A stretch of DNA of 64,000 bases from Kiritimatiellia bacterium (GTDB lineage Bacteria > Verrucomicrobiota > Kiritimatiellia > RFP12 > UBA1067). The stretch's first letter is position 1. Each line of letters begins with the position of its first letter. The stretch spans positions 1-64,000 of the forward strand of contig JAFWKK010000076.1 of the NCBI GenBank assembly GCA_017514235.1. The letters are read 5' to 3'. A program made the position numbers and the translations under genes. The notes under the pieces were generated by a model that worked only from the letters and a program-made list of their open reading frames with translations, was not told the origin of the DNA and ran no database searches. This document shows, one piece after another, positions 1-64,000 of this stretch.

Positions 1-498
1 GCTGGGGGCAAAAATCTCTACCTGTTTTGCGGTGATAATCCCATTTCAAATTATGACAGGGATGGTTGTGCGTACTTTGCATATAGACCATTGGATAATT
101 CGGTGACGCATCGTACTGGCATATTGGCGGCATCATCAGAACTCATGCGGAAAAGAAATTGGGTTATAGCGCACGAACAACTTATATTTGAAGATGGTGG
201 TTCGCCGATAAACATTGGTTACTTTAATGCGCCCATAGGCGACGACAACCCACGACAAGACGAATTTCACTTTCAACTGCAATATGTGCCAATCGAAGGC
301 AAAGGCACATACAACGATTGCGTGATGAGAGAAGCGGTCAAAAATGTGAAACCTAGTCCATACAAATTGTGGACTTGGTCTGGGCGTTCCACTGGACAGT
401 ACAATTGCCAAGATTATGCAGACGATCTGAGGTCAGAGTATTACAAACTGTTACTTGACCTCAAAATCCGATGCAAGTGCGGCTTGAAGAAAAGGTAG
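1..498 (+). CDS. Rhs-family protein, C-terminal end with candidate papain-like toxin tip (5' partial)
   Basis: The reading frame is open from base 1, so the gene begins upstream. The first 25 residues match the conserved end of an Rhs core (Gly-Gly-Lys-Asn-Leu-Tyr-Leu-Phe, then Asn-Pro-Ile and Asp-Arg-Asp-Gly). About 140 residues follow as a variable tip. The tip has His58 (visible numbering) in AHEQLIFEDGG, followed by a Gly-Tyr-Phe strand, and Cys136 in YNCQDYADDL at the head of a helix. This His-first, Cys-later order with an Asn-Cys helix start is that of circularly permuted papain folds (PPPDE/LRAT-like). That assignment is by motif only. The tip is much more AT-rich than the core genes, as usual for exchanged Rhs tips. 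A four-helix membrane protein follows 6 nt downstream. Confidence 0.72.
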   Translation, partial: AGGKNLYLFCGDNPISNYDRDGCAYFAYRPLDNSVTHRTGILAASSELMRKRNWVIAHEQLIFEDGGSPINIGYFNAPIGDDNPRQDEFHFQLQYVPIEGKGTYNDCVMREAVKNVKPSPYKLWTWSGRSTGQYNCQDYADDLRSEYYKLLLDLKIRCKCGLKKR

Positions 499-504
499 GT
501 TTTT

Positions 505-906
505 ATGAATGCAGATTTACTCAGGGATATAATGCTTCTCTCTTTCTTTGAAATGGGGATTGTGATAGTAGCTATTCCGGCATTTCTTGTCTATCCTGTA
601 GTTTGCTGTCTTTGTAAAGGGGAGTGGCGTAATCTTTATTCCTGGTACGATATTGCTTCTTGTCTTGCGATGCATGCTATTTGGCTTTATGGATTCACCC
701 ATGATTTCAATCATAGAGGAGTTGGAAGGATTCAGGACATTGTAGTTCTGGGCTGTCTCTACGGCGTTCTAGTACTTTTACGGATTCCTTTCGTCTGGCA
801 GCGTCCCGAATGGCGTGCGCGAATAGCAATGCTCTCTTTTCTTCTGCTTGTTTCCACAGCAATCATGCTGACCTGGTTCGTCAATCTTGCCGAATGTGCT
901 GATTAA
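505..906 (+). CDS. small polytopic membrane protein, candidate Rhs immunity protein
   Basis: 133 residues with four evident hydrophobic segments (about 8-35, 50-66, 76-95 and 107-127) and no recognised family. It starts 6 nt after the Rhs stop, close enough for co-translation, and shares the low GC of the tip. Genes placed immediately after Rhs tips usually encode the cognate immunity protein. A membrane-embedded immunity protein would suggest that the tip acts at or through the membrane. The role is inferred from position only. Confidence 0.6.
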   Translation: MNADLLRDIMLLSFFEMGIVIVAIPAFLVYPVVCCLCKGEWRNLYSWYDIASCLAMHAIWLYGFTHDFNHRGVGRIQDIVVLGCLYGVLVLLRIPFVWQRPEWRARIAMLSFLLLVSTAIMLTWFVNLAECAD

Positions 907-915
907 ATCTGAATC

Positions 916-924
916 TGCTATAAT
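916..924 (+). promoter_or_regulatory. extended -10 promoter (TGcTATAAT)
   Basis: Perfect extended -10 element downstream of the membrane protein gene, 24 nt before a short ORF and about 100 nt before the methyltransferase gene. It probably drives the methyltransferase-nuclease unit. Confidence 0.55.
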
Positions 925-948
925 ATCCCTAGCTTTCAACCTCCAGCC

Positions 949-1023
949 ATGAAACGAACGCTCAACACGACAATCAACAACTTGGAGAACGAGGGGATCG
1001 GTGAGTTCCGCCCGAAGGAGTGA
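949..1023 (+). CDS. 24-residue ORF upstream of the methyltransferase
   Basis: ATG to TGA, 24 codons, ending in GEFRPKE. Its last codons contain the AAGGAG (1015-1020) that serves as ribosome-binding site for the methyltransferase starting 3 nt after its stop. It may be a leader peptide coupling translation to the R-M genes, or a remnant of a longer gene. No family recognised. Confidence 0.3.
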   Translation: MKRTLNTTINNLENEGIGEFRPKE

Positions 1024-1026
1024 ATT

Positions 1027-2082
1027 ATGCCCGGAAACAGCAATCTACACGATTCATCACGGAACAAGCAGGACGAGTTCTACACCAACCTCCAGTTGGT
1101 CGAGGACGAACTGAAGCACTACCGCGCGCATTTCAAGGGCAAGCGCGTGCTGTGCAACTGCGACGACCCCTACGAGAGCAACTTCTTCAAGTATTTCGCG
1201 ATGAGCTTCAACTCGCTCGGGCTGAAGAGCCTCACCGCGACCTGCTACGCGACAAGTCCCGTCGTGTACACCCAGCTCGACCTGTTCGGGGAGGGGATGG
1301 TCGTTAGCCGCAAAGAACGCAAAGGAACGCAAAGAGGGAAACAGCCCTACAAGATCGTCATCAACGAGGTGACGGACGTGAACGGCGACGGGCGCATCGA
1401 CCTCGCCGACGTCGAATGGCTCATCAAGAACAAGAAGAACGTCCTGACGAAGCTGAAGGGCGACGGCGACTTCCGCTCGCCGGAGTGCGTCGCGCTCCTC
1501 GACGAGGCGGACATTGTCGTCACCAATCCCCCGTTCTCGCTCTTCCGCGAATACATGGCTCTTCTCATGGAGCACGGCAAGCAGTTCCTCATCGTCGGCA
1601 ACATGAACGCCGTCACCTACCGCGAGATATTCCCCCTCATCCGTGACAACAAGGTGTGGCTCGGCAACAAGTCAGGACATTTCTGGTTCAAGGTTCCGGA
1701 CAGCTACGAGGAGAAGGCGACGGATTTCAAGATTGACGAGAACGGGCAGAAGTGGCGGCGCATGGGCAACATCTGCTGGTTCACCAACCTCGACATCGAG
1801 AAGCGCCACGAGGAAATGACCCTCTTCCGCCATTACTCGCCCGAGGAATATCCCACATACGACAACTACGACGCGATAGAGGTGAGCAAGACGGCGGACA
1901 TTCCATGTGACTGGGAGGGTGCGATTGGCGTCCCGATAACATTCATGAGTCAGTACAATCCTGATCAGTTTGAGATTATCCGGTTCAGAAAAGGTGATGA
2001 CGATCGCGATTTCACAATCAACGGTAAACCAACGTATTTCCGCATCATCATTCGCCGCAAGCAGAAAGGGCACTCGAAATGA
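1027..2082 (+). CDS. EcoRI-family adenine-specific DNA methyltransferase
   Basis: 351 residues. The N-terminal pattern (NKQDEFYTNLQLVEDELKHY), then CNCDDPYESNFFKYFA, and the catalytic NPPF at residues 167-170 (DIVVTNPPFSLFREY) identify the EcoRI-type N6-adenine methyltransferase family. Residues about 115-140 include an EF-hand-like Asp-Val-Asn-Gly-Asp-Gly segment that I recall as normal for this family. AAGGAG lies 6 nt before the ATG. The stop overlaps the next start as ATGA, so the gene is coupled to a DUF262-HNH nuclease, forming a probable restriction-modification pair. An in-frame CGCAAAG-type microrepeat (1309-1335) adds residues that look foreign to the family. Target specificity cannot be read from the sequence. 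Confidence 0.88.
   Translation: MPGNSNLHDSSRNKQDEFYTNLQLVEDELKHYRAHFKGKRVLCNCDDPYESNFFKYFAMSFNSLGLKSLTATCYATSPVVYTQLDLFGEGMVVSRKERKGTQRGKQPYKIVINEVTDVNGDGRIDLADVEWLIKNKKNVLTKLKGDGDFRSPECVALLDEADIVVTNPPFSLFREYMALLMEHGKQFLIVGNMNAVTYREIFPLIRDNKVWLGNKSGHFWFKVPDSYEEKATDFKIDENGQKWRRMGNICWFTNLDIEKRHEEMTLFRHYSPEEYPTYDNYDAIEVSKTADIPCDWEGAIGVPITFMSQYNPDQFEIIRFRKGDDDRDFTINGKPTYFRIIIRRKQKGHSK
1309..1335 (+). repeat. in-frame CGCAAAG(A/GA)A tandem microrepeat inside the methyltransferase gene
   Basis: Three consecutive units, CGCAAAGAA, CGCAAAGGAA and CGCAAAGA. From memory, such CGCAAAGAA tracts are common intergenic repeats in Verrucomicrobiota-like and other genomes. Here the tract is translated as Arg-Lys-Glu-Arg-Lys-Gly-Thr-Gln-Arg just before the EF-hand-like segment. 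Confidence 0.6.
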
Positions 2083-3197
2083 ACAGCAAGATGAAGATTG
2101 AGGAACACAAGATTCCCGTGCGGGAGGTGTTCGACGGGTATGTGGATTCAGCGGAGCAGGGCGTTCGCGGATATGGCGGCAGGCTGAACATTCGTCCGGC
2201 GTTCCAGCGCGAGTTCGTGTACAAGCCCGCGCAGCGCGACGCGGTGATCGAGACGGTGCGGCAGGGTTTTCCGCTGAACGTCATGTACTGGGTGCGGAAC
2301 GGCGAGGGCGGGTTCGAGATGCTCGACGGGCAGCAGCGTACGCTGTCCATCTGCCAGTACGTGAACAACGAGTTCAGCATCGACCACCACAAGTTCGAGA
2401 ACCTGACGAAGGAAGAGCAGGAAGACATCCTGAACTACGAGCTCACGATCTACATCTGCGAGGGCGAGGAGCGCGAGAAGCTGAAGTGGTTCGAGGTGGT
2501 GAACACGGCGGGCGAGCAGCTCAACGTGCAGGAGCGCCGCAATGCGCAGTACACCGGCAAGTGGCTGTACGAGGCGAAGAGGCGGTTCAGCAAGACGGGA
2601 TGCGCGGCGGCGGCGATCGGCGACAAGCTGCTGAACGGATCGGCCATACGTCAGGATTTCCTGGAGACGGCGCTTGCGTGGATCGCGGACCGCGACGGCG
2701 GGGACATTCTCGACTACATGTCAGCGCATCAGCACGACGAGGACTGCGCCGACCTGTGGAGCTATTTCGAGTCCGTCATGGACTGGGTGAAGAAGACGTT
2801 TCCGGTCCTGCGCGGCAAGTTGATGAAGGGATTGCCGTGGGGTATCTACTTCAACAAGTACGGCAAAGTGGAGCGCGACGGCGCCGCGTTGGAGAAGCGC
2901 ATCGCGCAACTTCTGCGCGATGACGAAGACGTGGGCGACATCACGAACCAGCGCGGCATATACGAATATCTCCTTTCCGGCGACGAACGGCATTTGAGCA
3001 TACGCCGTTTCTCCGACAAGATGGCGCGTACCGCCTACGAGCGACAGGGCGGCACCTGCGTGAAATGCGGCAAGCACTTCGCCATCGAGGAAATGCAGGC
3101 CGACCACATCACGCCGTGGGCGAAGGGCGGTAAGACGGTCGCGGAGAACTGCCAGATGCTGTGCGCGGACTGCAACCGCCGCAAGAGCGACGTGTGA
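2079..3197 (+). CDS. DUF262 (GmrSD N-terminal-like) protein with C-terminal HNH nuclease
   Basis: 372 residues. The N-terminal DUF262 domain carries the ParB-like DGQQR at residues 83-87, thought to bind or hydrolyse nucleotide in GmrS/DndB relatives. The C-terminus (about 327-372) is an HNH module: CVKCG, then QADHITPW, then Asn and CADCNRRK, with four Cys for zinc and the catalytic His in ADHI. The start overlaps the methyltransferase stop (ATGA). The likely role is the restriction half of a two-gene defence module protected by the EcoRI-type methylase. Other known DUF262-HNH proteins act on modified DNA, so the direction of specificity is open. Confidence 0.82.
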   Translation: MNSKMKIEEHKIPVREVFDGYVDSAEQGVRGYGGRLNIRPAFQREFVYKPAQRDAVIETVRQGFPLNVMYWVRNGEGGFEMLDGQQRTLSICQYVNNEFSIDHHKFENLTKEEQEDILNYELTIYICEGEEREKLKWFEVVNTAGEQLNVQERRNAQYTGKWLYEAKRRFSKTGCAAAAIGDKLLNGSAIRQDFLETALAWIADRDGGDILDYMSAHQHDEDCADLWSYFESVMDWVKKTFPVLRGKLMKGLPWGIYFNKYGKVERDGAALEKRIAQLLRDDEDVGDITNQRGIYEYLLSGDERHLSIRRFSDKMARTAYERQGGTCVKCGKHFAIEEMQADHITPWAKGGKTVAENCQMLCADCNRRKSDV

Positions 3198-3209
3198 GCA
3201 GGATCATTA

Positions 3210-4970
3210 ATGGTTGCAAATAGGCCAAATCCGAGACGCGCTTTCAGGCGATGTTCGCGCATCGCATACAATCGGACATTCGACGGGTTCCGGCGCGCCC
3301 AGGAGACGGCGGTCGTCATCACGAACGTCCGTCATTCGGCGAAGGTTCGCCTCTATGATTCGGAGGATCGCGTGTGCGGCTATGCGCTCACGAACGCGGC
3401 GGGGCGCGGCGTATCGGTGTGCCTCGCATACGATGGCTCGTATCTCACGAACACAACCTATGCGCTGCCGAGTGGCGTCTCGTTCGGCGCAAAACTATCG
3501 CGTGAGGCGGGCCGCAGAAACCTCGTCACGCGGCGCGATTATCGCTATGGAGCCAATTCCGTATACTGGTACGAGTGCGGTTTCGACCTTTTGGGACGTC
3601 CGACAAATGCCGTAGATTCTGCCATGCTCGTTCGCGCCTACGGATATAACAATCGTAACGAGTTGACGTTTGCGACAAGCGGGACTAACGCCTTTGCGTA
3701 TGTCTACGACAGCATAGGTAATCGCACATCCTCCCTCGTCAATTCGGAAACAAATTCGTACACAGCCAACAATCTCAACCAATACACCTCAATTCGCCAA
3801 GACTCTGGGACTCTGTGCGCGAATAAGATCCCGCAATACGATGCGGATGGAAACTTGACAGAAGATGGTAAATATTCATACACATACGATGCGGAAAATC
3901 GACTCGTCTCAGTTGCGACTGTTGCGTCGGTGAATGACGATTTGTCAGTTTTGAACACTTACGACCATAGGCATCGCCGTATCTTGAAACATGTCAGACG
4001 TTACAACAACGGTGAATGGATGTTGGCGCGAGTTCACTCTTTCGTATATGATGGCAATAATATCGTTCTGGAGCGCATAATGCTTGCGAACGGTGAAACG
4101 CACACCATTGAAAACTTTTGGGGCAACGACTTTTCGGGTTCGGAAGATGGTGCCGGAGGTGTCGGAGGTCTGCTCGCCGTCAGCGTTGACGGGACGTATT
4201 GTTTCCCACGCTACGCCAACAACGGAAACATCACCAGATACATAGGTGAGGATGGTTCGGTTGTTGCGCAATTCGTCTACGATTCATACGGTAACATCAT
4301 CGAACAATCCGGGACATTTGCCGAGTTGCTTGCAATTCGTTTCAGCACCAAGTATACCGATTCGGAAGTCGGTCTTGTGTCTTATCTTAGGCGGTTTTAT
4401 GACTCGTTTAATGGTCGATGGATCAACCGTGATCCAATTGGTGAAAGTGGCGGTGAAAACTTGTATGCGTTCTGCGAGAACAACGCAATTTCAAAGTATG
4501 ATGCTCTTGGACATAATGTAACACTGACAACTGGTAATCGCAATGCTTCGTGGTGGCAGGTCGGCAATCGTTTCTATCACCAAGAAATTTGCGTTGATAC
4601 GTGGTCTTGGAATCAAAAATCATGTTGCTGGAGGAAATCGGGACGTTCGTGTTACTCTTTTGCGGCTACAGGCTTTGGCTTTGGTGAATCAGGTAGTGAC
4701 TGGTTGGGCATGGACAGCATCAAGGGACCGGGAATACTGCGTGGCGAAGTTTATCCAACTGGCGACCAAGGGCTTGAAGATACAGAAACTCTTGAAACTA
4801 CACCATGCCAAGATCGTGCGTTTCTGGACTATCTAAAATCCATGGATGGGCGAGAGGATACATATAGCTTAGGACGGCATAGCTGCCGGACATTCAGTCA
4901 AGCAATGATGGAAGAAGCCAAACGGCGTAAGAATCGTGGAGGGTGCAAAAATGACAAAAAATGCGAGTAA
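3210..4970 (+). CDS. Rhs/YD-repeat protein, N-terminally truncated, with C-terminal papain-like tip
   Basis: 586 residues, no signal peptide, much shorter than complete Rhs proteins. YD-type repeats (for example YDADGNLTEDGKYSYTYDAENRLVS) run from about residue 50 to 400. The core ends with the RFYDSFNGRWINRDPIGE and GGENLYAFCENN motifs. The first 40 residues do not look Rhs-like, so this is probably an orphan tip with partial core. The tip (about 436-586) has His457 in FYHQEICVDTW and Cys559 in YSLGRHSCRTFSQ, again the His-then-Cys order of a permuted papain-like (PPPDE/DeSI/LRAT) fold. GC falls sharply in the 3' part. The start follows the nuclease stop by 12 nt in the same frame with only a weak AGGA upstream, so the true start is uncertain. 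Confidence 0.75.
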   Translation: MVANRPNPRRAFRRCSRIAYNRTFDGFRRAQETAVVITNVRHSAKVRLYDSEDRVCGYALTNAAGRGVSVCLAYDGSYLTNTTYALPSGVSFGAKLSREAGRRNLVTRRDYRYGANSVYWYECGFDLLGRPTNAVDSAMLVRAYGYNNRNELTFATSGTNAFAYVYDSIGNRTSSLVNSETNSYTANNLNQYTSIRQDSGTLCANKIPQYDADGNLTEDGKYSYTYDAENRLVSVATVASVNDDLSVLNTYDHRHRRILKHVRRYNNGEWMLARVHSFVYDGNNIVLERIMLANGETHTIENFWGNDFSGSEDGAGGVGGLLAVSVDGTYCFPRYANNGNITRYIGEDGSVVAQFVYDSYGNIIEQSGTFAELLAIRFSTKYTDSEVGLVSYLRRFYDSFNGRWINRDPIGESGGENLYAFCENNAISKYDALGHNVTLTTGNRNASWWQVGNRFYHQEICVDTWSWNQKSCCWRKSGRSCYSFAATGFGFGESGSDWLGMDSIKGPGILRGEVYPTGDQGLEDTETLETTPCQDRAFLDYLKSMDGREDTYSLGRHSCRTFSQAMMEEAKRRKNRGGCKNDKKCE

Positions 4971-5196
4971 GAACCTTGTGCGCATTTCCAATTGTTGTCT
5001 AATTCTTTCGTTGTGTGCACTAACAACAATCAGTTTTATTGATGTGGTGCCGGAGAGACAATCAACATTGGAGAGGGTGTTTTTTGTCTGTGCTGTCGTT
5101 TTTTTAATTTCATTAAGCATTTCTTTTTGCGGGATGATAGTGAGGTTTTCACGAAAAAGAGTTGCCAAGCGACAAGGACTGGGGGAAGACAAATGA
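4951..5196 (+). CDS. small two-helix membrane protein, candidate Rhs immunity protein
   Basis: 81 residues with two hydrophobic segments and a basic C-terminus. The ATG lies inside the last codons of the Rhs gene (20-nt overlap) and has GGAGGG 7 nt upstream, which favours it over the GTG at 4936. The overlap and the AT-rich composition shared with the tip suggest a toxin-immunity pair. It is unrelated in sequence to the immunity candidate at 505-906. Function inferred from position. Confidence 0.6.
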   Translation: MTKNASKNLVRISNCCLILSLCALTTISFIDVVPERQSTLERVFFVCAVVFLISLSISFCGMIVRFSRKRVAKRQGLGEDK

Positions 5197-5219
5197 GACT
5201 GAAGTTTCTCAGATTTTGC

Positions 5220-5269
5220 CATCCCTGCTTTTCTTTTCTATCCGGTTTTGAGACGCATAAGCAGGGATG
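5220..5269 (+). terminator. stem-loop after the Rhs immunity gene
   Basis: An 11-bp perfect inverted repeat (CATCCCTGCTT, 5220-5230; complement 5259-5269) around a 28-nt loop, 24 nt after the stop. No T-run follows on the plus strand, so it could be a terminator, a recombination scar or a processing signal. Confidence 0.35.
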
Positions 5270-5338
5270 AATGGTGCAGTTTGTGTTCATGGATAGATAT
5301 TGTGGTTGTAAAGGTATTTGACAAATGAGAGGTATCAT

Positions 5339-5449
5339 ATGAGCAAGAACAAAACACTTTCGGCGGCGAAGAGCGAGAAGAACGACGAGTGCTACACAAG
5401 GGACGTCTGCTTTTGGTATAATAGCGGCAAGGAAGCAGTTGTTCCATGA
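5339..5449 (+). pseudogene. 5' remnant of an EcoRI-family DNA methyltransferase gene
   Basis: A 36-codon ORF beginning MSKNKTLSAAKSEKNDECYT. This closely resembles the N-terminus of EcoRI-type methyltransferases (compare NKQDEFYT in the intact gene at 1027) and then diverges at once into the nadB promoter region. GAGAGG precedes the ATG. Its stop overlaps the nadB start (ATGA). It looks like the first 20 codons of a second methylase gene left at the island edge. The similarity is short, so chance is not excluded. Confidence 0.5.
5414..5422 (+). promoter_or_regulatory. extended -10 promoter of nadB (TGgTATAAT)
   Basis: The extended -10 ends 23 nt before the nadB ATG. The AAGGAA downstream can act as ribosome-binding site. 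No convincing -35. Confidence 0.6.
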
Positions 5450-7056
5450 GAATAGTAGACTGTGATTATTTCGTGGTCGGGTCCGGCATGGCCGGGCTCA
5501 TGAGCGCGTTGCACCTTGCCGCATACGGCAGGGTGATCGTCGCGACGAAGGGACGCCTGGCCGACTGCAACACGAACTTCGCGCAGGGCGGCATATGCTG
5601 CGTGATGGATCCCGCGGATACGTTCGACAAGCACGCCCGCGACACGATGATCGCCGGGGCGTGGCTCGGCAGGACCGAGGTCGTGCACGAGATATGCGAG
5701 CACGCGCCGGAAGGCATACGCGACCTCATCGACTGCGGCGTGCGCTTCGCCAAGCGCGACGACGGCTCGTGGGACCTGACGCGCGAGGGCGGCCACAGCG
5801 CGCGGCGCATACTGCATGCCGGCGACATCACCGGCGAGAAGTGCGAGGCGGCGATGATCAGGCGGGTGCGGCAGGTCGCGGCGAAGACGAGGCGGACGGG
5901 GCCCGGCATCGACATCCGCGAGCAGACGATCGTGATCGACCTCGTGATGTCGCGGCGCATCGGCCTTGCGGGCGAGAACCGCTGCCTTGGCGCGTACGTG
6001 CTCGACAAGGCGACTGGCGAGATATACGCGGTCCGGGCGCCCGACACCGTGCTGGCGACGGGAGGCTGCGGCAAGGTCTACCTCTACACCTGCAACCCCG
6101 ACACGGCGACGGGCGACGGCGTTGCGCTCGCCTGGCGCGCCGGTGCGAAGATCGAGAACATGGAGTTCATCCAGTTCCACCCGACGTGCCTCTACCACCC
6201 GAAGGCGAAGCGCTTCCTCATTTCGGAGGCGGTGCGCGGCGAGGGCGCCGTGCTGGTGAACAGGCACGGACGCGAGTTCATGCGCAAGTACGATCCGCGC
6301 GGCAGCCTGGCGCCGCGCGACATAGTGGCGCGCTCCATCGACTCCGAGATGAAGCGCACCGGCGACGACTGCGTGTTTCTGGACATCAGGGCGAAGGGCC
6401 GGGCCTACCTGATGAAGCGCTTCCCTAACATCTACCAGAAGTGCATGGAGTTCGGCATCGACATGGCGACGGACCTCATACCGGTCGTTCCCGCCGCGCA
6501 CTACGCCTGCGGCGGAATACAGGCGACGACCGACGGGCGGACGTCGGTGCGCGGCCTCTCCGCCGTCGGCGAGTGCGCATGCACCGGGCTGCACGGCGCG
6601 AACAGGCTCGCCTCCAACTCGCTCATGGAGGCGCTCGTCTGCGCACGGCTCACCGCCGCCCGCCTCGGTCCGCACCCGGAGAAGGGCCGCCGCTACGCAA
6701 TACCGGCATGGAAGACCGGGAACGCCGTCCCGCCGGACGAGGCGGTGCTCGTCGCGCACATGTGGGACGAGATACGCCGCCTGATGTGGGACTACGTCGG
6801 CATCGTGCGCACGAACAAGCGCCTGGCGCGGGCGGCGCGGCGGCTCAAGACGCTGCGCCGGGAGATCCGCGACTACTACTTCAGGTATCTCGTCACGCCC
6901 GACACGCTGGAGCTGCGCAACCTTGCGGTCTGCGCCGAGCTTATCGTGAAGTCGGCGCAGCGGCGCCGCGAGTCGCGCGGGCTGCACTACACGCTTAACT
7001 ATCCACGCATGGCGAAGCGCCCGAAGCAGACGGTGCTGGCCGGATTCAATGGATGA
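5446..7056 (+). CDS. nadB: L-aspartate oxidase
   Basis: 536 residues. Oxidises L-aspartate to iminoaspartate with FAD, the first step of de novo NAD synthesis. The N-terminal dinucleotide-binding motif VVGSGMAGLMSALHLA, NTNFAQGG near residue 41, the FHPT substrate-site motif (about 245) and the C-terminal GANRLASNSLMEALV are diagnostic of the fumarate reductase/NadB flavoprotein family. The C-terminal helical region distinguishes NadB from short fumarate reductases. Eight bases of its end overlap an ABC ATPase gene. No nadA or nadC is visible nearby. Confidence 0.93.
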   Translation: MRIVDCDYFVVGSGMAGLMSALHLAAYGRVIVATKGRLADCNTNFAQGGICCVMDPADTFDKHARDTMIAGAWLGRTEVVHEICEHAPEGIRDLIDCGVRFAKRDDGSWDLTREGGHSARRILHAGDITGEKCEAAMIRRVRQVAAKTRRTGPGIDIREQTIVIDLVMSRRIGLAGENRCLGAYVLDKATGEIYAVRAPDTVLATGGCGKVYLYTCNPDTATGDGVALAWRAGAKIENMEFIQFHPTCLYHPKAKRFLISEAVRGEGAVLVNRHGREFMRKYDPRGSLAPRDIVARSIDSEMKRTGDDCVFLDIRAKGRAYLMKRFPNIYQKCMEFGIDMATDLIPVVPAAHYACGGIQATTDGRTSVRGLSAVGECACTGLHGANRLASNSLMEALVCARLTAARLGPHPEKGRRYAIPAWKTGNAVPPDEAVLVAHMWDEIRRLMWDYVGIVRTNKRLARAARRLKTLRREIRDYYFRYLVTPDTLELRNLAVCAELIVKSAQRRRESRGLHYTLNYPRMAKRPKQTVLAGFNG

Positions 7057-7783
7057 GCTGATAGAGATTCGCGACCTCAGGGTGTGGTTCCCGATCCGCA
7101 AGGGCGTCTTCTCGCGCACGACCGGCTACGTGAAGGCCGTGGACGGCGTGTCGTTCGCCCTGCGGCGCGGCGAGACGCTCGGCGTCGTGGGCGAGTCGGG
7201 CAGCGGCAAGTCGACGCTTGCGCGCGTCATAGCCGGCCTTCAGAAGCCGACCGGCGGCGAGGTCAGGCTGGGCGGGCGCATAGGCATGGTGTTCCAGGAT
7301 CCGCTCGGAAGCCTTAACCCGAGGATGACGGTGCGCTCGACGCTCGACGAGGCGTCGCGGGGCGGCGAAAGCGCGGCGTGGCTCCTTGAGACCGTAGGGC
7401 TGGATGCCTCGGCCCTGGACAAGTATCCGCACGAGTTCTCGGGCGGACAGCGCCAGCGCATCTGCATAGCAAGGGCGATCGCCGTGCGCCCCGACGTGCT
7501 GATATGCGACGAGGCCGTAAGCGCCCTCGACCTGCAGATACGGTCGCAGATACTTGACCTTCTCTCCGACCTGAAGTCGCGGCTGGGGCTGTCGCTCCTG
7601 TTCATCACGCACGACCTCGGCGTTGTGCAGCACATAGCCGACCGCCTTATCGTAATGCACCGTGGAAAGGTGGTTGAGGAAGGAGACTGCGAGCGGGTTC
7701 TCCGGGAGCCTTGCGCAGACTACACGCGCAGCCTCATCGACGCCGTTCCGAGCATAGGCGTTCCGCTTGGCGGCGTCGCGTGA
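7049..7783 (+). CDS. peptide-type ABC transporter ATP-binding protein (DppF/OppF-like)
   Basis: 244 residues. Walker A GESGSGKST, Q-loop VFQDPLGSLNPRM, signature SGGQRQR, Walker B LICDEAVSALD and switch ITHDLG are all present. The VFQDP-SLNPR form is typical of oligopeptide ABC ATPases. The gene overlaps nadB by 8 nt. No permease is adjacent. A peptide-type permease pair lies about 10 kb away at 17434-19643 and has no ATPase beside it, so the two may work together, but that is only a guess. Confidence 0.88.
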   Translation: MDELIEIRDLRVWFPIRKGVFSRTTGYVKAVDGVSFALRRGETLGVVGESGSGKSTLARVIAGLQKPTGGEVRLGGRIGMVFQDPLGSLNPRMTVRSTLDEASRGGESAAWLLETVGLDASALDKYPHEFSGGQRQRICIARAIAVRPDVLICDEAVSALDLQIRSQILDLLSDLKSRLGLSLLFITHDLGVVQHIADRLIVMHRGKVVEEGDCERVLREPCADYTRSLIDAVPSIGVPLGGVA

Positions 7784-7788
7784 CCGCG

Positions 7789-9306
7789 TCACCTGGCGTC
7801 TTCTCTGCGCCGCGGCGTGCCGCGGAACGCCAGAGCGTAGGCGAGCATCGCCACGAAGCAGATCGCGGGTATGAAGAAGGACGCGCGCAACGCGCCTGAC
7901 GACGTGCGCAGGTTGGCGTCCCAAGTGAAGTCCATCATCGGCACGAGCCTGAAGAACACGCTTTCCTTCGCGCCTATCACGCTGGCCATCCACGGCGTGA
8001 TGACGGCGCCGCCGAGTATGGCCATTATCATTCCCGGGCCGCCGAGCTTGAACCTCTTCGGGTCGAGTCCTCCGAGAGCGATGCCGTAGATCGTCGGGAA
8101 GAGTATCGCCATGAAGAGGCTTATGCCCATGAGCGCGATGACGTTCGCCGAGAAGGGCACGCCGCAGGCTGTGAACAGCACTGTCGCCGGCAGGTACATC
8201 GTGCCGAAGCAGCAGACGAGGCCGAGCACGCAGTACGCCGCCATGATCTTCCACGGGGCGATCCATTTCATGGCGTAGGTGCCGGCCCAGCAGTTCGCGA
8301 TGTGTATCGCTATCGCGAGAATGTAGTAGTTGGCCGACACGTCTGGAGCGACGCCCAGTTCCTTCTGCCCGTAGACGTTCATCCACGTCCATACCGCTAT
8401 CTGCATGCCGACGTACGCGAAGAGGGCGACAAGGCCGAGCGTGTAGCGGGGAGTCATCGCGAGAGCCTTGAGGGATTCGCGGTAGGAGGGCATGGCAAGT
8501 ATGCAGACGAGCGGACCTATCATGCCGCAGAGCATCCAGGCGAGCTTGTCCATGTTTGGAAAAAGGATTCCGGTCAGGACGAACGGCAGTGCGGTCGCAA
8601 CTACCGCCCCGGCCACGTGCAGGCACCGGCGGGAAAGCGGCGCGCGCCGTGTTCCGGTCTCGATCCTTGTCGCTATCGGATGCGTCAGGAAGTACGCCCA
8701 TATCGCCAGCATAACGAGGCACAGCCCGACGTAGGGGACGCATATCCACGTCAGCTCCGAGTGTACGATCGGGCGCAGCGCCTCCGGCGACATCGCAAGC
8801 CGTTCCTCCACCGTGGCGGGGTTCAGGTGGGCGAGTATCGCCTTTTGCGCTATGAATATGCCGACGATGGAGCCTACCGGGTTCATGGCTTGCGCGAAGT
8901 TTAGCCGTCGTATCGCGCTCGCCGGGTCGCCGAGCGCCAGCATGCAGGAGTTCGACGACGCTTCCAGTATCGCGCATCCGCCGGCGACGACGAATATGCC
9001 CACGAAGTAGAAGTCGAAGCTCTGCTTCATGCAGGCCGGTATGTACAGGAGTGCCCCGCACACGTAGACTCCGAGCCCGAGGAGTATGCCGGTCCTGAAC
9101 GAGAACTCTTCCACGAGGATCGAGGTGAAGAGCGCAAGCACGGCGTATGCGCCGTAGAACGCGACCTGCACCAGCACGGCCCTGTCCTGGTCCATCGTGA
9201 AGATGCGCTGGAACGCCGGAACGAGATTGTCGGACATGTTGTTCACGAGACCCCACAGCGCGAAGCACGTGACAAGCAGGAATACGGTCAGCCGCGAGTT
9301 CTTCAT
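7789..9306 (-). CDS. MFS sugar transporter, FucP-like
   Basis: 505 residues with about 12 membrane segments. ALWGLVNNMSDNLVPAF near the start and NFAQAMNPVGSIVGI in the middle match the L-fucose:H+ symporter (FucP) branch of the major facilitator superfamily. It follows the secreted mutarotase with a 4-nt overlap (start in TGATG), so both are one transcription unit. Substrate cannot be read. The pairing suggests uptake of a hexose or deoxyhexose released outside. Confidence 0.85.
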   Translation of the reverse strand: MKNSRLTVFLLVTCFALWGLVNNMSDNLVPAFQRIFTMDQDRAVLVQVAFYGAYAVLALFTSILVEEFSFRTGILLGLGVYVCGALLYIPACMKQSFDFYFVGIFVVAGGCAILEASSNSCMLALGDPASAIRRLNFAQAMNPVGSIVGIFIAQKAILAHLNPATVEERLAMSPEALRPIVHSELTWICVPYVGLCLVMLAIWAYFLTHPIATRIETGTRRAPLSRRCLHVAGAVVATALPFVLTGILFPNMDKLAWMLCGMIGPLVCILAMPSYRESLKALAMTPRYTLGLVALFAYVGMQIAVWTWMNVYGQKELGVAPDVSANYYILAIAIHIANCWAGTYAMKWIAPWKIMAAYCVLGLVCCFGTMYLPATVLFTACGVPFSANVIALMGISLFMAILFPTIYGIALGGLDPKRFKLGGPGMIMAILGGAVITPWMASVIGAKESVFFRLVPMMDFTWDANLRTSSGALRASFFIPAICFVAMLAYALAFRGTPRRREDAR

Positions 9307-10187
9307 TCAGTCTTCTCCTTTTCCTTCGGGACGCCAACGGACGGGATTATCCTTATGCGGAGCAGGTGCGTTCCGCCGGCCGGCAGGGAAACCGTGCCGC
9401 CGGTGCCGATGACGATCGGCTCGATGCAGACGAAACGCCGCCACGAGTCGCCTGGAACGGTTCCGGGACACAGCTTTTCCGGGCCTGGGTTCCAGACGTT
9501 CACGGCATCCGCGCCGGAGAACTCCACTGAGACGCGCCGCGCCGGTTCGGAGAGCCTGAAGGCGGCCTCGGCGCTTGCGTTGACGCGGAAGATGCGGTCC
9601 AGGTAGTTCGTGACGGCGATTACGCCCCGCCAAGTCCCGTTCGTCGGGCTGGGGCAGCTCGGATCGTCCTCGAAGGCGAGCCCGTCCGCCCCGTGCACGA
9701 GCACGTCGTCCCTTTCCGACACGCGGAAGTAAGGGTGCAGCCCTGCGGAGAAGGCCAGTTCGTTCGTGCCGGCGTTGCGGGTCTCAAGCGCCACTTCGAG
9801 CGCGTCCGGCGAAAGGGCGGCGCGAAAGTGGAGGACTGCGCCGGCCGTGGCGAGGCGCAGCACCAGGTTCGTTCGCGAGGCGCTTTGCGTCTCGAATCCG
9901 CCGCGCCACGCCGTGCCGTGGATCGCGCCGTCCGCGTTCACGCCGAACCAGGGCCAGCACACCGGCATGCCGCCGTGCGCCCAGTCGGGCGCGTCCATCT
10001 GCGGCGGATCGTCGTTCCAAAGCGTCTCTTCGCCTCCGATGCGGAACGACAGCACCCTCGCTGTCGCCGTGTCAACGGCGCAGGCGGCGTTTCCTGACGC
10101 GAGCCGCACAACGCCGGCTGCGCCTGCGCACGGCGACAGGGCCGCGACAATCGCCGCGAAGGGCAGCGCGTTCCATGCTTTTCTCAT
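9303..10187 (-). CDS. secreted aldose-1-epimerase-like mutarotase (hexose-6-phosphate mutarotase family)
   Basis: 294 residues from the ATG at 10187. That start is preferred over one 12 codons upstream because it begins a signal peptide (MRKAWNALPFAAIVAALSPCAGA) and sits 7 nt after a TAGAAT -10. GGMPVCWPWFG, HGTAWRG, LHPYF and CIEP match the YeaD/aldose epimerase fold. Its export is unusual, because the hexose-6-phosphate mutarotase members are cytoplasmic. Here it probably equilibrates anomers of free sugar before uptake by the co-transcribed FucP-like carrier. Confidence 0.78.
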   Translation of the reverse strand: MRKAWNALPFAAIVAALSPCAGAAGVVRLASGNAACAVDTATARVLSFRIGGEETLWNDDPPQMDAPDWAHGGMPVCWPWFGVNADGAIHGTAWRGGFETQSASRTNLVLRLATAGAVLHFRAALSPDALEVALETRNAGTNELAFSAGLHPYFRVSERDDVLVHGADGLAFEDDPSCPSPTNGTWRGVIAVTNYLDRIFRVNASAEAAFRLSEPARRVSVEFSGADAVNVWNPGPEKLCPGTVPGDSWRRFVCIEPIVIGTGGTVSLPAGGTHLLRIRIIPSVGVPKEKEKTE

Positions 10188-10194
10188 GGCGGAT

Positions 10195-10200
10195 ATTCTA
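10195..10200 (-). promoter_or_regulatory. -10 element (TAGAAT) of the mutarotase-MFS unit
   Basis: TAGAAT on the minus strand ends exactly 7 nt before the mutarotase ATG. The expected transcription start would coincide with the start codon (leaderless). Confidence 0.45.
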
Positions 10201-10248
10201 CTAAATCCGCCTTCGCGCTTCAATCCGCAGGCACGGCTGGCTTTGTTT

Positions 10249-10257
10249 TGATATAAT
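10249..10257 (+). promoter_or_regulatory. extended -10 promoter (TGaTATAAT) of the helicase-nuclease gene
   Basis: Ends 7 nt before the ATG at 10265. No ribosome-binding site fits between, so a leaderless mRNA is predicted. Confidence 0.6.
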
Positions 10258-10264
10258 TAGCGGC

Positions 10265-13200
10265 ATGGAAGACAACATTGCAAGTCGCGTCACGCGGTGG
10301 ACGCAGAAACTCCTGGACCTTTCGCTCAGAAACAGGCTGCTTAACGCCAGGGATTCGAAACAGCTGCTTCCTCTCGCGGCGGATTCGCTCGCTGCGCTCG
10401 AAGACCGCCTTTCGTCGGACCGTCCGGTCGCGATAGAGTCGGCCGGTGCGCGGAAGGCTTCGGCCGATGCGCTCGTCACGACGCTCTCCGGGGACGATGC
10501 CGGCCGCCGCCTTAAGGAACTGTACCGCCTCGCCAAGACCGACCTTGAGGAGAGCGGCGTCAACGCGCTCTATCTCGCACTCGGCTTCCTGGCTTGGCGA
10601 CAGAAGGGCGCGAACGCGAAGGAGTACCGCGCGCCCATCCTTCTCATGCCGGTTCGCCTGACGCGCCGGAACGTGCGGGAAGGCTATTCCGTCTCGCGCC
10701 TGGACGAGGACACCGCGCTCAACGCTACGCTCGTGGAGTTTCTTCGAGTGGAGTTCGGGATTTCCGTCGAGGGCGTCGATCCTCTCCCCGAGGACGATTC
10801 CGGCGTGGACGTTGGAAAGGTGCTTGAGGCGTTCCGCAAGGCGACGTGCGGCATGGACGGCTGGTCGGTCGCGCAGGACGCCGCGCTCGGGCACTTCTCG
10901 TTCGGCAAGTTCGTCATGTGGAAGGACCTCTCGTCCCGCGCCGACCGCCTTGCCGCGCATCCCCTGGTCGCGCATCTCATGAAGGGCGGCGGCGACTACG
11001 ACGACGGGGTCTCGGTCTTTCCGCCGGAGGACGTCGCCGCGCATGTCAGGTACGGGGAGCTCTTCACGCCGCTCTCCGCCGACTCGTCGCAGCTCGCGGC
11101 GGTCCTGTACTCGGCGGCCGGCAAGTCGTTCGTCCTGCACGGTCCGCCCGGCACCGGCAAGTCGCAGACCATAACGAACCTCATAGCGCACAACCTCGCG
11201 CTAGGACGCAAGGTGCTCTTCGTCTCCGAAAAGAAGGCCGCTCTCGACGTGGTCCACCGCAGGCTTTCGTCCATCGGGCTCAAGCCGTTCTGCCTGGAGC
11301 TTCATTCCAACAAGTCCGGCAAGGCCGAGGTCCTTGCGCAGTTCAAGGAGGCCCTTGACTTCGCGGACAGGGGCGTTCCCAACGAGTGGAGCAGGACCGT
11401 GGAGCGGATCGCCGGCTGCCGTGCCGAACTGGACGCGCCGGTTGCGGCGCTGCACAGGCGTCAGCCCAACGGGCTTACGGCCTACGACTGCTTCGCGTCC
11501 AGGATCGCCGGCGGGCCGAAGGTCTTTCCGGTGACGGGTGCGAAATGCTCTGGCCGGACGGAGCGCGAAGTCGTGGAAGCGCGCGAGCGCGTCGTCCGCG
11601 CCGCCGCCGACTGGCGCGGCACGACGCCCGAGGCGTTCGCCGCGCTCGGCGTAGTCAGTGCGTTCCAGTGGAATCCGGCGGCCGAGGAGGAGATGCGGGG
11701 CAGGCTTGCCGCGCTTCGGGCGAAGGGGAGCTTCGCGCGCGGACTCTCCGTGCTGTTCGGCGCAGGGGGAGCGGTGCGGTTCGCGGACGGCGGCGCGCGG
11801 CGGCTGGACGGCTTCCGCGCCGACTTCGCCGCGAAGCTAGACGCGGCGATCGCGGCGCTGGGCGAGTCGCGCGGCGTCATGCGCTACCGCGAGTCGGCGT
11901 GCGCCGCCGCAGAGCTTGTCGGCGGCGGGTTCGCCGCGGCGCTGGAGGGCGGCGCGCTCGATCCGCAGGACGCCGGCGAAGCTTTCGACCGGTCGATCGC
12001 CGAGACCACGCTCAACGAGATACTCCGCGCCGAGCCTGCGCTCGCGACTTTCGCCGGGCTGAGGCGGGAGGAACAGGTCATCGAGTTCCGGCGGCTTGAC
12101 GCGGAGTACGCCGAGCTGGCCAGGCATGCCGTCCGCGCGAGGCTTGCAGCCGCGCTGCCGCTCGGACGGCTCGGCGACTGCCCTGACGGGTGCGAACTTG
12201 GAGTCATCCGCCGCGAATGCGCGAAGAAGGCGCGTCACAAGCCGGTCCGGCAGCTCCTGGCCGAGGCGCGCGGCGTCGTGTCGCGCCTCAAGCCGTGCTT
12301 CCTGATGAGTCCGCTGTCGGTCGCGCAGTACCTGCCGGCCGAGGCGACGTTCGACATGGTCGTGTTCGACGAGGCGTCGCAGATTCCGGTATGGGACGCG
12401 GTCGGCGTGATCGCCCGCGCCAGGCAGTGCGTTGTCGTAGGCGACCCGAAGCAGATGCCGCCTACGAACTTCTTCCAGAAGGGGGAGGCCGGCGAGGACG
12501 AGGACGCCGTCGAGGATCTCGAAAGCATACTGGACGAGTGCCTGGCGGCCGGGCTCAGCTCCGCCTATCTCAGCTGGCACTACCGCAGCCGCCACGAGTC
12601 GCTGATCGCATTCTCCAACCACAACTACTACGGCGACCGGCTCTGCACGTTCCCGGCGGCTAGGTCTTCGCCGAGGCTCGGCGTCGCTTACCGCTACGTC
12701 GAAGGCGGCGTCTACGATGCCAAGGCGAGCCGCACCAACAGGGCGGAAGCCGAGGCGCTTGTGGATTACGTGTTCGAACGGCTCTCCGACCCGTCGTGGA
12801 AACGGCGCAGCGCTGGCGTCGTAACGTTCTCGATGGCGCAGAAGAACCTTGTAGAGGACCTTTTCGAGGAGCGCCGCGCGGCGAATCCTGCGTTCGAGGA
12901 CTACTTTGACGACGGTTGCGACGAACCGTTCTTCGTCAAGAACCTTGAGAACGTTCAGGGCGACGAGCGCGACGTGATACTCTTCTCGGTGGGATACGCG
13001 AAGGGACCTGACGGCAAGTTCCTGATGAACTTCGGCCCGCTTAACCGCTCTGGCGGCGAAAGGCGTCTCAACGTGGCCGTGACGCGCGCCAAGGAGCAGG
13101 TCGTCGTGTTCGCGTCCTGCAAGGGCGCGGAGATCGACCTTTCGCGAACCCAGGCGACTGGAGCGGCGCACCTGAAGGCGTTCCTCGAATACGCCGAGCG

Positions 13201-13822
13201 CGGCGGCGCTCCTGCGGCGGACGCCGGCGGCGAGGCGCACCGCGACCGGTTTGCGGACGAGGTGGCGGCTTTTCTCGTGTCGAAGGGATATTCCGTCGAG
13301 CGGAACGTGGGGTGCTCCGGCTGCCGCATCGACATCGGCGTAGCGAACCCGGAGAAGAAAGGGACGTATCTTGCAGCCGTAGAATGCGACGGCGACTCGT
13401 ATGCGTCCGCGCTCACGGTGCGCGACCGCGACGAGCTGAGGGCGTCCGTCCTGCGTTCGCTCGGGTGGAACACGGTTCGCGTATGGGCTGCGGACTGGGC
13501 GCTTGACCGTGCGCGCGGCGAGGAGCGGCTCGTCAAGGAACTCGAGGCGGCAGCCCGTGCGCCGGACGGCCTGCTGCCGGAGCCGAAGTTCACGCCGGAG
13601 GTGACGTTCCCGCGCCGCCGCGCCGCATCCTCCGCCGAGACGCCGCGCATTTCGCTTGACACGCTCCCGAACGACCGGCTTCGCGCGATGATGGACGAGG
13701 TGGAGCGCGACCTTGGCGCGTGCGAGCCCGACACCCTCTACCGCGAGACGGCGCGGCGCTTCGGCTACAAGACGCTGTCGCCGAAGGCCAGGCAGCGGCT
13801 GGAAGGCGTCCGCCGCGTCTGA
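10265..13822 (+). CDS. DUF4011 / superfamily 1 helicase / Vsr-like nuclease / DUF3320 protein
   Basis: 1185 residues. The N-terminal DUF4011 region (WTQKLLDLSLRNRLLN at 13-28) leads into an SF1 helicase with Walker A GPPGTGKS at 293-300, FDEASQIP near 701 and the motif V/VI region VTRAKEQVVV near 940. Residues about 994-1080 form a PD-(D/E)xK, Vsr/MTES_1575-like nuclease (RIDIG and AAVECDG carry the likely metal ligands). The C-terminal DUF3320 follows (DTLYRETARRFGYKTLSPKAR). This is a known large-protein architecture of uncertain role, with some relatives reported in antiphage loci. It stands alone between housekeeping genes. Start chosen at the ATG just after the extended -10. Confidence 0.85.
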   Translation: MEDNIASRVTRWTQKLLDLSLRNRLLNARDSKQLLPLAADSLAALEDRLSSDRPVAIESAGARKASADALVTTLSGDDAGRRLKELYRLAKTDLEESGVNALYLALGFLAWRQKGANAKEYRAPILLMPVRLTRRNVREGYSVSRLDEDTALNATLVEFLRVEFGISVEGVDPLPEDDSGVDVGKVLEAFRKATCGMDGWSVAQDAALGHFSFGKFVMWKDLSSRADRLAAHPLVAHLMKGGGDYDDGVSVFPPEDVAAHVRYGELFTPLSADSSQLAAVLYSAAGKSFVLHGPPGTGKSQTITNLIAHNLALGRKVLFVSEKKAALDVVHRRLSSIGLKPFCLELHSNKSGKAEVLAQFKEALDFADRGVPNEWSRTVERIAGCRAELDAPVAALHRRQPNGLTAYDCFASRIAGGPKVFPVTGAKCSGRTEREVVEARERVVRAAADWRGTTPEAFAALGVVSAFQWNPAAEEEMRGRLAALRAKGSFARGLSVLFGAGGAVRFADGGARRLDGFRADFAAKLDAAIAALGESRGVMRYRESACAAAELVGGGFAAALEGGALDPQDAGEAFDRSIAETTLNEILRAEPALATFAGLRREEQVIEFRRLDAEYAELARHAVRARLAAALPLGRLGDCPDGCELGVIRRECAKKARHKPVRQLLAEARGVVSRLKPCFLMSPLSVAQYLPAEATFDMVVFDEASQIPVWDAVGVIARARQCVVVGDPKQMPPTNFFQKGEAGEDEDAVEDLESILDECLAAGLSSAYLSWHYRSRHESLIAFSNHNYYGDRLCTFPAARSSPRLGVAYRYVEGGVYDAKASRTNRAEAEALVDYVFERLSDPSWKRRSAGVVTFSMAQKNLVEDLFEERRAANPAFEDYFDDGCDEPFFVKNLENVQGDERDVILFSVGYAKGPDGKFLMNFGPLNRSGGERRLNVAVTRAKEQVVVFASCKGAEIDLSRTQATGAAHLKAFLEYAERGGAPAADAGGEAHRDRFADEVAAFLVSKGYSVERNVGCSGCRIDIGVANPEKKGTYLAAVECDGDSYASALTVRDRDELRASVLRSLGWNTVRVWAADWALDRARGEERLVKELEAAARAPDGLLPEPKFTPEVTFPRRRAASSAETPRISLDTLPNDRLRAMMDEVERDLGACEPDTLYRETARRFGYKTLSPKARQRLEGVRRV

Positions 13823-13842
13823 CGCCGCGGTGCGCCCGGATT

Positions 13843-13851
13843 TGGTATAAT
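13843..13851 (+). promoter_or_regulatory. extended -10 promoter (TGgTATAAT) of the UDG-like/pyrK/pyrD unit
   Basis: Ends 17 nt before the in-frame ATG at 13869. An out-of-frame ATG lies 6 nt after it at 13858 and opens an 8-codon reading frame that overlaps the true start. Confidence 0.5.
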
Positions 13852-13868
13852 TGCGGCATGGGGTCGGA

Positions 13869-14447
13869 ATGGATGTCATAGAATATCTGCTGGACGGACT
13901 GGAGGCTGAGCTTGCGCTGGAGCGCGAGCTCGGCGTCCGTTCCGTTCCGTTCGACCGTTCGCTGCTGGAGCAGCCTCATGCCGAGCCGCCGCCGGTCCAG
14001 GCCGCTACGTCGGCGCCAGCCGCATCGAGTCGCGCGCCTGCTCCCGGTGCAGGGCGCGCGGCGAAGCCGCCGCCGACGACGCCGACGGGTCGTTTCGACT
14101 TTGTCTTTCTCCATGACCGTCCGCTGTCAGAGAAGGGCGTAGAGATGATGGCGAAAATCGTCGTGGCGTTGGGGCGTACCGCAGAGACGGCGCCGATAGT
14201 CCTGGGCGCACCGCTTCCCGAGGCAAGGGCATATGTCGTGCTTGGCGGCCTTGCCCTGCGCAAGTTCTTCCCGGGGCTGCGGGGCAGCCCCGGACAGTGG
14301 CTGAAGACGCCGAACGGCGCGGACGTTCTGGTGTCCAATTCCCCGGAGTACATCCTTCGCTTCGACGACGCTTCGCCGGAGCTGAAGACGATCAAGGCGA
14401 ACATGTGGAGAAGTCTTAAGGCAGTCAGGCAGAGGTTCGGACAATGA
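13869..14447 (+). CDS. uracil-DNA glycosylase-like protein lacking Fe-S cysteines
   Basis: 192 residues. After an acidic N-terminus and a Pro/Ala-rich linker (about 38-70), the C-terminal 120 residues follow the order of a family 4 UDG: FDFVFLHDRPLS, AYVVLGGLALRKFFPG, QWLKTPNG and NSPEYILR in place of the usual HPAYLLR. The protein contains no cysteine at all, so it cannot hold the 4Fe-4S cluster of UDG4, and the HPS/HPA motif His is replaced. It is probably a degenerate or repurposed UDG fold. The stop overlaps the pyrK start (ATGA), so it is translated with the pyrimidine genes. Family call by motif order only. Confidence 0.5.
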   Translation: MDVIEYLLDGLEAELALERELGVRSVPFDRSLLEQPHAEPPPVQAATSAPAASSRAPAPGAGRAAKPPPTTPTGRFDFVFLHDRPLSEKGVEMMAKIVVALGRTAETAPIVLGAPLPEARAYVVLGGLALRKFFPGLRGSPGQWLKTPNGADVLVSNSPEYILRFDDASPELKTIKANMWRSLKAVRQRFGQ

Positions 14448-15232
14448 CGGATGAGAAAGGCACAGCAGTCAGTCACGAGGAAATGGGCTCCGGCTATCGG
14501 CGTCTCGTGGTCGAGGCGCCGGCGCTGGCGGAGGCGGTGACGCCGGGGCAGTTCGTGCATGTGCGCGTTCCTGCGCTTGAGGCGAGCGCGCTGCGCCGTC
14601 CGTTCAGCGTCTTTGACGCGGATGGCGGACGGATCACGGTCCTCTACAAGGAGGTCGGCCGCGGGACAGCTGCGCTTGGGCTTGTTCGTCCGGGCGACGC
14701 GCTGAACGTGATGGGTCCGCTCGGCCGCGGGTTTCCGGCGACATGCTCCGGGGCGGCTTTGCTTGTCGGCGGGGGCTATGGCGTGGCTCCTCTCTATTTT
14801 CTTGCAAAGAGGCTCGTCGCGTCAGGAGCAGCCGCCGGACCGGTGAAGCTCTTTGCCGGCGGGCGCACTAAGGCCGACCTTCTGGCAATCGACCGCTTCG
14901 AGGCGCTCGGGGGCGTGGAGGTGCGTCTTGCAACGAACGACGGCAGCGCCGGCGTGAAGGGGCTTGTCACCGATCCGCTTGACGACGAGCTGATCCGCCT
15001 TAGGAACGAGGGCTCGAAGTTCGAGATATTCGCGTGCGGGCCGGATCCCATGCTCAGGGCCGTGGCGATGCGCGCGACGGGAACCGGGTCAAGGGGCTGG
15101 ATCTCCATGGACCGCCACATGATCTGCGGCGTCGGCGCGTGCTACGCCTGCATCCAGAAGACCGTGCGCGGCAATTCGCGATGCTGCGTGGAGGGGCCCG
15201 TGTTCGCGGCTGAAGACCTCGTGTGGGACTAG
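14444..15232 (+). CDS. pyrK: dihydroorotate dehydrogenase electron transfer subunit
   Basis: 262 residues. FAD-binding RRPFSVFD (about 48) and the nucleotide-binding GGGYGVAPLYFLAKRL (about 107) belong to the ferredoxin-NADP reductase fold. The C-terminal CGVGACYACIQK followed by a fourth Cys (RCCVEGP) holds the 2Fe-2S cluster. PyrK passes electrons from PyrD-B to NAD+. pyrD follows 4 nt downstream, giving the usual type 1B pair. Start overlaps the UDG-like stop. Confidence 0.93.
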   Translation: MTDEKGTAVSHEEMGSGYRRLVVEAPALAEAVTPGQFVHVRVPALEASALRRPFSVFDADGGRITVLYKEVGRGTAALGLVRPGDALNVMGPLGRGFPATCSGAALLVGGGYGVAPLYFLAKRLVASGAAAGPVKLFAGGRTKADLLAIDRFEALGGVEVRLATNDGSAGVKGLVTDPLDDELIRLRNEGSKFEIFACGPDPMLRAVAMRATGTGSRGWISMDRHMICGVGACYACIQKTVRGNSRCCVEGPVFAAEDLVWD

Positions 15233-15236
15233 AAAG

Positions 15237-16151
15237 ATGACAGACACCAAAGTAAACCTGGGCGGACTCGAGATGCCGACGCCGGTGGCCACGGCCAGCG
15301 GCACGTTCGGCTACGGGTTCGAGTACCTTGGCGCGGTCGACTACTCCAAGCTTGGAGCGGTGACCGCAAAGGGCATTCGCACGGAGCCCTGGCCGGGCAA
15401 CGCGATGCCGCGCCACTGCGAGGTGCCAGGCGGGCTTGTCAACGCGATCGGCCTGCAGGGGACGGGCGTGGAACACTTCCTCAAGTACACCGTGCCGTGG
15501 TACCGCCAGCAGGTGGCGGGCGTTCCGCTCGTGGCGAACATATGGGGAGCCTCGGTCGAGGGCTACGCGGAAGTCGCGGCTAGGATGGGGGACAGCGTCG
15601 ACGCGATAGAGATGAACGTCTCATGCCCGAACGTCAAGGCCGGCGGGCATACCTTCGGGCAGGACCCTGCTGTGCTTGGCGAGGTCGTTGCGGCGGTGCG
15701 AAAGGCGACCAGGCTGCCGCTTCTCGTCAAGCTTGCGCCGAACGTGCCGTCGATAGTCCCTTACGCCAAGGCGTGCGAAGACGCGGGCGCGGACGCGCTC
15801 TCGCTGATCAACACCATTCCTGCGATGGTCATCGACATCGAACGGCGCGTGCCTGTGCTGGCAAACGTGACGGGCGGGCTTTCTGGCCGCGGAATCCACC
15901 CTGCGGCGGTGAAGCTCGTCTACGACGCGCACCGCGCCACGAAGCTGCCGATACTGGCGATGGGCGGCGTGTACGGGGCGAAGGACGCGATAGAGTTCCT
16001 GCTTGCGGGGGCGACTGCGGTGGCAGTCGGGACCGCTACGTTCTCCAACCCCGGCGTCATCGCCGAGGTCTGTGACGGCATCGTCGCCTATTGCGAGCGG
16101 CACGGGTTTGCGTCGGTGCGCGATCTCGTCGGCGCGCTCAAGGAGGGCTGA
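15237..16151 (+). CDS. pyrD: dihydroorotate dehydrogenase, type 1B catalytic subunit
   Basis: 304 residues, the family's normal length. TASGTFGYG at the FMN site, NAIGLQGTGVEHF, the active-site NVSCPNVKAGG with its catalytic Cys, LVKLAPN, NVTGGLSGRGIHP and MGGVYGAKDAIEFLLAGATAVAVGTA are all typical. It oxidises dihydroorotate to orotate in pyrimidine synthesis, with PyrK as partner. pyrC lies at 46847, so the pathway is scattered. Confidence 0.95.
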   Translation: MTDTKVNLGGLEMPTPVATASGTFGYGFEYLGAVDYSKLGAVTAKGIRTEPWPGNAMPRHCEVPGGLVNAIGLQGTGVEHFLKYTVPWYRQQVAGVPLVANIWGASVEGYAEVAARMGDSVDAIEMNVSCPNVKAGGHTFGQDPAVLGEVVAAVRKATRLPLLVKLAPNVPSIVPYAKACEDAGADALSLINTIPAMVIDIERRVPVLANVTGGLSGRGIHPAAVKLVYDAHRATKLPILAMGGVYGAKDAIEFLLAGATAVAVGTATFSNPGVIAEVCDGIVAYCERHGFASVRDLVGALKEG

Positions 16152-16176
16152 GACCGGAATGCGCTGGCGCGAACTA

Positions 16177-16185
16177 TGCTATAAT
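16177..16185 (+). promoter_or_regulatory. extended -10 promoter (TGcTATAAT) of the lipoprotein-trmJ-yej unit
   Basis: Ends 6 nt before the lipoprotein ATG at 16192, so transcription is expected to begin at or within a base or two of the start codon. Confidence 0.6.
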
Positions 16186-16191
16186 ACGCAC

Positions 16192-16719
16192 ATGGACCTG
16201 ACGACGAGCATCAAACGCGTGGCGGTGGCGGCGCTTTCCCTTGCGCTTGCCGCCGGATGCCAGTCGTATTCCATCGTTCAGAAGAACGTGTTCGTCGACG
16301 AGGACGGCAACGTGGTCTCGGTGGAGTACGGGCGCAGCTCGCGGGAGCACGTCAACACGTTCGTCGCGCCGACGACTGGCAAGAAGATGGACTTCCGGTC
16401 CAAGCTCGTCGTGCGCGCCGAGCTGCCGGACGGCACGCGCTTCACGGCGTGGCAATGCATGAACTTCCTCGCTCGCGGCACGATGTACAAGACCGACAAC
16501 GAGCGATGGATGCTGCTCGCGGACGGGTTCACTTGCGTCGTGTACAACCAGACGAAGGAGGACGAGACGCGCTACAAGGAGGTCTATCGCGGCGTCCTTT
16601 GCGACACGCCCGACGTCGGGTCGGCGAAAAGGAAGAAGGATGACAGGTGGAAGACCCTGCCGTCCGACCCGCACACCTCCTACAAGAAGGCCGAGGACCG
16701 TCCGCAGGCGCGCAAATGA
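16192..16719 (+). CDS. small lipoprotein of unknown function
   Basis: 175 residues. A lipoprotein signal ends in LALAAGC, predicting cleavage before Cys23. The mature part is hydrophilic with a Lys/Arg-rich end and no recognised domain. The start is fixed by the -10 element 6 nt upstream and by the signal peptide. The stop overlaps the trmJ start (ATGA), a coupling of no obvious functional logic. Confidence 0.75.
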   Translation: MDLTTSIKRVAVAALSLALAAGCQSYSIVQKNVFVDEDGNVVSVEYGRSSREHVNTFVAPTTGKKMDFRSKLVVRAELPDGTRFTAWQCMNFLARGTMYKTDNERWMLLADGFTCVVYNQTKEDETRYKEVYRGVLCDTPDVGSAKRKKDDRWKTLPSDPHTSYKKAEDRPQARK

Positions 16720-17459
16720 ATCCGCTCGACAACATACGCGTTGTCCTTGTCGGGACTCTTTACACCGGGAACGTCGGCTCGTCCTGCCGCGCCATGGCGA
16801 ACATGGGGGTGCGGCACCTGCGGCTTGCGGCGCCGAACCTGCAGAACGGCTGGGACGAGGGCGAGCGGCTGGCGGTGCATGCGACCGACGTGCTCGGTTC
16901 GCGCGAGGAGTTCGCCACGTTCGAGGAGTCGGTGGCGGACTGCGTGGCGGTCGTCGGCACGACGGCGCGCGAAGGCCTCTACCGGCAGCATGTGAAGGCT
17001 CCGCGCGACTGCGCCGCCGACATTCTCTCGCTGGCTGCGACGGGGCCGGTGGCCCTTGTGTTCGGGCGCGAGGACAAGGGCTTGCTGAACGAGGAGGTGG
17101 CGCAGTGCACGCACCTCATACGCATACCGGTGGACGCCGGCTACACGTCGATCAACCTGGCGCAGGCGGTGCTGATAACGTGCTACGAGCTCTTCACGGC
17201 CAGCGGCCTCTACCAGCCGCCGCACGAGAAGGCGCCGCCCGCCCCGCAGGCGCAGAAGGCGCAGCTGATGAAGAACTGGTCTCGCATGCTGCAGGAGATC
17301 GGCTTCATGAAGCCGGAGCAGGCCGACCACTTCATGCAGGGCTTCCACCGCGTGTTCTCGCGCGGAGTGTTCACGAAGGACGACGCGGCGCTGATGCTCG
17401 GCGTGGCGCGGCAGGCGATATGGGCGAAGGAACATGGACAAGCTGGCGTATCTGGTTAG
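16716..17459 (+). CDS. trmJ: tRNA (cytidine/uridine-2'-O)-methyltransferase, TrmJ-like
   Basis: 247 residues. The SPOUT fold is shown by VVLVGTLYTGNVGSSCRAMANMG, VVGTTAR, VALVFGREDKGL and IPVDAGYTSINLAQAVLI. The order and the helical tail (about 165-247) fit TrmJ, which methylates the ribose at tRNA position 32, using S-adenosylmethionine at the C-terminal knot. The ATG at 16716 overlaps the previous stop. Its end overlaps yejB by 26 nt. Confidence 0.87.
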   Translation: MNPLDNIRVVLVGTLYTGNVGSSCRAMANMGVRHLRLAAPNLQNGWDEGERLAVHATDVLGSREEFATFEESVADCVAVVGTTAREGLYRQHVKAPRDCAADILSLAATGPVALVFGREDKGLLNEEVAQCTHLIRIPVDAGYTSINLAQAVLITCYELFTASGLYQPPHEKAPPAPQAQKAQLMKNWSRMLQEIGFMKPEQADHFMQGFHRVFSRGVFTKDDAALMLGVARQAIWAKEHGQAGVSG

Positions 17460-18483
17460 GCGCCTCTTGCTGGCGGTTCCCACTTTCGTAGGAATAACTG
17501 TCGTCTGCTTCGCGCTGACGCGCTTCCTGCCCGGCGGGCCGGTGGAGATGCGCCTAATGCGAATGCGGGGGCTTGCCGCCCAGGGCGGGGAGACGGCCGC
17601 GCCGACGGCAGGAGCCAGCGGAGTCTCTGCCGAGCACCGGCGGCAGCTGGAGGCGCAGTTCGGCTTCGACAAGCCGCTCCATCGGCAGTACTGGGACTGG
17701 CTCGTCACGAACAGGATGGGGATGCGGCTGCCGAGCTACGACTACCCTGACAAGACGGCCTGGCAGCTGATCCGCTCGAGGATACCTGTCTCGGTCTGGT
17801 TCGGGTTCGCCGCGTTCGTGCTCACCTACCTCATCTGCATCCCGCTCGGAATCATGAAGGCGCTCCGGCACCGACAGGCGTTCGACGCGGTTTCGTCGCT
17901 CGTCGTGTTCGCGGCCTACGCGATACCGTCGTTCGCGCTGGCGATGGTGCTGAAGATGGCTCTCTGCGGCACGGTGGACGGCTTTCCAGACGTCTTTCCG
18001 CTAGGCGGGCTGTCGTCCGACTTCGACGCCGAGCCGGGGCGGCTGGCGTGGTTCGCCGACCGGGCCTGGCACATGGCGCTGCCCGTGGCGTGCTACGTGG
18101 CCGGCTCGTTCGCCATGCTCACGCTTCTCATGAAGAACTCGCTTCTGGACCAGATAGCGGCCGACTACGTGCGCACGGTGATCGCGAAGGGGGCGACCCG
18201 GCGGCGTGCCGTGTGGGGCCACGCGCTCAGGAACGCGCTCATCCCCGTCGCCACCGGCTTCGGCCCGATGATAGGGCTGCTGTTCGCAGGCTCGATCATC
18301 GTGGAGACCATCTTCGAGATTCCGGGAATGGGGCGGCTGAGCTGGGACGCGCTTGTCGGGCGCGACTACGCTGTGTTTCTCGCGCTGCTGTCTCTCACGG
18401 CGTTCTTCCAGCTCGTAGGCAACCTGGTGTCCGACGCGCTCTACATGCTGATCGACCCAAGAATCGACTTTTCGGGACGCTGA
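17434..18483 (+). CDS. yejB: peptide ABC transporter permease, YejB/DppB-like
   Basis: 349 residues with six membrane segments. The N-terminus LVRRLLLAVPTFVGITVVCFAL with FLPGGPVE and the long loop before TM2 are YejB-like. The permease EAA loop is VRTVIAKGATRRRAVWGHALRNALIPV. GAAGGAAC precedes the ATG. It pairs with the next gene. No substrate-binding protein or fused YejF-type ATPase is adjacent. Confidence 0.87.
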   Translation: MDKLAYLVRRLLLAVPTFVGITVVCFALTRFLPGGPVEMRLMRMRGLAAQGGETAAPTAGASGVSAEHRRQLEAQFGFDKPLHRQYWDWLVTNRMGMRLPSYDYPDKTAWQLIRSRIPVSVWFGFAAFVLTYLICIPLGIMKALRHRQAFDAVSSLVVFAAYAIPSFALAMVLKMALCGTVDGFPDVFPLGGLSSDFDAEPGRLAWFADRAWHMALPVACYVAGSFAMLTLLMKNSLLDQIAADYVRTVIAKGATRRRAVWGHALRNALIPVATGFGPMIGLLFAGSIIVETIFEIPGMGRLSWDALVGRDYAVFLALLSLTAFFQLVGNLVSDALYMLIDPRIDFSGR

Positions 18484-18485
18484 CG

Positions 18486-19643
18486 ATGGGAAACGCACGG
18501 ACACGCACGACGGCACGGCTGCTTTCTCCGCAGACGAGAAAGCGCATGCGCAGCTTCCGGCGCATGCGGCGCGCCTGGTGGTCGCTGCTGGCGCTTTTGG
18601 CGATCTTCGCGTTCTGCCTGTGCGCCGAGTGGGTGTGCCCCTGCGACCCGAAGGCGGTCGTGGATCCCGCGACGCTGGAGCGCTACCGCAAGCCTGCGGT
18701 GGAGCGCACGTACGACATAAGGACCGCGCGCTTCAGCGTAGGCGACGGCGGCGAGATGTTCGACTTCGAGGGCCCGGAGGATGTCCGCGGGCGCTGCCGC
18801 GAGGCGGCTGCGGGCGGTGGTCCGTTTCAGGTTCCGGGCTACCGTGCTTCGGTGACGGAGCGGCCCGGCTATCGCCGTGTCTTCCTTGAGCCGGAAAAGC
18901 CCGCTGCAGTGCGCGAGACGGTATTGGAACCCGAGCCGGTGAGCTTTCCGTTCCGTCCTGTGCCAGGCCACCCGTTCGGCATCGACGCGAGCGGACGCGA
19001 CGTCTACGCCAGGGTGGTGCACGGAATGCGCATTGCGCTCCTTTTTGGACTTGCCCTTGCGCTGTCGGGCATGTTCTTCGGGCTCGTCGCCGGCGCGGTC
19101 GAGGGCTATTTCGGCGGCGCGACGGACCTTCTGATGCAGCGGTTCACCGAGATATGGGCTACGGTTCCGTTCCTGTACGTGACGATTTTCATCGGCTCCA
19201 CGATGGGCAGGTCGTTTGCCGTGCTGCTCGTCTGCTACGCGGCGTTCAACTGGATCACCGTCTCGTCATACGTGCGGGCGGAGTTCCTGCGGCTGAGGAA
19301 GTGCACGTTCGTGGACGCGGCGAAGGTGCAGGGGCTGTCGGCGGCGAGAATCGTGTTCGTACACGTGCTGCCGAACGCGCTGACGCCTCTCATCACGCTG
19401 TTCCCGTTCCTGCTGATGGGCGCGATCGGCTCGCTCGCCGCGCTTGACTTCCTCGGCTTCGGGCTGCCGCCGATGACCCCGTCGTGCGGCGAGCTGATGC
19501 AGGAGGCCCAGAGGTTCCGCTTCGCCTGGTGGCTCGTCGCGTTCCCGGCGGCGGCTCTCTTCACGGTGATGCTGCTTACCGTGTTCGTGGGCGAGGGGCT
19601 GCGCGATGCGTTCGACCCGCGGCAGAAGTCGAGACTCGAATAG
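18486..19643 (+). CDS. yejE: peptide ABC transporter permease, YejE/DppC-like
   Basis: 385 residues. A basic N-terminus and one TM are followed by a periplasmic segment of about 140 residues, then HPFGIDASGRDVYARVVHGMRIAL and five TMs with the EAA loop FVDAAKVQGLSAARIVFVHVLPNALTPL. The long extracytoplasmic insertion is typical of YejE rather than DppC. Starts 2 nt after yejB stops. Confidence 0.87.
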   Translation: MGNARTRTTARLLSPQTRKRMRSFRRMRRAWWSLLALLAIFAFCLCAEWVCPCDPKAVVDPATLERYRKPAVERTYDIRTARFSVGDGGEMFDFEGPEDVRGRCREAAAGGGPFQVPGYRASVTERPGYRRVFLEPEKPAAVRETVLEPEPVSFPFRPVPGHPFGIDASGRDVYARVVHGMRIALLFGLALALSGMFFGLVAGAVEGYFGGATDLLMQRFTEIWATVPFLYVTIFIGSTMGRSFAVLLVCYAAFNWITVSSYVRAEFLRLRKCTFVDAAKVQGLSAARIVFVHVLPNALTPLITLFPFLLMGAIGSLAALDFLGFGLPPMTPSCGELMQEAQRFRFAWWLVAFPAAALFTVMLLTVFVGEGLRDAFDPRQKSRLE

Positions 19644-19651
19644 GAAAACAT

Positions 19652-21007
19652 ATGAATGCCGTCGTTATATTCGTGATACTGTCGGTGTTGCTCGTGGCGG
19701 GCAAGATACTGCGTGTGCAGGTGCCGCTTCTCCAGAAGCTCTACCTGCCGTCGTCAGTCGTCGGCGGGCTTTTGGGGCTTGCGCTCGTGTCTTCGTTCGG
19801 AGGCAGCCTGCCCGACGGCGTGGTGGACGAAATGCGCAGCATGCCGGGGTTCCTCATAAACATCATCTTCGCCACGCTCTTCCTGGGCGGCGGAATGCCC
19901 AAGGTCAGGAACCTCGCCGCCTCGGTGCTGCCGCAGCTGACGCTTGCCCAGATCGTGGTCTGGGGGCAGTACGTGGTGGGGCTGGGGCTGGCCGGCTTCC
20001 TGCTCGCGCCGGCGTTCAAGCTGCCAGCCGCGTTCGGCAACCTGCTTGAGCTCGGCTTCGAGGGCGGCCATGGCACGGTTGGCGGCATGTCTGAGGCGTT
20101 CCGGGCCCACGGCTGGGAGGACGGCATCGCGCTCGGCTACACGGTCGCCACCATCGGCATGGTCTGCGGCATCGCGCTCGGCATGTGCCTCATAAACTGG
20201 GCGTATTCGCGCGGCTACGTGAAGACGGTCCGCCCGTTCTCGAAACGCTCCGCGGCGGAGCGGCGCGGAATACACCCGAAGGACGCCCGTCCGTCCGCCG
20301 GACGCCAGACGGTGCTGGCGGACTCGGTGGACTCCCTGGCCTGGCACATTGCGATAGTCGGCCTCGCCGTGCTTGTCGGCTTTGGCATACTCCAGGGTTG
20401 CAAGGCCGCGGAGGTCGCGCTCTTCCCGTCCGTGAAGACGCGGCTGTTCGTCGGCTTCCCGATGTTCCCGCTCTGCATGGTCGGCGGGGCGCTCCTCCAG
20501 TTCGCAGCGAAGGCGTCCGGCATCGACCTGCTCGTCGACCGCGACCAGATGGCGCGCATCTCCGGCGCGGCGCTCGACTACCTTGCCGTCTCGGCTGTCG
20601 CCACGATTCAGCTGTCTGTCGTGGTCGCCAACTGGGTTCCGCTTGCCGTGATGACGCTTGCGGGCCTTGTATGGACCGCCGCTTCCGTGCTGTGGTTCTC
20701 GCCACGGCTCTTCCGGGTGGCGTGGTTCGAGCGCGGCATCGCGGAGTTCGGCCAGGCGACAGGCGTTACGGCGACGGGCCTCCTTCTGCTGCGCACCGTG
20801 GATCCGGACGGCAAGACGATCGCCGCCGCGTCGTTCGCGGGCAAGCAGCTCCTGCACGAGCCGGCGATGAACCTCTGGGTCGCGCTCGCGTTCGCGCTTG
20901 TGTTCACCGTGGGGTGGATTCCCGTGTTTCTCGTGTGCCTGGCGATGCTGACGCTGTGGACGGTCGCAGCGCTTTTCATAATGCGTAAGAACCGGAAGGA
21001 GGCCTGA
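19652..21007 (+). CDS. gltS: sodium/glutamate symporter family protein
   Basis: 451 residues with about 10-12 membrane segments. LELGFEGGHGTVGGMSEAF and the matching second half (EFGQATGVTATGLLLLRTVDP) are the two conserved pore repeats of GltS. ATG at 19652 chosen by the hydrophobic N-terminus. TAGGAAAA upstream is a fair ribosome-binding site. Substrate specificity within the family is not certain. Confidence 0.87.
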   Translation: MNAVVIFVILSVLLVAGKILRVQVPLLQKLYLPSSVVGGLLGLALVSSFGGSLPDGVVDEMRSMPGFLINIIFATLFLGGGMPKVRNLAASVLPQLTLAQIVVWGQYVVGLGLAGFLLAPAFKLPAAFGNLLELGFEGGHGTVGGMSEAFRAHGWEDGIALGYTVATIGMVCGIALGMCLINWAYSRGYVKTVRPFSKRSAAERRGIHPKDARPSAGRQTVLADSVDSLAWHIAIVGLAVLVGFGILQGCKAAEVALFPSVKTRLFVGFPMFPLCMVGGALLQFAAKASGIDLLVDRDQMARISGAALDYLAVSAVATIQLSVVVANWVPLAVMTLAGLVWTAASVLWFSPRLFRVAWFERGIAEFGQATGVTATGLLLLRTVDPDGKTIAAASFAGKQLLHEPAMNLWVALAFALVFTVGWIPVFLVCLAMLTLWTVAALFIMRKNRKEA

Positions 21008-21012
21008 TCCTG

Positions 21013-23376
21013 ATGGCGCAGGAACCTACTCCGATGATGCGCCAGTATCTCGCCCTCAAGCGCGAGATACCTGCGGGCGCGATACTCATGTTCAGGCTCG
21101 GAGACTTCTACGAGATGTTCGGGGACGACGCCATAACGGCGTCACCCGTGCTGGGCGCGACGCTCACGCAGCGCAACGGGCTGCCCATGTGCGGCGTTCC
21201 GCACCACGCGCTCGAAAGCTACCTCGCCAAGCTCATACGCGCCGGCATGACCGCCGCGCTCTGCGACCAGGTGGAGGACCCGAAGACGGCGAAGGGGCTC
21301 GTGCGCAGGGAGATCACGCGAATCGTAACGCCGGGTACCGTCACCGAGGACGGGCTTCTCGACGCGACGGACAACAACTACGTCGCCGCCGTGTCGGGGT
21401 TCGGCCTTGCGCTGCTGGACATCTCGACGGGAGAGTTTTCGGTGGAGGCGTTCGACTCGCAGGAGAAGCTGGAAGGGGCTGTAGCGAGGTGGCGCCCTTC
21501 GGAAATGCTGCGCAAGACCGACGACAACGCATGGACGTTCGCCCCCGACGTGGCGGAAGACTGCCTGGCCCGCCACTTCAAGGTGCTTTCTCTCGATGGC
21601 TTCGGGCTCTCGGGCAAGCATGACCTGATATCGGCCGCAGGCGCGCTCCTGTACTACGTGGGCACGACGCTGCGCCACTCGCTTGAGCACGTAAGGCGCA
21701 TCGCGGTACGCCAGTCGGACGACGCGCTTGCGCTGGACGCCAACACGATCCGTCATCTCCAGCTTCTGCCGGTCGGCGACGTGAAGCGCGAGGCGTCGCT
21801 GCTTGGCGTGCTCGACGTCACCCGCACGCCGATGGGCGCACGGACGCTCCGGCAGTGGATTGCTCGTCCGCTCGCCCGCGCGGCGGAGATAAACGCGCGG
21901 CTGGACGCCGTAGGGCGGTACGTGGACGACCGGGCGGAGCTTTCGCGCCTGAGGTCGCTGCTCTCCGGCGTGCGCGACCTCGAGAGGCTGGTCGCCAAGG
22001 CGGATTCCGGGCGGGCGAACCCGCGCGACATGAAGGGGCTCGCGGAGAGCCTAAGGCCCGTGCCGGAGATCGGCGTCGGAACGCCGCAGCCGGAGCTGGT
22101 GGAGCTGATAGACAGGACGATCGCCGAGGACCCTCCGGTGATGCTCGCTGACGGCGGCTTCATCGCGCACGGCTGCGACGCCGAGCTGGACGAGCTCAGG
22201 AAGCTGGCGGCGGACGGGCGGAAGTGGCTGGTGGAGTTCCAGGCCAGGGAGCAGGAGCGGACAGGCATAGCGAAGCTCAAGGTGAAGCACGTCAGCACCT
22301 TCGGCTACGTCATCGAGATCCCAAAGGGATCGGTGCACCTCGCCCCGGCGGACTACGAGCGCCGCCAGACGCTGACCACTGGCGAGAGGTACGTCACGCA
22401 GGAGCTGCGGGAGTACGAGAGGAAGGTGACCGGTGCGCAGGACCGGGCGATCGCCGTGGAGCAGCGCATATTCCGCGAGACCGTGGCGGCGGTCGCGGCG
22501 AAGACTGCCGAGATACAGGAGACCGCGCGCGCCATAGGTGCGCTCGACGCTACGCTTTCCCTGTCCGACCGGGCGCTTGCCGCGGGCTACGTTCGCCCGT
22601 CCGTCGACGATTCCGACGCGATCGACATAACCGACGGACGGCACCCCGTCGTCGAGCAGCTGCCCGACGCCGAGCCGTTCGTGCCAAACTCGGCTTTTCT
22701 CAACACGACAAGCGACCAGATCATGCTCATCACCGGTCCGAACATGGCCGGCAAGTCCACTTACATAAGGCAGGTGGCCACGCTCGCGGTCATGGCGCAC
22801 ATGGGCTCGTTCGTGCCGGCGTCGTCGATGAGGATCGGGGTGCTGGACCGCGTGTTCACGCGCATCGGCGCCGGCGACGACCTGGCTCGCGGACGTTCGA
22901 CGTTCCTCGTTGAGATGCAGGAGACCGCCGACATACTCAACAATGCGACGGCGAAGTCGCTGATCGTGCTGGACGAGATCGGCCGCGGCACCTCGACGTT
23001 CGACGGCATATCCATCGCCTGGTCGGTTGCGGAGTACCTGCACGGGCGTACCAAGGCGAAGACGCTCTTCGCGACGCACTACCACGAGCTTACCGACCTT
23101 GCCGACGCTTTCAAGGGCGTGAAGAACTACACGGTGAAGGTGAAGGAGGAGGGCGGACGCGTCATCTTCCTGCGGCGGATCGCTCCCGGCATCGCGGAGA
23201 AGAGCTTCGGCATACACGTTGGCGCTATGGCCGGCCTTCCGAAGGAGGTCGTGGACCGCGCCGCCCAGATACTTCGCAACCTGGAGGCGAACGAAATCGA
23301 CGTGAACGGCGCGAAGCCAGTCCGCAAGCCGCGCCGCAAGCTTTCGGAACTCCCCGGCCAGATGACGTTCTTCTGA
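21013..23376 (+). CDS. mutS: DNA mismatch repair protein MutS
   Basis: 787 residues, slightly short of the usual 850. The mismatch-contacting Phe-X-Glu is in GDFYEMFGDDA (about 32-38). The ATPase carries Walker A GPNMAGKST, VPASSMRIG, GRSTFLVEMQE, Walker B LIVLDEIGRGTSTFDG and FATHYHEL. No mutL is nearby. The start follows gltS by 5 nt, suggesting read-through from the transporter operon. Confidence 0.96.
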   Translation: MAQEPTPMMRQYLALKREIPAGAILMFRLGDFYEMFGDDAITASPVLGATLTQRNGLPMCGVPHHALESYLAKLIRAGMTAALCDQVEDPKTAKGLVRREITRIVTPGTVTEDGLLDATDNNYVAAVSGFGLALLDISTGEFSVEAFDSQEKLEGAVARWRPSEMLRKTDDNAWTFAPDVAEDCLARHFKVLSLDGFGLSGKHDLISAAGALLYYVGTTLRHSLEHVRRIAVRQSDDALALDANTIRHLQLLPVGDVKREASLLGVLDVTRTPMGARTLRQWIARPLARAAEINARLDAVGRYVDDRAELSRLRSLLSGVRDLERLVAKADSGRANPRDMKGLAESLRPVPEIGVGTPQPELVELIDRTIAEDPPVMLADGGFIAHGCDAELDELRKLAADGRKWLVEFQAREQERTGIAKLKVKHVSTFGYVIEIPKGSVHLAPADYERRQTLTTGERYVTQELREYERKVTGAQDRAIAVEQRIFRETVAAVAAKTAEIQETARAIGALDATLSLSDRALAAGYVRPSVDDSDAIDITDGRHPVVEQLPDAEPFVPNSAFLNTTSDQIMLITGPNMAGKSTYIRQVATLAVMAHMGSFVPASSMRIGVLDRVFTRIGAGDDLARGRSTFLVEMQETADILNNATAKSLIVLDEIGRGTSTFDGISIAWSVAEYLHGRTKAKTLFATHYHELTDLADAFKGVKNYTVKVKEEGGRVIFLRRIAPGIAEKSFGIHVGAMAGLPKEVVDRAAQILRNLEANEIDVNGAKPVRKPRRKLSELPGQMTFF

Positions 23377-23399
23377 GCGGATTTTTTCGCTTTTCAGTG

Positions 23400-23412
23400 G
23401 GGGACTGTCCCC
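23400..23412. repeat. 13-bp palindrome GGGGACTGTCCCC
   Basis: Perfect 6+1+6 palindrome 23 nt after the mutS stop, with a T-run lying before rather than after it. It could be a genome-wide short palindromic repeat or a weak terminator. Confidence 0.4.
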
Positions 23413-23438
23413 AGAACGGCAATCGGCGCCAACACGGC

Positions 23439-23468
23439 TTGACGAGGTTGTCGGCCGTGTGCTATACT
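23439..23468 (+). promoter_or_regulatory. sigma70-type promoter TTGACG-18-TATACT with TGc extension
   Basis: The best full promoter in the window. -35 at 23439-23444, -10 at 23463-23468, and the acyltransferase ATG 10 nt further on. Confidence 0.65.
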
Positions 23469-23478
23469 TACGCTTAAT

Positions 23479-24555
23479 ATGACTACTTTAGCCAGATTTT
23501 GGAACTTCCTGTCGGCGCAGGGTGCATGCGAAAAGCGCGTCATTTCCTTTGACATATTGCGGACAACGGCTTTTGTCGGTGTCTTGATTCAGCATTCATA
23601 TGCCTGCTTTACCAGGCAATTCGGTCTGAAGGAATGGATGCATGGTTATATGCTGGGGCGATTTGGCGTGTCGCTCTTCATAATACTTTCCGGTGCGTCT
23701 CTTGCGCTAGGATCGCTTAAAAGCGGCTATTTCACCTTCTTGAGAAAACGTGCCGCATCGATCCTTCCGTTTTACTGGGTGGCGTATGTAGTCGTTGGAG
23801 CGTTCCTCTTCATGATCTTTGGACGCATTTGCATGCGCGGCGACATACCGAAGATCCTTATGACAGTGTTCGCGCTCGACGGATACATACCGATCAAGGG
23901 AAGATATTACCTGATTGGCGAGTGGTTCACCGGGTTCATACTGATAATGTATCTGCTGGCGCCCGTGGTGCATTGGTCGATACTCCGGACAAGAGGCTTG
24001 ATACTGCCCCTCTATTTCGTCATATCGGTCCTTGCCGTCAATTACACTCCGGTCTTAAGCCAGTCGGTCGTGATATGGCACTCGCATGCGAACTTCAACG
24101 TGCTTTCACGTATCTTGGAGTTCGCTCTCGGAATCTTCTTCACCCTATACGTTCTGCGTCGGCGCAAGCTGCACGCCTTGCTTGCGGCGATAGGCGGTGG
24201 GTACATCATCGTCTTTACTGCGCTTGGACACGACGTGCTCGAGTTCACTACAACTGGTTTTCTGTCAATATTCTGCATCTTCCTCATTCTGACATACCTG
24301 TTGTCGTTCGTCCCGTTGGCGGAATCCCAGCGAAGCATCATCTCGTTTTTTGCAAAATACTCCTTCATGGCCTTCCTCTTCCACCATCAGGTTCTTTTTG
24401 TGATGAAGGAGAAGCTGACGTTGAGGTGTGCGCCGGAATACGTTGTCTTCATGGTCGTGTCGTCATTCATGCTCAGCTATCTTCTGGCATATGTCTTCTA
24501 CCGTCCGGCGGAGTGCCTGAAACGCGCCGTGTTCGGGCCGTATAACGAACGTTGA
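23479..24555 (+). CDS. membrane acyltransferase, family 3 (OafA/WecH-like)
   Basis: 358 residues with about ten membrane helices. The conserved start RVISFDILRTTAFVGVLIQHSY includes the arginine and histidine expected for acyltransferase_3, and GRFGVSLFIILSGASLAL is the second signature. These enzymes O-acetylate surface glycans or exported metabolites. It stands alone between mutS and an AT-richer intergenic region. Substrate unknown. Confidence 0.85.
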   Translation: MTTLARFWNFLSAQGACEKRVISFDILRTTAFVGVLIQHSYACFTRQFGLKEWMHGYMLGRFGVSLFIILSGASLALGSLKSGYFTFLRKRAASILPFYWVAYVVVGAFLFMIFGRICMRGDIPKILMTVFALDGYIPIKGRYYLIGEWFTGFILIMYLLAPVVHWSILRTRGLILPLYFVISVLAVNYTPVLSQSVVIWHSHANFNVLSRILEFALGIFFTLYVLRRRKLHALLAAIGGGYIIVFTALGHDVLEFTTTGFLSIFCIFLILTYLLSFVPLAESQRSIISFFAKYSFMAFLFHHQVLFVMKEKLTLRCAPEYVVFMVVSSFMLSYLLAYVFYRPAECLKRAVFGPYNER

Positions 24556-24858
24556 AGGCCGTCTTGTTTTCAAGGATGTCTTTTTGGAGGTTTCCCATTT
24601 TTTCGGGCATGAAATCAGCCGTACACCTGTGAAACAGCGAGATCACGACATCCGGCGAGCCGATTCCGCTTGAAGCCGGACTGCCATGCCAGGGCTCTAA
24701 GCCGCGCCGCATAGCGCGGCGCTGCGATTTCAGGCCGGTCGGTGTGTTGCGGCGGCGAACGGCGTCCGCGGGGGATTACTGCATTTTCTGCGTAAGGGAA
24801 TGGCTGTGGCTCGGTTTTTGCTTTTGTATGGGACTTTAAAACGAAAAGGAAGAGCGTA
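24556..24858 (+). other. intergenic region with a GC-rich hairpin
   Basis: 303 bases. A minus-strand frame crossing it resembles nothing I recognise. The only clear structure is a 7-bp GC stem (GCCGCGC, 24701-24707; GCGCGGC, 24714-24720). A purine-rich leader ending in AAGGAAGAG precedes the next gene. Confidence 0.4.
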
Positions 24859-25044
24859 ATGAAAGCAAATCAGAATCAAAGAATGGGATATGGCGTGACG
24901 CACACGCTTGAGGAGACGGCTCAGCTGCCGGGCATCACACGCGAGCGGGTACGCCGGACAGAGAGGAGAGCGCTGCAGAAGATAAGGAAGGCCATTGCCG
25001 AGAGGTATGTGATCCACTCGTTCTCGGAAATGACGTGGTCGTGA
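24859..25044 (+). CDS. 61-residue sigma-70 region 4-like protein
   Basis: Residues 14-46 (HTLEETAQLPGITRERVRRT then ERRALQKIRKA) match the helix-turn-helix of sigma-70 region 4.2, whose consensus is TLEEV-X-GVTRERIRQIE-ALRKLR. Nothing corresponding to sigma region 2 or 3 is present. AAGGAAGAG lies just before the ATG. It could be a free-standing -35-binding or RNA-polymerase-binding regulator, or a fragment of an RpoD-type gene. A 15-bp palindrome lies 15 nt after its stop and a tandem-AAA/clpP unit follows. Confidence 0.65.
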   Translation: MKANQNQRMGYGVTHTLEETAQLPGITRERVRRTERRALQKIRKAIAERYVIHSFSEMTWS

Positions 25045-25059
25045 ACAAGTGTTGCGGTT

Positions 25060-25074
25060 TCGGCATGATGCCGA
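25060..25074. promoter_or_regulatory. 15-bp perfect palindrome, candidate operator
   Basis: TCGGCAT-G-ATGCCGA between the sigma-region-4-like gene and the acidic-protein/AAA/clpP unit. No T-run follows, so an operator is at least as likely as a terminator. Confidence 0.4.
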
Positions 25075-25233
25075 CGCATGACGAATGCGAAACGATCATG
25101 GTCAGAATCTGAGTGGCTGATCAAATTATGAGCGACAACGAAAAAAATCATGCTGCAGCGGTAAGAAACGTGCCGGTGGCATTGTTAATGCTAGGTGTTG
25201 GGACTGAACATACAAAGGAAAAGGAGAACCAAA

Positions 25234-25569
25234 ATGAAAGACGATGACGCGATGAGCGCCGATGATTTCTTCGCCGACGAGATATTCGCCGACGAGATGT
25301 TCGGCGACGGTACGAAGGACAAGAGCCCGAGGCGCGCGGGCAGGCGGCGCGCGAAGGAGTCGCAGAAGGACATCCTCGGCGACATCAAGGCCAGGATGGT
25401 GATGCGCATCTACGGCGTCCCGAAGGCGCGTGCGCTTGCCATCATCGCCGGCAGGGCCGGCGAGCGCGAGGCGCTTGGGGCCGCGAAGGGCGGCGGCGAC
25501 CTGCTGGGGGACGAGGAATCCAAGGGCGAGTTCATGTCCGCCGAAGACTTCTTCGGCGTGAGCAAGTGA
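25234..25569 (+). CDS. small acidic protein with duplicated (M)SA(D/E)DFF motif
   Basis: 111 residues, unrecognised. The ATG at 25234 is chosen for AAGGAGA 7 nt upstream. The N-terminus is strongly acidic (MSADDFFADEIFADEMFGDG), the middle is basic then helical (DILGDIKARMVMRIYGVPKA), and the C-terminus repeats MSAEDFFGVSK. The same short motif at both ends suggests a docking peptide. The gene lies 45 nt before the tandem AAA+ ATPase, each with a purine-rich AAGGAG leader, so an adaptor or substrate role for that ATPase is plausible but unproven. Confidence 0.6.
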   Translation: MKDDDAMSADDFFADEIFADEMFGDGTKDKSPRRAGRRRAKESQKDILGDIKARMVMRIYGVPKARALAIIAGRAGEREALGAAKGGGDLLGDEESKGEFMSAEDFFGVSK

Positions 25570-25614
25570 TCTTTAAAGACAACAGCAAAAACAAAAGACA
25601 AGGAGAAAAGACAA

Positions 25615-27798
25615 ATGGCTAAATTCAAGCAGATCCCGCAGACCTTCCTCTACAGGAAGCTTCTGAAGTTCTGGGGGAACATGGTCAAGAACTTCGACGG
25701 CGACTGCCGCGACGACGACTTCTTCGACGTCGTCAGGAACTGCTTCGACCATGACAAGGCGGTCGAGCTCATCGAGGCGGCCTACACCCCGGCCGAGCTG
25801 GCAGAGATGAGCAAGGCGCGCTCCCGCGCATGCCGGCTGGACCTCAGCGAGCCCCTCGACGACGTGTTCAACGCGCTGTGGAACAACGAGGGGTCGCGCG
25901 ACAAGTGCCAGGCCGTCCTCGACGCGGCCCGCGAATACATGGAGGCCGACTGCAAGGGCAGGGGCGACGACGTCGTGTCACGGCGCTTCGGTGAGCTCAA
26001 GCGCGTGCTGAAGCTCGACGACCTCGAGTCCGAGATTCTCGTCTTCGCCTATGTGCGCGACCAGACGTGCTTCAGCTGGCCGATTCGCGTGGAAGACCGC
26101 GAGAAGCCCATGTACTACGCGATGGCGCTCGACCGCTCCTACGACGAGGTGACGCGGGCGATGACCCCGCAGGGCAAGCTGCTGAAGCTCGGCCTCCTGG
26201 ACAACGACTACGACTTCAGCCGCCGCACCCTCGGCGGGTTCATGGACGGCACCTCCAAGGAGACCATCGAGCGGCGCTTCTACGCGAAGAGCGAGGGGAA
26301 GGACGTCCTTCCGTGGGAGTTCTTCGGCGACCTCTCGGCGAAGGACGGGGAGGTCCTGAAGCGCATGGTGGCGGCGAGCGGCGGGAAGTGCAACATACTC
26401 CTCTACGGCGCGCCGGGGACGGGGAAGACGAGCTTCGCCCGCTCTCTCGCCAGGGAGCTCGGGCGTACGGCTTTTGAGATACGCCAGGGCGACGAGGACG
26501 GCAAGAACATGAAGTCCGAGGCCCGCATGGTGGGCATTCAGGTCTGCAACGGGCAGGAGGATCCCGCCACGGGACTGATGATCGTCGACGAGGCGGACGA
26601 GCTGCTGCGCGGGAGCTCCTGCGGCTTCGGGCTGTTCGGCCTCTTCGGGTTCGACACCGGCGGGAAGTCCACGGAGAAGGGGGTGATGAACTCGATCCTC
26701 GACGAGATGAAGCTTCCGGCCGTGTGGATCTCCAACGCCCCGGCGCGCGAGATGGACGAGTCGGTGCGTCGCCGCTTCGACTACTCCATCTGCTTCGAGC
26801 GCCTGAACAGCGCCCAGCGCGTCGCGATCTGGCGCAACCAGGTGACGCGGCACAAGCTCGGCGGCCTGATCCCCGAGGAGAAGGTCGCGGAGTACGCCGT
26901 GAAGTACGAGACTTCTGCGGGCGGCATCTCCACCGTCCTCGAGAACGTGAAGCGCATGGCGCCCGCGCCGGAGAAGGTGGACGAGCTGGTCGCAACCCTC
27001 ATGAAGCCGCACTGCAGGCTCATGGGCGTGAAGGACGCCAACGCGTTCCTCCCCGCGAAGGACTACTCGCTGGACGGCCTGAACATCAAGGGGAAGGTCG
27101 GCCTCGAGCGCGTCGTGAAGGCGGCGCGCAACTACCTCGACGCCGGCTTCTCCGCAGCGGCGGAGGACAGGCCCCGCATGAACGTGCTCCTCTACGGGCC
27201 TCCCGGCACCGGCAAGACCGAGTTCGTGAAGTACCTCGGCAAGACGCTCGACCGCAAGGTGATCGTCATGAAGGGCAGCGACATCCTAAACTGCTATGTC
27301 GGCGAGACCGAGCAGAACATCGCCCGCGCGTTCCGCCGCGCGGAGGCGGAGCACGCCGTCCTCTTCTTCGACGAGGTGGACGGGCTCCTGCAGGACCGCT
27401 CGAACGCCTCCCGCAGCTGGGAGGTGACCCAGGTGAACGAGCTCCTCCAGCAGATGGAGAACTTCGACGGCATCATGGTCGCCGCGACGAACTTCTCGAA
27501 GAACCTCGACCCCGCGACAATGCGCAGGTTCACGTTCAAGCTGGAGTTCGGCTACCTCGACGACGCCGGGAAGAAGTCCTTCTTCGAGCGCATGTTCAAG
27601 ACGACGCTCACGGACGGCGAGTTCGCCGAACTCAGGCAGCTCGGGAACCTCGCGCCGGGCGACTTCCGCACCGTCAGGCAGGGGCAGTTCTACCTCGGCG
27701 ACGCGGTCACTAACCTCGACCGCATCGCGGCCCTGAAGGAGGAGTGCGCGGTCAAGAAGGACGGCGACAGCCACGCGCCCATCGGGTTCGCCGCCTGA
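25615..27798 (+). CDS. tandem AAA+ ATPase ending in Ile-Gly-Phe-Ala-Ala
   Basis: 727 residues. A helical N-terminal region (1-250) precedes AAA module 1, with Walker A GAPGTGKTS at 265, Walker B LMIVDEADELL near 321 and arginine finger RRRFDY. Module 2 has GPPGTGKTE at 528, VLFFDEVDGLL near 581, and ATNFSKNLDPATMRRFTF. Module 1 has a Gly/Phe-rich insertion after its Walker B. The extreme C-terminus is HAPIGFAA. Ile-Gly-Phe is the ClpP-docking tripeptide of ClpX, although there it lies in an internal loop. clpP is the next gene, 45 nt on. The architecture resembles no standard Clp unfoldase and I do not recognise a named family. Confidence 0.8.
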   Translation: MAKFKQIPQTFLYRKLLKFWGNMVKNFDGDCRDDDFFDVVRNCFDHDKAVELIEAAYTPAELAEMSKARSRACRLDLSEPLDDVFNALWNNEGSRDKCQAVLDAAREYMEADCKGRGDDVVSRRFGELKRVLKLDDLESEILVFAYVRDQTCFSWPIRVEDREKPMYYAMALDRSYDEVTRAMTPQGKLLKLGLLDNDYDFSRRTLGGFMDGTSKETIERRFYAKSEGKDVLPWEFFGDLSAKDGEVLKRMVAASGGKCNILLYGAPGTGKTSFARSLARELGRTAFEIRQGDEDGKNMKSEARMVGIQVCNGQEDPATGLMIVDEADELLRGSSCGFGLFGLFGFDTGGKSTEKGVMNSILDEMKLPAVWISNAPAREMDESVRRRFDYSICFERLNSAQRVAIWRNQVTRHKLGGLIPEEKVAEYAVKYETSAGGISTVLENVKRMAPAPEKVDELVATLMKPHCRLMGVKDANAFLPAKDYSLDGLNIKGKVGLERVVKAARNYLDAGFSAAAEDRPRMNVLLYGPPGTGKTEFVKYLGKTLDRKVIVMKGSDILNCYVGETEQNIARAFRRAEAEHAVLFFDEVDGLLQDRSNASRSWEVTQVNELLQQMENFDGIMVAATNFSKNLDPATMRRFTFKLEFGYLDDAGKKSFFERMFKTTLTDGEFAELRQLGNLAPGDFRTVRQGQFYLGDAVTNLDRIAALKEECAVKKDGDSHAPIGFAA

Positions 27799-27843
27799 GA
27801 CATTGAACTACGGAACACACAGAAAACGGTAAGGTAAAGTACA

Positions 27844-28422
27844 ATGAAGGCAAGTCTGATACCAATGGTTGTCGAGAAGTCCGGACAGGGCGAGCGCGCG
27901 TACGACATCTACTCGCGCCTCCTCAAGGACCGCATCGTGTTCGTGGGCGGAGAGATCGAGGACGACATGGCTAACGCCATCATCGCTCAGCTCCTCTTCC
28001 TCCAGTCGCAGGATCCGGAGAAGGAGGTTTCGATGTACATCAACTCGCCGGGTGGCAGCGTAACGGCGGGGCTCGCGATTCTAGACACGATGAAGATGGT
28101 GAAGTGCCCGGTGGCGACGTACTGCGTTGGGCAGGCGTCGTCGATGGGGGCGATCCTGCTGGCGTCCGGCGAGAAGGGTCGGCGCTTCGCCCTCCCACAC
28201 GCGCGCATCATGGTCCACCAGCCGTGGGGCGGCGCGCAGGGCAAGGCGAGCGACATCGAGATCACCGCGCGGGAGATCCTGCGCCTGAAGGAGATGCTCA
28301 ACGGCATCCTCGCCGAGTCTGCCGGCAAGACGATCGAGGCCGTCACCAACGACACCGACCGCGATCACTTCATGTCCGCCGAAGAGGCAAAGGTCTGGGG
28401 GATAGTGGACAAGGTGCTGTGA
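27844..28422 (+). CDS. clpP: ATP-dependent Clp protease proteolytic subunit
   Basis: 192 residues. Starts with the typical [32 protein letters not shown]. The catalytic triad is visible: Ser100 in GQASSMGA, His125 in MVHQPWGG, and the Asp in [12 protein letters not shown]. In other bacteria clpP usually sits next to tig or clpX. Here it follows a tandem AAA+ ATPase and an acidic small protein, and no clpX is seen. The leader lacks a strong ribosome-binding site (GGTAAGG only). Confidence 0.95.
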
Positions 28423-28481
28423 CTTTCAGTGCGCTTGACGGATGTGATCAAAGCCATGGCCGCTGGAAAAGGAGAAAAATC

Positions 28482-28511
28482 ATGCAGAATTTTTTAACGA
28501 ATGAAGCGTAA
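28482..28511 (+). other. 9-codon mini-ORF with strong ribosome-binding site
   Basis: AAAAGGAGAAAAATC precedes ATG and nine codons (MQNFLTNEA). A second 20-codon frame (28501-28563) overlaps it and ends in ATGA over the next gene start. Either could be a leader peptide. The ribosome-binding site is better than that of many real genes here, but the frames are too short to judge. Confidence 0.25.
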
Positions 28512-28559
28512 GGTAGGGTTCCGTTTGACATTCTCTGTAATTAGAAAGGAAAAAAGAAA

Positions 28560-29141
28560 ATGAGCGATAACACAGAGACTACGAAGACAGATTATCTCAA
28601 TTGGGATTGCAGATTGGCGGAGGATATTGTTGCCGAGAAAGGAAAGGTCGTAGATCATGATCTGATAATCTTCAAAACAATTGCGGCGATATTGAAAGGT
28701 CTGAATATCAGGCAGGCAGATGGTTCGCCTTATACAAATTGGTGGAATGGTGGGTTTCCTATCAGTCCTTCTAGGATCCTCTGGTTCCCTCATTTGTCAT
28801 TTCGTGCTGGCGGCTGGAATAATGTCCTTTCGGGGGATGGTAAAGTGATTACGGAATCAAGAAACTTTGACGACAAGAAGCAAAGAAAGATTGCAAAGAC
28901 AGATTGGCTTCCTGATGTTGAGAAAATGCGTGAAGGGCAAGCGGTTGAGCGTTGTGTTTTTGCACATGGCAAGAATGCTTTAGGTGAAAGCGGCTATCGC
29001 TTTATGGGTGTGTATAAATTGATTGATACGTCAATTAATCAGGATGACGGGTTGCCAGAAAGGATGATTTTTCAGAAATGTGCTGGTTACATGGATACAT
29101 TGCCCGAGGGAAGTACTTATTACAGGGGTAATGATTTTTGA
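28560..29141 (+). CDS. hypothetical protein, AT-rich, possibly acquired
   Basis: 193 residues, soluble, no signal peptide. Residues 125-180 (ERCVFAHGKNALGESGYRFMGVYKL and ERMIFQKCAGY) have the look of the barrel-like tail found in some nuclease-associated proteins (Arg/Phe-rich YRF-GVY). I cannot assign a family. GC is far below its neighbours, which suggests transfer. AAAGGA lies 9 nt before the ATG. It may share the clpP transcript, or start from its own promoter. Confidence 0.6.
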   Translation: MSDNTETTKTDYLNWDCRLAEDIVAEKGKVVDHDLIIFKTIAAILKGLNIRQADGSPYTNWWNGGFPISPSRILWFPHLSFRAGGWNNVLSGDGKVITESRNFDDKKQRKIAKTDWLPDVEKMREGQAVERCVFAHGKNALGESGYRFMGVYKLIDTSINQDDGLPERMIFQKCAGYMDTLPEGSTYYRGNDF

Positions 29142-29314
29142 TAGGGTTATGCAACGAGAATGCGATATGGGCGCTTCGCGCGTAGCGCAAACCGGATCGT
29201 TTGGCACATGTGAAACCGCATATGTGGAGTCGCGACGACGCTGACATGCCGTGCTTCTGTGCATAAATCGCTCGGCGCACCCGAGTAATGTAAAAATACA
29301 GATGAGCCTGCCCG

Positions 29315-29343
29315 TTGCTGGAAACGGGTGGAAGTGGTATAAT
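29315..29343 (+). promoter_or_regulatory. promoter TTGCTG-17-TATAAT with overlapping inverted repeat
   Basis: -10 at 29338-29343 with TGg extension. The -35 TTGCTG lies within the inverted repeat CCCGTT-6-AACGGG (29311-29328), a possible operator. It probably serves the lectin-like gene through a 270-nt leader. Confidence 0.55.
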
Positions 29344-29464
29344 ATTGGGCATGGGAAACGAGGTGGCACATACGGAACGCAGGGCGAGGCGAAACGCAGG
29401 GCGAGGCGGGTTCTGCGCGGCACGGAGACGGGAGGACGCACGGCCTCATCTACGGGAGACCACA

Positions 29465-29573
29465 TGGTGGGGCGAGGCGTCACCCCTCTAGCGACATTGC
29501 TACGCAATGCTCGCTGCGCTCGGGGGATAACGCCGAGCCGACGCGGCTCGCTCGGAGGGCTCGCCCCACCCCA
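29465..29573. repeat. 109-bp element bounded by an 11-bp inverted repeat
   Basis: GGTGGGGCGAG near 29466 and its complement CTCGCCCCACC near 29561 bound a GC-rich stretch with internal small repeats (GCCGAG and CGCGGCTCG). It may be a MITE-like or other repeat element, or a structured leader. Confidence 0.4.
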
Positions 29574-29621
29574 TCGACAATCCTTTGACTTTACAACAGC
29601 CAATTTAACAAGAAGATTCAA

Positions 29622-30611
29622 ATGAACATCAAGAAACTAATAGCAGCAGGAATCATGGCGATGGCGGCGGCGGTCGCCTTCGCCGAGCCGGTGGTGACGG
29701 ATGTGGTTGCGAAGCAGCGGTATCCGTGGAACGGGCTGGTGGATATCACCTGCAAGGTGACGGGGATTGACGGTACGGCCCCATGGAAGTTCTCCGTGGC
29801 GGCGGTGATGCCAGATTCGGGCGAAGCTCGCAAAGTCTCACAATTCTGGGTTGTGAAGAACGGCGTGAATTCAACAGACAAGAAGGTGCAAGCCAACGGC
29901 ACCTACAAGTTGCTCTGGGACGCAAAGGCGGACCTTGGGCAGGTGGCCTACAACAACATGGTCATGCGAGTCACGGTCATAGATCATGACATGATTCAAC
30001 TTTGGGAGGGCGGGCCGTACTGGGCCGATACGAACATCGGTGCGGAGAATCCAGAAGACTACGGCTACTATTTCTGGTGGGGGGATAATACTGTGGGCTA
30101 TACTCGAAGCGGGGGAACGTTGGTGTCGAGCGCGGGGCAGCAAATGAGCAGCAGCCCGTTTTCATCATCTTTGTGCCCGACCTACGACAAGAACAATTCA
30201 GCGCTTCAGTCTGCGGGCTATATAGACTCGACCAGCAACCTTGTGCCAGCGCATGACGCGGCGCATGTTCACTGGGGCGGCAACTGGCGCATGCCGACGT
30301 ACGCGGAGTTTTCAGCTCTCATCAACAATTGTACTACCACATGGACGACCCAGAACGGCGTCTATGGGCGACTGGTCACTGGCAAAGGCGCTTATGCGGA
30401 TCGGAGCATATTTCTTCCGGCTGCCGGCTACGGCTACGTCTCGATCCTCGACTACGCCGGCTGGTACGGCTACTACTGGTCCTCTACGCCGGATTCGGTC
30501 AATTCGGACCGCGCGTGGAGCCTCAGCTTCAATTCGAGCGGCTTCAGCCGGGACAGCCACTACCGCTGCTACGGTCAGTCTGTCCGTCCGGTTAGAGGAT
30601 TTGCCGAATAG
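29622..30611 (+). CDS. secreted protein with C-type-lectin-like (Fibrobacter paralogous/DUF1566-like) domain, possible DGR target
   Basis: 329 residues. Signal peptide to about residue 21 (MAAAVAFA). An all-beta N-terminal part (22-120) precedes a lectin-like domain: WEGGPYWADTNIGAENPEDYG, GGNWRMPTYAEFSALI, RSIFLPAAGYGY, GYYWSSTPDS and the end SVRPVRG. This is the fold used by Fibrobacter major paralogous proteins and by targets of diversity-generating retroelements. Residues at positions usually Asn in the paralogous consensus are here Tyr, Ser, Asp, His, Cys, Ile and Leu, mostly NNC codons. A GC hairpin follows the stop. No reverse transcriptase or template repeat is in the window. Confidence 0.78.
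   Translation: MNIKKLIAAGIMAMAAAVAFAEPVVTDVVAKQRYPWNGLVDITCKVTGIDGTAPWKFSVAAVMPDSGEARKVSQFWVVKNGVNSTDKKVQANGTYKLLWDAKADLGQVAYNNMVMRVTVIDHDMIQLWEGGPYWADTNIGAENPEDYGYYFWWGDNTVGYTRSGGTLVSSAGQQMSSSPFSSSLCPTYDKNNSALQSAGYIDSTSNLVPAHDAAHVHWGGNWRMPTYAEFSALINNCTTTWTTQNGVYGRLVTGKGAYADRSIFLPAAGYGYVSILDYAGWYGYYWSSTPDSVNSDRAWSLSFNSSGFSRDSHYRCYGQSVRPVRGFAE
30430..30600 (+). other. candidate DGR variable region at the 3' end of the lectin-like gene
   Basis: The codons around FSRDSHYRCYG read TTC, AGC, CGG, GAC, AGC, CAC, TAC, CGC, TGC, TAC. All but CGG end in C and could derive from AAC (Asn) codons by change of adenines alone, or be constant. GC-rich codon preference gives a similar bias, so this is suggestive only. 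Confidence 0.4.
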
Positions 30612-30628
30612 CGCGCGAATTGCGCGCG
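30612..30628. terminator. GC hairpin directly after the lectin-like gene stop
   Basis: CGCGCG, 5-nt loop, CGCGCG, starting one base after the TAG. No T-run. It could be a terminator or the stem-loop often found just after DGR variable regions. Confidence 0.4.
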
Positions 30629-30686
30629 TATCCGATTCATTCAATTCATTCTGCTATGGCGTCATTCGAGCAGCGTGAAGATAGTA

Positions 30687-30803
30687 GAACGGGCTGCCAG
30701 CCCGTTCAAGATGAGGCTGTAACGAACGCGCGGGCCGCGCGTTCTACTACAGCCGCGCGCTGCACTACGCCTAGTAGAAGTAGAACGGGCAGCTTGCCCG
30801 TTC
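30687..30803. repeat. three 21-bp imperfect palindromes of the GAACGNGC...GCNCGTTC type
   Basis: Copies at 30687-30707, 30724-30744 and 30783-30803. All have arms GAACGGGC or GAACGCGC with a 5-nt centre, flanked by AGTAGA or its complement. A half-copy (CGCCCGTTCGATC) follows near 30820. They fill the gap between two secreted-protein genes, like REP-type intergenic repeats. Confidence 0.6.
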
Positions 30804-30863
30804 ACGATGAGGGTATGCTCGCCCGTTCGATCAAAGAAAATTTAAAGTGATTGGAGGTGCAAG

Positions 30864-33800
30864 ATGAAGATGACGAAAACAATTCTTACGATTGCGGTGG
30901 CACTTGCCGCGACGGCGGTGCTGGCAGGCGATTCCGCGTCGTTCCGGCTGGATACTTCAACATCGCCCGTAGGAGATTCGATCTCCATCTCGTGGGATGC
31001 GTCGTGGATTGGCGGAGAAGTGAACGCGACGGTGGTGATCGCCGACAACGGCATGGAAATAAAGCGCACAACGGGTACGGGCGAGTTCACGCATACGTTT
31101 TCAGGCGATAACCGACATGATCTCACCTACACGACCTACATCGGCGGTGTGGAGCAGCCCGAGGTCTATGCGGTCACGGCCTATACGAAATATGAGGTTA
31201 CTTTTGACGCAAATGGCGGAAGTGCTGACGAATCAATCCGTTACGTGACGCCAGGCAACGCGGTCGGCACGCTTCCAACTTCTACGCGGACGGGCTACAC
31301 GTTCAAAGGCTGGTGGACGGATGCGAATGGCGGCACGCAAATCACCGCATTGACGATCGTGTCCGGCCATATGACGTGCTATGCGCATTGGAAGGTGAAC
31401 ACGTACACAGTGACGTTTAACGCTAATGGGGGGACGGGTGGCACAACTTCTGTAACCCGGGATTATGGGCAAACCATCGGCACACTTCCCATGCCTGCGC
31501 GTGCGGGGTGCGCGTTCGCGGGCTGGTGGACGTCTGCGAGCGGCGGGACGCAGATTTCCTCTTCGACGAAGGTGACAAGCAACGTGACTTATTATGTACA
31601 CTGGATGGCGACGGTGATGCTGAACGCAAACGGGGGTACCGTAGATACGGCCACTGTAGTTCGAGAATGTGGTCAAGCTGTCGGCACTCTTCCTACGCCG
31701 ACACATACTGACTACAATACGTTTGCGGGCTGGTGGACGGCGGCAAGCGGCGGGACGCAGATTTCCGCATCGACGATCGTGAGTGGTGATGTGACATACT
31801 ACGCGCGCTGGAAGAACATGTATACGGCGACTTTCAACGCAAACGGTGGGACTGGCGGCATCACTAAGACGCAAGAATATGGGACGAGTCTGACAGCGCC
31901 GACGGTGACAAGAACTGGCTATACCTTCACGGGGTGGTCGCCGTCCGTGCCATCGACGATGCCCGCCGGGAACACGACGTACACGGCGCAGTGGAAGATT
32001 AACCAGTACACGGTGACGTTCGATGCGAACAGTGGGACGGGTGGCAAGAGCGGGAAACAGGATTACGGTTCGGCGATTGTCGCGCCGACGGTGACAAGAG
32101 AATGGTTTAATTTCATGGGCTGGTCGCCGGCGGTTGCGGCGAAAGTTCCGGCGAATGATGTAACATATACGGCGCAGTGGCGGCGGTGGGGCGATTCAAT
32201 TTCCGCTTCGGAGATGGGTGGCAAGACGATGCGCGAGCTCTATCCCGACGACTATGCACACATGACGACGATGGTGCTGGAGGAGGGCATAACGGAACTG
32301 CCAACGGGGTTCTTCGAAAATTGCGACAACGTGGAATTCGTGACGTGGCCTTCGACTCTCGTGGAGTTCGGAATCGACGACCTGCCGCCTAAAATAAAAG
32401 CAACGGTGAAAGGCAAGTATGATGCAAATGGTTTCTTGATCTACAACAACTGGATTCTTGACTACCAGTACCGCGACGCGGCGGCTGTTACGATTCCGAA
32501 TGGGATCGTCGGCGTCGGGCGCGGGGCGTTCGCCGAGATGTTCGACCTTGAGACGGTGACGATGCCGGAGTCGCTCAAGTGCATCGCGAGTGGTGCGTTC
32601 GCGGACTGCTCGTGGATCCAGAACCTGCAGTTCATGTCCGGCCTCAGGCACGTCGGCCCGATGGCGTTCAAGGGCTGCTCGTCCCTGCTGGGGGCATCAT
32701 TCGCCGATGGCGTGGAGCATATCGGCGAAAGCGCGTTCGAAGGCTGCTGGCAGATGAAGTCGGTGCGCCTGCCGTACACAGTCGGCTACATCGGCGCAGG
32801 AGCGTTCTCAGGGTGCAACGCGATCCGCGGCGTTTCCGTGCCCACGCATGTGAAGACGATGCAGACGCTGTTCCCGGCATCCTACTGGCAGATCGAGACG
32901 GCCGAGGTCGCCGAGGGCGAGACGATGGTGATGGACGACATGTTCAAGGGCTGCGTCGCGCTGAGGGGCGGCGCCACGCAGACGGACATGTCGATGATCC
33001 CGAACACCGTTACGAACATCGGCGCGCGGGCGTTCCAGGGCTGCACGTCGCTTACGGCGTTCGTCGTGCGGGACAGCGTGACAGCAATCGGCGAGTCCGT
33101 CTTCCAGGGCTGCTCCTCGCTCTGGAACGTGACGCTCTCGCGGAGCCTGACGGAGATCCCCGACTATGCCTTCTACGGGTGCTCCATGCTGGAGACGATG
33201 GTCGTGCCTGAAAACGTTTCCTATCTTGGCAATCGGTTCTTCAGCGGACGCACCAATCCGATTCAGGGGCAGGTAATAGAGAACGCGCTCTACTACCTCT
33301 GCGCCAACGCGCCGGACTGCCATGCGTCAGCCTACGCGGCGATTGCCGGCAACATGACCACGTACGTGCTGCAGGACTCGCGCAGCTGGGACGGACGGCA
33401 GGGGTCGCGCGTATTGCCGCAGTCGTGGAACGGCTACGACATCACCTACTGGACGCCCCTGCGCTACGACGTGACGTTCGACGCGAACGGCGGGCGGTTC
33501 GACTCGATGGGCGGCTCCACGTGGAGCGAGCAGCAGATTACCGATACGACGTATGCCCTGCCATCTACAGAGCCGGTGCGGCCTGGCTGGGCGTTCGAGG
33601 GGTGGTGGACGGAGCAGACCGGAGGCGCTGAGGTGCGGTACACGACGCTCGTCACGGCCACGCGGACGCATACGATCTACGCCCACTGGCGCTCGCTCGG
33701 GAACAAGATGACGGTCACGTTCAACTCGAACGGCGGTACGGTCGTCGTGCCGGGCACGCAGGACTACGTGCCGGGGCAGACGTTCGGCCAGTTCCCCGCG

Positions 33801-35351
33801 CCGACGCGGCGCGGCTACACGTTCCAGGGGTGGTGGACGGAGGCCGTCAACGGCATCCGCATGACGGAGGCGACGGCGGTGCCGGCGGCGGACATGGAGC
33901 TTTTCGCGCACTGGAAGCCGATTACCTACTACGTGCGCTTCCATGCGAACGGAGGAACGGGCACGATGGCGAACCAGGTGTTCACGTACGATGTGCGGCA
34001 GGCATTGGCTACACATGCGTTTACGCGCACCGGGTTCGCGTTCTCAGGCTGGGCGACGACGCCAAGCGGACAGGTGCGCTATGCCGAGAACGCAACCGTG
34101 GTGAACCTGGAGGAGGTTCAGGATCGCATAGTTGACCTCTATGCCGTCTGGTCTGGCGTCGGCTATTCGGTGCGCTTCGACTCCAACGGTGGAACCGGCA
34201 TCATGGACAACCAGACGATCCGCGTCGGCGAGACCCAGAACCTCTGGCCGTGCGTGTTCGCTCGGGCGGGGTACGTGTTCGCGGGGTGGGCGCTTTCGCC
34301 CACGGACGCGGAGGCGAACAGAGTCGCCTATTTCGACGGCGAGGCGGTGAAGGACCTCGCGACGTCCAACGGCGCAACGGTGCCGCTTTATGCGGTGTGG
34401 GTGGTGCCGGGCCGGACAGTCCGCATCACCTTCAATGCGAACGGCGGCAGCGTGTCGCCCGACTATTGGAACTGCGTGGTCGGCACGGAGGTCGAGTCGT
34501 TCCCGACGCCGACGCGCCCCGGCTTCACTTTCGCGGGCTGGTGGACGGCGGCAAGCGGTGGAACGCAGGTAACGTCCATCGCCAATGTGACGAGCGCCCA
34601 GACGTTCTACGCCCATTGGACGGGGAATGGCGGCGTCGATCCCGGCGATAACTCCTGCACGGTGACGTTCAACGCGAACGGCGGCAGCATGTCGCCTACC
34701 TCCCGGACCGTGGTCTTGGGCACGGCTGTCGGCACGCTTCCCACGCCGACGCGCACCGGCTATGCCTTTGCGGGATGGTGGACGGCTGCGAACGATGGCT
34801 CAAAGGTCGCCTCAAGCACGATCGTAAGGAGCAGCGTGACGTTTTACGCGCATTGGACGGCGGAGGAGCCGAGCCCCGTCGACGAACCGGTAACGACCTA
34901 TACCGTCAAGTTCAACGCCAACGGCGGCAGCGTGTCGCCCACGTCGCGGAAGGTGGCGTCCGGCGAGGCCGTCGGCTCGCTGCCCAAGGCGACGCGCAAG
35001 GGCTACACGCTCAAGGGCTGGTACACGAAGAAGAGCGGCGGGTCGAAGATAAAAACCACGACAAAGGTGACGAAGAGCGTAACGTACTATGCCCGCTGGA
35101 CGGCGAACAAGTACAAGATCAAGTTCGACAAGAACGGCGGCAAGGGCACGATGAAGACGCTTTCCGCGACCTACGGCAAGAGCGTCACGCTCACGTCCAA
35201 CGCATTCAAGAAGTCGAAGTACAAGTTCACGGGCTGGGCTAAGAAGAAGGGCGGCAAGGTGTCATACAAGAACAAGGCGAAGGTGAAGAACCTTACGTCG
35301 AAGAGCGGCAAGACGGTTACGCTCTACGCCGTGTGGAAGAAGGCGAAGTGA
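30864..35351 (+). CDS. giant secreted InlB/Listeria-Bacteroides repeat and BspA-LRR protein
   Basis: 1495 residues with a Sec signal (MKMTKTILTIAVALAATAVLA). A short beta domain is followed by InlB-type repeats (pattern VTFNANGG...GYTFxGWWTxxxGGTxI...VTYYAHW). About residues 438-845 carry BspA-like leucine-rich repeats (FADCSWIQNLQF, FKGCSSL, FQGCTSLTAFVV, FYGCSMLETM). Nine or so further InlB-type repeats complete the chain. The last 120 residues are the same repeat but with Lys replacing most polar residues, ending KTVTLYAVWKKAK. GGAGGTG lies before the ATG. No LPXTG, PEP-CTERM or T9SS signal is evident. Probably a surface adhesin or envelope protein. Long near-identical DNA blocks make internal recombination likely. 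Confidence 0.85.
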   Translation: MKMTKTILTIAVALAATAVLAGDSASFRLDTSTSPVGDSISISWDASWIGGEVNATVVIADNGMEIKRTTGTGEFTHTFSGDNRHDLTYTTYIGGVEQPEVYAVTAYTKYEVTFDANGGSADESIRYVTPGNAVGTLPTSTRTGYTFKGWWTDANGGTQITALTIVSGHMTCYAHWKVNTYTVTFNANGGTGGTTSVTRDYGQTIGTLPMPARAGCAFAGWWTSASGGTQISSSTKVTSNVTYYVHWMATVMLNANGGTVDTATVVRECGQAVGTLPTPTHTDYNTFAGWWTAASGGTQISASTIVSGDVTYYARWKNMYTATFNANGGTGGITKTQEYGTSLTAPTVTRTGYTFTGWSPSVPSTMPAGNTTYTAQWKINQYTVTFDANSGTGGKSGKQDYGSAIVAPTVTREWFNFMGWSPAVAAKVPANDVTYTAQWRRWGDSISASEMGGKTMRELYPDDYAHMTTMVLEEGITELPTGFFENCDNVEFVTWPSTLVEFGIDDLPPKIKATVKGKYDANGFLIYNNWILDYQYRDAAAVTIPNGIVGVGRGAFAEMFDLETVTMPESLKCIASGAFADCSWIQNLQFMSGLRHVGPMAFKGCSSLLGASFADGVEHIGESAFEGCWQMKSVRLPYTVGYIGAGAFSGCNAIRGVSVPTHVKTMQTLFPASYWQIETAEVAEGETMVMDDMFKGCVALRGGATQTDMSMIPNTVTNIGARAFQGCTSLTAFVVRDSVTAIGESVFQGCSSLWNVTLSRSLTEIPDYAFYGCSMLETMVVPENVSYLGNRFFSGRTNPIQGQVIENALYYLCANAPDCHASAYAAIAGNMTTYVLQDSRSWDGRQGSRVLPQSWNGYDITYWTPLRYDVTFDANGGRFDSMGGSTWSEQQITDTTYALPSTEPVRPGWAFEGWWTEQTGGAEVRYTTLVTATRTHTIYAHWRSLGNKMTVTFNSNGGTVVVPGTQDYVPGQTFGQFPAPTRRGYTFQGWWTEAVNGIRMTEATAVPAADMELFAHWKPITYYVRFHANGGTGTMANQVFTYDVRQALATHAFTRTGFAFSGWATTPSGQVRYAENATVVNLEEVQDRIVDLYAVWSGVGYSVRFDSNGGTGIMDNQTIRVGETQNLWPCVFARAGYVFAGWALSPTDAEANRVAYFDGEAVKDLATSNGATVPLYAVWVVPGRTVRITFNANGGSVSPDYWNCVVGTEVESFPTPTRPGFTFAGWWTAASGGTQVTSIANVTSAQTFYAHWTGNGGVDPGDNSCTVTFNANGGSMSPTSRTVVLGTAVGTLPTPTRTGYAFAGWWTAANDGSKVASSTIVRSSVTFYAHWTAEEPSPVDEPVTTYTVKFNANGGSVSPTSRKVASGEAVGSLPKATRKGYTLKGWYTKKSGGSKIKTTTKVTKSVTYYARWTANKYKIKFDKNGGKGTMKTLSATYGKSVTLTSNAFKKSKYKFTGWAKKKGGKVSYKNKAKVKNLTSKSGKTVTLYAVWKKAK

Positions 35352-35432
35352 TGTAGCAAAGGTCCGGAAAGTTGCAGAAAACGGCGAAATCGCGGCGAAA
35401 GAGGGCCGTTGAAAAATTCGTAATTTTCCCCC

Positions 35433-35462
35433 TTGCGCGATAACTGCGCAATATGCTATACT
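35433..35462 (+). promoter_or_regulatory. ribosomal operon promoter with inverted repeat over the -35
   Basis: TTGCGC (35433-35438), 18-nt spacer, TATACT (35457-35462) with TGc extension. TTGCGC-7-GCGCAA (35433-35451) is a perfect inverted repeat that includes the -35 and could bind a regulator. A 40-nt leader runs to rpmJ. Confidence 0.55.
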
Positions 35463-35502
35463 ATACAAACATTCGACCACTCTAAAAACAGAGTAAACAC
35501 AA

Positions 35503-35616
35503 ATGAAAGTACGTAGTTCCGTTCGTCGCATCTGCGAGAACTGCCGCATCATTCGCCGCAAGGGAGTGGTGCGCGTGATCTGCACAAACCCGCGTCACAA
35601 GCAGTGCCAGGGCTAA
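35503..35616 (+). CDS. rpmJ: 50S ribosomal protein bL36
   Basis: 37 residues, [20 protein letters not shown] and ending HKQCQG. It keeps the zinc ligands (Cys-X2-Cys, Cys, His), so it is the zinc-binding form. First gene of the ribosomal operon, as in many bacteria where rpmJ precedes rpsM. Confidence 0.95.
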
Positions 35617-35635
35617 GAAAGAGGTAAAGACAACT

Positions 35636-36016
35636 ATGCCGAGAATGATGGGTGTGGATGTCCCGGGGAAGAAGCACATTCGCTTCGCGCTCCGCTACAT
35701 TCACGGAATAGGGCCGAAGCGCGCAGACGAAGTTCTGGCGGCGACCGGGGTTGACCCGATGAAGAAGGCCGATGACGTGACGCAGAACGAGATCCATGCG
35801 ATCACGACGTACATTCAAGACCATTATCGCGTGGAAGGCGACCTTCGCCGCGAGGTGTCGCAGAACATCCGCCGCCTGATCCAGATCGGGTCGTACCGCG
35901 GGTTGCGCCACAAGAAGGGGCTGCCGGTGCGCGGGCAGCGCACGAAGACCAACGCCCGTACGCGCAAGGGCGGCAAGCGCGTCTCCATCGCGCTGCCGAA
36001 GCAGGCGGGCCGCTAA
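35636..36016 (+). CDS. rpsM: 30S ribosomal protein uS13
   Basis: 126 residues. IRFALRYIHGIGPKRADEVL, the central helix and the basic GLRHKKGLPVRGQRTKTNART tail are diagnostic of S13, which sits at the head of the 30S subunit near the P-site tRNA. Starts 19 nt after rpmJ with GAGGTAAAG upstream. Confidence 0.97.
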   Translation: MPRMMGVDVPGKKHIRFALRYIHGIGPKRADEVLAATGVDPMKKADDVTQNEIHAITTYIQDHYRVEGDLRREVSQNIRRLIQIGSYRGLRHKKGLPVRGQRTKTNARTRKGGKRVSIALPKQAGR

Positions 36017-36044
36017 GGCGCCCTGAGCCAAGGAGTTTTCCATC

Positions 36045-36503
36045 ATGAGCGAAGAAGTCAAGAAGGAAGCCGCCCCGGCGGCGCCTGCGGCTCCGGCCGC
36101 TGAAGGCGCGGCGCCGGCGGAGGGCGAGGCCGCTGCAAAGAAGCGGAGCGGGAAGTCGATTCCCGCGGGCATTGCGTTCATACGCAGCACGTTCAACAAC
36201 ACGCAGGTCTCGATCGCCGACGCGCGCGGCGGCGTGATCAGCTGGAGCTCGGCCGGCAAGGCCGGCTTCAAGGGCAGCCGCAAGTCGACGGCGTACGCAG
36301 CCACAATGGTCGCGCAAGACGCCGCGCGCGTCGCCGTCGCGAAGGGCATGCACGAGTGCGAGGTCAGGATGCAGGGCGCAGGCGCCGGCCGCGAGAGCGC
36401 GGTCAGGGCGATACAGGCCGCAGGCATCAAGGTCACGCAAATAACTGACACGACGCCGGTTCCGCACAACGGTTGCCGCGCCCGCAAGCGCAGGAGGGTC
36501 TGA
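36045..36503 (+). CDS. rpsK: 30S ribosomal protein uS11 with Ala/Glu-rich N-terminal extension
   Basis: 152 residues against about 128 in most bacteria. The core begins near residue 42 ([21 protein letters not shown]) and ends with the conserved CRARKRRRV. The first 35 residues are an Ala/Pro/Glu-rich, disordered-looking tail ([20 protein letters not shown]). A strong AAGGAG precedes the ATG, so the extension is probably translated. Confidence 0.95.
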
Positions 36504-36505
36504 TC

Positions 36506-37114
36506 ATGGGTCGTTACACGGGTCCTAGGACAAAGATTTCGCGTCGTTTCGGCGAGCCGGTGTTCGGCCCCGACAAGGTGCTAGACAGGCGGCAGAACCC
36601 GCCCGGGCAGCATGGTGCCAACAAGCGCCGCCGCAAGGTTTCCGAATACGGCGTGCAGCTCCGCGAGAAGCAGAAGGCGAAGGCGATATACGGCATGCGC
36701 GAGAAGCAGTTCCGCCTGTTCTTCGAGCGCGCGAAGGCCAAGCAGGGCGTCACCGGCGACATCATGCTGGCGCTTTGCGAGTGCAGGCTCGACAACGTTG
36801 CCTACCGTCTCGGCCTGTCGCCAACGCGCGCCGGGGCGAGGCAGCTCGTCAACCACCGGCACGTCACCGTGAACGGCAAGGTCTGCGGCATTCCGAGCGC
36901 CATCTTGCGTCCGGGCGACGTCGTCTCCGTGCGCGAGAAGGATCGCGGCATGGTTTCCGTCGTCGATTCCCTCAAGAGCCACAAGTCGCCGGTCGTCAGC
37001 TGGCTGGCTTGGGACGAGGCGACGATGCAGGGCACGTTGCTGAGCGTTCCCGAGCGCGCCGAGATACCCGAGAACGTGGAGATGCAGCTCATCGTCGAGT
37101 TCTTCTCCCGGTAA
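36506..37114 (+). CDS. rpsD: 30S ribosomal protein uS4
   Basis: 202 residues. MGRYTGPRTKISRRFGEP is the zinc-free S4 type without N-terminal Cys ligands. The S4 RNA-binding domain (CRLDNVAYRLGLSPTRAGARQLVNHRHVTVNG) is complete. GGAGGG lies 8 nt before the ATG at 36506, which is preferred to an upstream in-frame start inside rpsK. Confidence 0.97.
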   Translation: MGRYTGPRTKISRRFGEPVFGPDKVLDRRQNPPGQHGANKRRRKVSEYGVQLREKQKAKAIYGMREKQFRLFFERAKAKQGVTGDIMLALCECRLDNVAYRLGLSPTRAGARQLVNHRHVTVNGKVCGIPSAILRPGDVVSVREKDRGMVSVVDSLKSHKSPVVSWLAWDEATMQGTLLSVPERAEIPENVEMQLIVEFFSR

Positions 37115-37156
37115 GCCGCCTGGATGACAGTCAAACTTTCAGTAGGGAGGTAACAC

Positions 37157-38155
37157 ATGCCTATCCGTTTGAGCCGGTTCGAGATGCCTCACAACGTCCA
37201 GCTGGACGAGGCGACGAAGACCGCGACGTACACGCGCTTCACGGCAGAGCCCTTCGAGATCGGCTACGCGAGGACGATCGGCAACTCGCTCCGTCGCGTG
37301 CTGCTCTCGTCGATCGAGGGCGCGGCGATCTCTTCGGTCAAGATCCGCGGGGTGAGCCACGAGTTCTCGACGATCAGCGGCTGCGCCGAGGACGTGACCG
37401 ACATAATCCTTAACCTGAAGCGCGTCTTGCTCAAGACGTATACGCGCGATTCGCAGACCATCACGCTCAAGGCCTCGGGGCCTTGCACGGTGACGGCCGG
37501 CGACTTCGCAAACGACAACAGCATAACTGTGCTGAACCCGAAGCAGGAGATCTGCACGCTCGACGTAGACGGCGAGCTTGAGATGGAGTGCGAGGTCCGC
37601 ACCGGGCGCGGCTTCTGCCTGGCCGACGGCAACAAGAGGGCCGACCAGGAGATCGGGCGGATCGCGATCGATTCGATCTTCTCCCCTGTCACCCGCGTCA
37701 ACTTCCTCGTGGAGAACACCCGCGTCGGGCAGCGCACCGACTACGAGAAGCTGATCCTTGACGTGTGGACCGACGGCCGCATCGAGCCGGAGGAGGCGCT
37801 CAAGACCGCAGGCGCGGTGCTGCGCCGCCATCTCGACGTGTTCGTCGACTACGCCGGCGCCGAGACCCTGGAGTTCGAGGACAACGACAAGAAGGACGCC
37901 GACGAGCGCGAACGCCTCCGCAAGCTCCTCAACATGTCCGTCAACGAGATCGAGCTCAGCGTCCGCGCGGCTAACTGCCTCAACAACGCCAACATCTCGA
38001 CCGTCGGCGAGCTCGCCTCGAAGACCGAGGCCGACATGCTCAAGTACCGCAACTTCGGCAAGAAGTCGCTGACGGAGATCAAGGCCAAGCTCGTTCAGCT
38101 GGGCCTTTCGCTCGGCTACAAGTTCGACGCGGACCTGCTCGAATCGAAGAAATAA
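37157..38155 (+). CDS. rpoA: DNA-directed RNA polymerase alpha subunit
   Basis: 332 residues. The N-terminal assembly domain (YARTIGNSLRRVLLSSIEGAAI) and the C-terminal domain (LNMSVNEIELSVRAANCLNNANISTVGELA and YRNFGKKSLTEIKAKL) are complete. The C-terminal domain can contact UP elements and activators. GGGAGG precedes the ATG. Confidence 0.97.
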   Translation: MPIRLSRFEMPHNVQLDEATKTATYTRFTAEPFEIGYARTIGNSLRRVLLSSIEGAAISSVKIRGVSHEFSTISGCAEDVTDIILNLKRVLLKTYTRDSQTITLKASGPCTVTAGDFANDNSITVLNPKQEICTLDVDGELEMECEVRTGRGFCLADGNKRADQEIGRIAIDSIFSPVTRVNFLVENTRVGQRTDYEKLILDVWTDGRIEPEEALKTAGAVLRRHLDVFVDYAGAETLEFEDNDKKDADERERLRKLLNMSVNEIELSVRAANCLNNANISTVGELASKTEADMLKYRNFGKKSLTEIKAKLVQLGLSLGYKFDADLLESKK

Positions 38156-38166
38156 GGAATCAAAGC

Positions 38167-38595
38167 ATGCGTCACCAGAGAGTCATGAAGAAGTTCGGGC
38201 GTTCCACCGCCCACCGCAAGATGCTCATGAAGGGTCTCGTCACGAACCTGATCCTCGCGGAGTCGATAAAGACGACGCTGCCGAAGGCGAAGGAGGCGCG
38301 CAAGGACGCCGACCGCATCGTGACCGTCGCGAAGAAGGGCCTGGCCGAGGGGGGCTGCGAGCTTGCCGCCCGCCGTCTCGCCGCCAGCCGCCTTCTCGAC
38401 CCGAAAGCAGTGCAGAAGCTTTTCTCCAAGATCGCCCCGGCCATGAAGGACCGTCAGGGCGGCTACACCCGCATCGTCAAGCTCGGCACCCGCAGGGGCG
38501 ACGCGGCGGAGATGTGCGTCCTGCAGTGGGTCACTGCGGCTCCGGTCGCAGAAGAGAAGCCCGCCGCCGAAGAGCCTGCGAAGGAGGTGAAATAA
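38167..38595 (+). CDS. rplQ: 50S ribosomal protein bL17
   Basis: 142 residues. MRHQRVMKKFGRSTAHRKML, LVTNLILAESIKTTLPKAKE and GGYTRIVKLGTRRGDAAEM are standard. A short Ala/Glu-rich tail (EEKPAAEEPAKEVK) extends the C-terminus. Its stop shares one base with the rpsU start (TAATG). Confidence 0.96.
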   Translation: MRHQRVMKKFGRSTAHRKMLMKGLVTNLILAESIKTTLPKAKEARKDADRIVTVAKKGLAEGGCELAARRLAASRLLDPKAVQKLFSKIAPAMKDRQGGYTRIVKLGTRRGDAAEMCVLQWVTAAPVAEEKPAAEEPAKEVK

Positions 38596-38798
38596 TGGCT
38601 ATCGTGCTCAAGCTCAAGAAGGGCGAGTCCGTGGAGCGCGGCCTGAAGCGCCTGAAGAAGGTTCTCGACAAGGAGGGCCTCATAAAGAAGCTTCGCGACA
38701 ACCGCTACTTCGAAAAGCCCTGCGTGAAGGCGCGCAAGAAATCTCAGCGCGCACGCATCCGCAACCGTTCGCGCCGCGGACGGATGGAGCTCAACTGA
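38595..38798 (+). CDS. rpsU: 30S ribosomal protein bS21
   Basis: 67 residues, VLKLKKGESVERGLKRLKKV to RGRMELN. AAGGAGGTGA lies immediately upstream inside rplQ and the start overlaps its stop. S21 helps pair the Shine-Dalgarno sequence and is absent from some PVC and Bacteroidota lineages that avoid Shine-Dalgarno use, so its presence matters here. Its place between rplQ and rpmH is unusual. Confidence 0.93.
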   Translation: MAIVLKLKKGESVERGLKRLKKVLDKEGLIKKLRDNRYFEKPCVKARKKSQRARIRNRSRRGRMELN

Positions 38799-38844
38799 CG
38801 GTCGGGCTCCTCAAGGAAACTACAGCTGAAAGGAACATTGAACC

Positions 38845-38982
38845 ATGAAGATGACATGGCAGCCGTCGAAGATCAAGCGGAAAAGGAAAATCGGGTATCG
38901 TGCGCGCGCGGCAACCAAGGGCGGGCGCAAGATCCTCGCCGCTCGTCGGGCTAAGGGGCGCAAGCGCCTCACCCAGGTCTGA
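38845..38982 (+). CDS. rpmH: 50S ribosomal protein bL34
   Basis: 45 residues: [18 protein letters not shown] and [13 protein letters not shown]. The usual TYQPS and F-R motifs are slightly changed but recognisable. In most bacteria rpmH lies beside dnaA near oriC. Here it follows rpsU in the alpha operon. Confidence 0.94.
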
Positions 38983-38991
38983 GGAGGGGGA

Positions 38992-39342
38992 TTGTCCACG
39001 CGGCTCCCCGGTTCGTGCTACAGGCGCGTCTTCGACCGGGGGCGTTCCGTCCGGGGGCGTCTTCTTGTCGCGTGGCATCTCGAAACGCCAGACGCCGACC
39101 GCAGGGCCGGCGTCGTCGTTTCCAAGAAGAGCTTCCATAATGCAGTGGACCGCAACCGCGCAAAGCGCCTCATGCGCGAAGCGTTCCGGCTGCTGGTGAA
39201 GGAAGGGCGGATTCCGGAACATACGGAATGGGTGCTCGTCGGGCGTTCTGCACTCGGAGGCAAGAGGGTTCGCGATGTTGTCGAGGATGTTGCAGCTATT
39301 TGTGCGCGGATATCAGGTCACGCTAAGCCCGGTGTTCGGTGA
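38992..39342 (+). CDS. rnpA: ribonuclease P protein component
   Basis: 116 residues from a TTG start preceded by GAGGAGGGGG. AGVVVSKKSFHNAVDRNRAKRLMREAFR is the RNase P protein signature. It binds the RNase P RNA and the tRNA 5' leader. It follows rpmH by 9 nt, the usual order, and overlaps yidD. Confidence 0.92.
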   Translation: MSTRLPGSCYRRVFDRGRSVRGRLLVAWHLETPDADRRAGVVVSKKSFHNAVDRNRAKRLMREAFRLLVKEGRIPEHTEWVLVGRSALGGKRVRDVVEDVAAICARISGHAKPGVR

Positions 39343-39523
39343 CTGCTGCCGTTTCACGCCAAGCTGCTCGAACTACATGATCGAGGCGCTGCAAGTTCAC
39401 GGGGCGCTGAAGGGCACGTTGCTCGGGTTGTGGCGGATCCTGCGGTGCCATCCGTTCGGCGCGCACGGCTACGACCCGGTGCCAGAGAAGGGCCGCTGGC
39501 GGACTGCCGCAAGGTTGACGTAG
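39275..39523 (+). CDS. yidD: membrane protein insertion efficiency factor YidD
   Basis: 82 residues. VRGYQVTLSPVFGDCCRFTPSCSNYMIEAL, with the four conserved Cys, and GLWRILRCHPFGAHGYDPVP are the YidD signature. It overlaps rnpA by 68 nt, as is common. yidC, which normally follows, is missing: a minus-strand gene comes next. Confidence 0.94.
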   Translation: MLSRMLQLFVRGYQVTLSPVFGDCCRFTPSCSNYMIEALQVHGALKGTLLGLWRILRCHPFGAHGYDPVPEKGRWRTAARLT

Positions 39524-39548
39524 ACTTCTAAGAGGCGGATTTAAGCTT

Positions 39549-40694
39549 TCAGTCAACGCCGTGGAAGGCGTGAACGAGCCGGAGCGCCGGCGATTGCACC
39601 ATGCGGATCGCGCCTTGCGGGCACACCTCGTGGCAACAGGCGCAGCCCACGCATGCCCGCCGTCTTAGAACGGGGATGGCGTGCGCCTTGTTGTCGGGCC
39701 GCAGGAGCGCGTGGACGGGACATGCCGCCAGGCACCTTCCGCAACTTATGCATCGCGCGGCATCGATACGCGGCCGCACCCACAGAACCTTTGCCGCCAC
39801 GCGCATGAGCCCGGCTGGCAAAAGGCTTAGCAAATGCGAGCCCACTGGAACTTCGAAGGACGAAACGTCCACCAGCTCGCCCGACAGCTCCGGCGCATGA
39901 AGGTCTGCCAGTCCCTTCAGATAGGGAACCGACGTCGGCTTGATGTGCAGGATGCCGCACAGCGCGATGTCGAGCGCAAACGGGTCGGCTGACGCAGCCA
40001 GAAAGCCCAGGCGCACGGGGCGTCCGTTTGCGGGACCTTGCCCCTCCATGCCGACGACGGCGTCCGCCAGGCTTACCGTCGGCGGCAGGACGCGCCAGAT
40101 GGCCTGCATCAGGCGGCCGAAGTCGTCGGGCTTCGGGTAGAGGCGGTGGAGCGTGGTCTTGCCGTAGCCGGGCACGGCGCCGTAGAGGTTCTTCACGGCG
40201 GCGGTGAGCTTCGTGAGCGCGTGGCTTTTCACCTTCGGCAGGCTGACCACCAGGTCGGCTTCGGCAACGGGGCCGGCGACGGCAAACTCGAATCCGTCCA
40301 CGCTGCATGCGCGCGCGCCCTCGCGCTCGAACGAGACGAATGGCACGCCTTCTTCCTCGCAGACTGCGCCGACGCCAGTGCGCTCCAGGACGGCGCGGAT
40401 GTTTGCGGCGCTGGCGGGGCTGTCGCCGACGGCAACGCGGGCGCCGGCGGACTTGAGGTGGCGTATGACGAGCCGGAGGACGGCCGGGTGGGTGGTCACG
40501 GCCTGCTCTGGCGTGCGGTCGGTCAGGAGATTAGGCTTTACGAGGACGCGGCGCCCCGCCACCGCCTGCGGTTCGAGCAGCGCGCTTTCGTCGAGAAGCC
40601 TTGCGAACGCCGGTGCGAGCGCGTCATCGTAACCTGCGCAGCGGACGATCTGCACGGTTCGCGCGGGCGGATTGCGTAGGATGTCCGTCGACAT
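39549..40694 (-). CDS. DUF362 protein with two C-terminal 4Fe-4S clusters
   Basis: 381 residues. The DUF362 domain occupies about 20-290 (RVLVKPNLLTDRTPEQAVTTHP, SLPKVKSHALTKLTAAVKNLYGAVPG). The C-terminus is a bacterial ferredoxin pair, CISCGRCLAACP and CVGCACCHEVCP. The reaction is unknown. It is the last gene of the minus-strand unit lipoprotein-lipoprotein-hisC-DUF362 and converges on yidD 26 nt away, with no clear terminator between them. Confidence 0.85.
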   Translation of the reverse strand: MSTDILRNPPARTVQIVRCAGYDDALAPAFARLLDESALLEPQAVAGRRVLVKPNLLTDRTPEQAVTTHPAVLRLVIRHLKSAGARVAVGDSPASAANIRAVLERTGVGAVCEEEGVPFVSFEREGARACSVDGFEFAVAGPVAEADLVVSLPKVKSHALTKLTAAVKNLYGAVPGYGKTTLHRLYPKPDDFGRLMQAIWRVLPPTVSLADAVVGMEGQGPANGRPVRLGFLAASADPFALDIALCGILHIKPTSVPYLKGLADLHAPELSGELVDVSSFEVPVGSHLLSLLPAGLMRVAAKVLWVRPRIDAARCISCGRCLAACPVHALLRPDNKAHAIPVLRRRACVGCACCHEVCPQGAIRMVQSPALRLVHAFHGVD

Positions 40695-40714
40695 GAAAAG
40701 AGCCTGGCCGTGCC

Positions 40715-41767
40715 TCAGCCGTCGAGGGCGGCGAGAAGGGCCTTCATCTGTCCGTCGGTGCCGATCGTGATACGCAGCCTGTCGCCGGTCTTCGGGCCCT
40801 TAAAGTAGCGCACGAAGATGTTGCGGGAGCGGAGCGACTCGAAGAGCTCGGAGGCCTTCGCAGGCGCGGGGGGCTTCGCAAAGACGAAGTTCGACTCGGA
40901 CGGGATTACGTTCCAGCCGCGCGATTCAAGCGCGCGCACGAAGCGGGCGCGCGTCTTGACGACCTTCGCGACGTTGGCGCGCATCCAGGCCTGGTCGCGG
41001 ACGGCCGCGAGGGCGACGGCCTGGGCGACGGCGTCCACGTTGTACGAGTCCTTGACCTTGTACATCGCGGCGATCAGGTCCTCGGGCCCGACGCACCAGC
41101 CTACGCGCAGGCCGGCGAGCGAGTAGCTCTTCGAGAACGTCCGCATGACGATCACGTTCCTGTCGGTTGCCCTGGTCGCCAGGCTCATGCAGTTCGTGCG
41201 CGCGAAGTCGGCGTAAGCCTCGTCGACGATGACGACGCCGGGAAACGCCTTTGCGAACGCCGCGACAGTCTTCGGCCCGGCTAACGCTCCAGTGGGAGCG
41301 TTCGGGTTCGTCCAGAGGAAAAGCGAGACGTTGCGGCGGGCGAGCTTCGGAGAAAGGGCCGGCGCGTCAGGCTCGCCGGCGGGGGGCGGAACGCCGACCC
41401 ACTTCACGTCGCGTATGGCGGCGAGCGTCTTGTAGAGCGAGTAGCTTGGGTCGAGGGAGCCTATCGCCTCGTCGTCCTCGACGAACGTCTTCGCCGCGAC
41501 GGAGAGAACCTCGTCGGAGCCGTTGCCGACGAATATGCGTTCCGGCGTCGTGCCGCACGTCGCGGCGAGCGCGCAGCGCAGCTCGCGGAACACGGGGTCG
41601 GGATAGCGGCGGAGCCGGTCCGGGGCTAACTTGCGCAGGACTTCCGCGCACGCCGGCGACGGAGGATACGGGTTTTCGTTCGTGTTGAGCTTGACGACGC
41701 GCCGCGACGCCGGCTGCTCGCCGGGCGTGTACGCCTCAAGGCGCCGGACTGATCTCGTGATTCTCAT
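40715..41767 (-). CDS. hisC: histidinol-phosphate aminotransferase
   Basis: 350 residues, PLP-dependent fold type I. KLNTNENPYPPSP, NGSDEVL, the Asn in NPNAPTG, the DEAY aspartate and the Schiff-base lysine in TFSKSYSLAGLRVG are present. It transfers the amino group in histidine synthesis and may also act on aromatic amino acids. No other his gene is in the window. It lies 10 nt after a lipoprotein gene. Confidence 0.9.
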   Translation of the reverse strand: MRITRSVRRLEAYTPGEQPASRRVVKLNTNENPYPPSPACAEVLRKLAPDRLRRYPDPVFRELRCALAATCGTTPERIFVGNGSDEVLSVAAKTFVEDDEAIGSLDPSYSLYKTLAAIRDVKWVGVPPPAGEPDAPALSPKLARRNVSLFLWTNPNAPTGALAGPKTVAAFAKAFPGVVIVDEAYADFARTNCMSLATRATDRNVIVMRTFSKSYSLAGLRVGWCVGPEDLIAAMYKVKDSYNVDAVAQAVALAAVRDQAWMRANVAKVVKTRARFVRALESRGWNVIPSESNFVFAKPPAPAKASELFESLRSRNIFVRYFKGPKTGDRLRITIGTDGQMKALLAALDG

Positions 41768-41777
41768 CTGGCGCCCG

Positions 41778-42152
41778 TCACCTAACGAGTTCGGCGCTAG
41801 TCTGAAGCACCTCTCGCTTCAGCAGCAGGAAGAGTATCGGCTCGCTGATGTAGCGCGAGGCCACGTTGCGCACTCCGCGCGCTCCGAGGTTCTTCGCCTC
41901 TTCGTCGAGCAGGCGCATGTTGGTGTCGAGCTTGACAGTGTTCGTGAACCAGCTGCAGACCTGCTGGTTGGGGTAGTCCGGGTCGCCGGAGAACAGCGGA
42001 ATGCAGTAGAACAGATAGCAGCCCGAGTTCTCCACCACGATCGAATCGGCTCCGCCGGAGGAAGCCACCTCGACATTGACGCAGCCTGAGGCCAACGCAA
42101 GCGCGGCGGCCGCGCCAAGCGGCAGGAGGAGGTTTCGCAGGACCGTTCTCAT
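41778..42152 (-). CDS. small lipoprotein, paralogue of its upstream neighbour
   Basis: 124 residues with lipobox ALASGC. The mature part contains VENSGCYLFYCIPLFSGDP, matching NYGWALFNCIPFICGN in the preceding gene, then a helix (RLLDEEAKNLGARGVRNVASR). The start at 42152 overlaps the previous stop (ATGA) and begins the signal peptide. Function unknown. Confidence 0.72.
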   Translation of the reverse strand: MRTVLRNLLLPLGAAAALALASGCVNVEVASSGGADSIVVENSGCYLFYCIPLFSGDPDYPNQQVCSWFTNTVKLDTNMRLLDEEAKNLGARGVRNVASRYISEPILFLLLKREVLQTSAELVR

Positions 42153-42538
42153 TTCGCCGGCCCTCCTTTCAGCGTGGCGGACACCGACACTTCCTTGTAG
42201 CATATTACGTAGGGTATTGGGAATCCGAACAGCGTTATGAATATGCTGTCGGCGTTGTGGTAGACCGGACACTCGATCTCGCGGCCTGCGGCATAGTCTG
42301 CGAGGCGCGCCTGCACCTTCTCCATCGTCACGTCGTTACGGAACATCACGCAGCCGCACGACGGGTCGGCGCTGGCGTTGCCGCAGATGAACGGAATGCA
42401 GTTGAAGAGCGCCCACCCGTAGTTCCTGGCCAGGACGTGCTCGCCGTCGCCGTCGCGCATGGAGGCCTTGTCGAGCGAGAAGCACCCCGCAAGGCAGAGC
42501 GCCGCGCATGAAAGCGCTGTCAGTGCAGATTTTCTCAT
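42149..42538 (-). CDS. small lipoprotein with LFNCIPF motif
   Basis: 129 residues, lipobox ALCLAGC. Shares the LF-X-CIP-X-X-X-G core with the next gene and ends with a hydrophobic ITLFGFPIPYVICYKEVSVSATL strand. The start is fixed by TATAAT 7 nt upstream on the minus strand and by the signal peptide. First gene of a four-gene unit with hisC and DUF362. Probably outer-membrane or periplasmic, role unknown. Confidence 0.72.
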   Translation of the reverse strand: MRKSALTALSCAALCLAGCFSLDKASMRDGDGEHVLARNYGWALFNCIPFICGNASADPSCGCVMFRNDVTMEKVQARLADYAAGREIECPVYHNADSIFITLFGFPIPYVICYKEVSVSATLKGGPAK

Positions 42539-42545
42539 GTGCGGT

Positions 42546-42551
42546 ATTATA
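42546..42551 (-). promoter_or_regulatory. -10 element (TATAAT) of the lipoprotein-hisC unit
   Basis: Ends 7 nt before the lipoprotein ATG on the minus strand. Divergent from the promoter at 42602. A leaderless start is predicted. Confidence 0.55.
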
Positions 42552-42601
42552 CGCCATTTTCTGCGTCCGTGCAACTGTCTGTCCCGAAAATGCAACGATT
42601 T

Positions 42602-42610
42602 TGGTATAAT
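42602..42610 (+). promoter_or_regulatory. extended -10 promoter (TGgTATAAT) of the ABC exporter unit
   Basis: Ends 9 nt before the ATG at 42620. No Shine-Dalgarno sequence fits between. Confidence 0.6.
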
Positions 42611-42619
42611 TCCCCGCAC

Positions 42620-43264
42620 ATGATTTATGCGTTGAGAAAACTGATCGCGTTCGTGTTCCTCGGCGGGATGTTCTGGTTCATCTATCAGGACCTGGACAAC
42701 CTGGACAAGCCGTGGTTCATGCATGCGCTCGGCCTTATCACCGTGGTGTTCGCCTTCTTCTGGCTCCTGATCCCGATGGTCGTCGTGCGACTGCGAATCC
42801 ACCGCCGCCGCGTGCAGAACCGCGAACGCTACGTGAAGTGGCGCGCGGAGATGGGCGACGGCGACCCACAGCCCCGCCCGGGGCGCAACGCCCGCCTAAG
42901 CCTGGAGCCGGACGAGCAGGTCTACCTGCATGAGAAGGGCACGCTCTATGCGACGAAGAGCGCGGCGATCGGCGACGTATCGCGCGAGGGAAGGCCGAGT
43001 GACGTGGCGTTTCCGCACTTCAACCGCTCCTGTTGCCGTGTCCAGCGCACCCACTGCTACGTTACGGACAGGCGTCTAGTGTTTGTCAGCAAGGGGCTCT
43101 TCAACTCCATTCCGTTCGCCGAGCTGAAGTCCTTCTCCGACACGCCGGGCGGAATCGTGTTCGATGTCGGCGGAGATGGCGCGGAGGCGCTTCTCGCCTT
43201 CACGTTCCAGAACCCGCTTATCGCCGCCGACGTGCTGCGCTTTGCAAGAAAGGACGCTAAATGA
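42620..43264 (+). CDS. inner-membrane protein with C-terminal PH-like domain
   Basis: 214 residues. Two N-terminal membrane segments (about 6-20 and 34-56), a basic linker, then residues 100-210 with the bacterial PH pattern (TKSAAIGD, HCYVTDRRLVFVSKGLFNSIPFAELKSF, ending in a helix). The stop overlaps the ABC ATPase start (ATGA), so it belongs to the exporter unit. Exact role unknown. Confidence 0.7.
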   Translation: MIYALRKLIAFVFLGGMFWFIYQDLDNLDKPWFMHALGLITVVFAFFWLLIPMVVVRLRIHRRRVQNRERYVKWRAEMGDGDPQPRPGRNARLSLEPDEQVYLHEKGTLYATKSAAIGDVSREGRPSDVAFPHFNRSCCRVQRTHCYVTDRRLVFVSKGLFNSIPFAELKSFSDTPGGIVFDVGGDGAEALLAFTFQNPLIAADVLRFARKDAK

Positions 43265-43995
43265 CCGCTTCGGAAGTAGTGAGGATCGAAGGCGCGTCCC
43301 GGTCGTTCGGGGACGTGAAAGCCGTCAACGGGCTTTCCCTGACCCTGAACGCCGGCGAGGTGATGGGATTTCTCGGAACGAACGGAGCCGGTAAGACGAC
43401 GACCATCAAGATGATGCTCGGTCTCCTCCGCCCCTCCGAAGGCTCTGTCGTGGTTCTTGGCGGCGACCCGACGGACCCGTCCGTCCGCGCGAAGATCGGT
43501 TACATGCCTGAGGTCGCCTACTACTATCCGTATCTCACCGCTCGCGAACTGCTTTCGTTCTACGGCGGCATCTGCGGCATGGACGCCAAGACCGTTCGGG
43601 AGCGGACGGACGAGCTGCTTGAAGCCGTCGGTCTAGCTGACGCGGCGAAGCGTCCGCTGAAGACCTACTCAAAGGGAATGCTTCAGCGCGCCGGCGTCGC
43701 CCAGGCGCTTCTTAACGATCCGTCGCTCCTGGTCCTCGACGAGCCGTTCACGGGCCTCGATCCGCTGGCGCGCATCCATTTCCGCGAACTGATGCGTTCT
43801 TTGCGCGACAGCGGAAAGTCGATCTTCTTCTCGTCCCACGAGCTGGGCGAGACCGAGCTCCTGTGCGACAAGGTGGCCGTCATGAAGAGCGGCCGCGCAG
43901 TCTATCAGGGCCCGGTGCGCCAGCTTGCCGGCGACGGCGAGCGGAACCTTGAGAGGCTCTTCCTTGACGTCCTGGAGAAAGGAGGCGCGGCATGA
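43261..43995 (+). CDS. ABC transporter ATP-binding protein (CcmA/NatA type)
   Basis: 244 residues. Walker A GTNGAGKTT, Q-loop YMPEVAYYYPYLT, signature YSKGMLQR (Ser-Lys-Gly variant, usual in this subfamily), Walker B LLVLDEPFTGLDP, switch His in FSSHELGE. It pairs with the ABC-2 permease that follows with a 4-nt overlap. Confidence 0.92.
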   Translation: MTASEVVRIEGASRSFGDVKAVNGLSLTLNAGEVMGFLGTNGAGKTTTIKMMLGLLRPSEGSVVVLGGDPTDPSVRAKIGYMPEVAYYYPYLTARELLSFYGGICGMDAKTVRERTDELLEAVGLADAAKRPLKTYSKGMLQRAGVAQALLNDPSLLVLDEPFTGLDPLARIHFRELMRSLRDSGKSIFFSSHELGETELLCDKVAVMKSGRAVYQGPVRQLAGDGERNLERLFLDVLEKGGAA

Positions 43996-44771
43996 GGCTT
44001 TTCTTCAGGCAGGCGAAGGCGCTGGTGAAGCTTTCGTTCGTCGAGCTGTGGCGGCGTAACGACGTGTTCGCGCTGCTTGTTCTCGCCGTTGCGCTCATGG
44101 TGCCGCTGTCGCTCTCGTCGCCGTTCGGCGCGGCGGGCGCGTCGCGCTATCTCGACGAGTCCGCGCTCCTCCTGACCTGGGGCTTCTCGCTTGTCATAGC
44201 GCTGGGCACCGGGGCCCGACTGTTTCCGCCGGAGTTCGAGAGCCGCACGATCTATCCGCTCCTCGCCAAGCCCATCTCGCGCGGCTCGCTTCTGCTGGGC
44301 AAGTACGCCGGCGCGGTGGCGGCGTCCTGGTCGGCGTTGCTGCTCTTCTATGCGCTTTTTGCCGGCAGCGTGCTTCTTCGCGGCGGAAGCCTTTCGTCCG
44401 AACTGGCGCAAGGCGTCGTGCTGCATATGGCGTTCGTCGCGCTTGCCGTGGCCGTTGCGTTGGCCGGGTCGCTCGTCACGACGCCGTCCGCCAACCTCGC
44501 CATCTCCGGGATTGCGCTCGTGTCGATGTTCTTCTTCGGGCGCAGGCTGCCAGAATACGCCGACGCCGTCTCCGCGCCGCTGTCATGGCTTGTGGACCTT
44601 GCATACGCCGTCGGGCCACACGCCGAGTTCTTCGACATGCGCCAGAGGCTTATCCACGGCTGGGGTGCCGTGGACGCAGCTGTGTTCTTTGCAGTCCTGC
44701 TGTACGCGGCGTTTTACGTGGCGTCATTGCTTGGGTTTGCCGCGCTTGCGCTGAAAAGGAAGAGACTGTGA
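43992..44771 (+). CDS. ABC-2 type permease
   Basis: 259 residues with six membrane segments. An N-terminal helix is followed by GARLFPPEFESRTIYPLLAKPISRGSLLLGKY, the conserved cytoplasmic coupling segment of ABC-2 permeases (ESGTI-LLAKPI-R). It starts in the ATPase stop and ends with a stop that overlaps a GTG start. Substrate not evident. The metal-binding neighbour is a hint only. Confidence 0.87.
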   Translation: MRLFFRQAKALVKLSFVELWRRNDVFALLVLAVALMVPLSLSSPFGAAGASRYLDESALLLTWGFSLVIALGTGARLFPPEFESRTIYPLLAKPISRGSLLLGKYAGAVAASWSALLLFYALFAGSVLLRGGSLSSELAQGVVLHMAFVALAVAVALAGSLVTTPSANLAISGIALVSMFFFGRRLPEYADAVSAPLSWLVDLAYAVGPHAEFFDMRQRLIHGWGAVDAAVFFAVLLYAAFYVASLLGFAALALKRKRL

Positions 44772-45532
44772 ACCGTATTGCCGTCATGGCTGCCGGGTGC
44801 GCCATTGCCGCCGCAGCGGTCGCTGTCGCAGTCGTATCCGTCTCCGCAGACCGTCTGCCGCAGGTCGTTAAGGGCGGCGGCGCGCTCTCTGTCGCGTTCG
44901 CCGACGCCAAGACTATGATTAGCTTGGCGATGGTGCACAAGGCCGACAGCTACTTTCACGGCGGCATCGACATGGAGTGCAACGAATGCCACGGACATGA
45001 CCATGATCATGACCATGACCACGCCGCCGAGCATGACCACGCCGCCGAGCATGGCCACGGCCATTTTGAAGGCGGAGAAGCCCCCGATCCGTGGCGTTGG
45101 ATAAACCGGCACGTTCGTGCGCCTGAGAAACATGTTCACCTGGACGGGAAGGAGTCCGTGGAGATGATGCCGTGGTTTTGGGCGGCGGTCAAGGCCGACC
45201 CTCACAATGTCGACGCCTGGACGACGGCCTGGTACGTGGCGTACAAGATGATGAAGGACCATGCGTTGGCGCGGCGCGTTCTCGACGAGGCGAAGGAGAG
45301 GAATCCGGACAGCCTTGAGATCGCGTTTACGGAAGCGCGATTCACGTACGATGGCGGAAAGGGCGACTCGGCCGCGACGGAGCGCATCCTTGAGGACGCC
45401 CTCTCCATGGCTGGCCGCAAGTGCGGCGGACACCTGTCTGAGCTTTCCGAACGCGACGCTGAGACCTGCCGACGAATGAGAGAGTACCTTGCGGACATTC
45501 GCGAGCCGCGCAAGCCGTCCGCTGCGCGGTAG
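44768..45532 (+). CDS. anchored protein with His-rich metal-binding segment
   Basis: 254 residues from a GTG overlapping the permease stop (GTGA). One N-terminal membrane anchor (about 5-26). Residues about 70-97 contain ECNECHGHDHDHDHDH, then a duplicated AAEHDHAAEH and GHGHF, a likely zinc, nickel or copper site. The rest (130-245) is helical and TPR-like (VDAWTTAWYVAYKMMKDHALARRVLDEAKERNPDSLE). It closes the exporter unit and may sense or buffer a metal for it. Confidence 0.68.
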   Translation: MNRIAVMAAGCAIAAAAVAVAVVSVSADRLPQVVKGGGALSVAFADAKTMISLAMVHKADSYFHGGIDMECNECHGHDHDHDHDHAAEHDHAAEHGHGHFEGGEAPDPWRWINRHVRAPEKHVHLDGKESVEMMPWFWAAVKADPHNVDAWTTAWYVAYKMMKDHALARRVLDEAKERNPDSLEIAFTEARFTYDGGKGDSAATERILEDALSMAGRKCGGHLSELSERDAETCRRMREYLADIREPRKPSAAR

Positions 45533-45557
45533 GTGCGAGAAGCCTGGCTGGTGATTA

Positions 45558-45566
45558 TGATATAAT
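45558..45566 (+). promoter_or_regulatory. extended -10 promoter (TGaTATAAT) of the peptidase-pyrC unit
   Basis: Ends 21 nt before the ATG at 45588. The leader contains AGGAGG, so this is a conventional Shine-Dalgarno start, unlike several others here. Confidence 0.6.
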
Positions 45567-45587
45567 AAATGCGACTTTCAGGAGGCC

Positions 45588-46850
45588 ATGCCAAAAATGA
45601 CGTCTGAGATCGAACTGAGAAAACTGGCGAACGGGCTGCGCGTAGCGCTGTTGCCGTGCGAGGCGGAGTCCATCGCGTTCGGCCTGTTCATAGCGTCCGG
45701 CTCGCGCCACGAGACGGTTGAGACGGCCGGAATCTCCCACTTGATAGAGCACATGCTCTTCAAGGGAACGCCGACGCGCACCCCGCTGCAGATAACCCAG
45801 GCCATAGAGGGGCGCGGCGGCAACGTCAACGCGTGCACCGGCGAGGAAGGCACCTGCTACTTCGCGCACATGCCCGACGACTGCCTCGCCGAGGCCGTGG
45901 ACATTCTCTCCGACATGTACCTTCATGCGTCGATTCCGGCGGACGAGTTCGTGCGGGAGAAGGGCGTGGTGCTCGAAGAGATCAAGATGTACGCCGACGA
46001 GCCGGACTCCGTGGCGCTCGAGAACCTGCAGCGCAACCTTTTTCCCGGCAACCGCCTTGGGGCGCCGGTCGCGGGCAGCGCCGCGTCGCTCGTGCCGATG
46101 CGTCCCGCCGACCTCAGGCGTTACATCCGTTCGCACTACCTGCCCGGCAACACGGTCGCCGCCGTCGTCGGCAACTTTGATCCCGATGCGGCCATGCGCG
46201 AGGTTTCCAAGCGCCTCGGTTCGTTCCGCCGGGCTTCCGCCGCCTCCTTCGCCCAGCCTCCGCCGCGCGGCCGTGTCGTTCCGGAGCAGACCGTTTCCCG
46301 CGACGTTCAGCAGGTGCAGCTCGCCCTGGGCTACAGGACCTTCGGGATACGCGACCGGCGCAAGTATGCTGCAACGGTGTTCGACGCCTTGATGGGGCGT
46401 GGCATGTCGTCGCGGCTCTTCCAGGAGGTGCGCGAGAAGCGCGGGCTGAGCTACGACATCTCTTCCCGCATGCAGTTCTTCAGCGACGCAGGCATGTGGA
46501 CGGTTGCAGCCGGCATCGACCCCGGGAGGAAAGATGCCGCGCTGCGCACGATAGACCGCGAGCTTGCGCGCATCTGCGCGCGGCAGGTGTCGTCCGTCGA
46601 GCTTCGCCGCACCAAGGAGTTCCTTATAGGGAACTTCCGTCTTGCGCACGAGAAGGTGACGTCCAAGCTTTTCTTCTGCGGGCATACGCTTCTTTCGTTC
46701 GGGCGGCTCGTGAAGCCGGAGGAGCAGGTCGAGGGAATCCGTGCGGTCACTGCTGCCGACGTCCTTGCGGTAGCGCGGGCCATTGTCCGCCCGGAGTCGC
46801 GTTCCGTCAGTTTCGTAGTGCCAAACGGGGGCAGGGCCGGCCAGCGATGA
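45588..46850 (+). CDS. M16 family zinc peptidase
   Basis: 420 residues. The inverted zinc motif HxxEH is in ISHLIEHMLFKGT (about 45), with the distal Glu in the following EEGTCYFAHM and EEIKMYADEP region. RGMSSRLFQEVREKRGLSYDISS is the C-terminal-half signature. Single-domain size fits mitochondrial-processing-peptidase-like or YmxG-type proteases. The stop overlaps the pyrC start (ATGA). Confidence 0.92.
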   Translation: MPKMTSEIELRKLANGLRVALLPCEAESIAFGLFIASGSRHETVETAGISHLIEHMLFKGTPTRTPLQITQAIEGRGGNVNACTGEEGTCYFAHMPDDCLAEAVDILSDMYLHASIPADEFVREKGVVLEEIKMYADEPDSVALENLQRNLFPGNRLGAPVAGSAASLVPMRPADLRRYIRSHYLPGNTVAAVVGNFDPDAAMREVSKRLGSFRRASAASFAQPPPRGRVVPEQTVSRDVQQVQLALGYRTFGIRDRRKYAATVFDALMGRGMSSRLFQEVREKRGLSYDISSRMQFFSDAGMWTVAAGIDPGRKDAALRTIDRELARICARQVSSVELRRTKEFLIGNFRLAHEKVTSKLFFCGHTLLSFGRLVKPEEQVEGIRAVTAADVLAVARAIVRPESRSVSFVVPNGGRAGQR

Positions 46851-47947
46851 CGACGCAATTCAGATTCCCGGGGTTCATCGACGTTCACGTGCATTTCCGC
46901 GATCCGGGAGTGCCCGAGGCGGAGACGACGGCGAGCGGACTTGCCGCGGCGCGTCGCGGCGGCTTTGCGGCGGTCGTAACCATGCCGAACACCTCTCCCG
47001 CCTGCGACTCGCCCGAACTCGTCTCGTACCAGCGCAAGGCGGCGGAATGCGGGAGCCCGGAGGTTGTCCTTCTGCCTTCCGCATGCATCACGAAAGGAAG
47101 GCGCGGCGAAGAAGTCGCGGACCTCGAAACTCTGGCGGCGGCCGGAGCGGCGTTCTTTACCGATGACGGCTCGTACGTCGCCGACGGCCGCGTCATGGAG
47201 GAGGCGATGAAGCGGGCCGCCGCGCTGGGCATGGTCGTTTGCCAGCACGCCTTGCCGAAGACGGACGGCGTGATTCGCGACTGCGCCCTGGCAAGACGGC
47301 TGGGATTGCGCACCGTTCCGGCGTCAGCCGAGGCGGACGCCATCCGCCGCGACATTTCGCTTTGCCGCACGACCGGGTGCCGCCTGCACGTTCAGCACAT
47401 TTCCACGGCAGAGGGTGTGGAGCTTGTCAGGAACGCCAGGCGAGAGGGCCTGCCGGTGACGGCCGAGGCGACGCCGCACCACCTGCTCCTTTCATGCGAC
47501 GACCTTGCGGCGGACGACGCGAACTTCAAGATGGCCCCTCCGCTCGGGACCCGCGAAGACCGCGCCGAGCTGCGGAAGGCCGTGAAGGAGGGGCTGCTCA
47601 TGTTCGCGACAGACCACGCTCCGCACCCGGCCGCCGCGAAGGCGGGCGGCTTTGCGGCGGCCGCGAACGGCATCGTAGGGCTTGAGACGGCTATACCGAT
47701 CACCTATGGCGTGATGGTCGAGGAGGAGGGCATGCCGGTCGAGCGCTGGGCCGCCGCATGGCATGACATGCCGCTCGCAATCCTGCCGCCCGGCTCGGGC
47801 GACGGACTGCGCGAGACGGCGGTTGAGGTCGGCGAGCCGCGTGCCGTGGACATCACGAAGTTCGCATCGCTTTCGCGCAACTGTCCCTATGACGGGATGA
47901 AGTTCTCCTGTTGGCCAGTCGCCGACAGCGTCGGGTCACATCCCTGA
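46847..47947 (+). CDS. pyrC: dihydroorotase
   Basis: 366 residues. Metal ligands in FIDVHVHFRDPG, the MPNTSP loop, HALPKTD, HVQHISTAEGVEL, and the catalytic Asp in FATDHAPHP fit class I dihydroorotase or a close cyclic amidohydrolase. It lacks the N-terminal beta-sandwich strands of typical 420-residue enzymes, beginning directly at the barrel. Start overlaps the M16 peptidase stop. Shares the pathway with pyrK and pyrD at 14444-16151. Confidence 0.87.
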   Translation: MTTQFRFPGFIDVHVHFRDPGVPEAETTASGLAAARRGGFAAVVTMPNTSPACDSPELVSYQRKAAECGSPEVVLLPSACITKGRRGEEVADLETLAAAGAAFFTDDGSYVADGRVMEEAMKRAAALGMVVCQHALPKTDGVIRDCALARRLGLRTVPASAEADAIRRDISLCRTTGCRLHVQHISTAEGVELVRNARREGLPVTAEATPHHLLLSCDDLAADDANFKMAPPLGTREDRAELRKAVKEGLLMFATDHAPHPAAAKAGGFAAAANGIVGLETAIPITYGVMVEEEGMPVERWAAAWHDMPLAILPPGSGDGLRETAVEVGEPRAVDITKFASLSRNCPYDGMKFSCWPVADSVGSHP

Positions 47948-48330
47948 GCAAGGACGGGCATCTCCCGTACGCAGCGGTGAAGGAACGCGTGAAGTACTGC
48001 ACTGACGCGAAGCCGGAGCGTTCATTACGGCGAGAATCCTGGTGGCAAACCCTTGGAAGTCTGCGAACCCGCGCAAGGCTCTCCAAGGGCTCGACAGCCT
48101 TTTACAAAGGAGAATATTCCATGCCGCTGGAATATCAACAGTTCTCACTTGGTTAAATATGGGCGGCTTTTGACAAGTGGCATTAAACGCTATAAATACG
48201 GGTGAAATCGACCGGCTCTCTTGTGCGCCTTGCACATATATGTGAAAATGTTATTTCAGGAAGTCTAGTGGATTTGCCTCGATATTTGGCAAGATAAAAG
48301 CGGGGACCCAAAATCAGTTTTGCACTCGTC
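47948..48330 (+). other. intergenic region without a convincing gene
   Basis: An 81-codon frame crosses it and ends with an 11-codon ORF (MPLEYQQFSLG, from 48121) that has AAGGAG 12 nt before its ATG. Neither resembles a known protein. The segment may contain gene debris. Confidence 0.35.
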
Positions 48331-48356
48331 GCCCTTGCAAGTCGCAAGGGCGTTTT
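48331..48356 (+). terminator. rho-independent terminator
   Basis: Perfect 8-bp stem GCCCTTGC / GCAAGGGC with a 5-nt loop, followed by GTTTT. Its left arm contains the TTGCAA -35 of the next promoter, so terminator and promoter overlap. Confidence 0.6.
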
Positions 48357-48364
48357 GGTATAAT
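48335..48364 (+). promoter_or_regulatory. promoter TTGCAA-18-TATAAT with TGg extension
   Basis: -35 at 48335-48340, -10 at 48359-48364. No open frame of note follows for 360 nt, which points to a non-coding transcript. Confidence 0.6.
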
Positions 48365-48370
48365 TTCGGC

Positions 48371-48612
48371 GTTCCGTTGAAGGGCGGGTTCGCTCGCCCT
48401 GATTCGGAATGCTAGATTGCCCGCGCGGGGAGGTGAAGAACAGTAGCCGAAACCGCGTTTGGGTAGCGTTGTGAGAAAGCCTAGGAAACTTCATCACAAA
48501 AGGACGCATGGAAGGACACTGCCGTCAGTGCAGTTTCGCCTCCTTCGATGTATCCTTTTAGGTCCATCCTAGGCACCTCTCACGATGCATCGAGGGAGGT
48601 GTCTTGTTTCTT
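48371..48612 (+). ncRNA. candidate structured non-coding RNA, about 240 nt
   Basis: Begins about 7 nt after a strong extended -10 and ends at a terminator-like hairpin (48572-48603, followed by a T-rich run). Internal paired elements include AGGGCG/CGCCCT (48381-48400), GGAAGGA with TCCTTC (about 48510-48546) enclosing the hairpin CACTG-CCGT-CAGTG, and GGACGCAT pairing with GATGTATCC. It does not match the conserved sequences of RNase P RNA, tmRNA, 6S RNA, SRP RNA or common riboswitches that I checked by eye. It could also be a long leader of the DUF2971 gene at 48728. Confidence 0.5.
48572..48611 (+). terminator. hairpin with T-rich tail ending the candidate ncRNA
   Basis: GGCACCTCTC pairs with GAGGGAGGTGTC through about ten pairs including wobbles, then TTGTTTCTT. 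Good but not perfect intrinsic terminator. Confidence 0.55.
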
Positions 48613-48727
48613 GCCGCTTTCGATGTCTGACAGGGAGAGTAATCTCTTAGAGAGATGCGGCATACGGTCCTTTCTCGCAGGATGTCGGGCTGAATACAGT
48701 GGCGCGAGACTGAAAATGAGGTAGGAA

Positions 48728-49567
48728 ATGGGAAATGAGAGCAGGGAGGTCGGGAAAGGAGCTCCGCCAGAACTATACAAGTACTATTCTCCAAGCGGCA
48801 TTGAAAGGACTGTTTTTGATAATACAATTAAATGGGAAGTTCCGTGCGAGGAGAATGATCCGTTCGAGGCTTTGCCGAGTGGATGGGACTTAAACGCGAT
48901 CAAAAATGCTCCGGGGTATAGACAAGGTGATGAAAGCCTTCTTGATGCGATTTTTCGGGCTAAAGAAGTTCAAAGTAAAATTTCACATGTTGCTGCGTTT
49001 GTTTCTTTTACCAAAAATAAGAAAGATATTTTGATGTGGGCACATTATGCCGATAAATATAAAGGAGCTTGTCTCAGGTTTGACATTTCTTGTCTAGTGA
49101 AGAATCTAAAAAACGGAGCAACGCTTGAACAAGTTAAGTATGCAGAAGTGAAAGCGAAAGAGCGAGAAAGAGTTCCTGTTTCGCCTGATGATCCAACCGG
49201 CAGGAGTCCAAAGTATCAACGACATGCAATGTACTTTCTCACGAAAAAGGCAAATGAATGGACTTACGAAGACGAGTGTCGTTTGATTGCTACGCCTGTC
49301 GAAGCGGAATTCATCAATTGCATAAAAGTAAAAGACGCAAGCGGAGAGAAATACATTCTTGTTTCCGACATTCCACAAGGTGCAGTAACGGAGTTGATTT
49401 TTGGATATAACATGCCAGTCTCTACGAGACTGGCATTGGCAAAGCAAATACGCATAAAGCATCCAGAATGCAAGTTCGCTGAGGTCGTGCCTGATAGGCA
49501 ACGGTATGAGTTGAAAACTGAGCCGCTTGAACTGGTTGCAGGAATTGATTCTACGAATCAGGCTTAA
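48728..49567 (+). CDS. DUF2971 family protein
   Basis: 279 residues, soluble. LYKYYSPSGIERTVFDNTIKWEVP, NDPFEALP, FVSFTKNKKDILMWAHYADKYKGACLRFD and NEWTYEDECRLIA are the DUF2971 motifs in order. The family is found widely, often next to phage-defence genes. Its activity is not established. GC is well below its neighbours, which suggests transfer. GAGGTAGG precedes the ATG. A candidate ncRNA lies directly upstream. Confidence 0.85.
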   Translation: MGNESREVGKGAPPELYKYYSPSGIERTVFDNTIKWEVPCEENDPFEALPSGWDLNAIKNAPGYRQGDESLLDAIFRAKEVQSKISHVAAFVSFTKNKKDILMWAHYADKYKGACLRFDISCLVKNLKNGATLEQVKYAEVKAKERERVPVSPDDPTGRSPKYQRHAMYFLTKKANEWTYEDECRLIATPVEAEFINCIKVKDASGEKYILVSDIPQGAVTELIFGYNMPVSTRLALAKQIRIKHPECKFAEVVPDRQRYELKTEPLELVAGIDSTNQA

Positions 49568-49585
49568 ATTGAAAGGACACGCCCC

Positions 49586-52500
49586 ATGAATATTAAGAAA
49601 AATCTCATTGCCATTATTTCACTTGCTACGCTAATCGCGACAGGCATTCAGGTTGATGCTGCCGTAATTAACATCACGCAAGGTTCGACGAGCGGCTATA
49701 CGATGACGGACGGCAACACCTACGTAATTCAAGACTCGGTTACATTCTCCAACTCCACGGCAGGTGGTAGTGGAATGGCTGTCGAGGACGGAGCAACAGT
49801 CGTCATCTTCGTTCCGACAAATGTTACGCTCACGGCGATAGGTGCAAATGGGAGTGGGCAGATTGGCGGTGGTGCGGGCATCCTTGTGCCCGAAACGGCA
49901 ATGCTTATTATAACAGGCGAAGGAACAGTAAATGCTACTGGTGGAAATGCTGGCAATGGTGGGAATGGGGTGAATGGAGAGAATGGAGGAACCGTACAGG
50001 CCAGTGGTGGTTATGGAAAAGGGTATGGTGGTGCAGGTGGATTAGGAGGTAAAGGTGGTGGCGGTGCAGGATGCGGAATTGGTGGAGTTGGCGGCAATGG
50101 TGGCTCTGGAGGGTTAGGAGCAGAAAAGGTTGGGAAATCGACATCTACATCAATATCTGGGTTTTATATTAAGCAAGTGAATAGTGGAAGGAATGGTGAA
50201 GCCGGGAATATATCAGGCACAATGGGTATTGTCTATTGCATTGGCTCAATAGTGGTAACTTGTCACTCGGGGTCTTCAGGTGTAAGTGGTTCTGCCGGAG
50301 GGCGTGGTTCAATTACGACTCGAAACAATAGCATTTACTTTTTTGCCACATGTGGTGGTGGCGGCGGCGGTGGCGGAGGAGCAGGAGCGGTAGCACAATG
50401 TGGGATTGGTTGCGGCGGAAAGAGCGGTGGCGGCGGTGGCGGCGGGCCGATAGATGCAGGCGAATATGGTGCGTTGAAAAATGCTGTTTATGGTGGTGGA
50501 GGGTCTGGCGGCGAGTCCGCTGCTGTAGATGGAACTTCTGGTGCTGCTGCAAACTCTGCAAAGTGTGTGTCCCATGTCGTGACAGGAGGGTCTGGTGGCG
50601 CGGGTGGTGCTGCTGGTGCCGAAGGCGGCGCTGGTACGCTATATGTTTCGCCAAAGGCAACTGTCAATGTTGATAGAGAAAAATTGTCCGCTACTACGCA
50701 TTCTGCCGCACAGTACACTATCATGTTTGATGCCATCGGTGGAGAGTTTTCGTCATCGATCGAATCTTTGACGGCAACGCTTGGATGTGAACTGCCGGAC
50801 TGTATTCCGACTCCAATGCGGAGAGGTTATATATTTGATGGTTGGAGAACTGCGATAGGGGAAGAGTACTACGGGGCATTAGGGACGAAAAGCATATCGT
50901 CCTATTCGATGACTGACGATGTCGTCCTTTATGCGCAATGGCGCTATGACGACAAATTTGTTATTCCCGGCAACACTTTTTGGACGCGAGAGAATGCCGA
51001 AACAGGCTGGGTTGTCGATCCGAATGTTGGGGCAGGAGAAGTTCTTCGCAGTGGTGAAATCGGGAACAACACTAATTCGTGGATGGAAACAACTATTGTT
51101 GGTCCTGCGTCTTTTTCGTTTGATTGGAAGGTTTCGTGCAACACGCGTGGACACTATTTGGCGTGGCTAATTGACGGCGTGGAGCAGGCGCGTATCCGCG
51201 GTGTTACGGATTGGGCGACAGTCGCCGCTTCCATCCCTGACGGCGAGCACGTTGTGAGGTTTGACTATGTGAAGGGTTCAACGGCGGCGGCGGGAGAGGA
51301 CAAGGGGCAAGTCCGCAATTTCACCATAGATCCGGTACGCATCGAAACAGAAACGATGCAGGTTATGTGGGATTGGACGACGAACTACTTCGTGTCAGTG
51401 TCCACGATAGGCTTCGGCACCGCCGATTTTGAAAGCGGATGGATTGCCGATGGGAGCAATGTCGTCGTGGTCATTGCGCCGTCCATTCATTCCTATTCCA
51501 TCGCTCTGTCTGGAGATGCCGAAGGTGCGGTTCTTGATGGCACCAACCTGACCTTCCAGGTCTGCGGTGCGGCGCGGTCGATTGCAGTGTCCGTCAATGA
51601 GGTGAAGCCGCATCTTGTCATCGCCTCGGCGCAGGGTACTCCAATGCCCGCAGTCGGCGACCATCTTTGCGACTCCGATGCAGAGGTGACGGCTTCGGTA
51701 GAGGTTCCGGCTCCTGCCGGTGGAGTTCGTTCCGTGTGCACAGGCTGGACGGGCACGGGGAGTGTCCCCGCTTCTGGGGGCGACTCGTCGGTCACATTCG
51801 TCATAACCGAGGATTCGAGCATAACGTGGAATTGGGCGACTGGTTATTGGGTCGAATTCTCCATTATCGGCAAGGGGACAACTTCGTATGAGCCGCAGTG
51901 GGTTGTCGATGGAACGAATCTCGTGATTCCGTTCACCGTAAATACGCCGTTCTACTCACTGTCGCTTTCCGGTGACGCTGAAGGGGCGGTTCTTGACGAG
52001 AACAGCATAACGGTTCCAATAACCGCGCCGCGCTCCATCGTGCTGACCGTGGCCGAATACACGTACGAAACTGCCCTGAACAGCGGACGGCTGTCATGGA
52101 CGGCGGGAGGCGAGGCAAACTGGATTCCGCAGGGCGATGTGTCGCACGACGGTCAGTCCGCCGTGCGGAGCGGCGAAGTGACGGGCGATGACGTCAGCAC
52201 TCTTTCCACTTCCGTAATCGGTCCCGGAACGCTGTCTTGGTGGTGGAAGCTCGACACAGTAGACTGCGCTGGAGTGGACGTGTTCGTTGACGGGTCGCTT
52301 GTCGAGTCGCTTGATTCCGTTTCGGATTGGTTGTCTGCGTCCACCGATATTGTGGGCGACGGTGGACATACAGTCCGCTTTGAGTTCTGGAACGCCGGGA
52401 CTGTCGCGGCGATTTCCGACTGCGCCTATCTTGATCAGGTGTCATGGATGCCGGAAGGCGGCGTGTCTGACCATACGACCACGACGCCAGAGCCTGTGCC

Positions 52501-52837
52501 ATATTCGTATCTTGATACGGAATGTCCAACGCTCCTTTCGGAGTACGGTGGTGACTACGAAGCTGCGGCGAATGCGACGGCGGCGAATGGGCACAACAAG
52601 GTGTGGGAATGCTTTGTCGCGGGAATCAGTCCGACGAACGAGGCGGCAAGGTTTACGGCAAGAATCGAAATGCAGGACGACACTCCCATCGTCACATGGA
52701 AACCAGACCTCAACACAAACGGCGTCGTGCGCACGTACAAGATCTACGGCAGTGAGACGTTGGAGAACGGCGGCAGCTGGCAATATCCGACCAATTCCCT
52801 CCATCACTTCTTCCGCGTCACGGTCGAGATGCCGTAG
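49586..52837 (+). CDS. large secreted glycine-rich protein with InlB repeat and recurrent C-terminal module
   Basis: 1083 residues with a signal peptide (to about residue 26). Residues 28-120 form a beta-rich segment. Residues 120-365 are a glycine-rich region (runs such as GGAGGLGGKGGGGAG) resembling bacterial collagen-like or epiphycan-type stalks. One InlB repeat follows (about 375-450), then four or more beta-sandwich modules with paired phrases (SLSGDAEGAVLD twice; GPGTLSWWWK and VRFEFWNAG of a MAM/CUB-like type). The last 110 residues (HNKVWECFVAGISPTNEAAR to FFRVTVEMP) look like a C-terminal module that I recall from other large secreted proteins of this lineage. Probably an envelope or adhesion protein. 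Confidence 0.8.
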   Translation: MNIKKNLIAIISLATLIATGIQVDAAVINITQGSTSGYTMTDGNTYVIQDSVTFSNSTAGGSGMAVEDGATVVIFVPTNVTLTAIGANGSGQIGGGAGILVPETAMLIITGEGTVNATGGNAGNGGNGVNGENGGTVQASGGYGKGYGGAGGLGGKGGGGAGCGIGGVGGNGGSGGLGAEKVGKSTSTSISGFYIKQVNSGRNGEAGNISGTMGIVYCIGSIVVTCHSGSSGVSGSAGGRGSITTRNNSIYFFATCGGGGGGGGGAGAVAQCGIGCGGKSGGGGGGGPIDAGEYGALKNAVYGGGGSGGESAAVDGTSGAAANSAKCVSHVVTGGSGGAGGAAGAEGGAGTLYVSPKATVNVDREKLSATTHSAAQYTIMFDAIGGEFSSSIESLTATLGCELPDCIPTPMRRGYIFDGWRTAIGEEYYGALGTKSISSYSMTDDVVLYAQWRYDDKFVIPGNTFWTRENAETGWVVDPNVGAGEVLRSGEIGNNTNSWMETTIVGPASFSFDWKVSCNTRGHYLAWLIDGVEQARIRGVTDWATVAASIPDGEHVVRFDYVKGSTAAAGEDKGQVRNFTIDPVRIETETMQVMWDWTTNYFVSVSTIGFGTADFESGWIADGSNVVVVIAPSIHSYSIALSGDAEGAVLDGTNLTFQVCGAARSIAVSVNEVKPHLVIASAQGTPMPAVGDHLCDSDAEVTASVEVPAPAGGVRSVCTGWTGTGSVPASGGDSSVTFVITEDSSITWNWATGYWVEFSIIGKGTTSYEPQWVVDGTNLVIPFTVNTPFYSLSLSGDAEGAVLDENSITVPITAPRSIVLTVAEYTYETALNSGRLSWTAGGEANWIPQGDVSHDGQSAVRSGEVTGDDVSTLSTSVIGPGTLSWWWKLDTVDCAGVDVFVDGSLVESLDSVSDWLSASTDIVGDGGHTVRFEFWNAGTVAAISDCAYLDQVSWMPEGGVSDHTTTTPEPVPYSYLDTECPTLLSEYGGDYEAAANATAANGHNKVWECFVAGISPTNEAARFTARIEMQDDTPIVTWKPDLNTNGVVRTYKIYGSETLENGGSWQYPTNSLHHFFRVTVEMP

Positions 52838-52876
52838 AATAATGTCGAGCGCGTGAAGGCGGCGTGACGCTGTCGA

Positions 52877-52908
52877 GCAGGCACACAATTTGCAAATTGT
52901 GGGCCTGC
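52877..52908. terminator. bidirectional hairpin between convergent genes
   Basis: GCAGGC-A-CACAATTTG pairs with CAAATTGTG-G-GCCTGC, a long, nearly perfect stem 40 nt after one stop and 5 nt before the other (minus-strand) stop. Confidence 0.6.
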
Positions 52909-52912
52909 TAGT

Positions 52913-53263
52913 TCATTCTTCGTATGGGCTGGAGGTGTCGTAGGCAGGGTTTGGCGACAGGCTTCTGACGCTCCGCGAATAGCGGAACCATCGCACTTCC
53001 ATCACATGGTCGTGAACAATGTAATAGATCGTATAGTTTCCGACATGAATCGCATAGTAGGGATGGTTAACGTCAGGCGGACGATAACATGGCGCAGTGA
53101 CGAGCGGATGATCGAGTGTTCTGTCGATCGCGTTGTACACATCGACGACAAGCTTGTCGGCCGCCATCTGGTTGTGCAGATGAAGTTCGATGTATGCAGC
53201 GGCGCGATCAAGTTCTTCGATGAACGTCGGGCGGATGTCAAGCGTGTACTTTTCTCCGAGCAT
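52913..53263 (-). CDS. RelE/ParE-superfamily toxin
   Basis: 116 residues from the ATG at 53263, which is preferred to a start 24 codons upstream because it overlaps the antitoxin end by 26 nt as usual for these pairs. The RelE/ParE fold is shown by FIEELDRAAAYIELHLHNQMAADKLVVDVYNAID, then YYAIHVGNYTIYYIVHDHVMEVRWFRYSRS. Whether it cuts mRNA (RelE) or poisons gyrase (ParE) cannot be said. Confidence 0.83.
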   Translation of the reverse strand: MLGEKYTLDIRPTFIEELDRAAAYIELHLHNQMAADKLVVDVYNAIDRTLDHPLVTAPCYRPPDVNHPYYAIHVGNYTIYYIVHDHVMEVRWFRYSRSVRSLSPNPAYDTSSPYEE

Positions 53264-53534
53264 CGCGGCGCTCCTTGAGAATCTTAAGCGATTGTGCGCG
53301 TGTGTAGTGTCGCGCGTCACCTTCGCAAAGCGCATCAGCTCTGTTTAGCTCGCCAATGACAGGATCGTTGAGATGTTTGTAGGCGTCGAAACTCATGGTC
53401 ACCATGCATCCATATCCGTTGCGAGTGAATATGATGGTGTTGCCTCCCTGCACGTAGTCGGCAATCTCAGCAAACTTGTTGCGGAGGTCGGAAATCGGCC
53501 TAATGTCCGTATCGGTGCTTTGTGTCGCAATCAT
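53238..53534 (-). CDS. Phd/YefM-family antitoxin
   Basis: 98 residues. IRPISDLRNKFAEIADYVQGGNTIIFTRNGYGCMVTMSFDAY is the Phd/YefM DNA-binding domain. The C-terminal 40 residues would wrap the toxin. It precedes and overlaps the toxin gene. A perfect palindrome in its promoter fits autoregulation. Confidence 0.88.
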   Translation of the reverse strand: MIATQSTDTDIRPISDLRNKFAEIADYVQGGNTIIFTRNGYGCMVTMSFDAYKHLNDPVIGELNRADALCEGDARHYTRAQSLKILKERRDARRKVHA

Positions 53535-53567
53535 TTATGTTCCCATTTGTTGTTTTTGATTGAGCGT

Positions 53568-53596
53568 ATTTTATCATAATTATGATATCAAGGCAA
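53568..53596 (-). promoter_or_regulatory. antitoxin promoter with operator palindrome
   Basis: On the minus strand TTGCCT (53591-53596), 17-nt spacer, TAAAAT (53568-53573). The 16-bp perfect palindrome TATCATAATTATGATA (53572-53587) fills the spacer and is a likely Phd operator. Confidence 0.6.
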
Positions 53597-53634
53597 GATG
53601 GTGGCTCAGCTGTTCATGCAGATTTGCGAATATG

Positions 53635-53643
53635 TGGTATAAT
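53635..53643 (+). promoter_or_regulatory. extended -10 promoter (TGgTATAAT) of the phosphorylase-GH2 unit
   Basis: Ends 20 nt before the first possible ATG (53664). It is divergent from the antitoxin promoter, about 40 nt away. Confidence 0.6.
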
Positions 53644-53663
53644 ACAAGGCACCAAGGAACGAA

Positions 53664-54497
53664 ATGGAGGTGCTGGCCATGCAGATGAAATGTTTCGACG
53701 AGGCCGCCGGCTATCTGCCGGACGCCTGCTTCAAGACTCCGCCCGACCTTGGCATACTGCTTGGCAGCGGCTGGGGCGCGTCGCTGGAGACGGACGAGGT
53801 GATCGTGCGAATCCGCTATGCCGACATTCCCGGCCTAGGGTCATCAACCGTAAAGGGGCATAGCGGCGAGTTCATGCTCTACCGCCGCGGAGGCAAGCTG
53901 ATAGCCGCATGGTGCGGACGCCGCCACTACTATGAGGGAGTGGGGTGGGAGCCTGTCGTGCTGCCGGTGGAGATATTGCGGCGCATGGGTTGCCAGCGGG
54001 TGCTGCTCACCAATGCGTCCGGCGGAATCAATCCCGCGCTTCGTCCCGGCGATTTCGTCATAATCCGGGATCACATCAATATGGTCGGCAACAACCCGCT
54101 CGTCGGGCCGCACGTCGAGGAATGGGGCGAGCGTTTTCCTGACATGACCGAGGTCTACGAGAAACGCCTCGCGGAACTACTTCACGCCAGCGCGAATCGG
54201 CTTGGCTTGCGCGTGATGGACGGCGTCTACGCCTACACGTCCGGGCCGTGTTACGAGACGCCGGCCGAGATACAGTCATACAAGGCGCAGGGTGCAGACG
54301 TCGTCGGCATGTCCACCGTGCCCGAGGCCGTCTTCGCCCATGCCTGCGGAATCAAAGTCGCCGGGCTCTCGCTCGTCTCCAACCTCGCAGCCGGCATCTC
54401 GCGCCGTGCGCTCGGCCATGAGGAAGTAATTGCGGCAGGCGAGGCGGCAAAGCCGAGAATGGCGGAGTTCATCGCCGACTTCATCTCCAGGATCTGA
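53664..54497 (+). CDS. purine nucleoside phosphorylase
   Basis: 277 residues. GILLGSGWG, the phosphate-site GHSGEF, GRRHYYEG, VLLTNASGGINP, GPCYETPAEIQ and GMSTVPEA are those of trimeric (PNP-I) purine nucleoside phosphorylases, which split inosine or guanosine. The start is ambiguous: ATG 53664 with AAGGAA, or ATG 53679 with GGAGG 8 nt upstream, which is the stronger signal. A GH2 gene follows after 9 nt. Confidence 0.93.
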   Translation: MEVLAMQMKCFDEAAGYLPDACFKTPPDLGILLGSGWGASLETDEVIVRIRYADIPGLGSSTVKGHSGEFMLYRRGGKLIAAWCGRRHYYEGVGWEPVVLPVEILRRMGCQRVLLTNASGGINPALRPGDFVIIRDHINMVGNNPLVGPHVEEWGERFPDMTEVYEKRLAELLHASANRLGLRVMDGVYAYTSGPCYETPAEIQSYKAQGADVVGMSTVPEAVFAHACGIKVAGLSLVSNLAAGISRRALGHEEVIAAGEAAKPRMAEFIADFISRI

Positions 54498-54506
54498 AAG
54501 AGACAT

Positions 54507-57497
54507 ATGAAAACCAAGCGTCTTATAGTTTCCTGCCTGTTGGCGTCCTCATGCCTGACGGCATCCGCAACTGCGCCCGCCAAGTCGGAGGCCGGCCGTT
54601 CGCTGGCCGGGCCCTGGCATGTCGAGGGGGAGGGGTTCGCCGGCGAGGCGACCCTGCCTGGCACGCTGGCGGCGGCGCATCTCGGAAAGCGTTGGACGGA
54701 GCAAGATTTCAAGACGACGATGGACCTGCCGCAGTCCGAGGCGCTGGTGCAGGAATGGCAGTACGTCGGCAAGGCGACCTGGACGCGCACGGTCGAGCTG
54801 TCGGCCGCTGACCGCCGCCGTCCGCTTGAGCTGTTCCTTGAGCGCGTGATGTGGGCGAGCGAGGCGTTCTGGGACGGCGTGAGCCTGGGTGCCTGCGACT
54901 CGCTCGCCACGCCGCACGTCTATGCGATTCCTCAGGGTCGGCTTACGCCCGGGAAACACGAGCTCAAGATTGTCGTCGACAACTCCTGCCGCTACAATTT
55001 CTCCCGGCAGTCGCACGCATACGGCCCGAACATGCAGGCGGTGTGGAACGGCGTCCTGGGGCGCATCGGGCTGCGCCGCGCGCATCCGCTGCGCTCGACT
55101 CGCGTATTTGCGTCTGCGGAGGGCGGATTGCGTGCGGAAGTGCCCGAGGGTTTCTTCGCCACGCTGGATACCGTAGCCGTGGAAGGGCTGTCCGTGGAGT
55201 CCGTGGCGGAGACGGTCTCGCCGTACCGCGACGGATTCAAGATGCTGGAGCTGACGCTGAAGGAGACGCCGATACGCTGGAACGAGTTCCATCCGAAGCT
55301 TTATACGCTCGTGCTGAAGGACGCGAAGGCCGGCTTCACCCATCGCATTCGGTTCGGCTTCCGTACCGTCGGCACCGCCGGTCGCCTGCTTACGCTGAAC
55401 GGCGTGAAGATTTTCACGCGCGGCAATGTGGAGAACGCCAACTTCGCGAAGGACGGCGTTCCGTGGATGGAGAAGGGCGAGTGGCTGCGCGTGTTCCGCA
55501 TGCTCAAGGAAGAGGACGGGGTGAACGCGGTGCGCTTCCACACGTGGTGTCCGCCGGATGCCGCGTTCGCGGCCGCGGACGAGCTTGGAATCATACTTCA
55601 TCCCGAGGCCGGCATCTGGACGGACGGGTGGATGAGCGCGGGCGACGAGGTGGGGAACGGCAAGCCGGTGGACGGGTTTGTGCAGCGGGAGCTGAAGGCG
55701 ATAGCCGACGCCTACGGCAATTCGCCGTCGTTCTTCTCGCTGACGATCGGCAACGAGCTGGGCAATTCCAACTTCGAGACGATGGGCAAGTGGGTCGCCG
55801 AGCACAAGAAGTACGATCCGCGCGCGCTGTGCTACGCTTCGTCGGCGCGAAAGCTGACCAAGGCTGACGACTTTTCGCTCTCGCACGTAGTGCCGGGGAA
55901 GGGCCTTGCCCGCGAGAAGCTGTTCCCGCATACAGACTGGGACTACGAGGACATCTACTCCACCGCGACGATTCCGACTGTCGCGCACGAAATCGGGCAG
56001 TGGCCGGTCTATCCGATATGGGACGACCTGTTCGCTCCGTTCACCGGCACGATGCGTCCCTGGAACCTGACGCGCCACCGCGACACTGCGGCGAAGAAGA
56101 ACGCGCTCAGGTTCCAGAACGAGTACCATGCCGCGTCGGCGAAGCTGAACCGGCTCATCTACAAGGAGGAGGTCGAAAGCTTCTTGCGCACGCCGTCGTG
56201 CGCGGGGCTTCAGCTGCTGGAGGTGCAGGACTACACCGGGCAGGCGGAGGCGCTCGTAGGCTGGCGCGACCCGTTCTATGCGCTCAAGAAGGGGTTCAAG
56301 GGCCTTTCCCCGTTTTCGACGGTGTGGGGTCCGGTTTGCTACTTGGCGCGTTTCCCTCGCTTTACGTATGTGGCTGGCGAGACGTACCGCGCCAACCTTG
56401 AGATTCGAAACCTCACCGAAAGGCCGCTGGAGGCGGGCACGGCGTTTCCGTACGAGCTGTGCGGCGAGAAGGGCGAGGTCAGGCTTGCCGAGGCGATAGC
56501 CCCGGGCGAGGTGAAGTCCGCAGGGACGGTCGAATGCGTGCTGACCGACTCGATGACGTCGAAACGCCAGACGCTGCGGTTCGGTTCCAACGAATGGAAC
56601 TTCTGGGTGTATCCGAAGGAGGAGCGTTGCGCCATGCCCGACGGCGTGGTGGAGACTGCCTATCTGGCGGAGGCGAAGGCCGCGTTGGCGGAGGGACGCA
56701 CGGTCCTGTATTCTGGAACGAGCTTCAAGTCGGCCAAGGGACAGTTCAAGTCCGTCTACTGGAGCGCCCGCTGGTTCCCCGTGGCGAACACTACGGCAGC
56801 CGCGCTCGGCACGTGGTTTGACGTGAAGCACCCGGCGCTGTCCGGGTTCGTGACTGACGATTTCACCGACTGGCAGTGGTATTCCCTTTCGCAGGGGGCG
56901 ACGATACATGCGCTCAAGGGCATGCCGGAGGCGTTCCGGCCCATAGGGCTGTCCGTGAACGACTTCCACTTTTCCGACTTCGCTGCGACGATGTTCGAGG
57001 TGCTTGTCGGCAAGGGGAGGCTCTTTGTCTGCGGCTACGACCTGATCGCAGACACGCCGGAATCGAAGCGGCTGCGGGCTAGCGTTTGCGCGTATCTCGC
57101 CGGTGCCCCCGCGCCCGGCACCGTTCGCATGGAGGAAAGCTGGCTCGACGAGGAGTTTGTCGCGGCGAAGGCGCCTGACCTTTCGGGTGCGGTCTATGAC
57201 GTCTCGACCAACTGGACGGGGCGCGTGTTCAAGATGGAGATTCGCGGGGTGCCGCCGACGACGGGCGACGTGGTGATAGATTTCCATCAGCCGCAGAAGG
57301 GCCTTACGTCGGGGCGCGGGCTTCTGGAGGGGCGCGTGTTCGAGGTTCCGTTCACCGAAGCGAAGGACGCCAAGGCCGGCGTCTCGCTGCCGGTGGTCCG
57401 CGAGGACTTCCTTGACGGACGCCTTGAGCTGGAAGTGAACCTGATGACAGGCGCCGCGCTCGGGATCGACCGCATCCGCATAATTCCGAAGAAGTAG
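54507..57497 (+). CDS. secreted glycoside hydrolase family 2 protein
   Basis: 996 residues with signal peptide MKTKRLIVSCLLASSCLTASATA. The N-terminal sugar-binding domain (WTRTVELSAADRRRPLELFLERV) and immunoglobulin-like domain lead to the TIM barrel: RLLTLNGVKIFTRGN, NAVRFHTWCPPDAAFAAADELGI, acid/base Glu417 in IGNELGN and probable nucleophile Glu495 in AHEIGQWP. A long C-terminal part has further beta modules. Likely exo-acting on a galactoside, glucuronide or mannoside, not decided here. Sits 9 nt after a nucleoside phosphorylase gene, an odd partner. Confidence 0.85.
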   Translation: MKTKRLIVSCLLASSCLTASATAPAKSEAGRSLAGPWHVEGEGFAGEATLPGTLAAAHLGKRWTEQDFKTTMDLPQSEALVQEWQYVGKATWTRTVELSAADRRRPLELFLERVMWASEAFWDGVSLGACDSLATPHVYAIPQGRLTPGKHELKIVVDNSCRYNFSRQSHAYGPNMQAVWNGVLGRIGLRRAHPLRSTRVFASAEGGLRAEVPEGFFATLDTVAVEGLSVESVAETVSPYRDGFKMLELTLKETPIRWNEFHPKLYTLVLKDAKAGFTHRIRFGFRTVGTAGRLLTLNGVKIFTRGNVENANFAKDGVPWMEKGEWLRVFRMLKEEDGVNAVRFHTWCPPDAAFAAADELGIILHPEAGIWTDGWMSAGDEVGNGKPVDGFVQRELKAIADAYGNSPSFFSLTIGNELGNSNFETMGKWVAEHKKYDPRALCYASSARKLTKADDFSLSHVVPGKGLAREKLFPHTDWDYEDIYSTATIPTVAHEIGQWPVYPIWDDLFAPFTGTMRPWNLTRHRDTAAKKNALRFQNEYHAASAKLNRLIYKEEVESFLRTPSCAGLQLLEVQDYTGQAEALVGWRDPFYALKKGFKGLSPFSTVWGPVCYLARFPRFTYVAGETYRANLEIRNLTERPLEAGTAFPYELCGEKGEVRLAEAIAPGEVKSAGTVECVLTDSMTSKRQTLRFGSNEWNFWVYPKEERCAMPDGVVETAYLAEAKAALAEGRTVLYSGTSFKSAKGQFKSVYWSARWFPVANTTAAALGTWFDVKHPALSGFVTDDFTDWQWYSLSQGATIHALKGMPEAFRPIGLSVNDFHFSDFAATMFEVLVGKGRLFVCGYDLIADTPESKRLRASVCAYLAGAPAPGTVRMEESWLDEEFVAAKAPDLSGAVYDVSTNWTGRVFKMEIRGVPPTTGDVVIDFHQPQKGLTSGRGLLEGRVFEVPFTEAKDAKAGVSLPVVREDFLDGRLELEVNLMTGAALGIDRIRIIPKK

Positions 57498-57506
57498 TGA
57501 AAATTA

Positions 57507-57515
57507 TGGTATACT
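57507..57515 (+). promoter_or_regulatory. extended -10 promoter (TGgTATACT) of aconitase
   Basis: Ends 7 nt before the ATG at 57523, so a leaderless mRNA is predicted. Confidence 0.55.
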
Positions 57516-57522
57516 ATGCGGC

Positions 57523-59454
57523 ATGAGTATAGAAGCGAAGAACGTCGCACAGAAGATACTGGCCGCCCATCTCGTCGAGGGCGACCCCGCGAAGGACGCG
57601 GAGATCGGCATCAGGATAGACCAGACGCTGACGCAGGACGCCACGGGCACGATGGCTTACCTGCAGTTCGAGTCCATGGGCGTCGCCAGGGTGAAGACGG
57701 AGGTGTCCGTCTCGTACGTTGACCACAACACCGTGCAGATCGGCTTTGAGAACGCCGACGATCACGACTTCCTCCAGTCCGTCGCGAAGAAGTACGGCGT
57801 CGTCTATTCCAAGTGCGGCAACGGCATATGCCACCAGCTGCACCTTGAGCGCTTCGGGAGACCTGGCACGACGCTGCTTGGCTCCGACTCGCACACGCCC
57901 ACCGGCGGCGGCATAGGCCAGATCGCGATCGGCGCGGGCGGCATCGACATAGCCGTGGCGATGGCCGGCGGAGCCTTTCACATCCCGACGCCGAAGGTGC
58001 GCGCGATAGTCCTCAAGGGCAGGCTGCGCAGGGGCGTCAGCGCGAAGGACGTGATCCTGAAGGTGCTGGAGAAGTTCGGCACGAAGGGGAACGTGGGCTG
58101 GATATTCGAGTACGCGGGGCCTGGCGTTAAGACGCTGGACGTGCCTTCGCGTGCGACCATCGCCAACATGGGCGCGGAGCTTGGCGTAACGACGAGCGTG
58201 TTTCCGTCCGACGCGGTGACGCGCCAGTTTCTCGTGGCGCAGGGCAGGGCGAAGGACTTCACGGAGATACTGCCAGACCGCGGCGCGAAGTACGACGACG
58301 TCTTCGAGATCGACCTCGCAAAGGTAGAGCCGATGATGGCCGCGCCGCACAGTCCCGGGAACGTGGTGACGGTCAGGTCGATGAAGGGCGCGAAGGTCAA
58401 CCAGATACTGATTGGCTCCTGCACGAACTCGTCGTACCGCGACATACGCACGGTGGCGCTGTACCTGAAGGGAAAGCACGTTGCTGACGACGTGGAGGTC
58501 GGCATCGCGTGCGGTTCTCGCCAGGTCGTCAACATGCTGGCGAAGGACGGTTCTCTCGCGATACTCCATGCGGCAGGGTGCCGCATGCTGGAGAACGCCT
58601 GCGGATTCTGCATCGGCGCGCACATGTCGCCGCGCACGGGGGCGGTTTCGCTGCGCACGAACAACCGCAACTTCGAGGGGCGCAGCGGCACGAAGTCGGC
58701 GCAGGTCTATCTCGTCTCGCCGGAGACGGCCGCCGCGTCCGCGCTGACCGGCAAGGTCGAGCTGCCCACCAAGAGACCGGTCGCGGCGGTGCCGGCGCCG
58801 AGGCGCTTTCCAGTGGACGACTCGATGTTCCTTTACCGCGCCACGGCGGGGAAGGGCGTCAAAGGTGCGGAAATCGTCCGCGGGCCGAACATCGCGCCCG
58901 TGCCGAAGGGCGTGCCGCTTGCGGCGGACCTGAAGGCCGTGTGCGCCATCAAGGTCGGCGACAAGATCACGACGGACCATATCATGCCTGCGGGCGCACG
59001 GCTGAAGTTCCGCTCGAACGTGCCGCAGTACGCGAAGTTCGTGTTCGAGCCGTGCGACGCGGCGTTCCACGACAACTGCCTTGCGAACAAGGCGAAGGGA
59101 CTCGCGAACGTGATCGTGGCAGGCGAGAGCTACGGGCAGGGCTCGAGCCGCGAACATGCGGCGCTGTGCCCGATGTACCTTGGCGTCAAGGCCGTGATTG
59201 CAAAGTCCATAGAGCGCATTCACCGCGCGAACCTCATCAATTTCGGAATCGTGCCGTTTACGTTCGAGAACCCGGAGGACTACGACAAGATTGCCAAGGG
59301 CGACGCCCTTGAGCTGAAGGGCGTGCGCGCGGCGGTCGAGGGCGACGGTCGGCTGACGGTCAGGACGGCGAAGGGCGACGTCGCGCTCAAGACGGCGCTT
59401 TCTGACCGCGAGCGTCGCCTCGTGCTCTGCGGAGGACTGCTAGCCAGCCTCTAG
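57523..59454 (+). CDS. acn: aconitate hydratase, short (about 640-residue) type
   Basis: 643 residues. GSDSHTPTGGGIGQIAIG, the cluster ligands in IGSCTNSS and ENACGFCIGAHMSP, DKITTDHIMPAG and the swivel-domain GESYGQGSSREHAALCPMYLG are aconitase motifs. The length and domain order match the short LeuC/LeuD-fusion-like aconitases of anaerobes, not the 890-residue AcnA. Isomerises citrate and isocitrate. Monocistronic or leading into glgA, 28 nt on. Confidence 0.9.
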   Translation: MSIEAKNVAQKILAAHLVEGDPAKDAEIGIRIDQTLTQDATGTMAYLQFESMGVARVKTEVSVSYVDHNTVQIGFENADDHDFLQSVAKKYGVVYSKCGNGICHQLHLERFGRPGTTLLGSDSHTPTGGGIGQIAIGAGGIDIAVAMAGGAFHIPTPKVRAIVLKGRLRRGVSAKDVILKVLEKFGTKGNVGWIFEYAGPGVKTLDVPSRATIANMGAELGVTTSVFPSDAVTRQFLVAQGRAKDFTEILPDRGAKYDDVFEIDLAKVEPMMAAPHSPGNVVTVRSMKGAKVNQILIGSCTNSSYRDIRTVALYLKGKHVADDVEVGIACGSRQVVNMLAKDGSLAILHAAGCRMLENACGFCIGAHMSPRTGAVSLRTNNRNFEGRSGTKSAQVYLVSPETAAASALTGKVELPTKRPVAAVPAPRRFPVDDSMFLYRATAGKGVKGAEIVRGPNIAPVPKGVPLAADLKAVCAIKVGDKITTDHIMPAGARLKFRSNVPQYAKFVFEPCDAAFHDNCLANKAKGLANVIVAGESYGQGSSREHAALCPMYLGVKAVIAKSIERIHRANLINFGIVPFTFENPEDYDKIAKGDALELKGVRAAVEGDGRLTVRTAKGDVALKTALSDRERRLVLCGGLLASL

Positions 59455-59482
59455 GCGGAGAATTGCGGAAAGGCTCGGACAC

Positions 59483-60994
59483 ATGGCGAAGACTAAAGCT
59501 AAGAACCCGCGAATACTTATCGTCACCCCGGAGATCACGTATCTGCCGGAGGGCATGGGCAACCTGGCCGGGCGCATGTCGGCCAAGGCCGGCGGCATGG
59601 CGGACGTCTCGGCGTCGCTCGTGCAGGCCCTGCACGAGCTGGGCGCCGACGTCCACGTGGCCCTGCCGCACTACCGCCGCATGTTCCACGTGGAGACCGC
59701 GCAGCTCGTGGCGGCGGAGCTGCGCAAGTACAAGAGCCACCTGCCGGACGAGCGGATACACCTTGCCGAAGACCGCTGCTTCTACTACCGCGACACGGTG
59801 TATTCGCGCGGGGACGGCAACATAAAGCTGGCGCTGGCGTTCCAGCGCGAGGTGATCAACAACATCATTCCGCACGTGCAGCCAGACCTCATCCACTGCA
59901 ACGACTGGATGACGGGGCTCGTGCCGGCCGCGGCCCGCCGAGAGGGCATCCCGTGCCTCTTCACCGTACACAACATTCACACGCAGAAGCTCACGCTTTC
60001 CGCCATCGAGGACGCGGGGATCGACGCGGCGGAGTTCTGGCAGAACCTCTACTACGGCTACCCTCCGTACAACTACGAGGAGAGCCGCAACCGCAACCCC
60101 GTGGACCTGCAGGCGTCCGGCGTGTTCGGGGCGCACTTCATCAACACCGTCAGCCCCACGTTCCTGCGCGAGATCGTCAACGGCTGGCACTCCTTCATAC
60201 CAGACTCCATAAGGAGCGAGATACGCAACAAGTTCAACGCGGGCTGCGCGGCCGGCATACTCAATGCGCCGGATTCCGCAGACAACCCCGTGACGGACGA
60301 GAAGATACCGTTCCGGTACGGTCCGGCGGACCACCGCGAGGGGAAGCGCCGCAACAAGCTTGCGCTTCAGCACGCGCTAGGGCTCGAGGAGAACCCCGAC
60401 GCGCCCTTGTTCTTCTGGCCGAGCAGGCTCGACCCGGTGCAGAAGGGCCCGCAGCTCCTTACCGACATAACGTACCGCTTCCTCGAGAAGTACGCCGCCG
60501 ACGGCGCACAGATCGCGATCGTCGCCAATGGCCCGTTCCAGCAGCCGTTCCGCGACATTCAGGCGTTCCACGGCCTTTACGGACGGCTGGCGGTGCATGA
60601 CTTCGACGGGCGCCTTTCGCAGCTCGGGTTCGCGGCAAGCGACTTCACGCTTATGCCGTCCCTCTTCGAGCCGTGCGGCCTGCCGCAGATGCAGGCTCCG
60701 ATCTACGGTTCGCTCGCGGTCGCGCACAACACTGGCGGGCTCCACGATACGGTGGAGCAGCTTGACTGCGGCGCCTCGCGCGGCAATGGCTTTGTCTTCG
60801 ACACCTACGATTCCCCTGGACTCTTCTGGGCGATGGACCAGGCGATGGCCTTCTACCGTCTGGACGCTGGCGTCCGGGAGCGTGAGATTTCGCGCATCAT
60901 GTGCGAGTCGCTGCGCCGCTTCAACCACGGCGAGTGCGCCAAGGAATACATCAATCTCTACGAACGGATGCTCGACCGTCCGCTCGTGCGGTGA
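59483..60994 (+). CDS. glgA: glycogen (starch) synthase
   Basis: 503 residues. KAGGMADVSASLVQALHELG near residue 36 is the ADP-glucose-binding loop of GlgA (KTGGL in many). HCNDWMTGLVPA, FWPSRLDPVQKGPQLL, FTLMPSLFEPCGLPQMQAPIYGSLAVAHNTGGLHDTV are GT5 motifs, with the retaining-enzyme EPCGL. N-terminal extension YLPEGMGNLAGRMSA before the loop is slightly longer than usual. Suggests glycogen storage. Confidence 0.92.
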   Translation: MAKTKAKNPRILIVTPEITYLPEGMGNLAGRMSAKAGGMADVSASLVQALHELGADVHVALPHYRRMFHVETAQLVAAELRKYKSHLPDERIHLAEDRCFYYRDTVYSRGDGNIKLALAFQREVINNIIPHVQPDLIHCNDWMTGLVPAAARREGIPCLFTVHNIHTQKLTLSAIEDAGIDAAEFWQNLYYGYPPYNYEESRNRNPVDLQASGVFGAHFINTVSPTFLREIVNGWHSFIPDSIRSEIRNKFNAGCAAGILNAPDSADNPVTDEKIPFRYGPADHREGKRRNKLALQHALGLEENPDAPLFFWPSRLDPVQKGPQLLTDITYRFLEKYAADGAQIAIVANGPFQQPFRDIQAFHGLYGRLAVHDFDGRLSQLGFAASDFTLMPSLFEPCGLPQMQAPIYGSLAVAHNTGGLHDTVEQLDCGASRGNGFVFDTYDSPGLFWAMDQAMAFYRLDAGVREREISRIMCESLRRFNHGECAKEYINLYERMLDRPLVR

Positions 60995-61031
60995 GCGTGA
61001 AGGGTCGGCGGTTGAAACCGGAGGTAAGGGA

Positions 61032-61328
61032 ATGACGGCAGAGGAACAGGCGAATGACATGGCGGCGAAGCTGACCGACGCCAAGGCGATCGACGTGAAG
61101 GTATACGACGTGCGCGGGATATCCGGCTTCACCGACTTCTTCGTGGTGGCGACGGGCGCGGCCGCGCCGCACCTGAAAGCGCTCGTCCGCACGCTGCCCA
61201 AGGCGTATCGCGTCTCAGGCGATCCGGATTCCGGCTGGATAGTGGCCGACTACATCAACGTCGTCGTTCATGTCTTCTCGGCCGAGGCCAGGGCATACTA
61301 CGCCCTTGAGAAGCTCTGGACCAAGTGA
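61032..61328 (+). CDS. rsfS: ribosomal silencing factor RsfS
   Basis: 98 residues. VYDVRGISGFTDFFVVATGAAAPHLKAL, DSGWIVADYINVVVHVF and ARAYYALEKLW match RsfS/Iojap, which binds uL14 and blocks subunit joining. GGAGGTAAGGG lies before the ATG. The stop overlaps the trmB GTG start (GTGA). Confidence 0.9.
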   Translation: MTAEEQANDMAAKLTDAKAIDVKVYDVRGISGFTDFFVVATGAAAPHLKALVRTLPKAYRVSGDPDSGWIVADYINVVVHVFSAEARAYYALEKLWTK

Positions 61329-62008
61329 ACGCCGGGGATTCCATACTCAGGCTGGCCGATGTCACGCGTCCGATCGATTTCGACCTCTCCCGTCCGCTTG
61401 AGGTCGAGGTGGGTTGCGGCAAGGGACGCTTCCTGACGGCGCGGGCGAAGGCCAATCCCGACTGCGACTTCCTTGGCATCGAGCGCATGCTGGAGCGCGT
61501 GCGGCTCTTCGACGGGAAGTGCAGGCGCGAGGGAATCGCAAACGCGAAGGTTCTGCGCCTGGAGGCGCTCTACACTTTCCACTACCTTCTGCCGGCGCAC
61601 CACGCGCGGCGCGTCTACGTGTTCTTTCCAGACCCGTGGCCCAAGCGGAAGCACCAGTCGCACCGGTTGTTCGGCCCGCTCTTCCTCAACGCGCTCTGGA
61701 AGCGGCTTGAGGTCGGCGGCAAGGTCGAGTTCGCCACGGACCACCGCGAATACTTCGAGGCGGTCCGAGAGTGCTTCGCCGCCGACGCGCGTTTCGAGGA
61801 GGTCGGGCCGATGCCGCGTCCGCCCGAGGTGTGGACAGAGTTCGAGACGATGTTCCGCGAGCAGGGGCTGCCGATCCACTCGGCGGCGTGGAAGTCTCTG
61901 CCGGCGGACGATTCGCCGCTTGCGCCGCTTGTGATACCGGAGTCGGCCGAGCCCCGCGAGGGCGTCGTGCGTCGCAGCGGGGTGCATTCCAAGCCGGAGG
62001 TGCAATGA
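61325..62008 (+). CDS. trmB: tRNA (guanine-N7-)-methyltransferase
   Basis: 227 residues from a GTG that overlaps the rsfS stop. EVEVGCGKGRFL is the S-adenosylmethionine site, and YVFFPDPWPKRKHQSHRL with FATDHREYFEAV are TrmB signatures. Modifies G46 of tRNA. The stop overlaps the obg start (ATGA). Confidence 0.93.
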   Translation: MNAGDSILRLADVTRPIDFDLSRPLEVEVGCGKGRFLTARAKANPDCDFLGIERMLERVRLFDGKCRREGIANAKVLRLEALYTFHYLLPAHHARRVYVFFPDPWPKRKHQSHRLFGPLFLNALWKRLEVGGKVEFATDHREYFEAVRECFAADARFEEVGPMPRPPEVWTEFETMFREQGLPIHSAAWKSLPADDSPLAPLVIPESAEPREGVVRRSGVHSKPEVQ

Positions 62009-63162
62009 AAGCAAAGATGTTCGTCGATCAGGTCCAGGTTCTCGTCCGCTCCGGAAAGGGCGGCGACGGGGCGACTTCGTTCAGGCGCGAGGCGCTGGTG
62101 GAGTTCGGCGGGCCTGACGGCGGCGACGGCGGACGCGGCGGAGACGTCGTCTTCAAGGCGTCGGAGCACGTCAACTCCCTGCTGTCGCTCTACTACGACC
62201 CGAAGTGCTTCGCGCAGGACGGCGGCGGCGGGCAGTCACAGCGCATGTTCGGCAAGCGCGGCAAGGACTGCGTCGTGCCGGTGCCGCTGGGCACCGAAGT
62301 CTACGAGGTTGACACGGGACTGCTCGTCGCCGACCTCGTTGAGCCGGGGCAGTCCGCGATAGTCGCAAAGGGCGGCGCAGGCGGCTACGGCAACGTGCAC
62401 TTCAAGAGCTCTGTCAACCAGGCTCCGACAGAGCACACGCCAGGCGGCGAGGCCGAGGAACGCCGCCTGCGCCTTGAGCTGAAGACGATCGCCGACGTCG
62501 GGCTGCTCGGCTTTCCGAACGCAGGCAAGAGCTCTCTGCTCGCCGTGCTGTCGTCGGCGCGTCCGAAGATAGCCAGCTATCCGTTCACTACCATAAACCC
62601 GGTCGTCGGCACGGTCGTCTACGACGACTACGCCAAGATCCGTGTGGCAGACGTTCCCGGCATCATCGAGGGGGCTGCGTCGGGCGTCGGGCTGGGGCTC
62701 GCCTTCCTGCGCCACCTGGAGCGGGCGCGCGCCCTGGTCTATGTGATTGACATGGCGGGCACGGACAACCGCGAGCCGTGGAGCGACTACGCCGTCCTGA
62801 AGAAGGAGATCGGCGACTATTCCGCAGACTTGGCGGAACGGCCTTCGCTGGTCGTCGCCAACAAGATGGACACCGAGGAGGGGAAGGCCAACCTGCCGCG
62901 TTTCATGGCCGAGACAGGTACGGAACCGATTCAGATATCGTGCGAGACGCGCGACGGCATAGGTGCGTTGCGCGATGCGTTGCGGCAGATGGTCAATCCA
63001 AAGACCCGCTTCCACCACACTCACGCGGAAGCCCCGGACCTCAAGGACATGCCAGACACGACTGGCGACGAGATTCCGGCCGAGGCGCTGAAGTTCGCGA
63101 CGTTCCTGAAGCTGGAGAAGCCCAAGGCCAAGTCGCACCCGGCGCGCGGCAACATCCACTAG
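62005..63162 (+). CDS. obg: GTPase Obg
   Basis: 385 residues. The glycine-rich N-terminal Obg domain (GGPDGGDGGRGGDVV) precedes the G domain: G1 GFPNAGKSS, YPFTTINPVVG, DVPGIIEGA, NKMD and SCETRDG. A short charged C-terminus replaces a TGS or OCT domain. Essential ribosome-assembly GTPase. Last of the rsfS-trmB-obg run, convergent with the DRTGG gene. Confidence 0.95.
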   Translation: MKAKMFVDQVQVLVRSGKGGDGATSFRREALVEFGGPDGGDGGRGGDVVFKASEHVNSLLSLYYDPKCFAQDGGGGQSQRMFGKRGKDCVVPVPLGTEVYEVDTGLLVADLVEPGQSAIVAKGGAGGYGNVHFKSSVNQAPTEHTPGGEAEERRLRLELKTIADVGLLGFPNAGKSSLLAVLSSARPKIASYPFTTINPVVGTVVYDDYAKIRVADVPGIIEGAASGVGLGLAFLRHLERARALVYVIDMAGTDNREPWSDYAVLKKEIGDYSADLAERPSLVVANKMDTEEGKANLPRFMAETGTEPIQISCETRDGIGALRDALRQMVNPKTRFHHTHAEAPDLKDMPDTTGDEIPAEALKFATFLKLEKPKAKSHPARGNIH

Positions 63163-63177
63163 GGTGACGCCGCCCGG

Positions 63178-63537
63178 TCACTTGCGTGATGGGGGCAGCG
63201 AGGAGAGGGCTACGGACGCCTCGAACTGCGAGAGGGGCGTCGTTACGATTGCGACTTCCTCGCGTTCCGCCGCAGCCTTCATGTCGTCCGGCACCGGCCG
63301 GTCGTGGCAGATGACGATCGCCTCTATGCCGTCGAGCGTGCAGACGGCGATGGTGTTCAGGTGGTTCTGTATCGTCACCAGCACCGATTCCTCGCCGCAG
63401 TGCCCCATGACGTCTGACAGAAGGTCGCTGGCGTAGGCGGACCGGATGGCTGCGCCCGGCTTGTCAACGACGACGGTTCCGCCGACTTTCTCGGCAAGTT
63501 CGGTTATGCTCATTGCTTTTGCGTCCTGTGGGTTCAT
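63178..63537 (-). CDS. DRTGG domain protein
   Basis: 119 residues. IRSAYASDLLSDVMGHCGEESVLVTIQNHLNTIAVCTLDGIEAIVICHDRPVPDDM fits the DRTGG domain, here standing alone. Together with the PHP-domain gene 5 nt upstream it matches the small accessory set often found with NADH-linked iron hydrogenases in anaerobes. That link is from memory and needs the adjacent sequence. Confidence 0.8.
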   Translation of the reverse strand: MNPQDAKAMSITELAEKVGGTVVVDKPGAAIRSAYASDLLSDVMGHCGEESVLVTIQNHLNTIAVCTLDGIEAIVICHDRPVPDDMKAAAEREEVAIVTTPLSQFEASVALSSLPPSRK

Positions 63538-63542
63538 GAAGT

Positions 63543-64000
63543 CTAGAAGCTGGTGAGGCGCGGCGAGAGGCGTGTCGCGCGGGAGGCGAAGGCCTGCTTC
63601 AAGGCGGAGACGGAGAAATCTGAGATGTCGGCCTCGGTCCAGACGCGTGCGACGTCTTCAGGGTTGTGAGCGTCGGACGAGCGCACTGCGGCGAGCCCTC
63701 CGGACCTTGGCAGCCACGCCGTCTCGTCCGCCGTGCGTGAAAGCTCGACTGCGTCGAAGCATCCTTCTGGCACCGCGCCGAGGCCGGAGACGACGGAGTA
63801 GTTGGGCCGGTCGATGTGGGCTGCGATGTAGAGCCCGCCGAGCTCCCGCGTCTTCTCGGAAGTCTCCGGAATGTTGCGCCTGCATCCCATCGCCAGGATC
63901 CGCCATTCCATCTCGACGATGTCGTTGTCGGCCGTAACGACCGGCTGGTCGCCGAAGGTGTCAGGGTCGTTGACGCGCTTCGGCAGGGCGGCGTACACCC
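63543..64000 (-). CDS. PHP-domain phosphoesterase-like protein (5' partial)
   Basis: The frame is open to the window edge, so the N-terminus lies beyond 64000. The visible 150 residues contain LGGLYIAAHIDRPNYSVVSGLGAVP and AVRSSDAHNPEDVARVWTEA, where the His and SSDAH metal ligands are typical of PHP phosphoesterases. It is followed after 5 nt by the DRTGG gene in the same direction. Confidence 0.75.
   Translation of the reverse strand, partial: VYAALPKRVNDPDTFGDQPVVTADNDIVEMEWRILAMGCRRNIPETSEKTRELGGLYIAAHIDRPNYSVVSGLGAVPEGCFDAVELSRTADETAWLPRSGGLAAVRSSDAHNPEDVARVWTEADISDFSVSALKQAFASRATRLSPRLTSF

Follow-up and report, generated by a model that had tools for sequence, protein, structure and literature searches.

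A rumen bacterial gene set suggests an undescribed kind of protein-shredding machine with its own spare ClpP

Four adjacent genes of a rumen bacterium of the Kiritimatiellia suggest an undescribed kind of protein-shredding machine, one that would possess its own spare ClpP. Judging from sequence, we think it probable that they encode a dedicated AAA+ protease, under a sigma-54 promoter, in which a classical-AAA unfoldase docks on ClpP through a proteasome-style C-terminal tail bearing the ClpX motif. Clp/HSP100 ATPases are known to use internal loops in feeding ClpP, and classical AAA rings to use C-terminal tails in feeding proteasome-like chambers. If our reading is right, docking geometry and docking motif can be swapped between these two great families of AAA+ protease. 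The gene sets would then be ready test pairs, with housekeeping ClpP as the internal control.

The module comprises four open reading frames and an upstream promoter, all within the window (the whole 64-kb stretch of DNA that was analysed):

24807..24822, + strand: sigma-54-type −24/−12 promoter, TGGCTCGGTTTTTGCT, with one mismatch to TGGCAC-N5-TTGCW
24859..25044, + strand: 61-residue sigma-70 region-4-like protein, P0004 (PF04545, E 1.9e-9)
25234..25569, + strand: small two-motif protein, P0003, 111 residues, with HMM matches near the AAA gene of relatives
25615..27798, + strand: tandem AAA ATPase, P0001, 727 residues (PF00004 twice; N-terminal region, then D1 from about 259, D2 from about 522)
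27781..27789, + strand: codons for Ile723-Gly724-Phe725, the candidate docking tail, followed by Ala-Ala (G724/F725 in 45/45)
27844..28422, + strand: clpP, P0002, the module-linked second copy of the genome, 192 residues (PF00574, E 3.9e-81)

The ORF positions, the 45-nt gap between the AAA stop codon and clpP, and the C-terminal sequence ..SHAPIGFAA all agree with a preliminary description of this DNA, and the PF04545 match bears out the sigma-4-like protein named there. The purine-rich leaders of the module genes appear to be ordinary Shine-Dalgarno sequences. To that description we add a sigma-54 promoter, RtcR-like regulators, sigma-like genes in relatives and a distribution reaching other phyla.

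We infer that the four genes are co-transcribed as one operon, probably driven by sigma-54. We take the ATPase for a classical-AAA unfoldase of the CDC48/IetA-like kind with two rings, presumably forming a hexamer. From the lower face of its D2 ring the extreme C-termini would extend on flexible linkers, and the Ile-Gly-Phe of each tail would enter a hydrophobic pocket where two subunits of ClpP meet. The tail would thus take the position of proteasomal ATPase tails while using the motif of the internal loops of ClpX, ClpA and ClpC. The D2 Tyr-Val-Gly pore loop would thread substrate into the module's own ClpP, and the small two-motif protein may deliver substrates or may itself be the regulated substrate.

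The tandem AAA ATPase and its C-terminal tail

A profile search finds two PF00004 stretches in the AAA protein, and aligning its relatives shows that both are equipped as ATPases. The Walker A lysines (K271, K534), the Walker B pairs (D325/E326, D586/E587) and the arginines R385-R387 and R637/R638 are conserved in 45 of 45 sequences, and the D2 pore loop of the family reads Y/W/F-V-G.

The protein ends in PIGFAA, with the motif at residues 723-725 of 727. From 113 relatives we retained the best 80, which represent 79 loci. An [IVLMF]G[FL] tail is present in all 73 intact AAA C-termini of the 80 loci, leaving out the seven whose AAA C-terminus is cut by a contig end; the tripeptide is IGF in 56, VGF in 10, MGF in four, and LGF, FGF and IGL in one each. 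The preliminary description had proposed a AAA-ClpP module with a C-terminal IGF tail and had named loss of the tail among homologues as the finding that would overturn it. That challenge clearly failed, and this part of its interpretation, which is upheld only in part as a whole, is supported. The glycine and phenylalanine are invariant (45/45) among sequences of 36-85% identity, and position 723 is Ile in 36, Val in six, Met in two and another residue in one. The linker before them (residues 715-722) is poorly conserved, the commonest residue at any position occurring in at most 22 of the 45.

By these counts the tail occurs more often than chance would give. A phi-G-[FL] tripeptide lies in the last 17 residues of all 73 intact family members and of 49 of 904 other ORFs (250 residues or more, spurious ones included). 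None of 20 AAA proteins outside the family has the tail; of these, 19 come from related genomes and one from the genome of the window. A few distant relatives (L149, L273, L275 and L284) lack it, which we count against docking. The observed spectrum resembles the ClpX loop motif (L/I/V)-G-(F/L) given in the excerpted text of PMC8745299. One member (L153) has AGF in its tail, and AGF of Staphylococcus aureus ClpC also docks ClpP, according to the excerpt of PMC12521514. Against docking, an earlier study, as cited in the PMC8745299 excerpt, saw very little activity with a linear IGF peptide; the candidate docking would therefore rest on the avidity of several tails.

Like ClpXP, ClpAP and ClpCP, the module combines a AAA+ ring with ClpP, a phi-G-(F/L) tripeptide and an aromatic-Val-Gly pore loop. 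In those systems, however, the ATPase is of the Clp/HSP100 family and carries the motif on a loop inside the protein, whereas here it is at the C-terminus of a CDC48/IetA-like AAA protein. The ClpX model NF003745 gives the AAA protein 39.3 bits against a cut-off of 359, and its motif does not sit on an internal loop as that of the genome's own ClpX does. Proteasomal ATPases and CDC48/VAT carry C-terminal HbYX tails, the flexible tail facing the peptidase. The AAA protein shares with them classical AAA domains and a flexible C-terminal tail; unlike them, it ends in IGFAA rather than HbYX and its partner gene is clpP. It scores 89.7 of the required 802.65 bits for Cdc48 (TIGR01243) and 76.9 of 500 for PAN (NF003069), and is also below the curated cut-off of the proteasome ATPase. 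The best named match of its AAA domains is IetA (NF042959, 131.7 bits; PADLOC IetA, E 6e-42). IetAS pairs a AAA protein with the subtilase-type protease IetS, and here too a AAA gene accompanies a protease gene; unlike IetA, the protein has two AAA domains over 727 residues, and the protease is ClpP instead. We rejected membership of IetAS because 131.7 bits is far below the cut-off of 510. ClpI of Actinomycetota, described in the excerpt of PMC10149685 as an additional unfoldase class, some members having an LGF loop for ClpP, differs in belonging to the Clp/HSP100 family and in using an internal loop.

The linked ClpP and competing explanations for the tail

The module ClpP scores 318.4 bits with NF001368 (cut-off 249) and 308.2 with TIGR00493, slightly below that model's 308.6. 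Its Ser100, His125 and Asp174 occupy the alignment columns of the Ser-His-Asp triad known from the ClpP family. The genome's other clpP (on C23) lies beside a ClpX-size AAA-profile match with the internal loop VIGFGG, so that the clpP-clpX pair the preliminary description had suggested looking for is indeed found elsewhere in the genome.

That description had also held that homologues usually lying far from clpP would refute the proposal, and on this point the outcome is mixed. In 22 of the 80 loci a clpP is found no more than 1.2 kb from the AAA gene, and in 29 it is absent (at least 1.5 kb on both sides, with no clpP in 1.2 kb), which we count against the proposal; the remaining 29 are undecidable. 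With 29 loci having no clpP nearby, many AAA members would need housekeeping ClpP or another partner. The adjacency is seen in three gene orders, and clpP is linked in two separated clades of the AAA tree (a quick method with SH-aLRT support only, omitting L081, L086 and L112 as split). The module ClpP falls in a clade of 18 AAA-linked rows from 17 loci with support 100/99, in a tree that leaves out L113, L079 and L052 as partial or broken; among the ClpP rows, L062/L198 and L111/L178 are each one locus fetched twice. The linked ClpPs of the window's group keep the triad, as well as the residues at three of the four pocket positions that were checked. A divergent ClpP adjoins the AAA gene in Oligosphaera. 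A cultured relative, Oligosphaera ethanolica DSM 24202, carries a AAA-ClpP pair at L111. Several linked clpPs are not whole ORFs, which also counts against the proposal: L052 is broken, L079 and L163 are split, and L113 and L043 are cut by contig ends.

The tail might dock mainly on housekeeping ClpP, the linked clpP being a local accessory of some lineages that serves mixed rings or dosage. We consider this unlikely. The loci without a nearby clpP fit it, as do 20 viral and plasmid relatives in which no ClpP was found in the stretch examined; 15 of these, from other phyla, nevertheless keep the tail close to the C-terminus. (The plasmid relatives are 18 read of 326 records matched, 60 being listed, and were mostly picked for matches running to the C-terminus, which favours tails; of two phage records matched, one was read.) Housekeeping ClpP, too, has identical residues at three of the four pocket positions. 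Against this, the linked ClpP of the window's group is a separate clade with an altered pocket: at position 85 all 27 housekeeping rows have F or Y, whereas 24 of the 25 linked rows have M or L, in a table that retains the three partial rows (L113, L079, L052) and the two doubled loci. AAA and clpP also stay together despite changes of gene order.

It is quite improbable that the target of the tail is not ClpP but a client, the small protein or the ring itself, with clpP as a co-regulated neighbour. In other phyla, relatives do retain the tail next to WYL regulators and PD-(D/E)XK nucleases, and no ClpP turned up in their vicinity. The motif spectrum, however, matches Clp docking loops, the linkage to clpP is seen in two separated AAA clades, and ClpP is available in 135 of 146 related genomes, including all 51 of good quality. 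That the tail is an unselected relic would suit a family in which all members are related, but we hold it to be very improbable indeed: an invariant Gly and Phe follow a poorly conserved linker, and the motif persists in most relatives read from other phyla. Docking on ClpP through the tail remains our preferred reading.

The viral scan found no relative with P0001 as query. With A1 as query 15 loci came up; L224 alone among them is clearly related, and nothing in its 79.7-kb record matches ClpP. More tentatively, these proteins could form an overlooked cross-phylum class of tail-docking classical-AAA tandem ClpP unfoldases (Verrucomicrobiota, Pseudomonadota, Thermodesulfobacteriota, Campylobacterota and phages). 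One branch, in Kiritimatiellia, would be an inducible module with its own ClpP, turned on by RtcR-like CARF/sigma-54 activators, and with the small two-motif protein acting as regulated substrate or as anti-sigma of the co-encoded sigma-like proteins.

Promoter, regulators and the two small genes

The promoter at 24807 lies 36 nt upstream of the module's first ORF and is one of only two such sigma-54 sites on both strands of the window. Such a site is matched on the coding strand of 41 of 74 loci, the window included (six of the 80 were left out, having less than 400 bases of region), compared with 4 of 74 on the other strand and 1.1 on average in shuffles. The genome encodes sigma-54. RtcR-like activators lie divergent in ten loci. 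None was found adjacent to the window's operon; the genome's single PF06956 match is on C82, beside genes that we take to be rtcA and rtcB. Expression of the module is probably stress-induced; in some loci its link to sigma-54 and RtcR suggests a response that is induced, perhaps by RNA damage.

The small protein carries MSADDFF near its N end and MSAEDFF near its C end, the general pattern being (M)SA(D/E)(D/E)FF at each end, with a core resembling IKxRMVMRIYGVxxAxAxxII in between. It had been described as an acidic protein with the same motif at both ends; the motif pair and the acidic ends hold, but the middle is basic. In 34 of 80 loci its HMM has a match less than 2 kb from the AAA gene, which supports its place in the module set. 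The protein has no match in Pfam or NCBIfam up to E 0.1, nor does its HMM hit anything else in the genome below E 0.1. A PDB sequence search up to E 5 matched no known fold. We also discarded the possibility that such end motifs tag further proteins as substrates, as in the loci up to L238 no other ORF carries the motif in the 15 residues next to either end. The adaptor role is a guess; substrate or anti-sigma would fit equally. A longer alternative start of the small protein is the GTG at 25195.

L035, L047 and L052 each have a relative of the sigma-like P0004 no more than 2 kb from the AAA gene, and L038 has one about 2.2 kb downstream. In the genome itself, C38 carries another copy of P0004, with 85% identity.

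Conservation of a C-terminal tail on a tandem AAA ATPase

The four open reading frames of the candidate proteolytic module lie where the preliminary description placed them, and the AAA C-terminus IGFAA and a clpP start 45 nt past the AAA stop are both seen. The features, in a genome of 3.96 Mb and 82 contigs, are:

24807: sigma-54-type -24/-12 site, 36 nt upstream of the first ORF (sequence match)
24859-25044: 61-aa sigma-70 region-4-like protein
25234-25569: small protein
25615-27798: tandem AAA ATPase, 727 aa, domains D1 and D2
27844-28422: clpP

The AAA protein matches PF00004 twice (Pfam). One genome scan (best 80 of 113 relatives) gave 79 loci encoding its relatives; most of the closest named records are MAGs from rumen and gut, under the titles Kiritimatiellae, Verrucomicrobia or Lentisphaerae. 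We aligned the window protein with 44 of the 79 (36–85% identity). The Walker A, Walker B and arginine-finger residues do not vary in either domain across the 45 sequences, and the pore loop of D2 reads aromatic-Val-Gly (position 561 Tyr in 28, Trp in 15, Phe in 2; 562 Val in 42; 563 Gly in 45). The nearest solved structures by profile comparison are VCP-like ATPase and Cdc48; the protein scores far below curated models of ClpX, Cdc48, PAN and IetA. Among the open PMC papers listed, titles and abstract openings give no description of this family, which may be in print elsewhere.

The idea that the tail (Ile723-Gly724-Phe725, then Ala-Ala) docks on ClpP as the ClpX motif does called for its conservation among homologues, and this is what we found. 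The motif [IVLMF]G[FL] lies within the last 17 residues in 73 of 73 intact C-termini from the 79 loci and the window, the other 7 of 80 being lost to contig ends. These comprise 56 IGF, 10 VGF, 4 MGF and one each of LGF, FGF and IGL. In the alignment of 45, Gly724 and Phe725 are invariant and position 723 is Ile in 36, Val in 6, Met in 2 and another residue in one. The preceding stretch, 715-722, is weakly conserved (top residue in at most 22 of 45), and upstream of it Glu710 and Lys714 are again invariant. A profile search found members at E 1e-40 in 64 of 387 genomes of the phylum, and 39 of 40 loci read from those 64 carry the tail, the exception being L149; because 14 of the 40 (all among L165-L184) duplicate contigs of the first set, the evidence added is 25 of 26. 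Of 20 further AAA proteins examined as controls, 19 encoded in related genomes and one, of 656 aa, in that of the window, 0 have the tail; among 904 further ORFs of 250 aa or more, 49 do. That the tail is under selection is well supported. So is a ClpP-docking motif as its best reading; docking on the linked ClpP is our inference. Both loops and C-terminal tails serve AAA+ proteins for docking on peptidases (PMC12521514).

Outside the phylum we read 20 distant relatives, a choice biased toward matches reaching the C-terminus: 18 plasmid records of 326 matched, one gut phage scaffold and one marine IMG/VR contig. The tail lies within the last 17 residues in 15 of the 20 and is followed by a longer extension in 2; it is missing from the 3 of Thiodictyon, Variovorax and Azonexus, and the match of the Azonexus protein is confined to D2. 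Several lie near WYL-domain regulators or PD-(D/E)XK nucleases, and the stretches examined around the genes hold a ClpP match in 0 of 20. On the marine contig (L224, 6001-7392) the relative has 32% identity and ends PIGFY; a ClpP match is absent from the whole 79.7-kb viral record.

Linkage to clpP and the linked ClpP

The pairing of the AAA gene with clpP held only in part: of 80 loci, 22 have clpP no more than 1.2 kb away, 29 lack it there although 1.5 kb or more is available on either side, and 29 are undecidable. The 18 loci with all three genes show three orders (small protein-AAA-ClpP in 10, small protein-ClpP-AAA in 6, ClpP-small protein-AAA in 2). In a quick AAA tree of 66 rows the clpP-linked proteins split over two separated clades, and the clpP label takes 8 changes, at least 5 of them forced by starred branches.

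A second clpP with a probable clpX, for which the preliminary description suggested a search, is present in the window's genome on contig C23, the clpX being an adjoining AAA-profile match of ClpX size with the internal loop VIGFGG; such a neighbour accompanies clpP in 26 of 27 housekeeping loci fetched, L209 having clpP alone. A ClpP tree of 49 rows unites 18 linked rows (17 loci) in a single clade (support 100/99), next to 12 housekeeping ClpPs from the window's genus, a placement that fits a duplicate retained for this module. The Oligosphaera group ClpPs, of L110 and L111/L178, fall far from this clade; the ClpP of L112, encoded about 4 kb away from the AAA gene, has a long branch and uncertain placement. 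Linked clpP is split in L079 and L163 and ends at contig ends in L113 and L043. One ORF of L052 (7756-8610) has roughly the first 86 residues of ClpP and no more, continuing as a sigma-like protein; it may be broken, fused or a chimeric assembly.

Among 25 linked rows, three of them partial or broken, the triad columns hold Ser100 in 24, His125 in 23 and Asp174 in 23. ClpP pockets sit between subunits and flexible IGF loops step (excerpt of PMC9035409). The Chlamydia ClpP2 pocket residues Leu49, Phe63, Phe83 and Tyr91, as excerpted from PMC9823225, map to Leu51, Tyr65, Met85 and Tyr93 of the window ClpP (equal spans, chain 6x60_A, offset 2), assuming that the source's numbering is that of the chain. 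All 52 ClpP rows have Leu51 and Tyr65, and all except one have Tyr93. At position 85, each of the 27 housekeeping rows has Phe or Tyr, and 24 of 25 linked rows have Met or Leu. The change at position 85 would fit a pocket tuned to a new partner; shared descent accounts for the difference equally well.

Sigma-54 sites, activators and neighbours

Of 74 loci, 41 have an upstream -24/-12 site on the coding strand and 4 have one on the other strand, against 1.1 on average in shuffles; the whole window has only one further such site, and sigma-54 is encoded in its genome. Ten of 12 tested sigma-54 activators near the module match the RtcR model (Pfam; those of L089 and L099 do not), and all ten point away from the AAA gene (L036, L039, L040, L042, L044, L049, L054, L056, L061, L068). 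RtcR is reported to have a CARF domain and to respond to damaged tRNA. No RtcR-like activator lies beside the module in the window. The sole RtcR of the genome is on contig C82, where it diverges from probable rtcA and rtcB genes. RtcR is therefore a likely regulator of the module in some relatives, and in the window it may or may not be one. In L282 (Methylomonas koyamae plasmid pFW12EY) an RtcB family gene adjoins that of a distantly related AAA protein whose tail is PIGFV, a further link to RNA repair.

Of 80 loci, 34 encode the small protein no more than 2 kb from the AAA gene; its core is like IKxRMVMRIYGVxxAKAxxII, and many of the 34 have (M)(S/T)AEEFF-like ends. In eleven loci a sigma-like gene, about 220 aa long and in some cases partial, lies within 2 kb; because Pfam sigma-70 region 2 is matched by only 1 of 4 such proteins tested (one of L052), the name denotes weak similarity. 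The 61-aa region-4 protein occurs in four loci, the window included, and a second copy, 85% identical, accompanies a sigma-like gene on contig C38 of the window's genome (L245, 2622-4421), where 7 kb contain no AAA or ClpP match and no sigma-54 site. Repeat proteins of WxxLLxxQPQFADKCDW type occur in the AAA loci L057, L059, L082, L089, L107 and L108, some adjoining the AAA gene.

In the window, an SRA-domain protein (28560-29141; PF18491, E 2.7e-18; PADLOC type II methyl-directed restriction enzyme model, E 4.7e-14) follows 137 nt past clpP. Farther on, 30864-35351 encodes a 1495-aa surface-protein-like product with many TFNANGG-type repeats, which we take to be InlB-like.
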